Virus record (IMG/VR): IMGVR_UViG_3300033698_000020
Span: 1 to 40,615 of that record
Source: a virus
Strand: one strand, 5' to 3'
DNA: 40,615 nt
Shown: positions 1-40,615 of the stretch, piece by piece
How the letters are laid out: every line of letters begins with the position of its first letter
Position numbering within the stretch: the stretch's first letter is position 1
Made by a program: the position numbers and the translations under genes
The notes under the pieces: generated by a model
What the model saw: the letters and a program-made list of their open reading frames with translations, nothing else
Told to the model about the DNA's origin: nothing
Databases searched by the model: none

Positions 1-2601
1 CTACAGCAGCCCAACCGAGCAAAGCATGAATCCGTTCTGCTCCACCCTCTCCAGTATTTCTTGCACGGGATCCGAATATCCGCTGACATGGTTGAGAATC
101 ACGGGCTTCCTGGTCGTGGCCCCAGTCCTGTAGTTCATGGCCACAGCCCCAATTGAATGCGGGCCTGAGCTGTAGCCAGCCGCTGTGAGCAGATATTTAC
201 TGCCGATCTGCATCGGCGCCAACGGCTTAATATTCGATTGCGTGCTGCTGTTCGAGCCAGTAATCCCGATAGTTGGGCGCGGATCTGACGAGTAAGCAGT
301 GATTTCCATGGGCCCGGGTATGCGCAATGCCTCTTCCTGCTTCACCATGGCGCCGTTAACCCAAAACTCGACAACCTCCACAATCTCGTTTCCAGTGATC
401 GATCCTGTTGCTGATGCCGAGCCGGTGTTCTTTAGCTCCGGGTCATCCCATGTCGTGTCAACGGTTGCGTCCAGAGCATACTGGTATCCGCCGTAGGTCA
501 CCGCGCAGAAGTCAAAGCGCACATCAATGGCCAGTAGGTTCTCTTCCCAGGCTATGCCGCCGAACCGTGAGTTGTGAGTATCCGTAACCCGGAAATATGA
601 GTTGTCGGGTCTTCCGGATTCGTAGGAAATGGACCGTTGCTTGTCTGCCTTGTAAGGCATTTGAAAAAGTGTGTTGGAGTCGCTGGTCACAACCGAGAAA
701 GGCGCCTGGTGAGTCTCTGCCAGAGATCCTGACGCGGTATATACGAACTGACCGTTGGCCTCAAGCCTGTGGTAGTTAGCCGTCCTGACGCTATCAATGG
801 CGGCGTGGCGTTCGTAGGCTACAACTTCCCGATCGCCAACGAAATCGCAATAGATCGGGATCAGGTAGTTGCCTGTCTGGTATGAGCGGTAAAGGTCTCC
901 GACAGTGGTTATGTTGCCAAGAACAGGGGTGTCGCTCTGCACATCGTACACTTCCTCCACGGTAAGCATTCCGACAGACTGGTTCCGCGTCCAGATCTCC
1001 TCAACCGAAAAGCCGGTGCTGATGTCGTATCGCAGCAACTCAATTTTTAGATTGGCCTCATCAATGACGTCGCCAACGATTGTGCAAACTGCCTTGTCTC
1101 CAGAGGCTGAAAAGTAGAAATGGCTTTGATAGATCCTTTCCACCGCCAGACTGTGCTGGTGCAGGAGCTCCAGCGGCCCAGTTTTCTGCAAGACGGCATC
1201 AACAGGAGCTCTAAAAACCCTGAAAGATTGTCCTGATTCGCTGCCTCTGGAGTCAGGAGGAATGATCCCCCCGACGTCTGAGGCAACCACCATAAGCCAG
1301 CGTTGCCCTTGCGCATCCACATTAAGAGCTGCACCGAAGACTCTATTAAACGCTCCGGCCTCCGCCTCAGCTGACAAATCAAGAATGATCTTTAAGTCGT
1401 GGAAGACATAAGGCTCGGTTTTCCAGTCGGCCAGAAATCCCGAAAAGGCGACGTCAATTTGGTCCAGCCTGTGAGCCCGGCCGGGCGGCCCAGACCACGA
1501 AAGCACCAACTTTTCACTGTTGAACCAGTTTTTGTTTCCGTAGTTGCGGGCCTTCCCGCGCTCAATCACCAGATCGGAAGCATTTTGGATTGCTGTCCAG
1601 GCATTGTTTGTTCCGCCAGCTGTGCCAAGCGGCGGATTGATCGGCGTTCCAGAGCTTTCGAAGGGCTCGCCATAAGTTTCTTTCTGGGCGACGTACTGTG
1701 TGCCGACCGTGCCATCGTATTTGGCTGGCTCAAACACGAAGCCGAACAGGCTGCAAGGCACCGGCTCCATCTCGAATCCGATCACCAGCGGGCCGCTTGC
1801 CGTGAATCGAACCAGTACCCGGTCGCCTATTTTGAACGCCGATCCATTGCAGTCCATGTAAACAATGGGGATATCGACCAGGGTTTCGGCCTCATTGATT
1901 GGCAAATCTTGTGCGCTGCTTTTGGCTTCGCCCAACCTCACCGTGCAAACATCAGCCTGCAGCCTCGTTATCTCTCCGACCCGGTAGCGCGGCAGCCACC
2001 TCTGAACGCCAGGCAGAATCGCGGCATTGAAGAATACCTGGGGGCCCGACTGGGCAATGTTCGGAAACAGAGCCCCGTCTCTCTGTGCAGAGTAGGCCGC
2101 ATCGCCCGAAAAACCGGGCTGTATAACCAGGCCCTGGCCGCCCTCGTCGTTTACGTCAACAAGGCCAACGTCACCGGATAGATTCAGCGTGTAATCTGCG
2201 CACCACAGCTCCAGCTCCCTGCCCTCCGGAACTGCTTCAAGTTGAGCGCGGCGCTTGAGAACTGAAAGGTTTTCCGCAATCAACTCCGAAGCCTTCAGTT
2301 CAGAAAGCTGGGCCGCACCACTTAGTTCTGCCATCTCGACCTGCAGCTTTTTGATCTTCTCCCTGGTGCCGTCCACGCCAGCCTGCAGGTCCGGAATCAG
2401 GAGATCAATCGCCCGGGCCTTGTCAGAAACCAGGTTGTTGGCCTGCAACAGCTCAAGCTTTGCAGCCGGAACATCAATCGCCAGCTCTGCAATGCGTTTT
2501 TCAAGGGCGGCGATTTCTTCCTTGACTCGCTCCGCCGCCAGCTTTTGCCGGACCCGGTACTTGCCATCCGCAATATGGCTGACAATCTCGCCCTTTGACA
2601 T
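1..2601 (-). CDS. large tail-tip / baseplate-like structural protein
   Basis: Complete 866-residue protein; its TAG stop is the first three bases of the window. Residues about 10-130 are charged and heptad-like (many A/E/K/L, e.g. the stretch around VKEEIAALEKRIAELA) and should form a long coiled coil. The rest is beta-rich with no catalytic motif I recognise. A segment near residues 215-285 (IPIVYMDCN, KIGDRVLVRF) looks like a small beta-barrel of the kind seen in baseplate proteins. It is the last gene of the late operon, and its ATG shares one base with the stop of the preceding LamG gene (TAATG). Position after the tape measure suggests a tail-tip or fibre role; that role is inferred from order, not from a recognised domain. 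Confidence 0.75.
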   Translation of the reverse strand: MSKGEIVSHIADGKYRVRQKLAAERVKEEIAALEKRIAELAIDVPAAKLELLQANNLVSDKARAIDLLIPDLQAGVDGTREKIKKLQVEMAELSGAAQLSELKASELIAENLSVLKRRAQLEAVPEGRELELWCADYTLNLSGDVGLVDVNDEGGQGLVIQPGFSGDAAYSAQRDGALFPNIAQSGPQVFFNAAILPGVQRWLPRYRVGEITRLQADVCTVRLGEAKSSAQDLPINEAETLVDIPIVYMDCNGSAFKIGDRVLVRFTASGPLVIGFEMEPVPCSLFGFVFEPAKYDGTVGTQYVAQKETYGEPFESSGTPINPPLGTAGGTNNAWTAIQNASDLVIERGKARNYGNKNWFNSEKLVLSWSGPPGRAHRLDQIDVAFSGFLADWKTEPYVFHDLKIILDLSAEAEAGAFNRVFGAALNVDAQGQRWLMVVASDVGGIIPPDSRGSESGQSFRVFRAPVDAVLQKTGPLELLHQHSLAVERIYQSHFYFSASGDKAVCTIVGDVIDEANLKIELLRYDISTGFSVEEIWTRNQSVGMLTVEEVYDVQSDTPVLGNITTVGDLYRSYQTGNYLIPIYCDFVGDREVVAYERHAAIDSVRTANYHRLEANGQFVYTASGSLAETHQAPFSVVTSDSNTLFQMPYKADKQRSISYESGRPDNSYFRVTDTHNSRFGGIAWEENLLAIDVRFDFCAVTYGGYQYALDATVDTTWDDPELKNTGSASATGSITGNEIVEVVEFWVNGAMVKQEEALRIPGPMEITAYSSDPRPTIGITGSNSSTQSNIKPLAPMQIGSKYLLTAAGYSSGPHSIGAVAMNYRTGATTRKPVILNHVSGYSDPVQEILERVEQNGFMLCSVGLL

Positions 2602-4055
2602 TATCGCTCGCTCACTTCACAGAATTTGTCAGCCTGGGTTACGTAGTAGTTGATGTAATCAGCGGTGAACGTCTGGTTCAGGGCGGTAACAGTCATGCCA
2701 GGCTGGAGAAACAGATCAATTGCGCAGCGCACCCGGCGCTTTCCGTTGCTTGTGCTGATGCTTCGAATTGCTGAGAGTTGCCGGCTACCACGGGATAGCG
2801 GCTTGTCTTGCCGATACCCGGAAACCGTAACTGTCAGCGCTCGCTGCCCGCGATCCGGGCGAAGATTATCAAAGCCAGACCTCATGATCTCATCGTACTG
2901 AGTTTGTCCGGTGGAGAGCACGTAACCTTTTTGGATTACCAGATCACCGTTCTGGCGAGCCTCAATGGCGTCAAGGTAGGCGTCAGCTGCCGGGATGACG
3001 GCCTGCAGATAAACGGATCGGCCAGCCGCTTGGTTTGTAGCCTGCCAACTTGAGATGCCTCCAATATAGAGGTCTCCAAGTCCGTCCTGGGTGCCGGTGA
3101 TGACGAGCCGGTAAACCTCCTGCAGAGCCGTTGGCGGCAGCCGGGAAACCCAGTCCTGAAACGCCGAAACGCTGAGCTGAATCGGGAACGATGCATCAAG
3201 CGCTATCTCGACCGGGTTCACCTGCACGCTGAATTGGGCCGTGATCGGCAGGGCGGCATCCAGTGCGACATCGTATGTGACCGGGGAGATGTCGGTGATT
3301 AGCGGTTCAGCGGTGCCGGCCGTGTTGAGGTTGGCGACTTCAGTGCTGGTCAGCTTTCGGTTCCAGATTGCACAATCCTGAATGATGCCGTCCAAAACGG
3401 TGTCATCGAGGTAAGGGTCACCGCCGCCGTAATCATTGGCGCCAATCAGGTTGCTGTCCGACGTTCCAGTGTCGTCGTATATCTGGTAGGCGGCACCGCC
3501 GATAAATGATGAAAGCAGGCTTCCGTTAACATATAAATCAACGCCCGATGAATCGCCAGTCAGAACAATGTCATGCCATTGACCATTCGCGAAAGGGTCG
3601 CTCAACATGTCATCGTTACCACCGGCACCGACAAAAAAGCTTCCTCCGCCAGAATTCAGGTAGACAGCGTTTGCCGAGCCTGTGCCAAAAAGAAAGATTG
3701 CCCGATTCATGACACTGTAATTAGCTTTAGGGTCGGATCTTTGGAAATACCGAAGCCGTACGGCGAAGGCCGGCAGCGAAGGCGCACTTTGCGCCTGGCT
3801 GATCCGGATCACCGTAATGCTATTGCGGTCCTGATAGGTACCGTCCCAGTTAGCGCTTAAATCCCGGCCTCTACCGGCTGGCGTCGTCACTGCCGTGGCG
3901 TCGTATTCTGCCGCGGTCAAAGTATTGAGCGCGAAGCACTCGGCATCCCATCCGCCGATCAGGTCAGCAACGGTGGTCCCGGCGGTCTCTTCCATGGCCC
4001 AAAAGTGGATCAGGCCGTCACCCTGGGCAGCGATCAGATCCGCGTACTTAGCCAT
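2601..4055 (-). CDS. LamG/concanavalin-like tail protein (probable receptor-contact protein)
   Basis: 484 residues. The N-terminal half (about 1-250) has the pattern of a LamG/pentraxin-like lectin fold: GLIHFWAMEE at the start, FANGQWHDIVLTGDSSGVDLYVNG in the middle, and DGIIQDCAIWNRKLTSTEVANL at the end (split motifs). This fold binds carbohydrate or acts as a structural jelly roll. The C-terminal half contains two similar short strands (VTYDVALDAALPI and NPVEIALDASFPI) and then a beta-rich region without a recognised family. It overlaps the previous gene by TGATG and the next by TAATG, so it is translationally coupled. A tip or side-fibre protein that touches cell-surface sugar is the best guess. 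Confidence 0.75.
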   Translation of the reverse strand: MAKYADLIAAQGDGLIHFWAMEETAGTTVADLIGGWDAECFALNTLTAAEYDATAVTTPAGRGRDLSANWDGTYQDRNSITVIRISQAQSAPSLPAFAVRLRYFQRSDPKANYSVMNRAIFLFGTGSANAVYLNSGGGSFFVGAGGNDDMLSDPFANGQWHDIVLTGDSSGVDLYVNGSLLSSFIGGAAYQIYDDTGTSDSNLIGANDYGGGDPYLDDTVLDGIIQDCAIWNRKLTSTEVANLNTAGTAEPLITDISPVTYDVALDAALPITAQFSVQVNPVEIALDASFPIQLSVSAFQDWVSRLPPTALQEVYRLVITGTQDGLGDLYIGGISSWQATNQAAGRSVYLQAVIPAADAYLDAIEARQNGDLVIQKGYVLSTGQTQYDEIMRSGFDNLRPDRGQRALTVTVSGYRQDKPLSRGSRQLSAIRSISTSNGKRRVRCAIDLFLQPGMTVTALNQTFTADYINYYVTQADKFCEVSER

Positions 4056-4459
4056 CAGACAGGCATCCTGATCACGCCAGAGGTTAGGTTAACCGGCTCG
4101 CCGGCGGCAACCGTTGCCGGGCTGACAATAGCCGAGGCGCCGCTCCCAGTTCCGCCAGCAGTTACATACATCACCTCCTCGGAGCTCTTATTGAGCAGGC
4201 GGGCCCAGCCAGAATCACCGCCAGCAGGGGCGGCATCTTCATCTGTCCATCCGCTGAAGGTGATAATGCCGTTTGATTCAGTGCCAACGGTTGAGCTGAG
4301 CGTAAATGTCGCCAGCAGGGTATCCGTGATGGCGTTACCCATACTGGCAGGCATGGTTCCGGTGTAAAGTTCCAGGACTGGATTAGAGCCGGCACCAGAA
4401 GCCAGATCAGCAAGCACGGCCTGGGCCAGAGTCTGGCCAAGTGAAACGCGTATTTTCAT
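4055..4459 (-). CDS. small tail-associated protein, function unknown
   Basis: 134 residues, rich in G, S, T and A, predicted to be beta-strand. It contains LELYTGTMP near residue 30 and ITFSGWTDEDAAPAGG near 65, a pattern I associate with short phage structural proteins next to fibre genes. No catalytic motif, signal peptide or membrane segment. Its ATG overlaps the stop of the preceding gene (ATGA), and its own stop overlaps the ATG of the LamG gene, so it belongs to the tail-tip operon. Function is not known. Confidence 0.7.
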   Translation of the reverse strand: MKIRVSLGQTLAQAVLADLASGAGSNPVLELYTGTMPASMGNAITDTLLATFTLSSTVGTESNGIITFSGWTDEDAAPAGGDSGWARLLNKSSEEVMYVTAGGTGSGASAIVSPATVAAGEPVNLTSGVIRMPV

Positions 4460-4809
4460 TGATCGAGCCTCTTTTCAACCAGAATCTGAATTTGTGCTTC
4501 GCCATTGCTGTAGCTGAATGGCCCTGGAGCGCCTATAAAGCAGCCCTCCTCTGTCGAGACAATCAGCCTGCTGTAGGTTTTTGCCAGCCGCCGAATCATT
4601 TCCACAATCCGCCTGTCACTGGCACGCCAGCGAATGTCGAAAGTTCTGTCTGCAACGGAGTAGCCGAAGTCCGGAATTGCGGCGCCACCATCGAGAGTTG
4701 CTATCCGGTTGTTCCGGCGTTCGAAACCCAGCAAACCATCTGGTCTCACGCCGGTGAGCATCACATGGCCTTCTAGATCAAACAGTGGAGCACTAATAAA
4801 AACGTTCAT
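4456..4809 (-). CDS. small tail protein downstream of the tape measure
   Basis: 117 residues, beginning MNVFISAPLFDLEGHVMLTG. No recognised domain. The position directly after the tape measure is where lambda has gpM and other phages have distal-tail or minor tail proteins, so a tail-tip assembly role is likely. Central IRWRASDRRIVEMIRRLAKTYSR suggests one amphipathic helix between beta-strands. The start overlaps the tape-measure stop (TGATG) and the end overlaps the next start (ATGA). No homology is claimed. Confidence 0.7.
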   Translation of the reverse strand: MNVFISAPLFDLEGHVMLTGVRPDGLLGFERRNNRIATLDGGAAIPDFGYSVADRTFDIRWRASDRRIVEMIRRLAKTYSRLIVSTEEGCFIGAPGPFSYSNGEAQIQILVEKRLDQ

Positions 4810-7547
4810 CAGCGAAGCCCCAGCAGCATTTCTTCACCTTCAGCGTTCACTCGAACCTGAATCTCTCGAAGAATCTCGAACATGAAGGCCTCCAAATGTG
4901 GCTGAAGGCCGGCACCATCTACCTTGATCAACGCATCGCCTTTCGAAAGCTGGCGCGTCTTTTCCTTGATGTATTCAACTTCCGCCTGGGTCAGCTTGCT
5001 CTGGTCCTCCAGAGCCTGTTCCCGGTACTCGTTTTCCTTTCGGATCTGTTTAGCAAGATCAATCTGGGTAGACCGGCTGGCATCATCGAAGCCATCAAAC
5101 AGGCCGCTGATCACCTTTCCGGTGTCTGCGAAGGTGTCGCTGATGGTTTGGGCAATGGCCTTCACGCGGTCTGCGTTGGCCTCAACTTCGGCGATATCCA
5201 GGGAAACCTTGGCGTCAATCTGGGCAATGCGCTCATCGCTGGCGAAGCCGGCCAGAGCGATCTGGTACTCAGCGGTTTGTTTTACCAGGTCTTCCGTTTT
5301 TTTCTTGGTGTCTTCAATGTCCTTGCCGGTTTTGACGATGGTTCCAGAGAAGCTGTTAACCTTGCCGGTTGTCTCGTCATAGCCCAGCTTCAGCGATTTG
5401 TTGTTCTCAGCCAGCTCTTTCGTGGTCTTGGAAACCTCACCCAGGGCACCGCCGCTGGCTGCAACCTGGCGGTTCAATTCTGTTACCGCATCTGAAACAT
5501 CCCGCTGGGAACCGGTGAACTCTTCGGTTTTATTGGCGTTGTCGACCAGCTGCTGAGCGTACTGGTTGAATTCCTGCCGCTGCTCTTCGGTGATTTCGGT
5601 GGTGTAACCCATGGTCTGGCCAAGGGTTTCATTCATTTCGTCGTAGCGTTGGCTGATCTTGCGCAGCTCTTCGGTTTCCTCGCCGAGCTTTTTGATCTCG
5701 CCGGTGGCAGGTGCAAACTGCTGTGCCAGGGCCTGCAACTCATCCGCGTTGAAGTACTCGAAGAGCTTCTGGTTAAGGTTGCCCAGCTCTTCTTCGAACA
5801 CCTCATTGATAAACGTGCCGAGGGCATAGCCGCCGGTCAGCGCCAGGCCCAGCAGACCGCCCTTGCCGACTTTCCCTAACTTCTCAATTTCTTTGAGATT
5901 TCCAATCAGTGCTTTAAATCCCTGTGCCCCGGCCAACGCCGTCAGACCTGTGCCTATGGAGCTAAGGCCACCAGCCAGGCCGCCAATTGCGGGAAGGATC
6001 ATGTTGATGGATTTTGCCCATCCGAGAAGTTCACCGGCTGATTTCTTTGTTTCCTCATCCAGGCTTTGGAACTTCTCGATGCCCTCGCCAATTGCGATGA
6101 ACAAAGGTTCCAGCCCATTGGCAATGCCAGCGGAGACGTTCACCAGCGCAGTGAAGGCATCCACGACTTTTTGCAGAACATCCTGCAGACCCTCCACGGA
6201 ATCCAGATCAACTTCACCAAACAGACCGCCGAACAGATCACCCAGCTCATCACCAAGCTCTCCGAAGGCTGCCAGCAAATCTGTCAGATCAATCCCGGAC
6301 AAGGCCTCCGGGAAGTTCTGGGCAATGGTCTGAAGCTTCTGGTCGATATCCTGTGCCAACCCCTCGAGGCCGTTCAGGATTGGCGCAAAGACGCCATCAT
6401 CAAGCCGAATCTCGGTGCCCAGTGAATTGAAAACACTGGTTATCGATTTGACGATGCTCTGGGTTTCGTCGGTCAGGCGGGAGCCGTAGGCAATCAGAGC
6501 TGAATTGATACTGTTCTTGAGGGTCTGAACAATCTTATCCAGATCGGCCTGCAGCTGATTAGCCGCGCGGGCAGCTGCCCCGGCGTTATCTTCAAATTGC
6601 TTCAGGTTTTCATTGAACTTCCGCGACGAAGTGCCAGCCAGAGAGAACACCACCGGCAGGGATTCAACGGAACCAAACAGCTTGCTGATCAGCTCCGTAC
6701 TTCCTCCGGTGGCTTCTTTCACATCAGCCATTACACCAGCAAAGCCTTTGCTTTCCAGAGCCGATGCGTTGAACTCAATACCAAGTTCAGCGGCTACTTC
6801 AGAAGCTTCCTTGGTAGGCTTGATGATCGCTGCAATGGCAGCCCGAAGCCCGGTTACAGCCAGCTTGGTACTGGAGCCGGTCTCCGCAGTGACGGTCGCA
6901 ATAGCCGCCGCCAACTCATCAAAGCTAATGCCAGCCCCTTTTGCGATCGGGGCGATCCGGCCAATGGTATCTGCCAGTTCAGGCACAGTGGTTTGGCCCA
7001 GCCGAACGGCAGTGAAGAAATCATCCGCGTATTCGCCTGCCTGGCTGGCCTCCGCGCCAAAGGCATTAAGGGTCGACACCAACGCCACCGTGGTCGATTC
7101 AAGATCGGCACGACCGGCAACAGCCAGCTGCTCCGAAGCCGCGATGATTTCCAACGAATTCCGGTAGTCCACGCCCGCAGATATTGCGCTGTATGTTGCC
7201 TGGGTGATTTGCTGGAGAGAGGCTGTCGACTTTTCCGAGTACTGAAGAATCTGTGACTGGAAGTCACGAAGGTTGTCTGCGGGCTGGTCGATCAAGGTCG
7301 CGATCTCGGAGAACGCGGTATCGAAATCATCCGATATTTTTACTGCGTAGCCGGTAATACCGATGGCAGCGGCTGCCAGAGCAGCATCCAGTTTGACAAT
7401 GCTGTCCGTGATATCAGCCAGGGGCCCGGTAACATTGCCCGCCTTGTTTACGAGGCTGTCCAGGTTACGCCCCACAGAGCTCACAGCACCGCCGGTTTTA
7501 TCAACCCCGCCGAAGATGATCTCTACGGTTTTGCTAAGGTCCGCCAT
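4809..7547 (-). CDS. tail tape measure protein (TP901 type)
   Basis: 912 residues from the chosen start. The N-terminal 330 residues fit the TP901-type tape-measure core: FDTAFSEIATLI, then a stretch on LQQITQATYSAISAGVDY, TIGRIAPIAKGAGISFDELAAA, and LPVVFSLAG. Hydrophobic segments near residues 515-560 and 580-600 could insert in the membrane during DNA ejection; the C-terminal third is charged and helical. A GGAGAAAAC ribosome site sits before MADLSK, so I start at 7547 rather than at the ATG at 7562, which lies directly against the T-run of a terminator. At about 0.15 nm per residue the length predicts a tail near 135-140 nm (a rule of thumb). Located after the tail chaperone, as in other siphophages. 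Confidence 0.95.
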   Translation of the reverse strand: MADLSKTVEIIFGGVDKTGGAVSSVGRNLDSLVNKAGNVTGPLADITDSIVKLDAALAAAAIGITGYAVKISDDFDTAFSEIATLIDQPADNLRDFQSQILQYSEKSTASLQQITQATYSAISAGVDYRNSLEIIAASEQLAVAGRADLESTTVALVSTLNAFGAEASQAGEYADDFFTAVRLGQTTVPELADTIGRIAPIAKGAGISFDELAAAIATVTAETGSSTKLAVTGLRAAIAAIIKPTKEASEVAAELGIEFNASALESKGFAGVMADVKEATGGSTELISKLFGSVESLPVVFSLAGTSSRKFNENLKQFEDNAGAAARAANQLQADLDKIVQTLKNSINSALIAYGSRLTDETQSIVKSITSVFNSLGTEIRLDDGVFAPILNGLEGLAQDIDQKLQTIAQNFPEALSGIDLTDLLAAFGELGDELGDLFGGLFGEVDLDSVEGLQDVLQKVVDAFTALVNVSAGIANGLEPLFIAIGEGIEKFQSLDEETKKSAGELLGWAKSINMILPAIGGLAGGLSSIGTGLTALAGAQGFKALIGNLKEIEKLGKVGKGGLLGLALTGGYALGTFINEVFEEELGNLNQKLFEYFNADELQALAQQFAPATGEIKKLGEETEELRKISQRYDEMNETLGQTMGYTTEITEEQRQEFNQYAQQLVDNANKTEEFTGSQRDVSDAVTELNRQVAASGGALGEVSKTTKELAENNKSLKLGYDETTGKVNSFSGTIVKTGKDIEDTKKKTEDLVKQTAEYQIALAGFASDERIAQIDAKVSLDIAEVEANADRVKAIAQTISDTFADTGKVISGLFDGFDDASRSTQIDLAKQIRKENEYREQALEDQSKLTQAEVEYIKEKTRQLSKGDALIKVDGAGLQPHLEAFMFEILREIQVRVNAEGEEMLLGLR

Positions 7548-7562
7548 GTTTTCTCCGGGCAT

Positions 7563-7585
7563 AAAAAAACCCCGCCGGAGCGAGG
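7563..7585 (-). terminator. intrinsic terminator after the DUF4124 gene
   Basis: On the minus strand: CCTCGC, loop TCCG, GCGGGG, then seven T. The stem is 6 bp with one G-T pair. It lies 20 bp after the DUF4124 stop and immediately before the ribosome site of the tape-measure gene, so tape-measure expression needs readthrough, presumably through Q antitermination. A very similar module follows the tRNA at 14.2 kb. Confidence 0.8.
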
Positions 7586-7604
7586 TTCTTGTGGAAGTCA
7601 GGTG

Positions 7605-8066
7605 TTATCTACAAACGTTATCTCGGTGCCTTTGTGCATCGCGGATCCTCTGCTCATATCGGATCCTTTCACCCTGGGTATATCCCTGCATCTTCACGGC
7701 ATCCCAACGCTCACGCGCGCTTTTAAGGCGGTTCTCAGCGCCAGTGCAGATGTAATCCGGGGATTCGTCGTAGCCTTCCCGGATCTCCGCTACGCGCTCG
7801 CGGTACCGATCCTCAGAACTTTCAGATCTCTGCTGAAGCCTACGCCTCTCCAGCTCCCTGGCCTGGCGAATAATGTCAGATTCCGCAGAACTCTGTGCTT
7901 GGGGATAGTCTGGGCTGCTCCTGGTATCCCGTATCTTTACCTCCTCCTTTTTGCCAGGAGGCGGCTGGCTACCAAAGTGAACATTGCCGTTTTCATCGGT
8001 CCACTTATAGACCTCGGCGAAGGCGGGGAATGAGAGAGCGGTGAGCAGAATCAACAGCAGGTGCAT
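7605..8066 (-). CDS. secreted DUF4124-domain protein (moron candidate)
   Basis: 153 residues from the ATG at 8066, chosen because GGAGGTAATC stands directly before it. Residues 1-17 (MHLLLILLTALSFPAFA) form a signal peptide with an AFA cleavage site. The mature N-terminus EVYKWTDENGNVHFGSQPPPG is the DUF4124 signature, a small beta domain found in many proteobacterial periplasmic proteins. The rest is charged and helical, and the pattern HRDNVC closes the protein. It sits between tail chaperone and tape measure, where phages do not need a secreted protein, and is followed by its own terminator. I infer a moron: a host-derived cargo gene, perhaps changing the cell envelope of a lysogen. No clear promoter is visible upstream. 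Confidence 0.8.
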   Translation of the reverse strand: MHLLLILLTALSFPAFAEVYKWTDENGNVHFGSQPPPGKKEEVKIRDTRSSPDYPQAQSSAESDIIRQARELERRRLQQRSESSEDRYRERVAEIREGYDESPDYICTGAENRLKSARERWDAVKMQGYTQGERIRYEQRIRDAQRHRDNVCR

Positions 8067-8111
8067 GATTACCTCCATGTAACAGTTCGTAAAACTGTAG
8101 CACACTATCCG

Positions 8112-8294
8112 TCACTTTTTCGCTTCATACCACAGGCACCACAGCTCAATCTCGGTTTCCGTCAGGTAGCCCTCTGGAAAGACATCCGGGCGGCTTTCGA
8201 ACAGATACCCGCCCTTTCGGTCTGCAAGGGCTAGGCTTGCTTGGATTCCGTGGTCGATCCAGAGGGCTTTGGCTTTACCTTTGCAATTTTCCCC
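8112..8294 (-). CDS. -1 frame extension of the tail chaperone (gpT-like part of a G-T fusion)
   Basis: After the TAG of the shorter chaperone (8231-8233) the -1 frame stays open from the candidate slip site to a TGA at 8112-8114. Decoded from about 8290 it gives pieces such as KALWIDHGIQASLALADRK, GGYLFESRPDVFPEGYL and TEIELWCLWYEAKK, which read as a genuine compact protein. There is no start codon with a ribosome site for it. Lambda-type phages make a long G-T chaperone through a -1 frameshift between tail tube and tape measure, exactly this position. I infer the same here; product 8112-8740 about 208 residues. Confidence 0.7.
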   Translation of the reverse strand, partial: GENCKGKAKALWIDHGIQASLALADRKGGYLFESRPDVFPEGYLTETEIELWCLWYEAKK

Positions 8295-8740
8295 TGGCCG
8301 GTGAGGTCATAGATCCGCTCAGCCAGAATGCCGAACTCCACAGGGTAACCGTCTGCCAGCTTCACAACATCCTGTTGCGTAAGCGCTGGCTCAACCACGC
8401 CATGAGTCACGTGGCAGATCTTCAGCCGCAGGCTGGCCGGCGTTGCCGAACCCATACCGAGGGCATCCAGTATGGCCTGCACCTTTTCAGATTCAGACCC
8501 AACCAGGCGCTCACTCACACTGATCAGCAGCTTGCTGTTATCGGCTTCGGTTCTGGCCTTGGCCAGCTCCTCTGCCGTCAGGCCCCGCACCCGGAACACC
8601 ACCGGGGGCGCCTTTCCCGTTTCCGGGTCAGGCGCCTCACCACTGAAGCCAGCCGCAGCCAGGCCAGGCAGCGGGACATCCTCTTCCCGCGTGCTCAGTT
8701 TGGCTTTTCGGAATGCATCCAGGTCAAAGCCGCCACTCAC
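8231..8740 (-). CDS. tail assembly chaperone (gpG-like short form)
   Basis: 169 residues with a GTG start (MSGGFDLDAFRKAKLSTREEDV), overlapping the tail-tube stop by GTGA. The body has VVFRVRGLTAEELAKARTEAD and ends in a lysine/proline-rich tail (KIAKVKPKPSG). In siphophages this gene lies between tail tube and tape measure and coats the tape measure during tail assembly; the family is poorly conserved, and I assign it from position, size and the adjacent frameshifted extension. Confidence 0.85.
   Translation of the reverse strand: MSGGFDLDAFRKAKLSTREEDVPLPGLAAAGFSGEAPDPETGKAPPVVFRVRGLTAEELAKARTEADNSKLLISVSERLVGSESEKVQAILDALGMGSATPASLRLKICHVTHGVVEPALTQQDVVKLADGYPVEFGILAERIYDLTGQGKIAKVKPKPSGSTTESKQA
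8287..8294 (-). promoter_or_regulatory. candidate -1 ribosomal frameshift site
   Basis: Minus strand GGGGAAAA, read in frame as CAG GGG AAA ATT. The P-site tRNA can re-pair perfectly on GGG after slipping back, while the A-site tRNA would move from AAA to GAA. This resembles lambda's GGGAAAG but the frame is not the canonical X XXY YYZ. Two AAG codons preceded by A further downstream (about 8260-8280) are alternative slip points. Confidence 0.45.
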
Positions 8741-9714
8741 AGCGCGACCTCTTTACCCTTCTCATCAACGTTGATGGTGCAGCTTGCGGTGATATCACCA
8801 CCGGCCGGGAATGTACGTGCAATTGAGAACACGCCCTGCTCGATGATGTTGTAGGTCTTGAACTGATCCGGATAGAACCGGAAGTAGATGTTCTCGCCCT
8901 GCTTGCCCACCAGCGTATCGGTGATGCCGTCCTTGAGCAGGATGCTGAAGGTGGCGTTGCTCAGGCTCTTGGAACGGGAGTTCTTCACCCGGCTGTAGGT
9001 CTGGGTGCTGCTGGAGCTGTAGCCGGTTTCCGAGGGCACGAAATCATAGGCATCAAACGCCTCGATAAATTCCGGCGTTGCGAAGCTGGCGTGCACGCCC
9101 TTGGGAAGATCACCGGTGTGGATCTTTGGCAACACAGAGCTGAACTCAACAGCGCCGTTGATGTAATCCACTTCCGGTACCGGGAAGTCTGCCTTTTCGG
9201 TGTGACGGTTTACCAGGTCAAAAATCTCAGTGGCTTTGATCGCCGCCGCCGTGCTGCTGTTCAACCGCACCTGTGCCAGTTCGATGGAGCCCACCGGAAT
9301 GTACGGAGGCCCACCGGCAGCGCCACGGGTTTCCACAAAGCTGGTGCTTTCCGATCCAGAGACGACGCTCACGGTGCCGGCGCTGTCGCACACGAGGCTG
9401 TTGATGATGTGGGTGTCGCTAATCGCCCGGGTAATCGCAATATCCGAACCCGCCGCAACCGCGATTTCCTCACCACCGACGTTGGCCGTGAAGGCCGCAT
9501 GGTCGACGTTATTGTTACCACCGGCGGCCGCTGGCGTAACCTTACCGCCAGTGAGCAGACCATCCGGCCGAACAACTGGCGCCACGCCAGCCGCCTGGGA
9601 CCACAGCTCCTCACCGGAGTTGAAGACCTTGGCATCGCCGGAATCCGACAAGGCCATCATAGCAAAAGCATTTTGCCCGCCTTCAAATTCGAGCTTCGCG
9701 TTTTCTGTAGACAT
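8737..9714 (-). CDS. major tail tube protein
   Basis: 325 residues, preceded by AGGAGAAAGCT and ATG. Composition is beta-rich with many G, S, T and V, as expected of a tail-tube protein. Residues about 205-320 (DFVPSETGYSSSSTQTYSRVKN, split; ending ITASCTINVDEKGKEVAL) look like the conserved tube core, with the loop-rich first part probably decorating the surface. It lies between the tail terminator and the tail chaperone, the position of lambda gpV. It should polymerise around the tape measure to form the tube. Confidence 0.85.
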   Translation of the reverse strand: MSTENAKLEFEGGQNAFAMMALSDSGDAKVFNSGEELWSQAAGVAPVVRPDGLLTGGKVTPAAAGGNNNVDHAAFTANVGGEEIAVAAGSDIAITRAISDTHIINSLVCDSAGTVSVVSGSESTSFVETRGAAGGPPYIPVGSIELAQVRLNSSTAAAIKATEIFDLVNRHTEKADFPVPEVDYINGAVEFSSVLPKIHTGDLPKGVHASFATPEFIEAFDAYDFVPSETGYSSSSTQTYSRVKNSRSKSLSNATFSILLKDGITDTLVGKQGENIYFRFYPDQFKTYNIIEQGVFSIARTFPAGGDITASCTINVDEKGKEVAL

Positions 9715-9752
9715 AGCTTTCTCCTGGTTTACGGGCGCCAGCGGGCGCTGGG

Positions 9753-10166
9753 TTATTTCTGGTAGGGGGTTCGGCTGCTGGTTCGATACACAATCTCGAA
9801 CTCAGCCAGCACGGCCATTTCACTCTGGCCTGGGGCCGGGTAATCAATGGTGGATCCGGTGTAGTTGATGCGCTCACACAGATCGCCAAGGGTTGCATCC
9901 TGGTTGAGCGCGTCATCCAGCAGTTCCGCCAGCAGGCCGTTGGCCTGAACGCTGTTGTTTAACTGCATATCGACTCTATCCATGATGCCGACGGAGAGGG
10001 TCAGGGTGTTTTCCAGCTTTCCAAAGCTGGTTCTTTCTGAGGATTCCGCCAGGTCCCAAACGGCGCGGGCTGGCAGCGGTTGCTCTACGGAAACCTGCCC
10101 ACTCCGTTGAGCGCTGATCCGTGTGGCGAAGGCTTGAATGACCTGCTCTCGAATGCTGTCAGCCAT
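9753..10166 (-). CDS. tail terminator protein (gpU-like)
   Basis: 137 residues, starting MADSIREQVIQAFATRI, a common opening in tail-terminator proteins, and ending in strands (MAVLAEFEIVYRTS). In lambda gpU caps the growing tube and sets its final length. Start overlaps the stop of the upstream gene by one base (10166). Assignment rests on position between the gpZ-like gene and the tail tube plus the fold-like pattern. Confidence 0.75.
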   Translation of the reverse strand: MADSIREQVIQAFATRISAQRSGQVSVEQPLPARAVWDLAESSERTSFGKLENTLTLSVGIMDRVDMQLNNSVQANGLLAELLDDALNQDATLGDLCERINYTGSTIDYPAPGQSEMAVLAEFEIVYRTSSRTPYQK

Positions 10167-10783
10167 CAGTACCCCCGGAACACAGTGTCAATTTGTTTGG
10201 ACAGCTGCTCTGCCTGGTACTCGAGTAACGATGGCGCAATGTCTTCTTTTACATCGGTGAAGACCTGACTGAGGGACGGGCCGTGCAACTTCAGTTTTCC
10301 ATTCACTCGCTTCGCGAGACCAGGCAAGTTGCTGTTCTTCAGCTTGGGAAGAATGAACCACTTCGGTCCCAGGGTCTGAGGCGGACGCTTGGGTTTGATT
10401 TTCACCTTCAGGGGTTGGTCCAGGTTGGCAACGGAGAAGAAACCCTTCTTGTACTTCAGCAGAGCACCTCTTGTGGGATTACCTTTCTGACTTACGCCGG
10501 TCACACCATAGAGGTAGTAGCTCAGCAACATGCCTCGCTTTGGAGTGGAAATGCTGGCCTGCAGGCGATTCTGGCTCGCCTTGTTCACTTTCATTCGGTC
10601 CCGGACATATTCGGCCGATAGATTGACCTGCTTCCGAATGCCCTTGCTGCCCTCAGTCCGGCCCTTCTCTGCAGTTTTGTTGAGGGTTCGCGACATGATT
10701 TTGGGGCCACTTTTGCTCACCCCCGCAAGAAAGACCCGAACGCCATTGAGGCTTGTTTGGTTAATCTCGGCTTTCATTGGCAT
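10166..10783 (-). CDS. tail completion protein (minor tail protein Z family)
   Basis: 205 residues, basic, starting MPMKAEINQTSLNGVRVFLAG. The pattern of an N-terminal segment with KIMSRTLNKTAEKGRTEGSK followed by VNLSAEYVRDRMKV, and later GPKWFILPKLKN, matches Minor_tail_Z proteins, which join the tail end to the head connector. It overlaps the preceding gene by 23 bp. A ribosome site GAGGCACC precedes the first ATG; the second ATG two codons on is also possible. Confidence 0.85.
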   Translation of the reverse strand: MPMKAEINQTSLNGVRVFLAGVSKSGPKIMSRTLNKTAEKGRTEGSKGIRKQVNLSAEYVRDRMKVNKASQNRLQASISTPKRGMLLSYYLYGVTGVSQKGNPTRGALLKYKKGFFSVANLDQPLKVKIKPKRPPQTLGPKWFILPKLKNSNLPGLAKRVNGKLKLHGPSLSQVFTDVKEDIAPSLLEYQAEQLSKQIDTVFRGY

Positions 10784-11084
10784 GGTGCCTCGTTACCTGC
10801 CCATCGTCATAAATCAAACCATCCAGAATCCAGGTGGTTTGCCCCACCGTTACCCGGTGGCCACGGCGAGGGCTGGAAATGTAAGACTTGCGGATCTCGA
10901 TCTCATCGCGGCGAGTCGGCATGCTGGTTTCATAGGCCTCCCGTTGCTCCACGTCACGGTCCACAATGCAGCGGATCTCGAATACACCGCCGGTACCATC
11001 GGCGTACACGGCATCCACCGCGAAGGCGTCTTCAACGGCGGACTCAAGAGAGTCCGCCACTGAGTCAAACAGACTGCGAGACAT
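10761..11084 (-). CDS. head-tail joining protein (gpFII-like)
   Basis: 107 residues. Beta-rich and acidic, with DAVYADGTGGVFEIRCIVDRD and RVTVGQTTWILDGLIYDDGQ, typical of small head-tail connector proteins of the lambda gpFII type. Its ATG overlaps the stop of the gene before it (TGATG). It should bind the gpW-capped portal and provide the tail docking face. Confidence 0.7.
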   Translation of the reverse strand: MSRSLFDSVADSLESAVEDAFAVDAVYADGTGGVFEIRCIVDRDVEQREAYETSMPTRRDEIEIRKSYISSPRRGHRVTVGQTTWILDGLIYDDGQVTRHHANESRD

Positions 11085-11290
11085 CAGGCGTTTCCGCCCT
11101 CAGCCGAGCCGTCACCGCCGGTCTCGTCGTCTTCAACGGTTTCCGGTTCGGCCTCTTCAATTTTCTCAACGGCAGCGCCGTACTTCTTCGCCTGGGCTGG
11201 AGTGAGATCCAATTCCTTGCCGGCCGGGATCACGGTTTTTTCGCCTTTCTTGTCACGCTCTTCAATGCGCGAAACGGTGATGTAAGTCAT
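11084..11290 (-). CDS. small acidic head-completion-region protein (DUF7210-like)
   Basis: 68 residues. The first half has KKGEKTVIPAGKELDLTPAQAKKYGAAV, split at about residue 30, a pattern seen in short phage proteins encoded right after the capsid gene; the second half is very acidic and ends in DDETGGDGSAEGGNA. In lambda this position is gpFI, which helps terminase dock on proheads. The acidic tail would fit such a role, but that is inference. Confidence 0.65.
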   Translation of the reverse strand: MTYITVSRIEERDKKGEKTVIPAGKELDLTPAQAKKYGAAVEKIEEAEPETVEDDETGGDGSAEGGNA

Positions 11291-11323
11291 GGCTGTTTAC
11301 TCTCTGGCTGTATCTGAGGAATT

Positions 11324-11347
11324 ACCGGGGCCCGCTCAGGCCCCGGT
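11324..11347 (-). repeat. strong hairpin behind the major capsid gene
   Basis: ACCGGGGCC, six-base loop, GGCCCCGGT: a perfect 9-bp GC-rich stem 30 bp past the capsid stop. No T-run follows on the minus strand, so it is not a standard terminator. It may block 3' exonucleases and keep capsid mRNA abundant. Confidence 0.7.
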
Positions 11348-11377
11348 AGGGCTTGCTGTAGCGCTACCGCCTGGCTA

Positions 11378-12382
11378 TCAGGCTACGGTGGCGAACAGGG
11401 TGGCATCGGCCAGGCGAGGTACCGGCATGCCACGGCTCTGGGTCATCATGTTCTCAACCGGTGGATTCTCGCTGTCCCAGTTTTTCGGGAACATCTCCAG
11501 CGGGCGATAACCGGCTTTCTTGTCGAGGATGGCGCCATAGGCACGAACACCACCGACACCGACAGACACACAGGCCACGCCGTTATCAGGGATGAACAGC
11601 TGCTTAACGCCATTCTCGTCACGCCAGTAACCGGTGTAGGACCACAGCTCAGGGCCAGCACCGCCGAAGTTTCCGCGATACATTGCCAGGTTTGTTGCCG
11701 GGGCGGTTTCGAACACGGAGTCTGAACCGCGGCGGGTTTCCACCAGGTCTTTGAACTCTGCGTTTGCCAGCGCCTTACGGAAAGCACCCTGGCCAAACAG
11801 CACGTGGGTGCACGGCGCCGCCATCATGGCAAACCAGTCTTCGAAGTCTTCCACCGGTTTGTCGGTACCAGAGCCCCACACCGCACCGCCAGTGAGAGTG
11901 ATGGTGTGGTTTGGATCGCGCCCGAAATCTACTTCCGATTTCGGGTAGTCCTCGCCCTCAACCACGATCTTGCCAGTGCGCAGGAACTGGGCGGCCATCC
12001 ATTCCATCCGGCGAAGGATGGACTTCCGGTGGTTGTCCAGAATGTCCATGCGCACCGCGTTCATCCGTTGCTCCGGTGTCATCTCGCCATCCATGCCTTC
12101 GCCCGGCTGGCGCTTCAGGGCCCGGTCTGGCTTAACGATGTCCAGGGGCTTGATGGTGGGCGGAACAAAGGACCGCAACGCACCACCACGCTCACGGCGA
12201 GGCTTGCCGGCAACGTACGGACTGACGAAGGGCGCCAGGGTTTCATCCAGTTCGATCTTGTCGAAAGCGATTTCTTCGGTACCGAAGGTAACGACTTCCT
12301 GGAACAGCAGGTTCAGCAGAAACGGGCTAAACCGGTCCAGCTCGCGCATGGCGGCGAGCAGCGTGGTTGTTTCGTAGGCCAT
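11378..12382 (-). CDS. major capsid protein (lambda gpE family)
   Basis: 334 residues, close to lambda gpE in length. Hallmarks of the E-type capsid family: FLLNLLFQEVVTFGTEEIAFDK near the N-terminus, PYVAGKPRRERGG (the glycine/arginine-rich E-loop region), LRRMEWMAAQFLRTGKI, and the C-terminal YRPLEMFPKNWDSENPPVENMMTQSRGMPVPR, here quoted in part. It forms the icosahedral shell with the decoration protein encoded just upstream. AAGAGGAAAAACACC precedes the ATG. Confidence 0.95.
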   Translation of the reverse strand: MAYETTTLLAAMRELDRFSPFLLNLLFQEVVTFGTEEIAFDKIELDETLAPFVSPYVAGKPRRERGGALRSFVPPTIKPLDIVKPDRALKRQPGEGMDGEMTPEQRMNAVRMDILDNHRKSILRRMEWMAAQFLRTGKIVVEGEDYPKSEVDFGRDPNHTITLTGGAVWGSGTDKPVEDFEDWFAMMAAPCTHVLFGQGAFRKALANAEFKDLVETRRGSDSVFETAPATNLAMYRGNFGGAGPELWSYTGYWRDENGVKQLFIPDNGVACVSVGVGGVRAYGAILDKKAGYRPLEMFPKNWDSENPPVENMMTQSRGMPVPRLADATLFATVA

Positions 12383-12446
12383 GGTGTTTTTCCTCTTACA
12401 GTGTCAAGTGTCAGTCAGGCTGGCGCGCACGCCATGCTGGGGCTGG

Positions 12447-12815
12447 TTAGTAGGGTTTAACGATGCTCAGCGGCGTGCCATCGAAGGCGGCGTTGAGCGT
12501 GTCAACGGTCCAGCTGGCGTCGAAGTTGACCACGTGCTCATTCAGCCAACCGCCGCGCACGTACTGGCAACCTTCGACCCCAGCGGAGGCGTCGATGTCG
12601 TGAGCCAGTGCGCCGACCGGCACCTGGGAACCGTCTGTGGCAGTTTCAACGGAAAGCGTCAGTACGCCGGTTGCGGTCACCCGGCCAAGGATGGCGCCAC
12701 GGGTGAGGTTCTGGCCGGAGGCCAGGTTGCCACGGCCGAAGTCAGCCAGACCGCCGATGATGAGGCTATCCGGCTGGAAGTTTTCTGTGCTGGTACGTGC
12801 GATCTGGTCGCTCAT
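12447..12815 (-). CDS. head decoration protein (lambda gpD family)
   Basis: 122 residues. The pattern ASGQNLTRGAILGRVTATG followed by VPVGALAHDIDAS and a C-terminal strand is characteristic of the HDPD family, whose trimers sit on expanded capsids and stabilise them. It lies between the protease/scaffold gene and the capsid gene as in lambda. GAGGAACAACCC is the ribosome site. Confidence 0.9.
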   Translation of the reverse strand: MSDQIARTSTENFQPDSLIIGGLADFGRGNLASGQNLTRGAILGRVTATGVLTLSVETATDGSQVPVGALAHDIDASAGVEGCQYVRGGWLNEHVVNFDASWTVDTLNAAFDGTPLSIVKPY

Positions 12816-12849
12816 GGGTTGTTCCTCGTGTTCGAATTGAAAGAGTTAC

Positions 12850-12864
12850 CCGCCACCGGCGGGC
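12850..12864 (-). repeat. short GC hairpin between protease and decoration genes
   Basis: CCCGCC, three-base loop, GGCGGG directly after the protease stop. No T-run on the coding strand; possibly an mRNA stabiliser or weak terminator. Confidence 0.45.
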
Positions 12865-12867
12865 CGG

Positions 12868-13299
12868 TTATTTGGCGGCTCGGCCGGTGAACTTGCGGTA
12901 GTCGGAGATCAAGGCCACTGAAGGATCAGGCTTTTCCGGGTCACCATCGGCAGACCCGTTATCAGCGCCGATCTTCGGCTGTTTGGTGTTGCCCATGGCC
13001 GCATCCAGCAGGCTATTGTTGGCAGCCTTGGGGGCCTCATCGGCAGCGGCCAGCGCGGCCTTGGCGTCTTCAACGCTCATGCGGGTGTTGAACGCCAGGT
13101 GCTGGGCCAGCTTGGTGCGGCCCTCGGCTTCCTCACACCGCAGGATTCCGGCAACGCGGGCCTGCTCAGCAGCGGCGGCATCGGCGGCAATGGTGATTGT
13201 ATCCACGGGTTGTTCCTGTTCCGCACCAGCATTGCTGGCCGGGGTTTCGGTGGTGGCCTGTTGCTGCTGGGCCACCGGCTTTTTGGTGCTGTCGGTCAT
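12868..13299 (-). CDS. nested scaffold protein (Nu3-like), internal start of the protease gene
   Basis: In-frame internal ATG at 13299 (MTDSTKKPVAQQQQ) preceded by GGAG and an 8-base spacer, a better ribosome site than many in this operon. The product, 143 residues, would be the Q/A/E-rich C-terminal domain without the protease. In lambda, Nu3 scaffold is made in just this way from inside gene C. The segment AADAAAAEQARVAGILRCEE and the Ala-rich helix after it fit a helical scaffold. Confidence 0.6.
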   Translation of the reverse strand: MTDSTKKPVAQQQQATTETPASNAGAEQEQPVDTITIAADAAAAEQARVAGILRCEEAEGRTKLAQHLAFNTRMSVEDAKAALAAADEAPKAANNSLLDAAMGNTKQPKIGADNGSADGDPEKPDPSVALISDYRKFTGRAAK

Positions 13300-14196
13300 G
13301 GTGCTTACTCCGATCGTTTGGGTGGTTTGGACGTAGTCCGAGAAGGCGGCCAGCATGTCGTGACCGTTGATGAGCTCATCCGCGAATCCAACGTCGATTG
13401 CGTCTTGCCCGGTGTAAATCGCGGCCTCCGTGGCCAGGACGGCTTCGGCAGACAGGCCGATCTGGTCAGCGACCATTCCGGCGAATGCCTGGCGTAGCCG
13501 GTCGCTTTCCGACTGGAAGCGCTCCAGTACCTGTGTCGGCAGGTTTTTGTAGGGGTTGCCGTCCACCTTGAAAGCACCGGAGTGAATCAGGGTTACGTCA
13601 ATTCCCGCTTCTTCCAGCTGCCGCTCAAAACTGGCGTGCATCATCACCACACCCACGGAACCGCTGCGGGCCGTGGCGGTGGTGTATCGGAAGTCTGTGC
13701 TGCTGTGAATCGCCATGGCGGCACTGGCGGCCATGTCGTAGGCAATGGATCCGATCGGCTTGATGCCACGCAGTTCGTGGATCCGGCGGGCGGTATCAAA
13801 GCAGCCGCTGACCTCACCGCCCGGGCTGTCGATATCCAGAAGAATGCCGGTAACGGTGTTGTCGCGCAGCGCGTCTTCAATGCGGGCGATGATGCCGTCG
13901 TAACCGGTCATTCCGGAATAAGGCTGCAGATGCCCGAATTTGTGCACCAGGGAGCCTTCCACGGGGATCACGGCAATGCCGTTCATCACCTCATAGGGGC
14001 GGTTGCGCGGCCGGTCCGGATCAAACGAATCCGCTCGCATGCGCAGCTTTTCCTGAGTCTCCACCAGGCCGGTTTCATCCTGCAGGGTGGCAATGCCCAG
14101 CCGGGGCGCCAGCGCGCCAATGAATACCCGGGCATAGCCAGGCTCCAGCAACAGCGGCTGATTCAGCACACGGGCTGCAATGTTCTGGTGTCGCAT
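12868..14196 (-). CDS. S49-family head maturation protease with C-terminal scaffold domain
   Basis: 442 residues. The protease domain covers about residues 65-285: DIDSPGGEVSG at 121-131, then AYDMAASAAM with the probable nucleophile Ser158, ARSGSVGVVM at 176-185, and GAFKVDGNPYKN with the probable general base Lys210, giving the Ser/Lys dyad of SppA/lambda gpC-type proteases. Residues 300-442 are low in structure and act as scaffold. Lambda gpC cleaves scaffold and portal inside the prohead. Its ribosome site CCCGGAGAAA follows immediately on a terminator and a tRNA gene. Confidence 0.93.
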   Translation of the reverse strand: MRHQNIAARVLNQPLLLEPGYARVFIGALAPRLGIATLQDETGLVETQEKLRMRADSFDPDRPRNRPYEVMNGIAVIPVEGSLVHKFGHLQPYSGMTGYDGIIARIEDALRDNTVTGILLDIDSPGGEVSGCFDTARRIHELRGIKPIGSIAYDMAASAAMAIHSSTDFRYTTATARSGSVGVVMMHASFERQLEEAGIDVTLIHSGAFKVDGNPYKNLPTQVLERFQSESDRLRQAFAGMVADQIGLSAEAVLATEAAIYTGQDAIDVGFADELINGHDMLAAFSDYVQTTQTIGVSTMTDSTKKPVAQQQQATTETPASNAGAEQEQPVDTITIAADAAAAEQARVAGILRCEEAEGRTKLAQHLAFNTRMSVEDAKAALAAADEAPKAANNSLLDAAMGNTKQPKIGADNGSADGDPEKPDPSVALISDYRKFTGRAAK

Positions 14197-14213
14197 AGGT
14201 TTCTCCGGGTATT

Positions 14214-14235
14214 AAAAAACCCCGCCGGGGCGGGG
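14214..14235 (-). terminator. intrinsic terminator after the phage tRNA
   Basis: Minus strand CCCCGC, loop CCCG, GCGGGG, then six T. It lies 8 bp past the CCA end of the tRNA and 18 bp before the protease start codon. It would free the tRNA 3' end and stop unmodified polymerase in the middle of the head operon; downstream genes require readthrough. Confidence 0.85.
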
Positions 14236-14243
14236 CTCGGAAT

Positions 14244-14318
14244 TGGTTGCAGGGGCTGGATTCGAACCAGCGACCTTCGGGATATGAGCCCGATGAGCTG
14301 CCACTGCTCTACCCTGCA
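14244..14318 (-). tRNA. tRNA-Met (CAT anticodon), initiator-like
   Basis: 75 nt, reads TGCAGGG ... CCCTGCA A CCA on the minus strand, so the acceptor stem is complete and CCA is encoded. D stem GAGC/GCTC, anticodon stem TCGGG/CCCGA, anticodon loop CTCATAT, variable loop AGGTC, T arm GCTGG TTCGAAT CCAGC. Three consecutive G:C pairs in the anticodon stem and the A11:U24 pair are marks of bacterial initiator tRNA. Position 1:72 is a weak U:A pair where initiators usually have a mismatch. Position 38 is U instead of the A of E. coli initiator tRNA. It starts 6 nt after the portal stop and is followed by a terminator. Elongator or Ile2 identity cannot be fully excluded. Confidence 0.92.
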
Positions 14319-14324
14319 GAAACG

Positions 14325-15938
14325 TTAAGCCGTACCAGGTGCAACCTCTGGCTCTTCCTGATCCGGCGCCAGTGCCTGGGTTTTCATCCAGCTCGGTGGC
14401 GGCAAGCCCGCATCTCTGCGTTCCTGCATCTCGCGCACCTGCTGGGCAAATACTTCCTGGTAATCCTCTCCCATCTTCGCCAGTTCTTTCTCGAAGGTGG
14501 AAAGGCCGGATTCGATCAGCAGTACGGATTCCTTCACTTCCTTCAGGCCGTCGATGGCCAGGCGGCCGGCGCCGATCCATTCGGAATTGCACCAGCTGGC
14601 TTTTGCCTGGTAGAAATCCCGCGTTGCACTGCGGGGCAGCTGGATTTCGCCACGGTCCAGCGCTTCTTCGAACCAGAGCGCAAACACCATGGAGGCAAAC
14701 CGGCTGGGGATGATCTTCCGGCGGCCCATGTAGTAGCGCCAGCTTTCCATCATGCTAGCCCGGGCACTGCTGTAGGTGGTCTGGCTATAGTCCTTCGCCA
14801 GGGATTCATAACTGGTGTTCATCCCGGCGGCACACCACCGCAGGATGGAGCGTTCCAGTTCACTGAAGCCGTTGTCCGCATTGCTGCTGGTCATCAGGTT
14901 CAGCTTTTCACCCGGCATCAGGTGCGGGATCTGGACGCCGTTCAGGCGGATGTCCGCGCCCTTGTGATAGTCCGTCAGCACCGACATGAATTCATGGAGC
15001 TTGTCAGTGTCTGTCTCGCCGCCGATCAGTTCGAAGGCGGCTTCCGGCCCCATCTCGGATTCAATCACCGCCGCGTACATGGCGTTCACGATGGCGTTCT
15101 GCAGCTTGGTGTGTTGCAGCTTGCCCAGCTGGGGCAGCTGCTCCATCACCGATAGGAACTGGTTCGCGCCCCGGGTCTGGCCATCGCCACGGGGCTCGAA
15201 CACATGCAGGAACTGTTGCCGGCCCCAGCTGGTTTCCCGTGGTACCCGGGTCCACTCATAACCCAGGCCACTGGTACCGAACCCCGCACCGTGGGTCTCA
15301 TGGTTGCGCACCCAGTAGGCAACCGCGGCGCCGTAGCGGTCTACATCCACCCCGCCCCTGCGGCTGTTGGTGTCCGGCAGGTTGTGCGGGTTGCTGATGC
15401 GGTGGTTGTTGATCAGCTTGATGGCGGTGCGGAACGGGCTGCCGGTGCGGTCGATCCACTCGGCACTGGCGCTGGCTTCACCAACGGTGGCATGTGTGGC
15501 CACGACTTCGCGGCACATCATGGTGAGGGTTCGCTTGCGTTCGGCATCGACCCAGCAGTTCACGGGGTCTTCCGCGTATTCGGTGAAGGCCGCTTCCACG
15601 TCCTGGGCAAAGGCCCGGGCGTCTGCCTCTGTCATCCCAAGGGCACGCCACCGGGGCTTATAGCTGAGCCGGAACATGTGGCCAACGATGTTGTCGACGT
15701 GCAGCTGTACGCCGTTGCTGGCAATGCCATGGTTGCGTACCAGGTCTTCAGCACGAGCGTTGCCCTTGGAAAGATCCGGCAACAGAGCGGCATCCGCAGT
15801 GCGGCCGCCAGGGTTCCAGCGGCGCATCTGGCCACCGAAACCAGCGCCGGCACCGGAGTAGCCGCCCACGTTGGCCATCGGTTTACCGGAGGCATCCAGC
15901 AACCTTACAGTCGGTTCTTGCTTGGCAATGGCAGACAT
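14325..15938 (-). CDS. portal protein (lambda gpB family)
   Basis: 537 residues, the usual length for lambda-type portals. Family motifs include LVRNHGIASNGVQLHVDNIVG near residue 65 (quoted part), CWVDAERKRTLTMMCREVV near 120, VYRP-like HVFEPRGDGQTRGANQFLSV, and LPWSTARA-type YSSARASMMESWRYYMGRR. The dodecamer occupies one vertex, is the docking site for terminase and the channel for DNA. It lies between gpW and the protease as in lambda. The stop is only six bases before the tRNA. Confidence 0.95.
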   Translation of the reverse strand: MSAIAKQEPTVRLLDASGKPMANVGGYSGAGAGFGGQMRRWNPGGRTADAALLPDLSKGNARAEDLVRNHGIASNGVQLHVDNIVGHMFRLSYKPRWRALGMTEADARAFAQDVEAAFTEYAEDPVNCWVDAERKRTLTMMCREVVATHATVGEASASAEWIDRTGSPFRTAIKLINNHRISNPHNLPDTNSRRGGVDVDRYGAAVAYWVRNHETHGAGFGTSGLGYEWTRVPRETSWGRQQFLHVFEPRGDGQTRGANQFLSVMEQLPQLGKLQHTKLQNAIVNAMYAAVIESEMGPEAAFELIGGETDTDKLHEFMSVLTDYHKGADIRLNGVQIPHLMPGEKLNLMTSSNADNGFSELERSILRWCAAGMNTSYESLAKDYSQTTYSSARASMMESWRYYMGRRKIIPSRFASMVFALWFEEALDRGEIQLPRSATRDFYQAKASWCNSEWIGAGRLAIDGLKEVKESVLLIESGLSTFEKELAKMGEDYQEVFAQQVREMQERRDAGLPPPSWMKTQALAPDQEEPEVAPGTA

Positions 15939-16144
15939 CAGTAAGACACCCTCGCAGGCCGCCGGCGGATTGGGCCGGTGCTGAGTTGCGCTTCCAGCTC
16001 TGTGATATAGGCACGGAGCTCGGAGCGATCGGCCGCGCGGAACTCCACCGTTTTACCATCCCGCTGGATCCGCACCACGGCCTGGCCAGTCATAAGCTTG
16101 TGGTAGGCAGACTTCGCTTCCATCAGTTGCTGTTTTGTCGACAT
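15938..16144 (-). CDS. head-tail joining protein gpW-like
   Basis: 68 residues, as in lambda gpW (68). Sequence STKQQLMEAKSAYHKLMTGQ, then VVRIQRDGKTVEFRAADRSELRAYI in two pieces, matches the gpW family: helix, two-stranded hairpin, helix, basic tail (RRRPARVSY). It plugs the portal after packaging. The ATG overlaps the terminase stop (TGATG), with CCCGGAGAAAC as ribosome site. Confidence 0.93.
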   Translation of the reverse strand: MSTKQQLMEAKSAYHKLMTGQAVVRIQRDGKTVEFRAADRSELRAYITELEAQLSTGPIRRRPARVSY

Positions 16145-18195
16145 CAGTTTCTCCGGGCAAGATCAGCAAAGCTGCGCTTGCGGCCTTCTGGCTTGGAAAT
16201 GGTGACCTTCGCGCCGGCGCTGGAGGCCTTCGCGGGCTCTGCTTTATCGTCGGTACGTTTGGCTGGTTCAGGAACCGAAGGCGCCAGCAGGTCGCCCTGC
16301 TTCAACTGGGCCTCCAGGGCGTCCCATTGGGCCGGCTTCTTGATGTGGGCTTTCACGGTTCTGGCCGCATGCAGGGCGTAGACTTCGCAGTCCAGGCCCT
16401 CATTTCGTACGCCGGATTTGAGCTGCCACACCTTGCGGCCACCCCGTTGCCGGGACGGCGCTTTGATTTCGCTGGTTATCTGGGTGTAGTAGTCAGACCG
16501 AACGCCGTTGTACCAGTGCATCCGGCCCGGGCCGTTGCCGGTGAGTTTCAGCCGGGCGTCGATCAGATCCTTGGCTTTGTGGGTACCAACGATGAACACC
16601 GGCAGGCCGTACTTGGCGGCCTTGGTGGCCCTGTTGTTGGTGTCCACCTTCTTGGCCGGGGTCACGATCTCCCGGTTGATGTTCATGGACTCACCCTTGA
16701 TGGCCATGACCTTCACACCCCGATTCCGGCGGGTGCGCACGTAGTGGTAAACCGCGTCGTTGGTGCTGCCATCCGATGAGTCAAAGCTGGCCGCTGTAAC
16801 GTGCACATTGAATCCCAGTTCGTGCTGGTAGCTGCCGAACACGTAGCTATCCAGCTCCTCCCATACCGGGTCTGTCTTGTCCATGCAGCTGGTTGCAGCG
16901 GCGATCTCGCCCCAGTAAACGAGCCAGCTTTCCTCTCCCCGGCCCCACGCTCGAACGATGATGGCGAGCCGGTCGTGCTGTACGTCCACGCCGATCGTCA
17001 GCATCAGCCCGCCGGCGGGCACGGTCATTTCCTGGTATTCCTTCGCCCGTTGCTCCAGGTCTTCCGTGCTCGGGGCATCGGTGCGGTATTCGTAGGCCAG
17101 GCCAAGGCAGCTGTTCTCGAAAACGATCATCTCGCTTTCGTCGCCACTCTCCAGCGCGTGCCGGGCTTCCAGGTATCGCTCTACCAGCATGGCCAGTTTC
17201 GAGCCCGGGAAAGGCGAATACAGCTCGTTGATGTAGAACCCGGCCACGCCCCTGAAAGGCTTTTCCGCTATCCATTTGCCCTTTCGGACGTTGCGGTTTT
17301 TGTCCACATCCCGCCAGGGAACGCCACAATGCGGGCACACGTAGCGGGCGGTGTTGGTCTGGGCCCGGCCGTATACCTCGTCTTCTGTCTCGGCTTCGTT
17401 ATCCCAGATCACGTTGTCCCAGTGCAGAACGTGGCTGTCGCCACACTCGTGGCAAGGCACGTGGAACTTGCGCCGGTCGCTGGCTAGGTAGGCCTTTTCA
17501 ACTCGGCTCAGGCCCTTCACTGAGGGCGTGCCGCCGAAGATCACCTTTCGGTATTCGTAGGTTTTGGCCCGCTCCTCGAGGAGCTTGACCGAATCGCCCT
17601 GCCCTTTAACGTTGGTGTTGCAGTCGTCTGGTTCCTCAACACAGACCACCGGGGCCGACAGGGACTTCACGTTGTCCGGTGCGTTGGATGCCACCAGGGC
17701 CAGAAACCCGCCCGGGAACTTCTTGAAGTCGGTCCGGTTGCCCGTGGTGCGGGAGGTGGTCACATCCACCAGCGGGCGGAGTACTTCCGTGGCCTCCACC
17801 ATGGGCACAAACTTCTGATCCAGATACTTCCGGATCGTCTTGTCCTTTGGGAAGAGCAGCACCACCGGGCAAGGATCGTTGTGGATCCTGCGCCCCAGAT
17901 AGTTGTTCCACACGCCATCTGTCCAGGCCACCTGGGCAGACTTCATGCACACCACTTCTTTCGTGGCAGGATCATCCAGCGCATCGAGCATACCGGGCAC
18001 CCACGGGGTGAGATCCGTGGAGTACTTGCCCGGCATCGGGCTGCTTTCCTGAGCCAGGTACCGGAACCGGTTGGCCCAGTCAGTCGAGCTGATCTTCTCC
18101 GGCGGCTGAAACTTCGCCAGCGCCTGAGCGATCACCCGGTCCAGGTTGGCTACCAAGCGATGCCAATTGTCTGAGGATCGATCGAGAATGCTCAT
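16144..18195 (-). CDS. terL: terminase large subunit (GpA family)
   Basis: 683 residues. Motifs of lambda GpA-type terminases: STDWANRFRYLAQESSPMPGKY near residues 37-58 (quoted in part), ATPase P-loop-like KSAQVAWTDG at 85-94, Walker-B-like VVCVEEPDD, a zinc-binding pair CHEC/CPHC, and nuclease-region IGVDVQHDRLAIIVRAWGRG. The enzyme cuts concatemers at cos and pumps DNA into the prohead. The acidic pair in the Walker-B-like segment is EE rather than the more usual DE. The first 116 bp overlap the end of the small-subunit gene in another frame. Confidence 0.96.
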   Translation of the reverse strand: MSILDRSSDNWHRLVANLDRVIAQALAKFQPPEKISSTDWANRFRYLAQESSPMPGKYSTDLTPWVPGMLDALDDPATKEVVCMKSAQVAWTDGVWNNYLGRRIHNDPCPVVLLFPKDKTIRKYLDQKFVPMVEATEVLRPLVDVTTSRTTGNRTDFKKFPGGFLALVASNAPDNVKSLSAPVVCVEEPDDCNTNVKGQGDSVKLLEERAKTYEYRKVIFGGTPSVKGLSRVEKAYLASDRRKFHVPCHECGDSHVLHWDNVIWDNEAETEDEVYGRAQTNTARYVCPHCGVPWRDVDKNRNVRKGKWIAEKPFRGVAGFYINELYSPFPGSKLAMLVERYLEARHALESGDESEMIVFENSCLGLAYEYRTDAPSTEDLEQRAKEYQEMTVPAGGLMLTIGVDVQHDRLAIIVRAWGRGEESWLVYWGEIAAATSCMDKTDPVWEELDSYVFGSYQHELGFNVHVTAASFDSSDGSTNDAVYHYVRTRRNRGVKVMAIKGESMNINREIVTPAKKVDTNNRATKAAKYGLPVFIVGTHKAKDLIDARLKLTGNGPGRMHWYNGVRSDYYTQITSEIKAPSRQRGGRKVWQLKSGVRNEGLDCEVYALHAARTVKAHIKKPAQWDALEAQLKQGDLLAPSVPEPAKRTDDKAEPAKASSAGAKVTISKPEGRKRSFADLARRN

Positions 18196-18607
18196 TCAGT
18201 AGCTCGATATCGAGATCGATGTCATACATCGTGTCGATCTCGGTTTTGAGTTTGGGGCTGCCCGTCAGAACACCTGTTCTGATAGCCAACACCACCTGTT
18301 CCAATCGAGCCCCGATCAGTTCACCTGGTACTAATTCTTCAAGATCCTTTGCCAGCGCCAGCTCTTCGCGGTCGCCTTTGATGCGTTCCAGACGCTCACG
18401 GGAGGATTCATGGCGGGCGCCAGATACGGCGCGCGCCACCAGCCACTCGTGAACATCCTGTGAATCGTATTCGTTGGCCTGCCCCCGGGAGCCGGAGAAC
18501 GCCACCGGAAAAGAAGGGTCCTTCTGGTACGCCGTAAAGCTGCGTTCCGAGATCCCGAAGATCTCAGCCAGCTCGCGTTTGTTAACCCGCTTACCCATCT
18601 TCGTCAC
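18080..18607 (-). CDS. terS: terminase small subunit (Nu1-like)
   Basis: 175 residues from GTG at 18607; the ATG at 18598 is an alternative and neither has a strong ribosome site. An N-terminal winged-helix/HTH motif (VNKRELAEIFGISERSFTAYQ) is the DNA-binding domain that recognises cosB in lambda Nu1. The central helix ESSRERLERIKGDREELALAKD and LEQVVLAIRTGVL form the dimer/TerL-contact part. The gene starts about 140 bp after the predicted cosN cut, as in lambda. The last 38 residues overlap the terminase large subunit gene and have low-complexity G/S/E content. Confidence 0.88.
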   Translation of the reverse strand: MTKMGKRVNKRELAEIFGISERSFTAYQKDPSFPVAFSGSRGQANEYDSQDVHEWLVARAVSGARHESSRERLERIKGDREELALAKDLEELVPGELIGARLEQVVLAIRTGVLTGSPKLKTEIDTMYDIDLDIELLNEHSRSILRQLASLGSQPGPGDRSGAGEVSAAGEDQLD

Positions 18608-18683
18608 CAGAAAGTGATCCGAAATCGCTTCCGCAAACTGTTAATGTTTGCCAGATCGCGAACAAGCAACTTTGAACACCTCG

Positions 18684-18790
18684 TAAACCCCTGATATTAA
18701 ACAAAGGAAGGAAGGCCAAGTACCTCTGAGGTGTACGAAAATTCCGCGTCTGCGCCGCCCTCGTTGGGCCCACTGCTCCAGAAGGACCCG
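18684..18790 (-). other. cos: lambda-like cos site (cosQ, cosN, IHF site)
   Basis: On the minus strand, in order: GGGTCCTTC at 18789-18781 (lambda cosQ is GGGTCCTTT), then 29 bp from the start of that motif GGGCGGCGCAGACGCGG at 18760-18744 (lambda cosN is GGGCGGCGACCTCGCGG), followed by AATTTTCG (lambda GTTTTCG), then TATCAGGGGTTTA at 18696-18684, which fits the IHF consensus WATCARNNNNTTR. In lambda the cosQ-to-cosN distance is 30 bp and an IHF site lies in cosB. By analogy the 12-nt 5' overhang is 18749-18760. The lambda comparison is from memory. The site lies between a fibre-region gene and terS, the expected place. Confidence 0.85.
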
Positions 18791-18798
18791 TTCCCATC

Positions 18799-19098
18799 TC
18801 AGTCCCTCACATGCACATCGAGAGACTCGGAAAGACCCGGCCCGACGATCACCAGACCGTCTTCATAGATTGAGCTGAACACAACAACCTTGCCTTCATA
18901 GTTGCCGTAGGGAAGATTCAGATCTCCGAGAACCGCAGACACGTCATTGCCCGATATCTGCGCCTCAACCTCTGCCCCTTCCACCACAATCTTTGCCGAG
19001 GTAAAGCCAGCGGACTGGAGGGTCCAGCCCTCGTCGCCAGTCTTGGCAACGGTGAACGTCTCTACGTTGTCATACCCCCTGAACGCCATGACTCGCAT
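18799..19098 (-). CDS. small virion-region protein, function unknown
   Basis: 99 residues, beta-rich (TFTVAKTGDEGWTLQSAGFTSAKIVVEG, quoted across two strands; LPYGNYEGKVVVFSS). Looks like an immunoglobulin-like or small beta-sandwich protein. It is the last gene before cos and starts 3 bp after the previous stop, so it belongs with the fibre-region genes. The ATG at 19086 (MAFRGYD) is an alternative start. Function unknown. Confidence 0.65.
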   Translation of the reverse strand: MRVMAFRGYDNVETFTVAKTGDEGWTLQSAGFTSAKIVVEGAEVEAQISGNDVSAVLGDLNLPYGNYEGKVVVFSSIYEDGLVIVGPGLSESLDVHVRD

Positions 19099-19101
19099 GG
19101 C

Positions 19102-19500
19102 TTATACCGGTGTCACTTCACGGATGTAGAACACCACGGCGGGGATGTTCAGCGTATCCCCGGTCTGGTTCGTAATATCGCGGTCCGTTACATCCTGCAC
19201 CAGGTACACGGTTTGACCCACCGAATCGTAGACTGCAACCGCAATGTCATCAGTGGCAGCAGCGGTACCGGAGGGATCAATGCCGCTTTTGCCGTTGATC
19301 GTTACCTGCAGGTCCTCGCCGGAAGCGGTGAAGTTCCAGTCACCGCTGGCCAGGGTATCCTCGGCAATGATCTTGCCCTGGAACGCGGCAAACGTATCCG
19401 CTTTAACCGGGTTGACCACTAGGGCGATCTTGTCGGCATTTTGCTGGGCACGATCTGGCCCGTACCGCTTGAAATCGGCATGAGAAAAGTTGGTAGGCAT
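19102..19500 (-). CDS. virion-region protein, function unknown
   Basis: 132 residues, MPTNFSHADFKRYGPDRAQQ then beta strands (LQVTINGKSGIDPSG, AVAVYDSVGQTVYLVQDVTDR). No recognised domain or signal peptide. GGAGACACCC precedes its ATG. Grouped with the fibre-like genes at 18.8-22.0 kb; a structural or fibre-accessory role is inferred from this. Confidence 0.65.
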   Translation of the reverse strand: MPTNFSHADFKRYGPDRAQQNADKIALVVNPVKADTFAAFQGKIIAEDTLASGDWNFTASGEDLQVTINGKSGIDPSGTAAATDDIAVAVYDSVGQTVYLVQDVTDRDITNQTGDTLNIPAVVFYIREVTPV

Positions 19501-19511
19501 GGGTGTCTCCG

Positions 19512-20948
19512 TCAGTGAACGCTGTGCTTAAACTGCATGGTGTAAGTGGGGGTAGTGCGCCGGACAGTGAATCCCGTGGTTGTCCGCGAAACCGTGAGCT
19601 CACGGGGATCAAGGAACATGGCCGAGCCAACGATGTCCGCGATCTCTGCCTCAGTGAGTTGTTCCGCCTGGCTGGCAGTAATCACCAGTGTCGCTGCTGT
19701 TACCACCAGGTTAGCGTTGGTGCCCTGCTCTACCGCAGTGCCATCGACAAGCGCCAACAGCGTGACGGAAGCTGTGTCAGAGTTGGTCGACTGCTCAAGC
19801 GTCACCACCTGAAGGCCAGTACCATCCAGAACCTCAAGCGCCTCAACCTGCGCCAGCTGCTCAGCCGTGACCGCCATCAAGGTGTAGTCGGCGGCAACCT
19901 GTACTGCCAAAGCCTGAGTTCGGGATTGGCCAGTCACAGCCTCCAGAAGCGCTGACTGGCTGGCACTAACCGGCTCAGCCTGCAACAGCTGCTCCACCAC
20001 CGCGACAGTAAGAGCGTCGGGCTGGACAATGGAGACATCCAGAGCCTCTGCACTGGCCAGCTGCTGAGCTTCGACGCTACCCAGCAATGCCGAGAGTGCC
20101 AGGCTTGCTTGTTGCGACTGGCTGATCTGTTGCGATTCAACACCAGAAGCCATGGCGATCTGACTAACTGAAGCGATCTCTGAGTTAGCGGACTGACTGA
20201 GGATCACGGCGTCAACAGCCGAAACCTGAGCAGCAGCTACTGCCTCTGCCTGGGTGTGCTGCTGGATCGGTGCCAGGGTGAGGGTTATTTCATCGCCACC
20301 CGGAGCAACGGGCCCTGTAGGTGCTGGGTCACCGTTTGTGCCTACTGCAATGGAGTGAATGCTAACCGTAGGGGCGCTTAAACTGCCGAAGAGTACGCTA
20401 ACACCGACAAACCCACTAACCGCCAACGGAGATGCGTCTGTGTATGAAATCTGAGGGGCCGCCGGCCTGGTGTCTCCTGATAGCCAGAAGCGAACCTCAA
20501 ACAACCCACCGTCGCGGATAATCTCGATGTATTCGGTTATCGGTATCCCAGTCAGGCCGCTAGTGCTGGCAAGGGTCGAATCCGAACCGGAGTTATATTT
20601 GCTCAGCCTAAACCCTGGCTCTCCCCATACCACATAACCCGTTCTGGTGGAGGTAGTGCCTGACCCACTTAGCAGTGGCCCGACGATCTGCTTTTCGTTG
20701 GTGGTGTTTGATGATATGTGCGTCGCCAGTATCCGAACGGTCGTACGACCCTCGGTTACTGGCGTTGCCAGCTTAAAAGCCGTCCGGGTATACCCGGCCT
20801 GCGCGGCAGTAACCTCAATGCTTTTGTCGGTGGCGCTTAGAGGGTTGCCAGATATTATGTCAAGCGATATACCGCCCCAAACCGTTTGATACTCAGCTGG
20901 CACAACCCCAACCGTGGCATCTCTGAAGTCGTCAAAATACTCAGCCAT
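19512..20948 (-). CDS. tail fibre-like protein with jelly-roll N-terminus and about 22-residue repeats
   Basis: 478 residues. Residues 1-210 look like a jelly roll of the LamG or glucanase-like type (FDDFRDATVGVVP, YIEIIRDGGLFEVRFWLSGD). A flexible GDPAPTGPVAPGG linker follows. Residues about 225-440 hold nine to ten degenerate units of roughly 22 residues, each with a Q-rich turn, A-E, and alternating hydrophobics: for example VEQLLQAEPVSASQSALLEAV, AEQLAQVEALEVLDGTGLQVV, VEQGTNANLVVTAATLVITA. This fits a beta-solenoid or repeated strand-turn shaft. The ATG overlaps the stop of the gene before it. Host-contact fibre is the best interpretation. Confidence 0.7.
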   Translation of the reverse strand: MAEYFDDFRDATVGVVPAEYQTVWGGISLDIISGNPLSATDKSIEVTAAQAGYTRTAFKLATPVTEGRTTVRILATHISSNTTNEKQIVGPLLSGSGTTSTRTGYVVWGEPGFRLSKYNSGSDSTLASTSGLTGIPITEYIEIIRDGGLFEVRFWLSGDTRPAAPQISYTDASPLAVSGFVGVSVLFGSLSAPTVSIHSIAVGTNGDPAPTGPVAPGGDEITLTLAPIQQHTQAEAVAAAQVSAVDAVILSQSANSEIASVSQIAMASGVESQQISQSQQASLALSALLGSVEAQQLASAEALDVSIVQPDALTVAVVEQLLQAEPVSASQSALLEAVTGQSRTQALAVQVAADYTLMAVTAEQLAQVEALEVLDGTGLQVVTLEQSTNSDTASVTLLALVDGTAVEQGTNANLVVTAATLVITASQAEQLTEAEIADIVGSAMFLDPRELTVSRTTTGFTVRRTTPTYTMQFKHSVH

Positions 20949-21220
20949 CAGCTACCCCCAATCCGCCCACGCGGGCGGTCAGAATAGCCAGCAGCAGCAA
21001 GAACATCCGAAACAGCATGCGACGCCGTATTAACGCCCGAAACAGATTCAGGAGTCCGCACAGCGGCATAGACCACTCCACCGATCTCCCCGTACCAAGC
21101 ACACCAGCCGGCACCCGGAATCACACCGGGAGTTTGACCACCAAGCTCAGCATCAGGCACGGCCTCAGTCACATACCAATATCCGCCGTCAGCCAGCTCT
21201 GGCGGAGTGAGTAGGTTCAT
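20948..21220 (-). CDS. small fibre-region protein, function unknown
   Basis: 90 residues from the ATG at 21220, which overlaps the upstream stop (ATGA); the longer reading to 21253 would run into that gene. Sequence MNLLTPPELADGGYWYVTEA, GVIPGAGWCAWYGEIGGVVYAAVRTPE. Aromatic- and glycine-rich, no known domain. May be an accessory of the adjacent carbohydrate-binding-like protein. Confidence 0.6.
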   Translation of the reverse strand: MNLLTPPELADGGYWYVTEAVPDAELGGQTPGVIPGAGWCAWYGEIGGVVYAAVRTPESVSGVNTASHAVSDVLAAAGYSDRPRGRIGGS

Positions 21221-21618
21221 ACCTGCACCCACCCATAGGCGCCGGGCTCCCACACATTGCTGCCTACACTCACTTCCCAGATCGCTCCGTTGTGGCGGAC
21301 CCTTGTGGGATTACCGAACACGTCAGTAAGCGGGTAAGCATTCTGCCCGCCGAGAGGCTGTATCCAGTCCGGAATAACGTCATCCGGCTCCGGCTCATGC
21401 TCTCGAACGATTCCGAACCGGTCGATGTGCCACTGCCTGTCCTTCAAAAGCGTTCCATCAGCTTGCTCAGTGAACACGCCGCAGTGGCTGGTACGCTCCC
21501 CGGGTTGACCAATCCGCGACACACTGGAGTTAACCGCCACGGACTTCGCCTGGTCATAGATATGGTCAGCGTCTGCCTTATTGGCAAAAGTCGCGTGAAT
21601 CAAAACAACGTGCGGCAT
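21217..21618 (-). CDS. carbohydrate-binding-like fibre protein (CBM5/12-like C-terminus)
   Basis: 133 residues. The C-terminus VRHNGAIWEVSVGSNVWEPG and AYGWVQV has the aromatic pattern of chitin-binding CBM5/12 modules, where surface tryptophans stack on sugar rings. Such modules occur at the ends of phage fibres. The N-terminal 70 residues (ATFANKADADHIYDQAKSVA) are a separate small domain without a family. Position in the fibre region supports a host-surface role. Confidence 0.65.
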   Translation of the reverse strand: MPHVVLIHATFANKADADHIYDQAKSVAVNSSVSRIGQPGERTSHCGVFTEQADGTLLKDRQWHIDRFGIVREHEPEPDDVIPDWIQPLGGQNAYPLTDVFGNPTRVRHNGAIWEVSVGSNVWEPGAYGWVQV

Positions 21619-21664
21619 TAAAACACTCTCCTAAACAGGGCCACCAACTGCCTGAACCACTTAA

Positions 21665-21991
21665 TCAGGCGACCCTTAATTCCAAAGGGGCGTTTGGGAT
21701 TTGCTCCGAGATAGCGAACTCAACCGGGTTTGACCAGTCCGAAACGCGCTCTGGGTCTTCCTTCGCGAACGTCCGCAGCACAACCTCATAGGTGCCGTAA
21801 TCAAGGCCAAGCCCGCCAATGGGTGCTTCATAGCCGGTACCAGTCTGCAGTTGGGCCGGCACAACCATGAGCGGCGTGATATTGCCATCAGCCACAAGCC
21901 CAACTTCGTATTCCAGGGCGTAGGTGATGGGGGTTCCGTCCACGTTGGTCGTGGGGCCCTTCCAGCTCAGGATCGTTGGATTGACTTTCAT
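21665..21991 (-). CDS. fibronectin type III-like virion protein
   Basis: 108 residues, with the strand order of an FnIII/Ig-like module: ILSWKGPTTNVDGTPITYAL at the start (the tryptophan expected in strand B), YEAPIGGLGLDYGTYEVVLRTFA in the middle, and SDWSNPVEFAI at the end, matching the WS-like motif of FnIII domains. Such domains decorate phage tails and aid attachment. First of the fibre-region genes in transcription order; GAGGTCATCTGAACG precedes the ATG. Confidence 0.65.
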   Translation of the reverse strand: MKVNPTILSWKGPTTNVDGTPITYALEYEVGLVADGNITPLMVVPAQLQTGTGYEAPIGGLGLDYGTYEVVLRTFAKEDPERVSDWSNPVEFAISEQIPNAPLELRVA

Positions 21992-22020
21992 CGTTCAGAT
22001 GACCTCGTTTGGTATGCAGT

Positions 22021-22176
22021 TCAGGGCCAGGCTGAAAAATGCGTTACCAGGTAAAGGCCCGTGATCATAAAGGCGATCAAGTTCGCCATAAGCGCAATGA
22101 CAATCCGGTAAACCGGCCAGTGAACAGGGATCGAAAGAAGGATCGCTACGTGGATGGCCAGCGCGATCAGGACCAC
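22021..22176 (-). CDS. small two-helix membrane protein
   Basis: 51 residues from a GTG start at 22176, overlapping the Rz1-like stop by one base (TAGTG), with GAGG ten bases upstream. Two membrane helices: VVLIALAIHVAILLSIPVHW and VIALMANLIAFMITGLYLV, with a short VYR turn. It lies at the end of the lysis cassette, so a holin, antiholin or other lysis-timing role is possible. Small but the hydrophobic pattern, overlap start and lack of any other gene in this stretch support it. Confidence 0.6.
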   Translation of the reverse strand: MVLIALAIHVAILLSIPVHWPVYRIVIALMANLIAFMITGLYLVTHFSAWP

Positions 22177-22448
22177 TACCGAGAAACCTCGTGATCAATC
22201 GGGCGCTCATCCCAAGCCCGGATATCGTCTTTGTCGCCTTCGCAGGCGGTAGCAACCTTCTTCAGCTGCTCAGCCCACACCGGGCACCAATCAATCCGCC
22301 TCGGTGGAGCTGGCAGGGTTCGCCGCACCAGGTAATCCGCCGGCACGCGTTTCTTCACGTACTCGGTCCGGGTCAGCCACTGTGCCGGCCCGCATCCGCT
22401 CAAAAACAGCATCAGGCCACACATACTCAGGGCCACTACAAGGCGCAT
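22176..22448 (-). CDS. outer-membrane spanin lipoprotein (Rz1-like)
   Basis: 90 residues. MRLVVALSMCGLMLFLSGC is a lipoprotein signal with LSGC lipobox. The mature part contains a proline-rich stretch (LPAPPRRIDWCP). It starts inside the Rz-like gene in another frame and ends beyond it, the usual embedded or overlapped Rz/Rz1 design. With Rz it fuses inner and outer membranes in the last step of lysis of a Gram-negative cell. Confidence 0.8.
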   Translation of the reverse strand: MRLVVALSMCGLMLFLSGCGPAQWLTRTEYVKKRVPADYLVRRTLPAPPRRIDWCPVWAEQLKKVATACEGDKDDIRAWDERPIDHEVSR

Positions 22449-22761
22449 CTTTCACCAGTTCCTTCAGCTCAGCCTCAGCAGCGGCCAGCTGGTCGTTGAG
22501 GAATTGCTCACGCTCGGAGCGGATCACAGCCTGCTGATCGCGCCAGGCAATGTCTGCCTCAAGGCGAGCAATTTGGTTCAGGTTTTCCTGATTGGTCACC
22601 TTGGCCTGCTCCATGGCCTGGGTGAGCGTGCTGTTTTCCTCCAGCAGCTGCTCGCGATCGCTCCACAACCACCAGAAAGCACCAGCCACCACAACCACCA
22701 GCGTCCCGATAATCGGTACCAGGTACGGCGCCAGCTTTGCCTTGGCCGCTTCCAGAATCAC
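22291..22761 (-). CDS. inner-membrane spanin (Rz-like)
   Basis: 156 residues. One N-terminal membrane helix (YLVPIIGTLVVVVAGAFWWLW), then a periplasmic coiled coil from about residue 33 to 100 (EQLLEENSTLTQAMEQAKVT and following). This N-in, C-out layout with coiled coil is typical of Rz. Overlaps the holin-like gene by ATGA and carries the Rz1-like start internally. Confidence 0.8.
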   Translation of the reverse strand: MILEAAKAKLAPYLVPIIGTLVVVVAGAFWWLWSDREQLLEENSTLTQAMEQAKVTNQENLNQIARLEADIAWRDQQAVIRSEREQFLNDQLAAAEAELKELVKDAPCSGPEYVWPDAVFERMRAGTVADPDRVREETRAGGLPGAANPASSTEAD

Positions 22762-23003
22762 TGCTTCACCTTCCCTGCCCAGGCTTCAGCAATGTTGTTG
22801 CCGAAGTAGCTCACGATCAGCGTCACGCACACGCCGTAAGACCAGCCGATCACAGCGGCCATGGCTACCAACGTGCCCGGCTTCCAAAGCTCAACCGCAG
22901 ACCACAGAAAGGTCTGAACGAAGGCCCACCACATACCCGCGTAATAACCACGGCGCCGGTGCTTCCACCAGCGGTTGGGATCTGGGTGGCTATCATCCGG
23001 CAT
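22758..23003 (-). CDS. holin candidate with two membrane segments
   Basis: 81 residues. N-terminal charged segment (PNRWWKHRRRGYYAG), then two hydrophobic stretches, about 22-42 (AGMWWAFVQTFLWSAVELW) and 45-67 (TLVAMAAVIGWSYGVCVTLIV), and a short polar C-terminus. Size and topology fit a class II holin, which opens the inner membrane so that the endolysin can reach the wall. It starts at the stop of the preceding gene (TAATG) and is followed by the spanin pair. The assignment is from topology and context only. Confidence 0.65.
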   Translation of the reverse strand: MPDDSHPDPNRWWKHRRRGYYAGMWWAFVQTFLWSAVELWKPGTLVAMAAVIGWSYGVCVTLIVSYFGNNIAEAWAGKVKQ

Positions 23004-23383
23004 TACCGCCGCTCCTCGTCACTCATCCGCCGCTTCAGAAGCTCCAGCTCAGCCTTTAGCGCTGCCATCTTCGCGTTGCACTCTGCCCGCTCCCGGCGTA
23101 ACTCTGTCGCGTGCTGGTTGGCCTGGGCCTTCAGGGCGATATCCAGATCACCCACCAGGGCATTCAACCGGCTCACCTCGTCAACCAGATGCTGAATCAG
23201 CGCGTTTTCACGCTGGGCCAGGTTCTCATCCCGGGCGATCTTGCCCCGGCTCTTAATCCCGAACAGCCCAACCACCAGGTAACACATGGTCATGAAGGCG
23301 CCGCCGATAACGGCCCAAACGCCTCCACCTTCACTGAAGCTGCTCACTATTGAACTGAAGGGCATCCGATCATTCCGGGTCAT
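23003..23383 (-). CDS. membrane-anchored coiled-coil protein of the lysis cassette
   Basis: 126 residues from ATG 23383; ATG 23365 (MPFSSIV) is equally possible and neither has a strong ribosome site. One membrane segment (GGGVWAVIGGAFMTMCYLVVGLF), then a coiled coil to the C-terminus with R/E/L/K heptads (ELELLKRRMSDEERR). The layout resembles small phage proteins next to holins. It may be a second holin, an antiholin or a spanin-like protein; I cannot choose. Confidence 0.6.
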   Translation of the reverse strand: MTRNDRMPFSSIVSSFSEGGGVWAVIGGAFMTMCYLVVGLFGIKSRGKIARDENLAQRENALIQHLVDEVSRLNALVGDLDIALKAQANQHATELRRERAECNAKMAALKAELELLKRRMSDEERR

Positions 23384-23409
23384 GTGGGCTCGGGGTTTGG
23401 GATGGGAGA

Positions 23410-23931
23410 TCAAATCAGCGATCGGGCCAGGTCATAGCAGGCGAACAACCTGCGCATCCAACCCAGCCCGTAAATATCATCCAGGTGATCAAGCAGCGCA
23501 TAATCATGGCCCCGGTGTGATGCGAACTCCCGGGCCAGCTTGCCGGAATCACAGTTATTGGCAGCGGCAATGGTTACCGGGCCGATCTTGCCATCCACGT
23601 AGGCGCCTGCAGCCTTCTGCAGGAACGTAATGGCATCCTCCGGGCCCTGGTTTACCGCAGCATCGAACACCTGCACCGCAACCGCCGCAGGCAAATCCGA
23701 GCAGCGGCAAACGTCCCAGTAATCCGCCTTATAGATAAAGCGAACGTTCTCATGGTGCAGATCAGAGACCGATTTCGGCAGGCCCGCATCCGGCCACTTC
23801 CAACGGGCCCGGTCCAGCGAGTCCTGAGTAATGCCAAAGTTGGTATGGCCGCCAGGGTCACGCGGATCGTTAACCTCGCCACCTTCCCAGCTGAGAACGT
23901 GGGTCAGGCCCATATCGAAAGCGCCCTGCAT
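23410..23931 (-). CDS. endolysin, GH108 family muramidase
   Basis: 173 residues from ATG 23931, chosen because GGAGG stands six bases before it; longer readings would begin inside terminator sequence. Motif SWEGGEVNDPRDPGGHTNFG at 14-33 is the GH108 active site, with Glu16 the likely acid. The C-terminal segment AYVDGKIGPVTIAAAN is the peptidoglycan-binding PG_binding_3 pattern. No signal peptide, so it needs a holin. It cuts beta-1,4 bonds in peptidoglycan. First gene after the late promoter and its terminators. Confidence 0.93.
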   Translation of the reverse strand: MQGAFDMGLTHVLSWEGGEVNDPRDPGGHTNFGITQDSLDRARWKWPDAGLPKSVSDLHHENVRFIYKADYWDVCRCSDLPAAVAVQVFDAAVNQGPEDAITFLQKAAGAYVDGKIGPVTIAAANNCDSGKLAREFASHRGHDYALLDHLDDIYGLGWMRRLFACYDLARSLI

Positions 23932-23944
23932 GTGCGGCCTCCAG

Positions 23945-23974
23945 AAATAAAACAGCCCGAGCCGAAGCCCGGGC
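23945..23974 (-). terminator. UUCG-tetraloop terminator just before the endolysin
   Basis: Minus strand GCCCGGGC, loop TTCG, GCTCGGGC (8 bp with one G-T pair), then TGTTTTATTT. The very stable UUCG loop and T-rich tail make an efficient intrinsic terminator. It lies 14 bp before the endolysin start and would silence lysis genes unless polymerase is modified by Q. Confidence 0.8.
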
Positions 23975-24050
23975 AAAGGTCCCGGCATAAAACCAATGAG
24001 ACTCAGAGACAAACAACCGCCGCCGGCCAAACCCACCAAAGCCCCAAAAG

Positions 24051-24080
24051 AAAAACCCGGCCATCGCTGACCGGGTTTTC
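24051..24080 (-). terminator. terminator behind the late promoter (tR'-like)
   Basis: Minus strand AAAACCCGG, ten-base loop, CCGGGTTTT followed by T-rich sequence: a perfect 9-bp stem. It begins about 40-45 nt after the predicted late start site, the arrangement of lambda pR' and tR'. The stem has A-runs and T-runs on both sides, so it could also act on the plus strand. Confidence 0.85.
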
Positions 24081-24128
24081 AAGGGCTCTTTTGGTGTTCA
24101 GCCATACTTCTGCGACTGTACGAGATTT

Positions 24129-24157
24129 AGGCTATATTCGTGCATGCACAAAGTCAA
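24129..24157 (-). promoter_or_regulatory. late promoter with palindrome between -35 and -10
   Basis: Minus strand TTGACT (24157-24152), 17-bp spacer, TAGCCT (24134-24129). The spacer holds the 10-bp palindrome GTGCATGCAC (24140-24149). Known Q proteins bind DNA within their late promoter, so the palindrome is a candidate Q site. The -35 overlaps AGTCAACTATAGCTGACT, which carries half-sites like those in the immunity operators, so repressor control is possible. Promoter call is by eye. Confidence 0.6.
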
Positions 24158-24185
24158 CTATAGCTGACTATTTTTTATGTCAGCC

Positions 24186-24506
24186 TTACTCAAACAACCG
24201 ACCATCCACCCAGGCCTCCGCACTTCGCAGCAGCACCCGCACCTTCTCCCGGCTGGTGTTCACCTCCAGGCCAATCATGGAATAGTCCCAGCGCCGAACG
24301 TAGTAGGCCAGCACCACCTTGCCCAGCTCCGGCTCTCGCTTCTTCAGGCAGGCCACCGCCTGGTCCACCGCCAGGGCCTCATCATCCGGTACCGAACAGC
24401 CACCCATGCCGGCAGTCAACTGTACCGCCGCATAGCCCGAGTTAACGCCACCACTGCGCACCCACACGCCCCAGTCCTGCAGTCTCCGCTTCGTGTCTTC
24501 CAGCAT
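24186..24506 (-). CDS. late antitermination protein Q (Phage_antitermQ family)
   Basis: 106 residues. RLQDWGVWVRSGG at the start, DDEALAVDQAVACLKKREPELGKVV in the middle, and a C-terminal HTH-like VRRWDYSMIGLEVNTSREKVRVLLRSAEAWVDGRL (quoted in part), closely follow the Q proteins of phages 21/82 type. Q loads on RNA polymerase paused at the late promoter and makes it ignore terminators. Ribosome site GGAGACAGCT. It is the last gene of the leftward early arm and faces directly onto the predicted late promoter and two terminators. Confidence 0.9.
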   Translation of the reverse strand: MLEDTKRRLQDWGVWVRSGGVNSGYAAVQLTAGMGGCSVPDDEALAVDQAVACLKKREPELGKVVLAYYVRRWDYSMIGLEVNTSREKVRVLLRSAEAWVDGRLFE

Positions 24507-24818
24507 AGCTGTCTCCAGTCAGTGTTTTTCTCGATATTCAGGGTCTATACAACGTTTTGCTGAAACGCTGTATAGAAGTAGCCCTTGGGGCACAAGGGAT
24601 ATACATAGCTACAGGGTTTACAGGGTATGTTTCCTCGCGCGGGAGAATTTTTTTATTAACACTGGGTCTTAAGTAATTTCATAAATTACACACGCGCACG
24701 CGCGCCAGACCCAGCAACCCCTGTAAACCCTGTATATCCCTTGTGCCCCATAGCCCGGTTATATACAGGGTCTTAAAGTGGTGCCTGCAAACCCTGTATA
24801 AAATGGGGCAAACTCACC
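24507..24818. other. structured non-coding region, candidate replication origin
   Basis: 312 bp without a credible gene. Contents: a 31-nt hairpin at 24545-24575 (CTATACA-a-CGTTT / AAACG-c-TGTATAG); a large inverted repeat with arms 24587-24625 and 24719-24749 (GGGGCACAAGGGATATACA plus CAGGGTTTACAGGG), the left arm carrying a few extra bases; inside it CTGGGTCT/AGACCCAG (24662-24669, 24707-24714); inside that GTAATTT-cat-AAATTAC (24673-24689); an 18-bp alternating purine-pyrimidine run (24688-24705); a run of T in GAATTTTTTTATTAAC; and several copies of TATACAGGGT-like words on both strands. Repeats, a melting-prone stretch and adjacency to primase/helicase genes suggest an origin. A regulatory or recombination site is an alternative. 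Confidence 0.5.
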
Positions 24819-26444
24819 CTATACATCGTCCATCGTTCCTTGAGTCCGGTTCCTGAACTCTTTAACGCACTCACCTAGCCAGTCCATCTCCGTCCCCTTC
24901 TCAGGCTTATTACACCCATCAGGAATGAAGAAGGTGCCCAGCTTCTGGCCAACCTCACCAAGCCGGTAAAACTTCCGCGTCTTGTAGATCTTGCTGGCGT
25001 AGATGGTGATCAGCTTCGTCTCACTCAGCGCCCGGTTGCCCGTTTTCTTACACCACGCCTGGTACACGTGGTACAGATCCCGGGTAAGGCACGGCGCAAA
25101 GGGCGCATCGGCCTCTCCATCCTTCCATTCCCGGAAGAACACCTCAAAGTTCGGCAGGCTGAACTCAATCACCCGCTGCCTGGCAATTGTGTCCAGAGGT
25201 TTCGTGTGCGGGGAAAAGTCCCCCAGGGGGTAATCCAGCAGCAGCTGGTAGAAAGCCGCCGGCCCACCGTTATCCAGCTCAAACGACACCCGGTTCTGCA
25301 GCTCCGCACTCAACGTGCCCTTGGGCCACACCACCAGGAACCGCCGATCACTGGGCTCAAGCGGGAACGGCTGAATCTCGTTACTGAGAAACACCCCGTT
25401 CATGTGGTTGGCTTCCTCCCAGCCGCTCACGAACTTCCGCTCGATGCGCTGGGTCTGCCCCGTGATCATGTGCTTGATGGTGCCCATCTGGTTGTGCTTC
25501 TCCGATCGGGAAAGCACCTCCTCAAACACCGCATACAGCAGCCGGCTTCGCCAATCCGTGTACTGGGATTCCAGCTGATGCTGGCCAAGGATCGCCGCGT
25601 ACCGGCCATAGATCACCCGCATCACCTCGCCAAAGAACAGCGATTTACCACTGCCATGCACATCGGAATGGAACAGTAACGCGGTATCCAGCTTCGCCCC
25701 CACGTTCTGAAGCGGGTAAGCCAGCCACCTCACCACCCAGTCGATCGTGGCCTGGTCCTGGTTGCACAGGTGGCATAGCAGATCGAAGATGCCCTTGCAC
25801 TTCTGATACTTCTCAGCCTTGGCCATATCATCCGGCACCAGCGGAATGCCGGTAAACGTGTTGATGGTGGTTTCGGTATCGGCCTGCTGGGTGGGGTCAA
25901 ACACAATGTTGTCCTGGTCGATCACCTGCCGCCGTGGGTGTTCCATCCAGCGCGTGTAATCGTTCGGCATGTAGGCCTTCAGCGCCTCAAGTGGCACCAC
26001 ATCCTGCCGCTGCCTGTCCCAGGCGTTCTTGGTGGGGTAAATGTAAACAAACCGCTCAATAATCTGCATCAGCGGATCTTTCGAGGGGTCCTTCTGCTGC
26101 TGCCCGTTCACCTCTATCCAGGTCATCGTTCGCCGGTTCGGGTGCTTCATCCAGGCGTTGAACAGCTCATTGCCCATGGTGGCCTTCATGCCGGCCTGCT
26201 TGTACACCTTCTGCTGGTGCGAGTCGTAAATCTTCGTTTCACCATGGATCAACGCATAACGCTGCAGGGCCTTCTGAAGGCTATCGCCCTCCCCCGCACC
26301 CCCTGAATCAGAGGGGGCCAGGGGAGATTCATCCGCCGGGGAATCATTGCTGGCAGGCCCGGCCTCGATAGCCGCCATCACCTGCCGGCGAACCGCCTCA
26401 AGCCCTTGCGCCTTATGCAGATCATTAAAATCAGTCAGCGCCAT
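24819..26444 (-). CDS. replicative helicase, superfamily 3-like (DUF5906 type)
   Basis: 541 residues. P-loop HSDVHGSGKS at 259-268, Walker-B-like AVFEEVLSRSEKHN about 40 residues later, sensor-type FLSNEIQPFPLEPSDRRFLV (N-containing strand plus arginine), the set seen in DUF5906 helicases of phage and plasmid primase-helicases. N-terminal 60 residues are linker-like; residues 60-250 include a cryptic domain that may contact primase. Works with the adjacent TOPRIM primase to open and copy the phage genome. Its ATG lies inside the primase gene with GGAGG before it (14-bp overlap). Confidence 0.9.
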   Translation of the reverse strand: MALTDFNDLHKAQGLEAVRRQVMAAIEAGPASNDSPADESPLAPSDSGGAGEGDSLQKALQRYALIHGETKIYDSHQQKVYKQAGMKATMGNELFNAWMKHPNRRTMTWIEVNGQQQKDPSKDPLMQIIERFVYIYPTKNAWDRQRQDVVPLEALKAYMPNDYTRWMEHPRRQVIDQDNIVFDPTQQADTETTINTFTGIPLVPDDMAKAEKYQKCKGIFDLLCHLCNQDQATIDWVVRWLAYPLQNVGAKLDTALLFHSDVHGSGKSLFFGEVMRVIYGRYAAILGQHQLESQYTDWRSRLLYAVFEEVLSRSEKHNQMGTIKHMITGQTQRIERKFVSGWEEANHMNGVFLSNEIQPFPLEPSDRRFLVVWPKGTLSAELQNRVSFELDNGGPAAFYQLLLDYPLGDFSPHTKPLDTIARQRVIEFSLPNFEVFFREWKDGEADAPFAPCLTRDLYHVYQAWCKKTGNRALSETKLITIYASKIYKTRKFYRLGEVGQKLGTFFIPDGCNKPEKGTEMDWLGECVKEFRNRTQGTMDDV

Positions 26445-27327
26445 CGGCAGCCTCCGAAAACTCCGGAACCACCCAAACGCCGTTCACCGCTTTAGCGGCC
26501 TCTTCTGCCTTCAACCGGCCCGGGTTCTTGCCGATGCGCTCCTCCGTCTCCCTGTCTTCATCACCGGCCACACAGATCAGCGCCGAAGGGAAGAACTGGC
26601 GAATGGCTTTCGCCACGGGCACCAGGTTGCCGGAATCAAAGGCCACCGCAACCGGCAGGCCGGTGGCCATGTGCACGCTGGCACCGGTGGCGTAGCCCTC
26701 CACAATCAGAACCGGGCATTCCGCCTCCGGTATATCCGTGAGCCAGTGAAAGGAACCTTCTTTCGGCGTACCGGTGAGGAACGTTTTCTCACCATCGGGC
26801 GAGATCCATTGAAGGCTCACCAGGTCCAGCGCGAACAGCTGGGGGCCGTCGCAGGCAACCGGTTTGTAGACAGGGACAACCACACTACCCCGGCTGTAAC
26901 GAATCCCGAACGACGCCACGCCTTTGGCAGCCAGGTACTTGCTGGGCCCTTCCAGGGGTATCTTACTCCAGATGCGTTGTGCCCGTTCCTTACAGGCTTT
27001 CGCCGCTGCCTCCGCCTCTTTACGGGCCTTTTCCTGTGCCTGTTTGCGCCGGCGCTGGTACTCCGCGCGGTCTTCCTCCGTGAGCGAACCGGCGGGCATA
27101 CCCACCTTGCGCTTTTCATCGGCCTTGTAATTGCCAAAGGCACCCGCCAGGCCAATACCGCCAGAGTTCAACCGGAACTCATGAACCACATACCAGCCGG
27201 ATTTATTCTTGCCTTTGTCGGCACGGGGATAAGTGACAGGAACCCGGACCAACTTGCCCGAGGTATCGATGGAATCGACCAGGAGGCCGAGATCGCGCAT
27301 CTGGGTGAGCACCGCATCAATATCCAT
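26431..27327 (-). CDS. TOPRIM-domain primase
   Basis: 298 residues. C-terminal TOPRIM: LIVEGYATGASVHMATGLPV with Glu210, AVAFDSGNL with Asp231, and CVAGDEDRE (the DxD, 255-258) carry the metal-binding residues. The central charged helix (about 82-118, many K/R/E/A) is linker or coiled coil. No CHC2 zinc finger is visible, so template recognition probably uses the helicase partner or the N-terminal KSGWYVVHEFRL region. The ribosome site GGAGG is inside a short hairpin that reaches the start codon (27326-27342), a possible translational brake. Confidence 0.88.
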   Translation of the reverse strand: MDIDAVLTQMRDLGLLVDSIDTSGKLVRVPVTYPRADKGKNKSGWYVVHEFRLNSGGIGLAGAFGNYKADEKRKVGMPAGSLTEEDRAEYQRRRKQAQEKARKEAEAAAKACKERAQRIWSKIPLEGPSKYLAAKGVASFGIRYSRGSVVVPVYKPVACDGPQLFALDLVSLQWISPDGEKTFLTGTPKEGSFHWLTDIPEAECPVLIVEGYATGASVHMATGLPVAVAFDSGNLVPVAKAIRQFFPSALICVAGDEDRETEERIGKNPGRLKAEEAAKAVNGVWVVPEFSEAADGAD

Positions 27328-27342
27328 TGCGGCCTCCGCAAT
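27326..27342 (-). promoter_or_regulatory. hairpin masking the primase ribosome site
   Basis: Minus strand ATTGCGG AGG CCGCAAT, a perfect 7-bp stem with a three-base loop. The GGAGG ribosome site falls in stem and loop, and the final AT belongs to the ATG of the primase. Folding should reduce initiation; a protein or unfolded state would raise it. Confidence 0.6.
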
Positions 27343-27393
27343 CGTAAAAAAGTGACATGGAAAGAGCCCTCGATCCAGTATCTTGTTGGTTAC

Positions 27394-27630
27394 TTATGCA
27401 GCAGTTAGGTCAGAGTCATCATTGAACGCAGGTCCAAAGACATCTGGCCGCATCTCGTAACGGGTGACAGCGCCACCAGCCGCAACCTCCAGACGGCGAC
27501 AATGTTCGCTTGGAATTCGCTTCCAACCTCGCACCGCCTGGATGGTCACTCCGCAGATATCGGCAATTCTTGTCTTGGTTCGGATCTCGGGGCAGGCCTT
27601 CAACCGGGAGATGATCTGTTCAATAGACAT
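27394..27630 (-). CDS. Cro-like / YdaS-type regulator
   Basis: 78 residues. HTH in TRIADICGVTIQAVRGWKRIPSEHC followed by RRLEVAAGGAVTRYEMRPDVFG, the pattern of YdaS proteins, which are Cro analogues of lambdoid phages. First gene of the leftward early arm and divergent from the CI-like gene. The N-terminal 45 residues resemble the CI-like protein across the switch (MSIEQIISRL against MTIEPFIQRL; IADICGVT against IADYCGVT). It should repress the CI promoter. Ribosome site CAGGTAACC. Confidence 0.85.
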   Translation of the reverse strand: MSIEQIISRLKACPEIRTKTRIADICGVTIQAVRGWKRIPSEHCRRLEVAAGGAVTRYEMRPDVFGPAFNDDSDLTAA

Positions 27631-27635
27631 GGTTA

Positions 27636-27677
27636 CCTGACTCAGAAAGTAAGTTTTTAATTTACTTTATAGTCAGG
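27636..27677. promoter_or_regulatory. nested operator in the immunity switch
   Basis: Outer inverted repeat CCTGACT (27636-27642) / AGTCAGG (27671-27677) and inner inverted repeat AAAGTAA (27646-27652) / TTACTTT (27662-27668), with nearly the same centre. It covers the -10 of the cro-side promoter and its start region. Two different dimers, or one regulator contacting both half-sites, could bind here. Confidence 0.7.
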
Positions 27678-27693
27678 CACACCTCCTTTGCAA
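27666..27693 (-). promoter_or_regulatory. leftward early (cro-side) promoter
   Basis: Minus strand TTGCAA (27693-27688), 16-bp spacer, TATAAA (27671-27666). The -10 is close to consensus. Drives the YdaS/Cro, primase, helicase and Q genes. Overlapped by the nested operator. Confidence 0.65.
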
Positions 27694-27715
27694 CAGAAAT
27701 TAACGTGGATATATT
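27688..27715 (+). promoter_or_regulatory. rightward promoter for the CI-like gene, probably leaderless mRNA
   Basis: TTGCAA (27688-27693), 16-bp spacer, TATATT (27710-27715). The expected start falls at or next to the ATG at 27722, and there is no convincing ribosome site before that ATG, as with leaderless cI mRNA in lambda. The -35 is the same palindromic hexamer used by the opposite promoter. Confidence 0.55.
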
Positions 27716-27721
27716 TGCGCA

Positions 27722-28138
27722 ATGACAATTGAACCTTTCATTCAGCGGCTTACAGAGTGCATCGTTGACGGCCCCGTGTCGCAAACGGTCATTGCAGATT
27801 ATTGCGGAGTTACCAAGCAGTCAGTGGGAGGCTGGAAGCGGAACGGTTACATATCCAGGGAAAACCTCATGAAGCTGAGTGAGATCACTGGATATCGGTA
27901 CTTGTGGCTCAAAACCGGGACCGGCCCAAAGCTAATTGACGATCCGGACAAGAACGCCACGGAGTTCCGGACAGAGGAATATGAAGGGTCATACGTGACA
28001 GGCTCCGGCAGCCTGGGAAACTCAGACGAGGGCCAGGACCTCATCGAAGCGATCGCCCAGGCAGCGGCATCCAAACAGATCAATAAGAAAGCCCTGGCAC
28101 ACCTTGCAGCGTTTTTCCGGGAGCTCGCCAAAGGCTAA
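27722..28138 (+). CDS. CI-like lysogeny repressor lacking a peptidase domain
   Basis: 138 residues. N-terminal HTH: VSQTVIADYCGVTKQSVGGWKRNG, then SRENLMKLSEITGYRYLWLKTG, typical of XRE/YdaS-like repressors. The C-terminal part (LIEAIAQAAASKQINKKALAHLAAFFRELA, quoted in part) is helical and probably dimerises. There is no S24 peptidase signature, so RecA-stimulated self-cleavage is not expected; release may depend on an antirepressor such as the KilAC-like protein at 29.6 kb. Its TAA shares two bases with the stop of the convergent BRCT gene. Confidence 0.85.
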   Translation: MTIEPFIQRLTECIVDGPVSQTVIADYCGVTKQSVGGWKRNGYISRENLMKLSEITGYRYLWLKTGTGPKLIDDPDKNATEFRTEEYEGSYVTGSGSLGNSDEGQDLIEAIAQAAASKQINKKALAHLAAFFRELAKG

Positions 28139-28758
28139 CCCTGACGGTTAATACATTCAGCCCAATGCTTTTCTGACACAATATTGGGCCTTCTCCCCTC
28201 CTCCCTGTATTCAACCGCCTTTTCAATCTTTCGCCCGTAAGACTCGTGAATCCACGAATCGCTCACCAATTCGCCCACCACCACAACATCAGTGTCTTTG
28301 GTCACGTTCTTGGCAATCGAGCCACCCAACGCAATCACCATCGCTTCACACTCTTTCCGAGTGCCCGAGGCAAACTTACCGGTGAGCACGAAACGACTTC
28401 CTGAAAATTCCAGATCGGGGACCGGATCACACAGAGGCAGAGTCGAGGCCGTCTTGTCCTCGCCAACATGAATACCTGCCACATCCATCAGCAGCTTTAC
28501 CAGCTCACCCTGCTCATCATCATCCAGAACACCGTCAGCCAACATCTCATCGATCCGAGCAAGCATTACATTGGCCGGCCATTTCTCAGCGATGTCTGCG
28601 TTCTTCATCAGCCAGGACTGGAGAAACTGTGCTTCAGCCTGATTCACCGTACCATCTGCAATCACCCCTTCACAGATACCTAACAGCTGATCCAGCTTGC
28701 GATCATCCAACCGGCTTTTCCCAAAGCGCTGAAACAACGTGCTTTTGTCCTCATTCAT
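28135..28758 (-). CDS. TerB-like plus BRCT-domain protein
   Basis: 207 residues from ATG 28758 (AAGGAG nine bases upstream). Residues about 15-95 are helical and acidic (GICEGVIADGTVNQAEAQFL, LADGVLDDDEQGELVKLLMD), the two-part pattern of TerB-like metal-binding domains. Residues about 115-207 are a BRCT domain: FVLTGKFASGTRKECEAMV, then ALGGSIAKNVTKDTDVVVVG, and WAECI at the end with the conserved tryptophan. BRCT domains bind DNA ends or phosphopeptides. It is transcribed against the CI-like gene and away from the big operon, so it may be expressed in lysogens. Function unknown; perhaps DNA repair or defence cargo. Confidence 0.8.
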   Translation of the reverse strand: MNEDKSTLFQRFGKSRLDDRKLDQLLGICEGVIADGTVNQAEAQFLQSWLMKNADIAEKWPANVMLARIDEMLADGVLDDDEQGELVKLLMDVAGIHVGEDKTASTLPLCDPVPDLEFSGSRFVLTGKFASGTRKECEAMVIALGGSIAKNVTKDTDVVVVGELVSDSWIHESYGRKIEKAVEYREEGRRPNIVSEKHWAECINRQG

Positions 28759-28771
28759 TCCTTCGATCTCC

Positions 28772-28790
28772 TTGTTAACCTGCTTAACAA
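28772..28790 (-). repeat. inverted repeat in the leader of the BRCT gene
   Basis: TTGTTAA-CCTGC-TTAACAA, perfect 7-bp arms, 14 bp before the ATG and overlapping the region upstream of the ribosome site. Operator or leader hairpin; no promoter could be placed with confidence nearby. Confidence 0.5.
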
Positions 28791-28816
28791 ATAGCCAAAT
28801 CCTATTAAATTTCAAA

Positions 28817-28896
28817 TCAGTTTTAACTTATTTGTGGGTCAGTTTACTTTACCAAACTGAACAATAGCCTTACTCTGAAGGTCAGTTTTAACTGAC
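28817..28896. promoter_or_regulatory. three operator-like palindromes between BRCT gene and rightward operon
   Basis: Site 1 TCAGTTTTAACTTA (28817-28830, one base off symmetric), site 2 TCAGTTT-8-AAACTGA (28839-28860), site 3 GTCAGTTTTAACTGAC (28881-28896). All share TCAGTT/AACTGA half-sites. TTTACT (28843-28848) with TAGCCT 16 bp on (28865-28870) is a possible promoter for the rightward operon; site 2 overlaps its -35. Likely the main control region of the right arm. Confidence 0.6.
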
Positions 28897-28910
28897 TATG
28901 AGGTAAGGCA

Positions 28911-29354
28911 ATGGACACCTTCACCGCCACCGAATTCACAGCCTGCAACAAAGACAACCTCTTCACGAAGAGCCAGTTGGAAACGCTTGCCTGGATGGCG
29001 GAAGGGAAAGAGAACTTCGCCATCGGCATCCTGCGCGGCCACGGCGAACCCGGTGCCAAGAAGCTCACCTGCCAGGTAATGCACAAACTTGAGTGCAACA
29101 ACCGCTGCCTGGCCATCGCCCGGGCGTTCTCCAAGGGCTACCTCATTGCCAAAGCGGCTACCGAGAAAGCCGCAGAAGCCGCCAGAAACAATGCCGCCAA
29201 GGCCATTGCCGGCGTGCTCATCGTTATCAGCGGCATCACCGCGGGCACCGGTACCGGTGATTCATTCCTCAGAACAGCCAGTAGCCGCAGCCAGAGCGTT
29301 CAGCGCGTGCGCTGGGAAGAGGTCCTGCCGGCCAATCACGGAGGGGCAGCGTGA
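28911..29354 (+). CDS. LuxR-type HTH protein with C-terminal hydrophobic segment
   Basis: 147 residues. Residues 18-80 resemble a LuxR/GerE helix-turn-helix: FTKSQLETLAWMAEGKENFA, then GAKKLTCQVMHKLECNNRCL and AIARAFSKGYL. Residues about 85-113 run from an alanine-rich helix into AIAGVLIVISGITAGTG, which may be a membrane helix. First gene of the rightward operon, GAGGTAAGGCA before the ATG, directly behind three operator-like sites. Likely an early regulator of the right arm, possibly membrane-associated. Confidence 0.75.
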   Translation: MDTFTATEFTACNKDNLFTKSQLETLAWMAEGKENFAIGILRGHGEPGAKKLTCQVMHKLECNNRCLAIARAFSKGYLIAKAATEKAAEAARNNAAKAIAGVLIVISGITAGTGTGDSFLRTASSRSQSVQRVRWEEVLPANHGGAA

Positions 29355-29566
29355 TGGACAACAAAACCGCCTGGCAAATCCTTGCACCGATCTTCGATCT
29401 GGAAGGACAGACCAGCAACACCAACGCTTCCTACCAGTGGGAACTGGCACGTCAGATTCAAGCAACGGGCAAATCCGCGCGCGATCTCACCCTTGGAGAG
29501 CTTCTGGAGCTTTGCAAAAAAGCTGACGGCGTTTACCTGAGCCTGCTTGAAAAGGGGGAGATATGA
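29354..29566 (+). CDS. small protein of unknown function
   Basis: 70 residues from ATG 29354, overlapping the preceding stop (TGATG). MDNKTAWQILAPIFDLEGQT and a C-terminal helix ELLELCKKADGVYLSLLEKG. The first 20 bases of the gene region (GTGATGGACAACAAAACCGC) recur at the start of the gene at 36.1 kb. No domain recognised. Confidence 0.7.
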   Translation: MDNKTAWQILAPIFDLEGQTSNTNASYQWELARQIQATGKSARDLTLGELLELCKKADGVYLSLLEKGEI

Positions 29567-29862
29567 GCCAGCAAACCACCCCACTCTACGAAGCCGCCCG
29601 CATGCTCAACCTCGGGCCGCAGAAGCTCTACCGGGCCCTGCGCAACCGCAAGGTGCTGGACAAGTACAACCTGCCTTACCGCCGCTTTGTTCAGCAGGGG
29701 CTGTTCACCACCGAGCTGAAGTCCTACGAGCATCCAACGCTGGGCAGCAAAACCTACGCCACGCCTCAAGTCACCGACAAAGGCATCCGGTGGCTGGCCG
29801 AACAGTTCGAAGTGGAAATTACCGAAGCCAACTCACACCAGGAAACAGGAACGGAAGCATGA
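29563..29862 (+). CDS. KilAC-like antirepressor domain protein
   Basis: 99 residues. LYEAARMLNLGPQKLYRALR followed by NLPYRRFVQQGLFTTELKSY and PQVTDKGIRWLAEQF matches the KilAC (phage antirepressor C-terminal) domain, which binds DNA or repressors. Here it stands alone without a BRO/AntA N-terminus. Starts by ATGA overlap. May relieve repression by the non-cleavable CI-like protein; that link is inference. Confidence 0.8.
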   Translation: MSQQTTPLYEAARMLNLGPQKLYRALRNRKVLDKYNLPYRRFVQQGLFTTELKSYEHPTLGSKTYATPQVTDKGIRWLAEQFEVEITEANSHQETGTEA

Positions 29863-30446
29863 AGGTTTCAATGTCCAACGCCCTCGAGGGGATCGAAGTC
29901 ACAGTGTCTCTGACATGTGCCGAGCCAAGCGATCTACCTTCTGGGCCAGCTCTTCAACTTCAATCACAGCCCGGAGGTGACGAAGCCGAAGTTTCGGATC
30001 GGCTCCTGGGTACTTTGAACCGTGCATTACCAGGTGTGCTTGGTGAAGCAGTTGGGCAGCTTCGGATAGCGATTGCAGAAATGCATCTTTCTCGGATTTC
30101 TGAGTCACGTAAGGCTTACTCCTTTGCCGAGGCTTTAAAGGACTATGAGGGCGTTGCCTACTCTCCGGCTCGCCCGCTCACTGAAATCATAGTCGTTTAT
30201 GGCTCAGAAGAATGCCGCACCCCTGCCAACGCCGGCAAATTGAAAGCGCACTTCAAGCCAAACGTAGTGATCGAGGGTGAGAACAGCGCCAGAGCACCAC
30301 AGCCCGGTGAGCGCACGTTGATCCTTACCAACTACACCCTTTCCTCAGCCATCGAAGCCCTTTCACTGGATCGCCAGGCTGATGCTCAAAAGTTTGATTC
30401 CGTCAGGTTCATTTCCTTCACCGCCGCCATGCAGGAGCTCAATTAA
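29859..30446 (+). CDS. protein of unknown function
   Basis: 195 residues from ATG 29859. Both ends are coupled: the start overlaps the previous stop (ATGA) and the stop overlaps the next start (TAATG), which supports this frame. The C-terminal half (LTEIIVVYGSEECRTPANAG, LILTNYTLSSAIEALSLDRQ) looks like a folded alpha/beta domain; the first 85 residues are less typical. A minus-strand reading frame with its own ribosome site lies inside it (29899-30108). Function not recognised. Confidence 0.6.
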   Translation: MKVSMSNALEGIEVTVSLTCAEPSDLPSGPALQLQSQPGGDEAEVSDRLLGTLNRALPGVLGEAVGQLRIAIAEMHLSRISESRKAYSFAEALKDYEGVAYSPARPLTEIIVVYGSEECRTPANAGKLKAHFKPNVVIEGENSARAPQPGERTLILTNYTLSSAIEALSLDRQADAQKFDSVRFISFTAAMQELN

Positions 30447-30694
30447 TGCAATCCGAAAACCGCCCCACAGCCCAACAGCTACTGGCCAGCTGGCAACTCA
30501 TCTGGCAACGCAAGCTCAACGGCAAGCCGGAAGAACTGAAAGAGGCGATCACCAGCCACGTGAACCTGTTTCCCAAGGGCAACCATGGCGAAGCGGAAGA
30601 ACGCACCCGGCGCACCGTCGCAGCCTACAGCGGAGACCCCGCCGCTATCCGCGCGCTCATCCAGCGTGGCAAAAACCGCCTGCGGGCAGGGTAA
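30446..30694 (+). CDS. small protein of unknown function
   Basis: 82 residues, helical and basic: SWQLIWQRKLNGKPEELKEAI near residues 15-35 and PAAIRALIQRGKNRLRAG at the end. TAATG overlap with the previous gene. No domain recognised; basic tail may bind nucleic acid. Confidence 0.65.
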   Translation: MQSENRPTAQQLLASWQLIWQRKLNGKPEELKEAITSHVNLFPKGNHGEAEERTRRTVAAYSGDPAAIRALIQRGKNRLRAG

Positions 30695-30704
30695 GGAGCG
30701 AACC

Positions 30705-30887
30705 ATGGCAACCCTCAACTTCCCAGACAACACCCCGGTAGCGGACCTCAAGCAGGCCCGGGCCGCCGTTGGCAAAAGCCTGCAGTACCGCCCGGGGCCC
30801 AACAGCAAACCCCAACCGGAGGACGTGCCCTATGGCCACAACCGCCGCACTGCTCATCTTCAGCCTGTCGCTCGTCTGGCTGATTAA
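30705..30887 (+). CDS. small protein of unknown function
   Basis: 60 residues from ATG 30705, which has AAGGAGCGAACC directly before it. MATLNFPDNTPVADLKQARA opens like a small beta-hairpin plus helix, followed by a proline-rich tail. No domain recognised. The region after 30832 is also open in a second frame. Confidence 0.6.
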   Translation: MATLNFPDNTPVADLKQARAAVGKSLQYRPGPNSKPQPEDVPYGHNRRTAHLQPVARLAD

Positions 30888-31200
30888 ACACGCAACCATT
30901 GAAAGGACGCACCAGGATGACATCACCCATGCCACAAGAAACAAACGCGAAACCCTTTGGCTCTGCATCCCCTTCGCAGGGCGCAAGCACCGGTTTCGGC
31001 TCCATGAGCACACCTTCACATCTCACGGCGCTGGACGGCCGCCTGGCCTGGCTGGATCTCAACACCCGCCCACAGGCAGTGAACCAGGCCCTGAACTTGA
31101 TGTTCTCCGCCGCTATGCAGGACGGCACCGACGCCAACCGCGCCGGTCGTTTTTTGTTGTCCCTATGGAGCCCAGACCAGCACCCCCTGGACCTGAATGA
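30832..31200 (+). CDS. possible overlapping membrane protein
   Basis: ATG 30832 with GGAGG nine bases upstream opens a frame beginning MATTAALLIFSLSLVWLIKH, a clear membrane helix, followed by a basic region. It would run 122 residues and overlap the next gene over most of its length. The first 40 codons look coding; the C-terminal part is proline/arginine-rich like a shadow frame. A short single-pass protein truncated by overlap is possible. Confidence 0.35.
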   Translation: MATTAALLIFSLSLVWLIKHATIERTHQDDITHATRNKRETLWLCIPFAGRKHRFRLHEHTFTSHGAGRPPGLAGSQHPPTGSEPGPELDVLRRYAGRHRRQPRRSFFVVPMEPRPAPPGPE

Positions 31201-31345
31201 CCTGGGCTTTTTCGAGCGGGAACTCAACTACGCCTGCCGGCACCTGGTCAACTTCATTATTGCCTGCCAGATAAGCTTCCAACAGCTGGTCACCCACAGC
31301 CAGATGGAACCCATCATCGCCGCCTGGGGAGAAGAGCACCAATGA
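30917..31345 (+). CDS. DUF7673-like protein, first copy
   Basis: 142 residues from ATG 30917; an ATG at 31004 is an alternative since the first 30 residues are low complexity. Core: RPQAVNQALNLMFSAAMQDG, RAGRFLLSLWSPDQHPLDLN, ending MEPIIAAWGEEHQ. The layout (helix, FLLSLW, about 40 residues, WGExHQ end) matches the protein at 33.77-34.17 kb, so the two are probably related. Role unknown. Confidence 0.75.
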   Translation: MTSPMPQETNAKPFGSASPSQGASTGFGSMSTPSHLTALDGRLAWLDLNTRPQAVNQALNLMFSAAMQDGTDANRAGRFLLSLWSPDQHPLDLNDLGFFERELNYACRHLVNFIIACQISFQQLVTHSQMEPIIAAWGEEHQ

Positions 31346-31632
31346 ACACCGGCGCCAAGAAACCAGAGCTCACCCTGGAACAGCTGGAAACCGCCTTTGA
31401 AGAACTGGTGGTCCATTTCGATCGCACCGTGGCGCACCTGGAACAGGCCATCAAGCTGATCGCCAAACAGGGCCAGCAGTACGGCGAGGCCATCGCCTGG
31501 CTGCAGGACATCCGCAAGGCCGCCGGCGCCACCGCGCCCGGTGCCAGCCACCAGGAACTGTGCCTGATCATCAAGGATCTGCGCCACCGCGCCTTTGAGA
31601 ACGAAGCCAACAAGCTGCAGGAGGAGCACTGA
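31342..31632 (+). CDS. coiled-coil protein of unknown function
   Basis: 96 residues, almost all helical with heptads (LTLEQLETAFEELVVHFDRT, HLEQAIKLIAKQGQQYGEAI, ELCLIIKDLRHRAFENEANK). ATGA overlap with the gene before, TGATG with the next. No catalytic motif. Probably an oligomerising accessory protein. Confidence 0.7.
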   Translation: MNTGAKKPELTLEQLETAFEELVVHFDRTVAHLEQAIKLIAKQGQQYGEAIAWLQDIRKAAGATAPGASHQELCLIIKDLRHRAFENEANKLQEEH

Positions 31633-31877
31633 TGCCCCGCGCTTGCATGACCAAAACCCACAACCTGGCAGCGCTGATGCGCCTGCCAGATCTGGAACTC
31701 AGGACCGAGATCCAGACAGCCGCCACGGCTGACCCCCTACAGGGCCTGCACCTGTGCCACGAACTGCTGAATGCCGAGCAGTACTACCCCACCCGCCGGG
31801 GCCTCAACAAACTGGTGGGCCGGGAGGTAGAGCGCATTGGCCAACAACTCACCCAGCAACCGGAGTTAACACTGTGA
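31632..31877 (+). CDS. small helical protein of unknown function
   Basis: 81 residues (MPRACMTKTHNLAALMRLPD...). Helical with LHLCHELLNAEQYYPTRRGL. Start overlaps the previous stop (TGATG); the ATG five codons in is an alternative. Ends by GTGA overlap with the following gene. Confidence 0.65.
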   Translation: MPRACMTKTHNLAALMRLPDLELRTEIQTAATADPLQGLHLCHELLNAEQYYPTRRGLNKLVGREVERIGQQLTQQPELTL

Positions 31878-32233
31878 CTGGAAGCAACCGGGGCACCGAC
31901 CTGCCCGAATTCATCAACGATCTGGACGGTGGCGTGTTCGCCGAAAAGGTCTCCCGCGCCTTGAGCGATGTCGCCGCCGGCGTGGTCGACCACAACAAAG
32001 CCGGCGAAGTCACCCTCAAGTTCAAGATCGATCGCATCGGCAACAGCTACCGAGTCGGCATCAAGCACCAGCTCAACTACAAGGTGCCCGAAGCCAACGG
32101 CAGCTACAGCCAGGAGAACACCACCGAAAGCGTGATGCACGTGAATCAAGGTGGCCGCATGACCGTGTTCCCGGAGAACCAGCACCAGCTGCTGAGCAAA
32201 TCCGGCGAGCCAAATTCACAGGATCAGGAGTAA
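31874..32233 (+). CDS. conserved early phage protein of unknown function
   Basis: 119 residues with a GTG start that overlaps the previous stop (GTGA). LPEFINDLDGGVFAEKVSRA, GEVTLKFKIDRIGNSYRVGI, TESVMHVNQGGRMTVFPENQ: a helix followed by a beta-sheet. I have seen this type next to DUF2303 genes in proteobacterial phages; function is not known. It and the DUF2303 gene are separated by only three bases, so they are probably made together. Confidence 0.7.
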   Translation: MTGSNRGTDLPEFINDLDGGVFAEKVSRALSDVAAGVVDHNKAGEVTLKFKIDRIGNSYRVGIKHQLNYKVPEANGSYSQENTTESVMHVNQGGRMTVFPENQHQLLSKSGEPNSQDQE

Positions 32234-32236
32234 TCC

Positions 32237-33100
32237 ATGAGTCTCGAGAACGATCTTAACAACACGCTGGCCACCGTACTGCGCAACATCCAGGCAGAGA
32301 CGATCCAGCGGTTCATCCAGGAACAGACCGATGGATCCGTTGCCGCCTTGCCCGCCGGTGTCAGCGTCACCGATCTGGAGCAATATCTGGAACAGCGCCG
32401 CCGGTACCGCGGATCCATGGCCACCAATCTCATCGCTGAGTTTGTGGAATACGTGACCGCCACAACCAACGATTACGGCTGGCTATCCTCGCCTGAAAAT
32501 ATCCCATGCTTTGTAAGCCCCTCAACCATGGGCGCAAAGACATTCTTCAACCTGGGTGATGTTGAATCCCCTGGCCATGGCGATCACCACGCCACGCTCC
32601 AGCTGGAGAAAACCGAAGCCTTCAGGCAGCTGCTGGACACCAACGGCCGCAAGTTCGACCAGAAGAATCTTGCCGAATGGCTGGAAGACTGGAAAGACCA
32701 CCTGGAAGCCATCGCCGAGGACGGCACCACCACCGTGCCCATGGCTGCCGCCGTCTCTGCCGTGCGTCGAATCACCATCGGTACCACCGCAGAAGCCACC
32801 AGCGAAACCCAAACCCTCAGCAACCGCCGAAGCGCCATGGCGGAAGTGGAAGCCAGGAACAAAGACCAGTTCCCCTGCTTCCTGAAATTCACCTGCGAAC
32901 CCTACCAGGGCCTGCAAGAACGCACCTTCACCCTACGCCTCAGCCTGATCACCAGCGAGAAACCGGTGATCAGCGCCCGAATCGTGCGCCTCGAAACCGC
33001 CGAAGAGGAAATGGCCAAAGAGCTCGAGGAAAAACTCCGCACCGGCTTTGAAGACACCCCCGTGAAAACCTTCGTGGGCAGCTTCAACCCCGGCAAATAA
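32237..33100 (+). CDS. DUF2303 family protein (YfdQ-like)
   Basis: 287 residues. Matches DUF2303 by length and by RRRYRGSMATNLIAEFVEYV, CFVSPSTMGAKTFFNLGDVE, GHGDHHATLQLEKTEAF and QDFAEWLEDW-like FDQKNLAEWLEDWKDH. Found in early regions of many phages and in E. coli prophage gene yfdQ. Function unknown; the repeated association with nuclease genes suggests a role in DNA metabolism or anti-defence (inference). Confidence 0.85.
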   Translation: MSLENDLNNTLATVLRNIQAETIQRFIQEQTDGSVAALPAGVSVTDLEQYLEQRRRYRGSMATNLIAEFVEYVTATTNDYGWLSSPENIPCFVSPSTMGAKTFFNLGDVESPGHGDHHATLQLEKTEAFRQLLDTNGRKFDQKNLAEWLEDWKDHLEAIAEDGTTTVPMAAAVSAVRRITIGTTAEATSETQTLSNRRSAMAEVEARNKDQFPCFLKFTCEPYQGLQERTFTLRLSLITSEKPVISARIVRLETAEEEMAKELEEKLRTGFEDTPVKTFVGSFNPGK

Positions 33101-33107
33101 ACCAACC

Positions 33108-33160
33108 GCGCCCCACGGGGCGCATCTGAGAGGGCTTTCGCCGAGAGCCCTGCCAGATGC
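33108..33160 (+). promoter_or_regulatory. tandem RNA hairpins before the exonuclease gene
   Basis: First hairpin GCGCCCC-AC-GGGGCGC (33108-33123). Second GCATCTG (33122-33128), inner AGGGCT (33131-33136), nine-base loop, AGCCCT (33146-33151), CAGATGC (33154-33160), with a 2x2 internal loop. The two compete for two bases. No T-run follows, and the ribosome site AGAGGAGAACAGC of the next gene comes 5 bp later. Possibly a processing site, antitermination signal or mRNA stabiliser. Confidence 0.65.
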
Positions 33161-33176
33161 CACAGAGGAGAACAGC

Positions 33177-33749
33177 ATGGACCTGAAACAACACGCCGCT
33201 GAATTAGCCAGATTCTGGCTCCACGATAACGCGGTGATTATCGACACAGAGACCACCGGCCTTACCGAGACAGACGAGATCGTAGAGATCAGCGTTATCA
33301 ACTGCCACGGCAACACCCTGCTGGATACGCTGGTTCACCCCGCCGGCGAGATCAACCCAGCGGCACAGGCCGTGCACGGCATCACCCTGGCAGAGACCGT
33401 CGATTCACCTACGTTTGACCAGGTGCTGCCAGACCTGCTGCGCGTCATCCAGGGCAAAACCGTGGTGATGTACAACTCATCCTACGATGCCCGCCTCATC
33501 CAGCAGAGCGCCATGAAACGCGGCTGCATCGCGCCAACCCTGTACCCGCACTGCGCGATGAAAACCTACGCCAAGTTTTACGGACAATGGGACGACTACC
33601 GCGAAGGCTGGAAATGGCAATCCCTCGATAAAGCCGCCCGCCAGTGCGGAGTCACCATAGACGGCAACGCTCACCGCGCCCTCACCGATTGCCACACCAC
33701 CCTCGGCGTGATCAAAACCATGGCCGCTTACAACCCGGCAGCGGCCTGA
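33177..33749 (+). CDS. DEDDh 3'-5' exonuclease (DnaQ-like)
   Basis: 190 residues. Exo I motif IIDTETTGLT with Asp23 and Glu25; Exo II region MYNSSYDARLI; Exo III HRALTDCHTTLGVI with the catalytic His and Asp. This is the RNase T/DnaQ fold. Acts on single-stranded DNA or RNA ends, in phage recombination, proofreading or processing. Strong ribosome site AGAGGAGAACAGC follows two RNA hairpins, so expression may differ from the genes before it. Confidence 0.92.
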   Translation: MDLKQHAAELARFWLHDNAVIIDTETTGLTETDEIVEISVINCHGNTLLDTLVHPAGEINPAAQAVHGITLAETVDSPTFDQVLPDLLRVIQGKTVVMYNSSYDARLIQQSAMKRGCIAPTLYPHCAMKTYAKFYGQWDDYREGWKWQSLDKAARQCGVTIDGNAHRALTDCHTTLGVIKTMAAYNPAAA

Positions 33750-33766
33750 ACCAGGAGAACAAAACC

Positions 33767-34168
33767 ATGGAACAGATTCAGGACCCAATTTACAGCGGCA
33801 ACGTCACCGTCCGCTGCACCGCAGAGGAATACGAGGCCAGGCAGCGCCAGAAACAAGCAGAGTCACAGCAGCGCTACCAGAACAACCCCCAGGCCGCCGC
33901 CACCAAACTCTACCAGATCGCCCGGGGCGACACCGGCGGAGGCCGTGCAGCCAGCGCCTTGCTGCTGTCCCTGTGGAACAACAACTACGTGGCCAACCTG
34001 CGCGACGTTATCTGCAGCCTGGATATCGACAACACAGAGGCTGCGATCGCGCTGCTGTCCACGCTGGGCCCCGGCCACCACCTGGAACGCTACCTCACCC
34101 AGGAGCAGATCATCGAAATTATCGATGTGTGGGGCGAAAGCCATCAGCGCCGGAGGGATCGGTCATGA
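33767..34168 (+). CDS. DUF7673-like protein, second copy
   Basis: 133 residues from ATG 33767 (CAGGAGAACAAAACC before it). AATKLYQIARGDTGGGRAAS, ALLLSLWNNNYVANLRDVIC, and IIEIIDVWGESHQ. Shares the LLLSLW and C-terminal WGExHQ features with the protein at 30.9 kb. A charged N-terminus (YEARQRQKQAESQQRYQ) is extra. Function unknown. Confidence 0.78.
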   Translation: MEQIQDPIYSGNVTVRCTAEEYEARQRQKQAESQQRYQNNPQAAATKLYQIARGDTGGGRAASALLLSLWNNNYVANLRDVICSLDIDNTEAAIALLSTLGPGHHLERYLTQEQIIEIIDVWGESHQRRRDRS

Positions 34169-34488
34169 CCACAGAACAAGTCAGCCGCCAGGACTTTGAA
34201 GAGGCCCTGCGCGAAGACGAGATTCAGCAGCCCAAACCAGGGCGAACGGGTGCCCAGGTATTTGCCGATGTTGAGAAAGAAGTCAACAAGTACCTCGGAA
34301 GCAGCGCCGCTGACTGTGCCGCAACTCTCGAATGCAGCGTGGCCAACCATCCCGAGCTTGCACTGGCCGACATCATCCACTGCCTGATGGTGATGAACCA
34401 CAAAGGACTCGAGAGAAAGGCCCACCGGGCAGCGATGCTGAAGGCTGCACGCAAGGCACTGACCAAGATTGGAGAGTTCAAGGGATGA
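34165..34488 (+). CDS. DUF7740-like small helical protein
   Basis: 107 residues, ATGA overlap start. TGAQVFADVEKEVNKYLG, then CAATLECSVANHPELALADI and IHCLMVMNHKGLERKAHRAA. Helical, with HRAAMLKAARKALTKIGEF as basic C-terminal helix. I recall similar proteins next to the DUF7673-like gene in phages; the family name is tentative and function unknown. Confidence 0.6.
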   Translation: MTTEQVSRQDFEEALREDEIQQPKPGRTGAQVFADVEKEVNKYLGSSAADCAATLECSVANHPELALADIIHCLMVMNHKGLERKAHRAAMLKAARKALTKIGEFKG

Positions 34489-34937
34489 CCGTGGAGAGGC
34501 AGCCCTACCGCCCGCAGCCCGAAGAATGGGAAGAGGCAGTCACCATGCTCTGCTTCCAGTGCGCCCGCATGAGCAGCTGCTCCCTCATCGATCAGATGAT
34601 TGAGTGCAAGGATGGCGGAGAGTGGCCCACAGCAGGCTGGGTAACCGACCCCGGGGCCGGCATCACCTGCCTGAGCTATCAAACACGCCCGCTGAAACCG
34701 TTGAACCAGGAAGAGATCCAGGCAATCGCCGCAACCAACCCCGCCACCTGCCAAGGCTGCGCAGCCCGCAAAGGTACAGAGGCCAGCCAGTCACTCCACA
34801 CCAGGCGAGACTTCACCACCGCCGTACGCCTGCCTGGCCTGTTTGCCTGCCACGAAGATCCGGAAGGCAAGCGCCCGTGCGGTGGCTGGTGCACGGCGGT
34901 GATGGCACGCATGGAACATCAGGAGGCCACCTCATGA
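34485..34937 (+). CDS. cysteine-rich, probably zinc-binding protein
   Basis: 150 residues from ATG 34485 (ATGA overlap). Two cysteine clusters: C23-x2-C26-x5-C32 with C41 and C62, and C89-x2-C92 with C122, C132 and C136. The second includes CQGCAARKGTEASQSLHTRR and FACHEDPEGKRPCGGWC. Such clusters normally hold zinc, or less often an iron-sulfur centre. No known domain assigned. Encoded between small early genes; could bind DNA or host proteins. Confidence 0.75.
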   Translation: MTVERQPYRPQPEEWEEAVTMLCFQCARMSSCSLIDQMIECKDGGEWPTAGWVTDPGAGITCLSYQTRPLKPLNQEEIQAIAATNPATCQGCAARKGTEASQSLHTRRDFTTAVRLPGLFACHEDPEGKRPCGGWCTAVMARMEHQEATS

Positions 34938-35611
34938 CTAGGGAAAGACCAATCCTGCTCAAAGGCGAAATGGTCCGGGCCATTCTGGAAGACAGGAAGA
35001 CGCAGACGCGGCGGATACTGGATCTGCCGATAGGCTGGGATTTTAAGGCTAGTGACGCAGGGCATTGCATCCTCGGGAAAATAACCAGCCCGCACCCAAA
35101 GAAGAACCGCTTCGGAGCTTTCATTCGGAGAGAAATCTATAAGGATTCAGGCAAGTTTGAGCACGACATTGTGCCGTGCAAGTACGGTGAACCCGGTGAC
35201 CGACTTTGGGTGCGGGAGAATTTCTTGCAGCTGATGCATGGCGAGGTACCGGATGGTCGTGTGAAGTATCTGGCAAGCATAGATCCTCGCTCAACCGGAA
35301 CACCAAAGAACGACGGGTATTGGTGGCGCAAGCGACCCTCAATCCACATGCCCCGCTGGGCCAGCCGGATCACGCTGGAGATCACCGATGTTCGGGTGGA
35401 GCGGTTGCAGGATATCAGCGAAGCAGATGCCAAGGCGGAGGGTGTGCCTGGCGAGAAGGAGGCAGCCGATGCCGGACTGGCATGGTACGACAAGCCGCGC
35501 CGGGCGTTTCAGTTTCTGTGGCAATCCATCAACGGCCCCGATTCATGGGACACCAACCCCTGGGTATGGGTAATCGAATTCAAGCGAATCACCCAGGAGG
35601 CCACCCAATGA
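34934..35611 (+). CDS. ASCH/PUA-like phage protein
   Basis: 225 residues. RPILLKGEMVRAILEDRKTQTRRIL, quoted across the start, YGEPGDRLWVRENF, ASRITLEITDVRVERLQDIS and TNPWVWVIEFKRI are the marks of ASCH-like proteins common in phage early regions and sometimes labelled morphogenetic. ASCH domains resemble PUA folds and bind RNA. Start by ATGA overlap. Function in the phage is unknown. Confidence 0.85.
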   Translation: MTRERPILLKGEMVRAILEDRKTQTRRILDLPIGWDFKASDAGHCILGKITSPHPKKNRFGAFIRREIYKDSGKFEHDIVPCKYGEPGDRLWVRENFLQLMHGEVPDGRVKYLASIDPRSTGTPKNDGYWWRKRPSIHMPRWASRITLEITDVRVERLQDISEADAKAEGVPGEKEAADAGLAWYDKPRRAFQFLWQSINGPDSWDTNPWVWVIEFKRITQEATQ

Positions 35612-36105
35612 TCACCGCCCGCCTCAACCGACTCCTAAAAGCCTACCGCATCGCCAAGGCCCTTATCGGAGACGCCAACCGTGGCCTGGCAATCCCCGGC
35701 CCGGTGTTCCGCTGGTGCCACAAATTACGCATGGCGGTCTGGGCAGAGATCAACCTCATCAGGCGCTTCATCCCCCACATCCGGGCCGCCAACCTCAAAC
35801 AGGAGAAAACCATGGCATACCGAACCGAACTGAACGACGCCGGAGAATCACCCTCAGCAAGCAGCCGCCGGCAAGACGACAAAGCCATGAAAGACATCAT
35901 CAGCGCCCTGCAAGACGGCGCCCACCTGCGCATCCACACCAAAGTGCGCCGCGCCGCCATCGAGGGCCTGCCAGACAAAGACGCCCGCAACGGCCGAACC
36001 ATCAGCGCCCACCGCTGCAAGAAGCTGGCAAAGGAAGGGATCATCCGCGAAGTCGCCATGGACCGCTACGCCTTCAACCCAGACCTGGAACTGGAGGCCC
36101 TGTGA
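35608..36105 (+). CDS. protein of unknown function with strong internal start
   Basis: 165 residues from ATG 35608 (ATGA overlap). Residues 1-68 are basic and helical (LNRLLKAYRIAKALIGDANR, RMAVWAEINLIRRFIPHIRA). At residue 69 an in-frame ATG (35812) is preceded by AGGAGAAAACC, one of the best ribosome sites in the operon, giving a separate 97-residue product, MAYRTELNDAGESPSASSRR..., that ends in a winged-helix-like region (ISAHRCKKLAKEGIIREVAM). Both forms may be made. Confidence 0.65.
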   Translation: MITARLNRLLKAYRIAKALIGDANRGLAIPGPVFRWCHKLRMAVWAEINLIRRFIPHIRAANLKQEKTMAYRTELNDAGESPSASSRRQDDKAMKDIISALQDGAHLRIHTKVRRAAIEGLPDKDARNGRTISAHRCKKLAKEGIIREVAMDRYAFNPDLELEAL

Positions 36106-37244
36106 TGGACAACAAAACCGCACGGCAGGATCTGGAGACTGTGATCCGGGTGGAAGACCTGGCACTGGGATCGATGCGCAAGCTTCGGGGAATTCAGGAT
36201 TGGTTGAGGGCTCAGGCAGCTGGCGCACAACAGGCACCAGACCAAACACCAGCGGCCCGTTGGCGGGAAGCAGGAGAGCCCGACCCTCACGATGGCAAGT
36301 ACGAAGGTGAGCGGGCTTCCTTGTGCAAAGGCGATATGACAGACGATGAGCTCGCCAATGAAGTTTACCTGGACCCGAACATTGGAAACCTGACAGCTGC
36401 CAAGGAGCGCATCCGCTGGCTCTCGCGGAAGCTGGAGTCTCACCACACTGATCTACTCAAAATTCATCGCGTCACCTCCGGCATCGCTCACGTAGAGCCA
36501 ATTACTGAGGATGATCACCTCACGGTGAAACGCGTGAAGGAAATGGCTCAGATGATCAATCGGTTGAGCGATCAGAAGAGCGGAGAGGCCGAGCCAAAAC
36601 CCATGATCCCCGTGTACCAGGAACTCTTACACGATCCTGAAAAGGAAAATGGCGACTGCTTCCGCGCATGTGTCGCCACCTTGCTAGGGCTGACACTGGA
36701 ACAGGTCCCCCATTTCTGTCGCAAGGGCAACGATGGTAACTGGTTCAACGAGTTTCAGGAGTGGCTGAAAGCCCGGGGCTGGACATGTTTTTCAGTTTCA
36801 AGCGGCGATCCAGATGGCTGGTTCATGAGCGTTGCAATGTCTGACGCTGTGTACCTACTGGCCGGACCTTCACCGAGATTCGAGGGTGAGCTGCACCAGG
36901 TTCTGGCTCGCGGTGGCGAGATAATTCATGACCCTCACCCAGATAACACGGGCTTGCTGCCTCCTGCTGAGGGCGAGTATTGGGAGGCGACAATCGTTCT
37001 TCCCAACAAACCGTTCTGGTTTTTCGATCAGTTATCGAAGCCACAGATCGGGATTCCAGAGCGATCTTCCCTCATACACGTTGCTGAATGCTTTTTGGAG
37101 AATGTCGAAGAAGTTACGGAGCTGCTGCTGGCATCTGGTCGAGCGGACAATATTGTGGCTCTTTGCGACGCGCTGAACCGAATTGCCTACTCAGCAGAAT
37201 CAGCACTTTGCGCCACCACACCAGCAGATAATGGAGCTGAGTGA
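36105..37244 (+). CDS. three-part protein with papain-like cysteine peptidase domain
   Basis: 379 residues from ATG 36105 (TGATG overlap). Residues 1-45 form a helix similar in DNA to the start of the gene at 29.35 kb. Residues 70-160 are helical (LTAAKERIRWLSRKLESHHT). Residues 165-305 resemble a cysteine-peptidase/BtrH-like fold: NGDCFRACVATLLGLTLEQV with Cys185, FQEWLKARGW, GELHQVLARGG with His264, and IIHDPHPDNTG with Asp276, a plausible Cys-His-Asp set. The last 70 residues form a helical tail. Activity and target unknown; could process a phage or host protein. Confidence 0.75.
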   Translation: MDNKTARQDLETVIRVEDLALGSMRKLRGIQDWLRAQAAGAQQAPDQTPAARWREAGEPDPHDGKYEGERASLCKGDMTDDELANEVYLDPNIGNLTAAKERIRWLSRKLESHHTDLLKIHRVTSGIAHVEPITEDDHLTVKRVKEMAQMINRLSDQKSGEAEPKPMIPVYQELLHDPEKENGDCFRACVATLLGLTLEQVPHFCRKGNDGNWFNEFQEWLKARGWTCFSVSSGDPDGWFMSVAMSDAVYLLAGPSPRFEGELHQVLARGGEIIHDPHPDNTGLLPPAEGEYWEATIVLPNKPFWFFDQLSKPQIGIPERSSLIHVAECFLENVEEVTELLLASGRADNIVALCDALNRIAYSAESALCATTPADNGAE

Positions 37245-37765
37245 TGACGGCAAAGATACTGGACCCATGTTGCGGCGGCCGCATGATGTGGATGGATCGG
37301 CAGAACCCGGATGTAGTTTTCGGAGACCTCCGGCACGAAACCATAAAGGTTACTGACCGATCACATGGAAAGCTAAATGGCACCCGAACTCTGCACATCG
37401 AACCAGATATACAGATGGATTTTCGGAACCTTCCGTTTGCTGACGAGACTTTCGCCCTGGTTTCCTTCGATCCTCCGCACCTTGAGCGTGCCGGCCCTAA
37501 AAGCTGGCTGGCAGCAAAATATGGGAGGCTAAGCAGCGATTGGCGTAACGACCTAAAAGCCGGGTTTATTGAATGTCTGCGAGTCCTAAAGCCCGATGGA
37601 GTTCTGGTTTTCAAGTGGAATGAAACCCAGGTGAAAGTTGGAGAAGTTTTGGAGCTCGCTCCGATTGCTCCTTTGTTCGGACACCTGTCCGGCAGAACCG
37701 GGTTGACCCACTGGCTCGTTTTCATGAAACCACCAGGCGAAAAGGAGGCCCGCGGCAATGTCTGA
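37244..37765 (+). CDS. class I SAM-dependent methyltransferase-like protein
   Basis: 173 residues from ATG 37244 (TGATG overlap). ILDPCCGGRMMWMDRQ at 5-20 is an SAM-binding motif I variant, and VSFDPPHL (DPPH at 76-79) the catalytic motif IV region seen in amino-methylating enzymes. RVLKPDGVLVFKWNET is the following strand. No target recognition domain, which would suit a small stand-alone DNA methylase or another substrate. May protect phage DNA from restriction (inference). Confidence 0.85.
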   Translation: MTAKILDPCCGGRMMWMDRQNPDVVFGDLRHETIKVTDRSHGKLNGTRTLHIEPDIQMDFRNLPFADETFALVSFDPPHLERAGPKSWLAAKYGRLSSDWRNDLKAGFIECLRVLKPDGVLVFKWNETQVKVGEVLELAPIAPLFGHLSGRTGLTHWLVFMKPPGEKEARGNV

Positions 37766-38129
37766 CCATCAAGCCCAGTCCGTTTACACCAACGGCCACA
37801 TGAAACAGAGCGCCCTTTTCGGCGAAGACGTTGTGCTGACAACCGATATGTTCGTCTTGCTGCAGCTGTTTACCCACTACCGTGGCCACGACATTCCGAA
37901 GGATTTCTTTGGGCTCAGCCATACCTATCACAGCGTATTCACCCACCCGGACAAACTTCCGAAGACCAGTTGGAGTGAAGCCCGAGTGTTGGCCGCAATC
38001 AGGAAGTGCGAAGAAGCCGATCTGATTGTCGAGCGCGAATTTCATTGCGGCCACCGATGGACCATCACCAAGCGGGGAGTTGCAGCCAGGCGGGCAGCTC
38101 AATCGGTGAAAGGAGGACTTATAAGATGA
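37758..38129 (+). CDS. winged-helix-like protein of unknown function
   Basis: 123 residues. Starts AMSDHQAQ-like region with GGAGGCCCGCGGCA upstream, overlapping the methyltransferase by 8 bp. SEARVLAAIRKCEEADLIVE followed by CGHRWTITKRGVAARR has the helix-helix-wing pattern of winged-helix DNA-binding proteins. Role unknown; a small regulator is likely. Confidence 0.65.
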   Translation: MSDHQAQSVYTNGHMKQSALFGEDVVLTTDMFVLLQLFTHYRGHDIPKDFFGLSHTYHSVFTHPDKLPKTSWSEARVLAAIRKCEEADLIVEREFHCGHRWTITKRGVAARRAAQSVKGGLIR

Positions 38130-38416
38130 GTGACATGGAAAAAGATGTCTTCGCAGACACCGCCTACGGAAAGCTGGCGCTAAAGAAAATGCAGCCCGTA
38201 CCGGCGAACTTCCGACTGTTTGAAGCGGGATGGCTCGGAGAGCAACCGAAAGATTGGGAGGTCATGGAGGTAAAAGGCGCGGAATTCCGAAGGGCTAAAT
38301 CAGGCCCGAGGAAAGGCCGGCTGGCCATAAAGATCAGAGGTACCGAGCGCACCGTCTACGTCACTAAAGACCAGATCAAAGAGGAGGCCGTTGGCAATGA
38401 AACAACATCCCAATGA
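38126..38416 (+). CDS. small conserved-type early protein
   Basis: 96 residues, ATGA overlap start, AGGAGGACTTATAAG before it. FRLFEAGWLGEQPKDWEVME, FRRAKSGPRKGRLAIKIRGT, TERTVYVTKDQIKEE. Mixed alpha/beta with a basic centre; no family recognised. Overlaps the next gene by 20 bp. Confidence 0.65.
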   Translation: MSDMEKDVFADTAYGKLALKKMQPVPANFRLFEAGWLGEQPKDWEVMEVKGAEFRRAKSGPRKGRLAIKIRGTERTVYVTKDQIKEEAVGNETTSQ

Positions 38417-38747
38417 GAAAGACTGCCCCAACTGTGGCGAGCCCATGGCATGGAAGAATCTGGAAAAGAATCGGTGCCTCAAATGTAACCCACGCCCTGA
38501 AGACAGCTCTCCAGCGGCATTAATGAATCCCGCGATATCCCCCGAGCTTCTATCCGAGAATCGAAAGCTACGGCAGCGAATCGAAGACCTGGAACAAGTC
38601 GCCACCGATGTCCGCCGAGATCTCGTCCTCAGAGCAGAACCAGACTGGGACGGCAGTGGCCAGCAGGTGGTCAACCTCAGCGCCAGCATCTGGGATGAGC
38701 TCAACCGCGTGCTGGACATCAAAGGCAACAGGCGGGAGGGCGAGTGA
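38397..38747 (+). CDS. zinc-ribbon plus coiled-coil protein
   Basis: 116 residues from ATG 38397. CPNCGE at 11-16 and CLKCNP at about 28-33 form a small zinc ribbon. Residues about 52-80 (SENRKLRQRIEDLEQVATDV) are coiled coil. Probably a DNA- or protein-binding adapter. Stop overlaps the next start (TGATG). Confidence 0.7.
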   Translation: MKQHPNEKDCPNCGEPMAWKNLEKNRCLKCNPRPEDSSPAALMNPAISPELLSENRKLRQRIEDLEQVATDVRRDLVLRAEPDWDGSGQQVVNLSASIWDELNRVLDIKGNRREGE

Positions 38748-39109
38748 TGCCAAAGCAGAAATTCACCATCGATGTGCCACAGGTTGCCTGCATCACCGTT
38801 ACCGGGCCCACTCAGTGCGGTAAGTCGATCGTAATCGACCGAATCAAGAACATGCTGGAGCAGGAATTCGGTGCAACGGTTGTCAGTAAAGACTGGAAGG
38901 AAGAGCGCACGCTCGCCAACTATGAATCTCTCGAGGAATCGGAGAGAAAAATGGTAGCCGGAACGATCTGGAATCTTTCGGAACCACTGCCACCAATCCC
39001 GCCAGGCGTGGAAGAAGGAAAGTGCAACTACCCACACTGCAGCTGCCCATTTGATATGGGCGCCGACAACAAGTGCCTATTGGGCCTGCCCAGAAACCGC
39101 CAGTTGTGA
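38747..39109 (+). CDS. P-loop protein with C-terminal cysteine cluster
   Basis: 120 residues from ATG 38747. Walker A GPTQCGKS at 20-27 within a hydrophobic strand (ACITVTGPTQCGKSIVIDRI). There is too little sequence after it for a full NTPase, and no clear Walker B. C-terminal CNYPHCSCPFDMGADNKC may bind zinc. Unusual mix; perhaps a nucleotide-binding switch or a kinase-like remnant. Confidence 0.7.
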   Translation: MPKQKFTIDVPQVACITVTGPTQCGKSIVIDRIKNMLEQEFGATVVSKDWKEERTLANYESLEESERKMVAGTIWNLSEPLPPIPPGVEEGKCNYPHCSCPFDMGADNKCLLGLPRNRQL

Positions 39110-39119
39110 GGAACCAATC

Positions 39120-39338
39120 ATGAGCGCAGCAGAGAAAATCGAACAAATGCCCGTTCAACGCGGCAAGTGGGTGCGCGATCGCCTGCTAATGCCTATCTTC
39201 GGCATTACTCCAGAGATGGCCCGCAAGTACCGGGAACGCGGTGTGTGGCTGGAAGACAAGCATTGGCGGTTTGACCCCCTCCGCCGTGTCGTATACAACC
39301 CTTCAGAGATCGAAAATTGGTTTGAGGGCAAAATGTGA
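39120..39338 (+). CDS. xis: excisionase-like protein
   Basis: 72 residues. ITPEMARKYRERGVWLEDKH then WRFDPLRRVVYNPSEIENWF has the layout of DUF1233-type putative excisionases, small winged-helix proteins that bend DNA at attachment sites. Directly upstream of integrase, whose GTG overlaps its TGA (GTGA). Supports directional control of prophage excision. Confidence 0.8.
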   Translation: MSAAEKIEQMPVQRGKWVRDRLLMPIFGITPEMARKYRERGVWLEDKHWRFDPLRRVVYNPSEIENWFEGKM

Positions 39339-40615
39339 CACTACCCAAGGGGCTCGAAACATTGCCGAGGGGCGTTGAGATCCACGGCAAACAGATACGG
39401 ATATCGTTCACCTTCGCTGGCAAACGATGCCGGGAACCGGTACCAGGCGTGGCAAAAATATCAAAGGCCAACATCGCCTACGCCGAGAACAAGCGCCGGC
39501 TGATCATTACCGAGATCAAAGAAGGCCGGTTTGATTACGCTACCCACTTTCCCAATTCAAAGAACGCCGCCAGGTTTTCAGGCTGGGGCGGTCCGGATAT
39601 GGGGCGCCTGGTTACCGATGGCGTGAAAGAGTGGCTGGCTGTTCAACAGAAGCGAAAGGCCACCAGCACCTACCGGGGCTACAAGTCAAAAGCCCAATCG
39701 GTTCTGGATAAGTGGCCCCATCGCCGCATCGCAGACATCCCCAAGTCTGAAATTGAACTCTTCCAGGCAGAACTTCTCGGGCGGGGCCTGAGCCCCAAGA
39801 CCGTCAACGACACGTTCACCGTGATTCGCGGTGTGTGGGCCACGGCCTTTGAAGACGGCATCATCCGCACCAACCCGCTGGACAGAATCGCCAACGCAGA
39901 GCGGGATGAAATCAAAGACTACGCCGATCCGTTCACGCTGAAAGAGCTCGAGCGCATCCAGGGCGTGAAGACAATGCGCCAGCAAGACATCAACATGATC
40001 ATGTTCGCGTGCTGGTGCGGGCTGTCTGTTTCAGAGCTGATCGCCCTATCATGGGATGATGTGGACACTGTGGAATGGGTGATTCACGTGCGCCGGGCGC
40101 GGGTGGATGGCCAGTTCAAGGTACCGAAAGAGCGCTCACGAGTTCGCCGGGTTGAACTGATCGAGCCAGCAAAGTACTGGCTGAAGCGTCAGCAGGCAGC
40201 AAGCTTTATGCTCCCGCCGATGATTATTCAGGTGAAACAGCGGGACAACGTAACCATCAAGGATGACACGCTGCGCCTAGTATTCCGGAACGGACTTAGC
40301 AATCTGGCCTGGAACGATGCCAGCCTTCGCCGCTGGTTCAAAGGCCACCTGTCCAGAGCCAAAGTCCGGCACCGCGGCCCGAACCAATGCCGCCACACCT
40401 TCGCCAGCCAGATGCTTTCCAACTTCGTCAGCATGGAATGGGTGGCCAGGCAGCTGGGGCATACCGACACCACGATGGTGAAAAAGCACTACGGCCGGTG
40501 GATCCACACCGACACGCCGAATATGGCAGACCAGGTGTCAAAAATGCTCGGCTATGACACGGACAAAGGCGGACAAAAAACCCCGGATTCCGCCCCAATT
40601 TTGCCCCAAAAATAA
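39335..40615 (+). CDS. int: tyrosine integrase
   Basis: 426 residues, GTG start coupled to the excisionase-like gene; the TAA is the last triplet of the window. N-terminus GVEIHGKQIRISFTFAGKRC is the arm-binding DUF3596-type domain; core-binding region about 90-185; catalytic domain from about 200 to 400. Visible catalytic residues: Lys265 in FKVPKERSRV, Arg353 in NQCRHTFASQ, His376 in ARQLGHTDTT, Tyr386 in KKHYGRW. The first arginine of the family (GLR) is Ser231 (CGLSVSELIAL), and the HxxR histidine is Asn350. Catalyses recombination between attP and host attB. Confidence 0.93.
   Translation: MTLPKGLETLPRGVEIHGKQIRISFTFAGKRCREPVPGVAKISKANIAYAENKRRLIITEIKEGRFDYATHFPNSKNAARFSGWGGPDMGRLVTDGVKEWLAVQQKRKATSTYRGYKSKAQSVLDKWPHRRIADIPKSEIELFQAELLGRGLSPKTVNDTFTVIRGVWATAFEDGIIRTNPLDRIANAERDEIKDYADPFTLKELERIQGVKTMRQQDINMIMFACWCGLSVSELIALSWDDVDTVEWVIHVRRARVDGQFKVPKERSRVRRVELIEPAKYWLKRQQAASFMLPPMIIQVKQRDNVTIKDDTLRLVFRNGLSNLAWNDASLRRWFKGHLSRAKVRHRGPNQCRHTFASQMLSNFVSMEWVARQLGHTDTTMVKKHYGRWIHTDTPNMADQVSKMLGYDTDKGGQKTPDSAPILPQK

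Follow-up and report, generated by a model that had tools for sequence, protein, structure and literature searches.

An iteron array immediately downstream of an initiator helicase gene as a candidate replication origin in a temperate tailed phage

What is the role of a 312-bp stretch, crowded with repeats, that separates a helicase gene from the gene of a Q antiterminator? The stretch belongs to a virus record of 40.6 kb (IMG/VR IMGVR_UViG_3300033698_000020), analysed here at its full length and referred to as the window. Genes for terminase, portal, head protease, tape measure, and integrase are found in it (PHROGs), and by these structural and integrase genes the window is a complete temperate tailed phage. 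A gene of tRNA-Met (CAT) at 14247-14318 separates the gene of the head protease from that of the portal, and a BRCT-domain protein (phrog_3989, 28135-28815) adjoins a CI-like repressor. The genes around the site run on the minus strand in the order Toprim primase, DUF5906/Pox_D5 helicase, 312-bp gap, and Q, with helicase and primase next to the site, as the initial annotation had it:

24186-24506, minus strand: Q antiterminator gene, following the 312-bp gap and co-directional with the helicase gene
24507-24818, minus strand: whole site, candidate replication origin, 312 bp from the helicase stop (24819) to the Q start (24506)
24819-26444, minus strand: initiator helicase, 541 aa, DUF5906 (SF3/pox D5-like) ATPase
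24822-25151, minus strand: C-terminal winged-helix domain (CTD) of the helicase, residues ~432-541, proposed to bind the iterons and exchanged with them
24921-24986, minus strand: β-hairpin "wing" of the CTD, residues ~487-508, where a pair of Hahella helicases starts to differ
26431-27327, minus strand: primase of the Toprim type, encoded by a gene of its own that overlaps the helicase gene

The gap had been described as free of genes, which is correct in that none fills it, with the reservation that two mechanical plus-strand ORFs (24177-24563 and 24493-24672) overlap one of its ends. GC skew of the window tracks gene direction and is uninformative on the position of an origin, and no DnaA boxes were found by exact patterns.

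All of the elements originally listed for the site, namely the levels of inverted repeats, a 31-nt hairpin, an alternating tract, an AT-rich stretch, and repeated words, are present. The outer arms (24565-24605 and 24731-24771) are 41 nt long and 80% complementary, a perfect 16-bp pair is formed by 24610-24625 and 24719-24734, an inner 8-bp pair (CTGGGTCT/AGACCCAG) is located at 24662 and 24707, and a 14-bp hairpin (93%) occupies 24544-24576. Five of the six occurrences of ACCCTGTA in 40.6 kb fall within the site; the expectation, counting both strands, is 0.55, and six occurrences were reached in none of 100 shuffles. With at most two mismatches allowed, AAACCCTGTATA has ten sites in the window, nine of them inside the 312 bp (1.2 expected). 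The nested inverted repeats are the surface of approximately nine opposed iteron copies (consensus AAACCCTGTATA) arranged around an AT-rich core, and their nested look arises because the copies run in both orientations. The dyad of the 31-nt hairpin, for example, consists of the iterons at 24546-24557 (minus) and 24563-24574 (plus). The parts of the site are as follows:

24535-24574: outer iterons distal to the helicase gene, degenerate, at 24535-24546 (minus), 24546-24557 (minus), and 24563-24574 (plus)
24608-24628, minus strand: inner iteron cluster, two tandem copies (24608-24619 and 24617-24628) at a 9-bp pitch
24633-24656, minus strand: conserved element ATAAAAAAATTCTCCCGCGCGAGG, a CG-rich palindrome beside an A/T run, at the border of iterons and AT-rich DNA
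24644-24693: AT-rich core, 76% AT, the presumed melting site
24687-24705: alternating purine-pyrimidine CG-rich tract, 19 bp, the sole such run of at least 13 in the window
24716-24736, plus strand: inner iteron cluster, two tandem copies (24716-24727 and 24725-24736) at a 9-bp pitch, facing the minus-strand inner cluster
24735-24751, minus strand: second repeat ATGGGGCACAAGGGATA, shared by the two iteron classes of the Marinobacter-type group
24762-24800: outer iterons proximal to the helicase gene, at 24762-24773 (minus) and 24789-24800 (plus)

The AT-rich core is the second most AT-rich 50-mer in the window. The element at its border has the same 24 bases in one related locus (L003), and other relatives carry a T run followed by CTCNCGCGAGG. 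The second repeat, with the word ATGGGGCANAAGGG, has another copy at 24579-24599, which is inverted relative to its counterpart in the closest relative, L083. A 7-bp core hairpin and the inner 8-bp pair look incidental because they are not kept in L083. As judged across the relatives, the conserved parts of the site are the iterons, the AT-rich core, and the CG tract.

Relatives of the helicase were drawn from IMG/VR and GTDB genomes, yielding 140 loci. The initial annotation had proposed following the arms of the region in relatives. The region itself is found at the equivalent place 3' of the helicase gene in ~140 relatives, and when stretches are ranked by inverted 8-mer pairs, the helicase-3' stretch comes first within its own locus in 137 of the 140; in two of the three misses (L006 and L009) the end of the helicase gene had been set wrongly. 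The arms fared otherwise, since in most relatives they do not face each other: in 101 of the 140, right and left outer iterons have the same orientation. The layout that is kept consists of outer iterons, inner iterons at an 8-9 bp pitch, the core, facing inner iterons, and again outer iterons. The inner clusters point towards each other in 128 of the 140 loci, and the core between them has a median length of 85 bp. The iteron word varies between loci and agrees within a locus, all copies changing together, an agreement that is partly built into the picking of the sites and is not usable as a statistic. Single-linkage grouping gives 19 iteron classes, the largest of which, TGTGTTGGGT-like, holds 100 loci. 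Alternating runs of at least 10 are present in 98% of the relatives' cores and in 5% of random 90-bp windows; Moraxella phage Mcat9 is without a CG tract.

Among named phages, an array occupies the equivalent position in PG1, Turba, Presto, Mcat9, S1, and H4907, and the annotation shown for them marks no origin. In Stenotrophomonas phage S1 the iterons that follow the 3' end of the helicase gene are covered by an annotated gene, gp2 (L225, 2454-2804); this ORF is probably spurious. The primase encoded upstream of the same type of helicase is a Prim-Pol (PF09250) in Turba (L222, 1446-2693) and a Toprim protein in the window (26431-27327), and from these sequences the primase module seems exchangeable. 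The terminase family PF03354 was matched in only 5 of 12 related records and does not establish the completeness of the relatives. The contig that holds the 95% relative L083 belongs to a MAG with the title Rhodopirellula, whereas another relative is found in Marinobacter pelagius, possibly the result of a binning error. Locus L084 is carried by M. pelagius CGMCC 1.6775.

An indication of function comes from the C-terminal domain of the helicase. Its predicted structure is a winged helix (pLDDT 90.6); a structure search with it returned nothing under E 0.1, the best match being Orc1/Cdc6 on origin DNA, which is not significant. Within the Marinobacter-type group, TACAGGG-type iterons accompany one kind of helicase C terminus and TGTGCAGGG iterons another. 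The helicases of L083 and L003 are 99% identical in the core and 43% in the CTD, and their iterons are different. At the DNA level, counted from the helicase stop, identity between the two loci is 88-100% over the interval -1740 to about -300, drops to 36-77% between -300 and +300, a segment that comprises the CTD and the origin, and is 95-100% between +300 and +600, within Q. Two further exchange pairs are the Hahella loci L012/L085 and the loci L006/L008. The Hahella helicases have no differences at residues 235-486, their divergence starts at residue 487, in the first strand of the wing, and their iterons are entirely different (GCCACAGGT versus TGTGCAGGGT). On the CTD tree the iteron class changes 18 times, the minimum for 19 classes, and on the tree of the helicase core 21 times.

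The CTD-iteron argument rests on close pairs, since over deep divergence the CTD predicts the iteron no better than the core does. A sliding-window correlation of protein and iteron distances over 74 diverse loci is dominated by phylogeny and has no peak at the CTD, and in pairwise comparisons at core identity >0.75 the CTD does no better overall than the core, the test being informative only at >0.93. Among these natural variants, however, the co-exchange is strong, and comparison of the close pairs demonstrates that the CTD and the iterons have been swapped as one cassette. This exchange, together with the iteron array, its fixed geometry, and its constant place 3' of the helicase gene, is established at the level of sequence. 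The 312 bp are thus very probably a replication origin of the phage, with iterons that would be bound by the CTD of the helicase and a bidirectional start at the AT-rich core. The initial proposal of a candidate origin is well supported by the conservation of the site and by its co-exchange with the proposed DNA-binding domain of the helicase.

We infer the physical steps, namely binding, melting, head-to-head loading, and the direction of replication, to be as follows. Several copies of the helicase would bind the iterons via their C-terminal winged-helix domains. Facing each other across the core, the inner clusters would lead to the assembly of helicase rings head to head, and these rings would open the AT-rich core, from which bidirectional replication would begin, with primers made by the separate Toprim protein. 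The site might regulate transcription into Q as well.

A role in transcription alone, as an RNA attenuator or antitermination element that acts in the helicase-Q transcript through nested hairpins, had also been suggested, and it is very unlikely. The site does lie between two co-directional genes, its RNA folds far more strongly than shuffled sequences (z -9.9), and it has three terminator-like sites where 0.4 are expected; however, strong folding would be forced anyway by opposed iterons. In the 101 of 140 loci mentioned above the long outer arms cannot pair, because right and left outer iterons share their orientation, and in L083 the arm extension is flipped, so that the long hairpin is not conserved. 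The site has no match to an Rfam family, in phage Turba the gene downstream of it is encoded on the other strand, and an attenuator leaves unexplained why the helicase CTD changes along with the iteron words.

It is equally improbable that the site is not an origin but an array of operators, through which Cro/YdaS, CI, or the helicase itself would regulate Q and the late genes. Inverted repeats of short words are typical of operators and a promoter into Q could sit here, but no sigma-70-like promoter was found in the site, the class of the iteron word goes with the CTD of the helicase, and neither an AT-rich core nor a CG tract is expected in an operator. Least probable of all is a packaging (cos/pac) or partition (parS) site. 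The repeats, the symmetry, and the intergenic position would suit such a site, but the stretch keeps company with the helicase gene and changes together with a domain of the helicase, and no comparable link to terminase or partition genes was seen.

An initiator-helicase origin of this layout is known from other elements, and the initial description of the structure as being of a new type was overstated. In the origins of PICIs and SaPIs, which are phage satellites, as in the window, the 3' end of the initiator helicase gene is followed directly by two sets of iterons with AT-rich DNA between them (PMC6092414, PMC7581432). The C-terminal domain of the SaPI Rep acts on iterons directly downstream of its own gene (PMC7581432), and for an E. 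coli PICI a rep-ori region with this layout has been assayed as a replicon after cloning (PMC6092414). In the PICI/SaPI initiator it is the C-terminal domain that recognises the iterons, and the same role is proposed for the CTD in the window. The likeness is drawn from published descriptions of the layout, and the iteron words of the window differ. In addition, PICIs have no phage structural genes and measure ~15 kb, whereas the host element here is a complete tailed phage (a 40.6-kb record with terminase, portal, tape measure, and integrase) and its origin includes the conserved alternating CG tract.

The site also resembles crr of the satellite phage P4, which is located directly 3' of the α gene and has 8-bp iterons in both orientations, some at a 9-bp pitch. 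P4 α and the window have in common a Toprim primase, a DUF5906/D5 helicase, and a Pox_D5 C-terminal segment, although α combines them, together with a zinc ribbon, in a single fused polypeptide and in the window these parts are split over two genes, with a Pox_D5 match that is short and barely above the cut-off. The profile match between P4 α and the window proteins is weak and covers the helicase part only. P4 has two distant sites, ori1 and crr, with GGTGAACA-type iterons, whereas the window has one, the sole match in the record, with the word AAACCCTGTATA.

Other systems are less similar. In plasmid pRN1 the origin is likewise 3' of a replication gene for a primase-helicase-winged-helix protein (PMC4234260), but the primase is of the archaeo-eukaryotic type and the origin is a 100-nt stem-loop with no iterons. 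The origins of lambda O and P22 gp18 share with the window phage iterons and a phage initiator as their binder (proposed for the window); their iterons lie inside the initiator gene, not outside it, and the P22 helicase is a separate protein of the DnaB type (PMC8022706). The closest solved fold to the helicase is the C-terminal region of the primase-polymerase of phage NrS-1 (6k9c, E 3.5e-16), at ~15% sequence identity. From these comparisons the best reading of the site is an iteron origin of the PICI/SaPI/P4-crr kind, served by an initiator helicase and carried by a complete temperate tailed phage.

The kind of origin is known; as far as openly licensed PMC papers show, its occurrence in a complete tailed phage and in relatives of that phage, the exchange of CTD plus origin, and the conserved CG tract are new. 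In one paper the layout was ascribed to PICIs and, in its words, to "no other known bacterial replicon"; a complete phage now has it. The result assigns an origin to widespread phages of Pseudomonas, Marinobacter, Hahella, Halomonas, Stenotrophomonas, and Moraxella, in whose records it is unannotated, and the natural domain-swap pairs make the recognition of iterons by the helicase directly testable. More tentatively, many self-sufficient temperate tailed phages may use an origin of the PICI type and diversify by exchanging CTD and origin as a cassette, with the CG tract as a new functional element. If so, cassette exchange would let related prophages replicate without cross-talk, and the alternating CG tract would perhaps form left-handed DNA that localises melting.

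The DNA word of the iterons can serve to search for origins, or for satellites that make use of another element's origin. When 19-bp tandem iteron patterns, one for each of two classes, were scanned over IMG/VR without any protein, a helicase gene ended at most 500 bp upstream in 175 of 216 stretches among the matches listed. Several of the remaining stretches in that list were cut at the edge of the locus and some resemble glycine-repeat coding DNA. The words came from these same relatives, so that the scan tests linkage rather than discovery; among the matches listed, no satellites sharing the iterons were established. One locus, L313, in which there is no helicase match, has successive short arrays at ~6784-7134 with different words (CCCGTCA, GTGCAGGG, and TGGAGGG), each pair around an AT-rich stretch. 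A smaller array in L257 (~3870-4210), in which words of the TGTGCAGGG type surround a CG tract, is located 3' of a 547-aa ORF that is unmatched by the helicase profile and possibly encodes another initiator.
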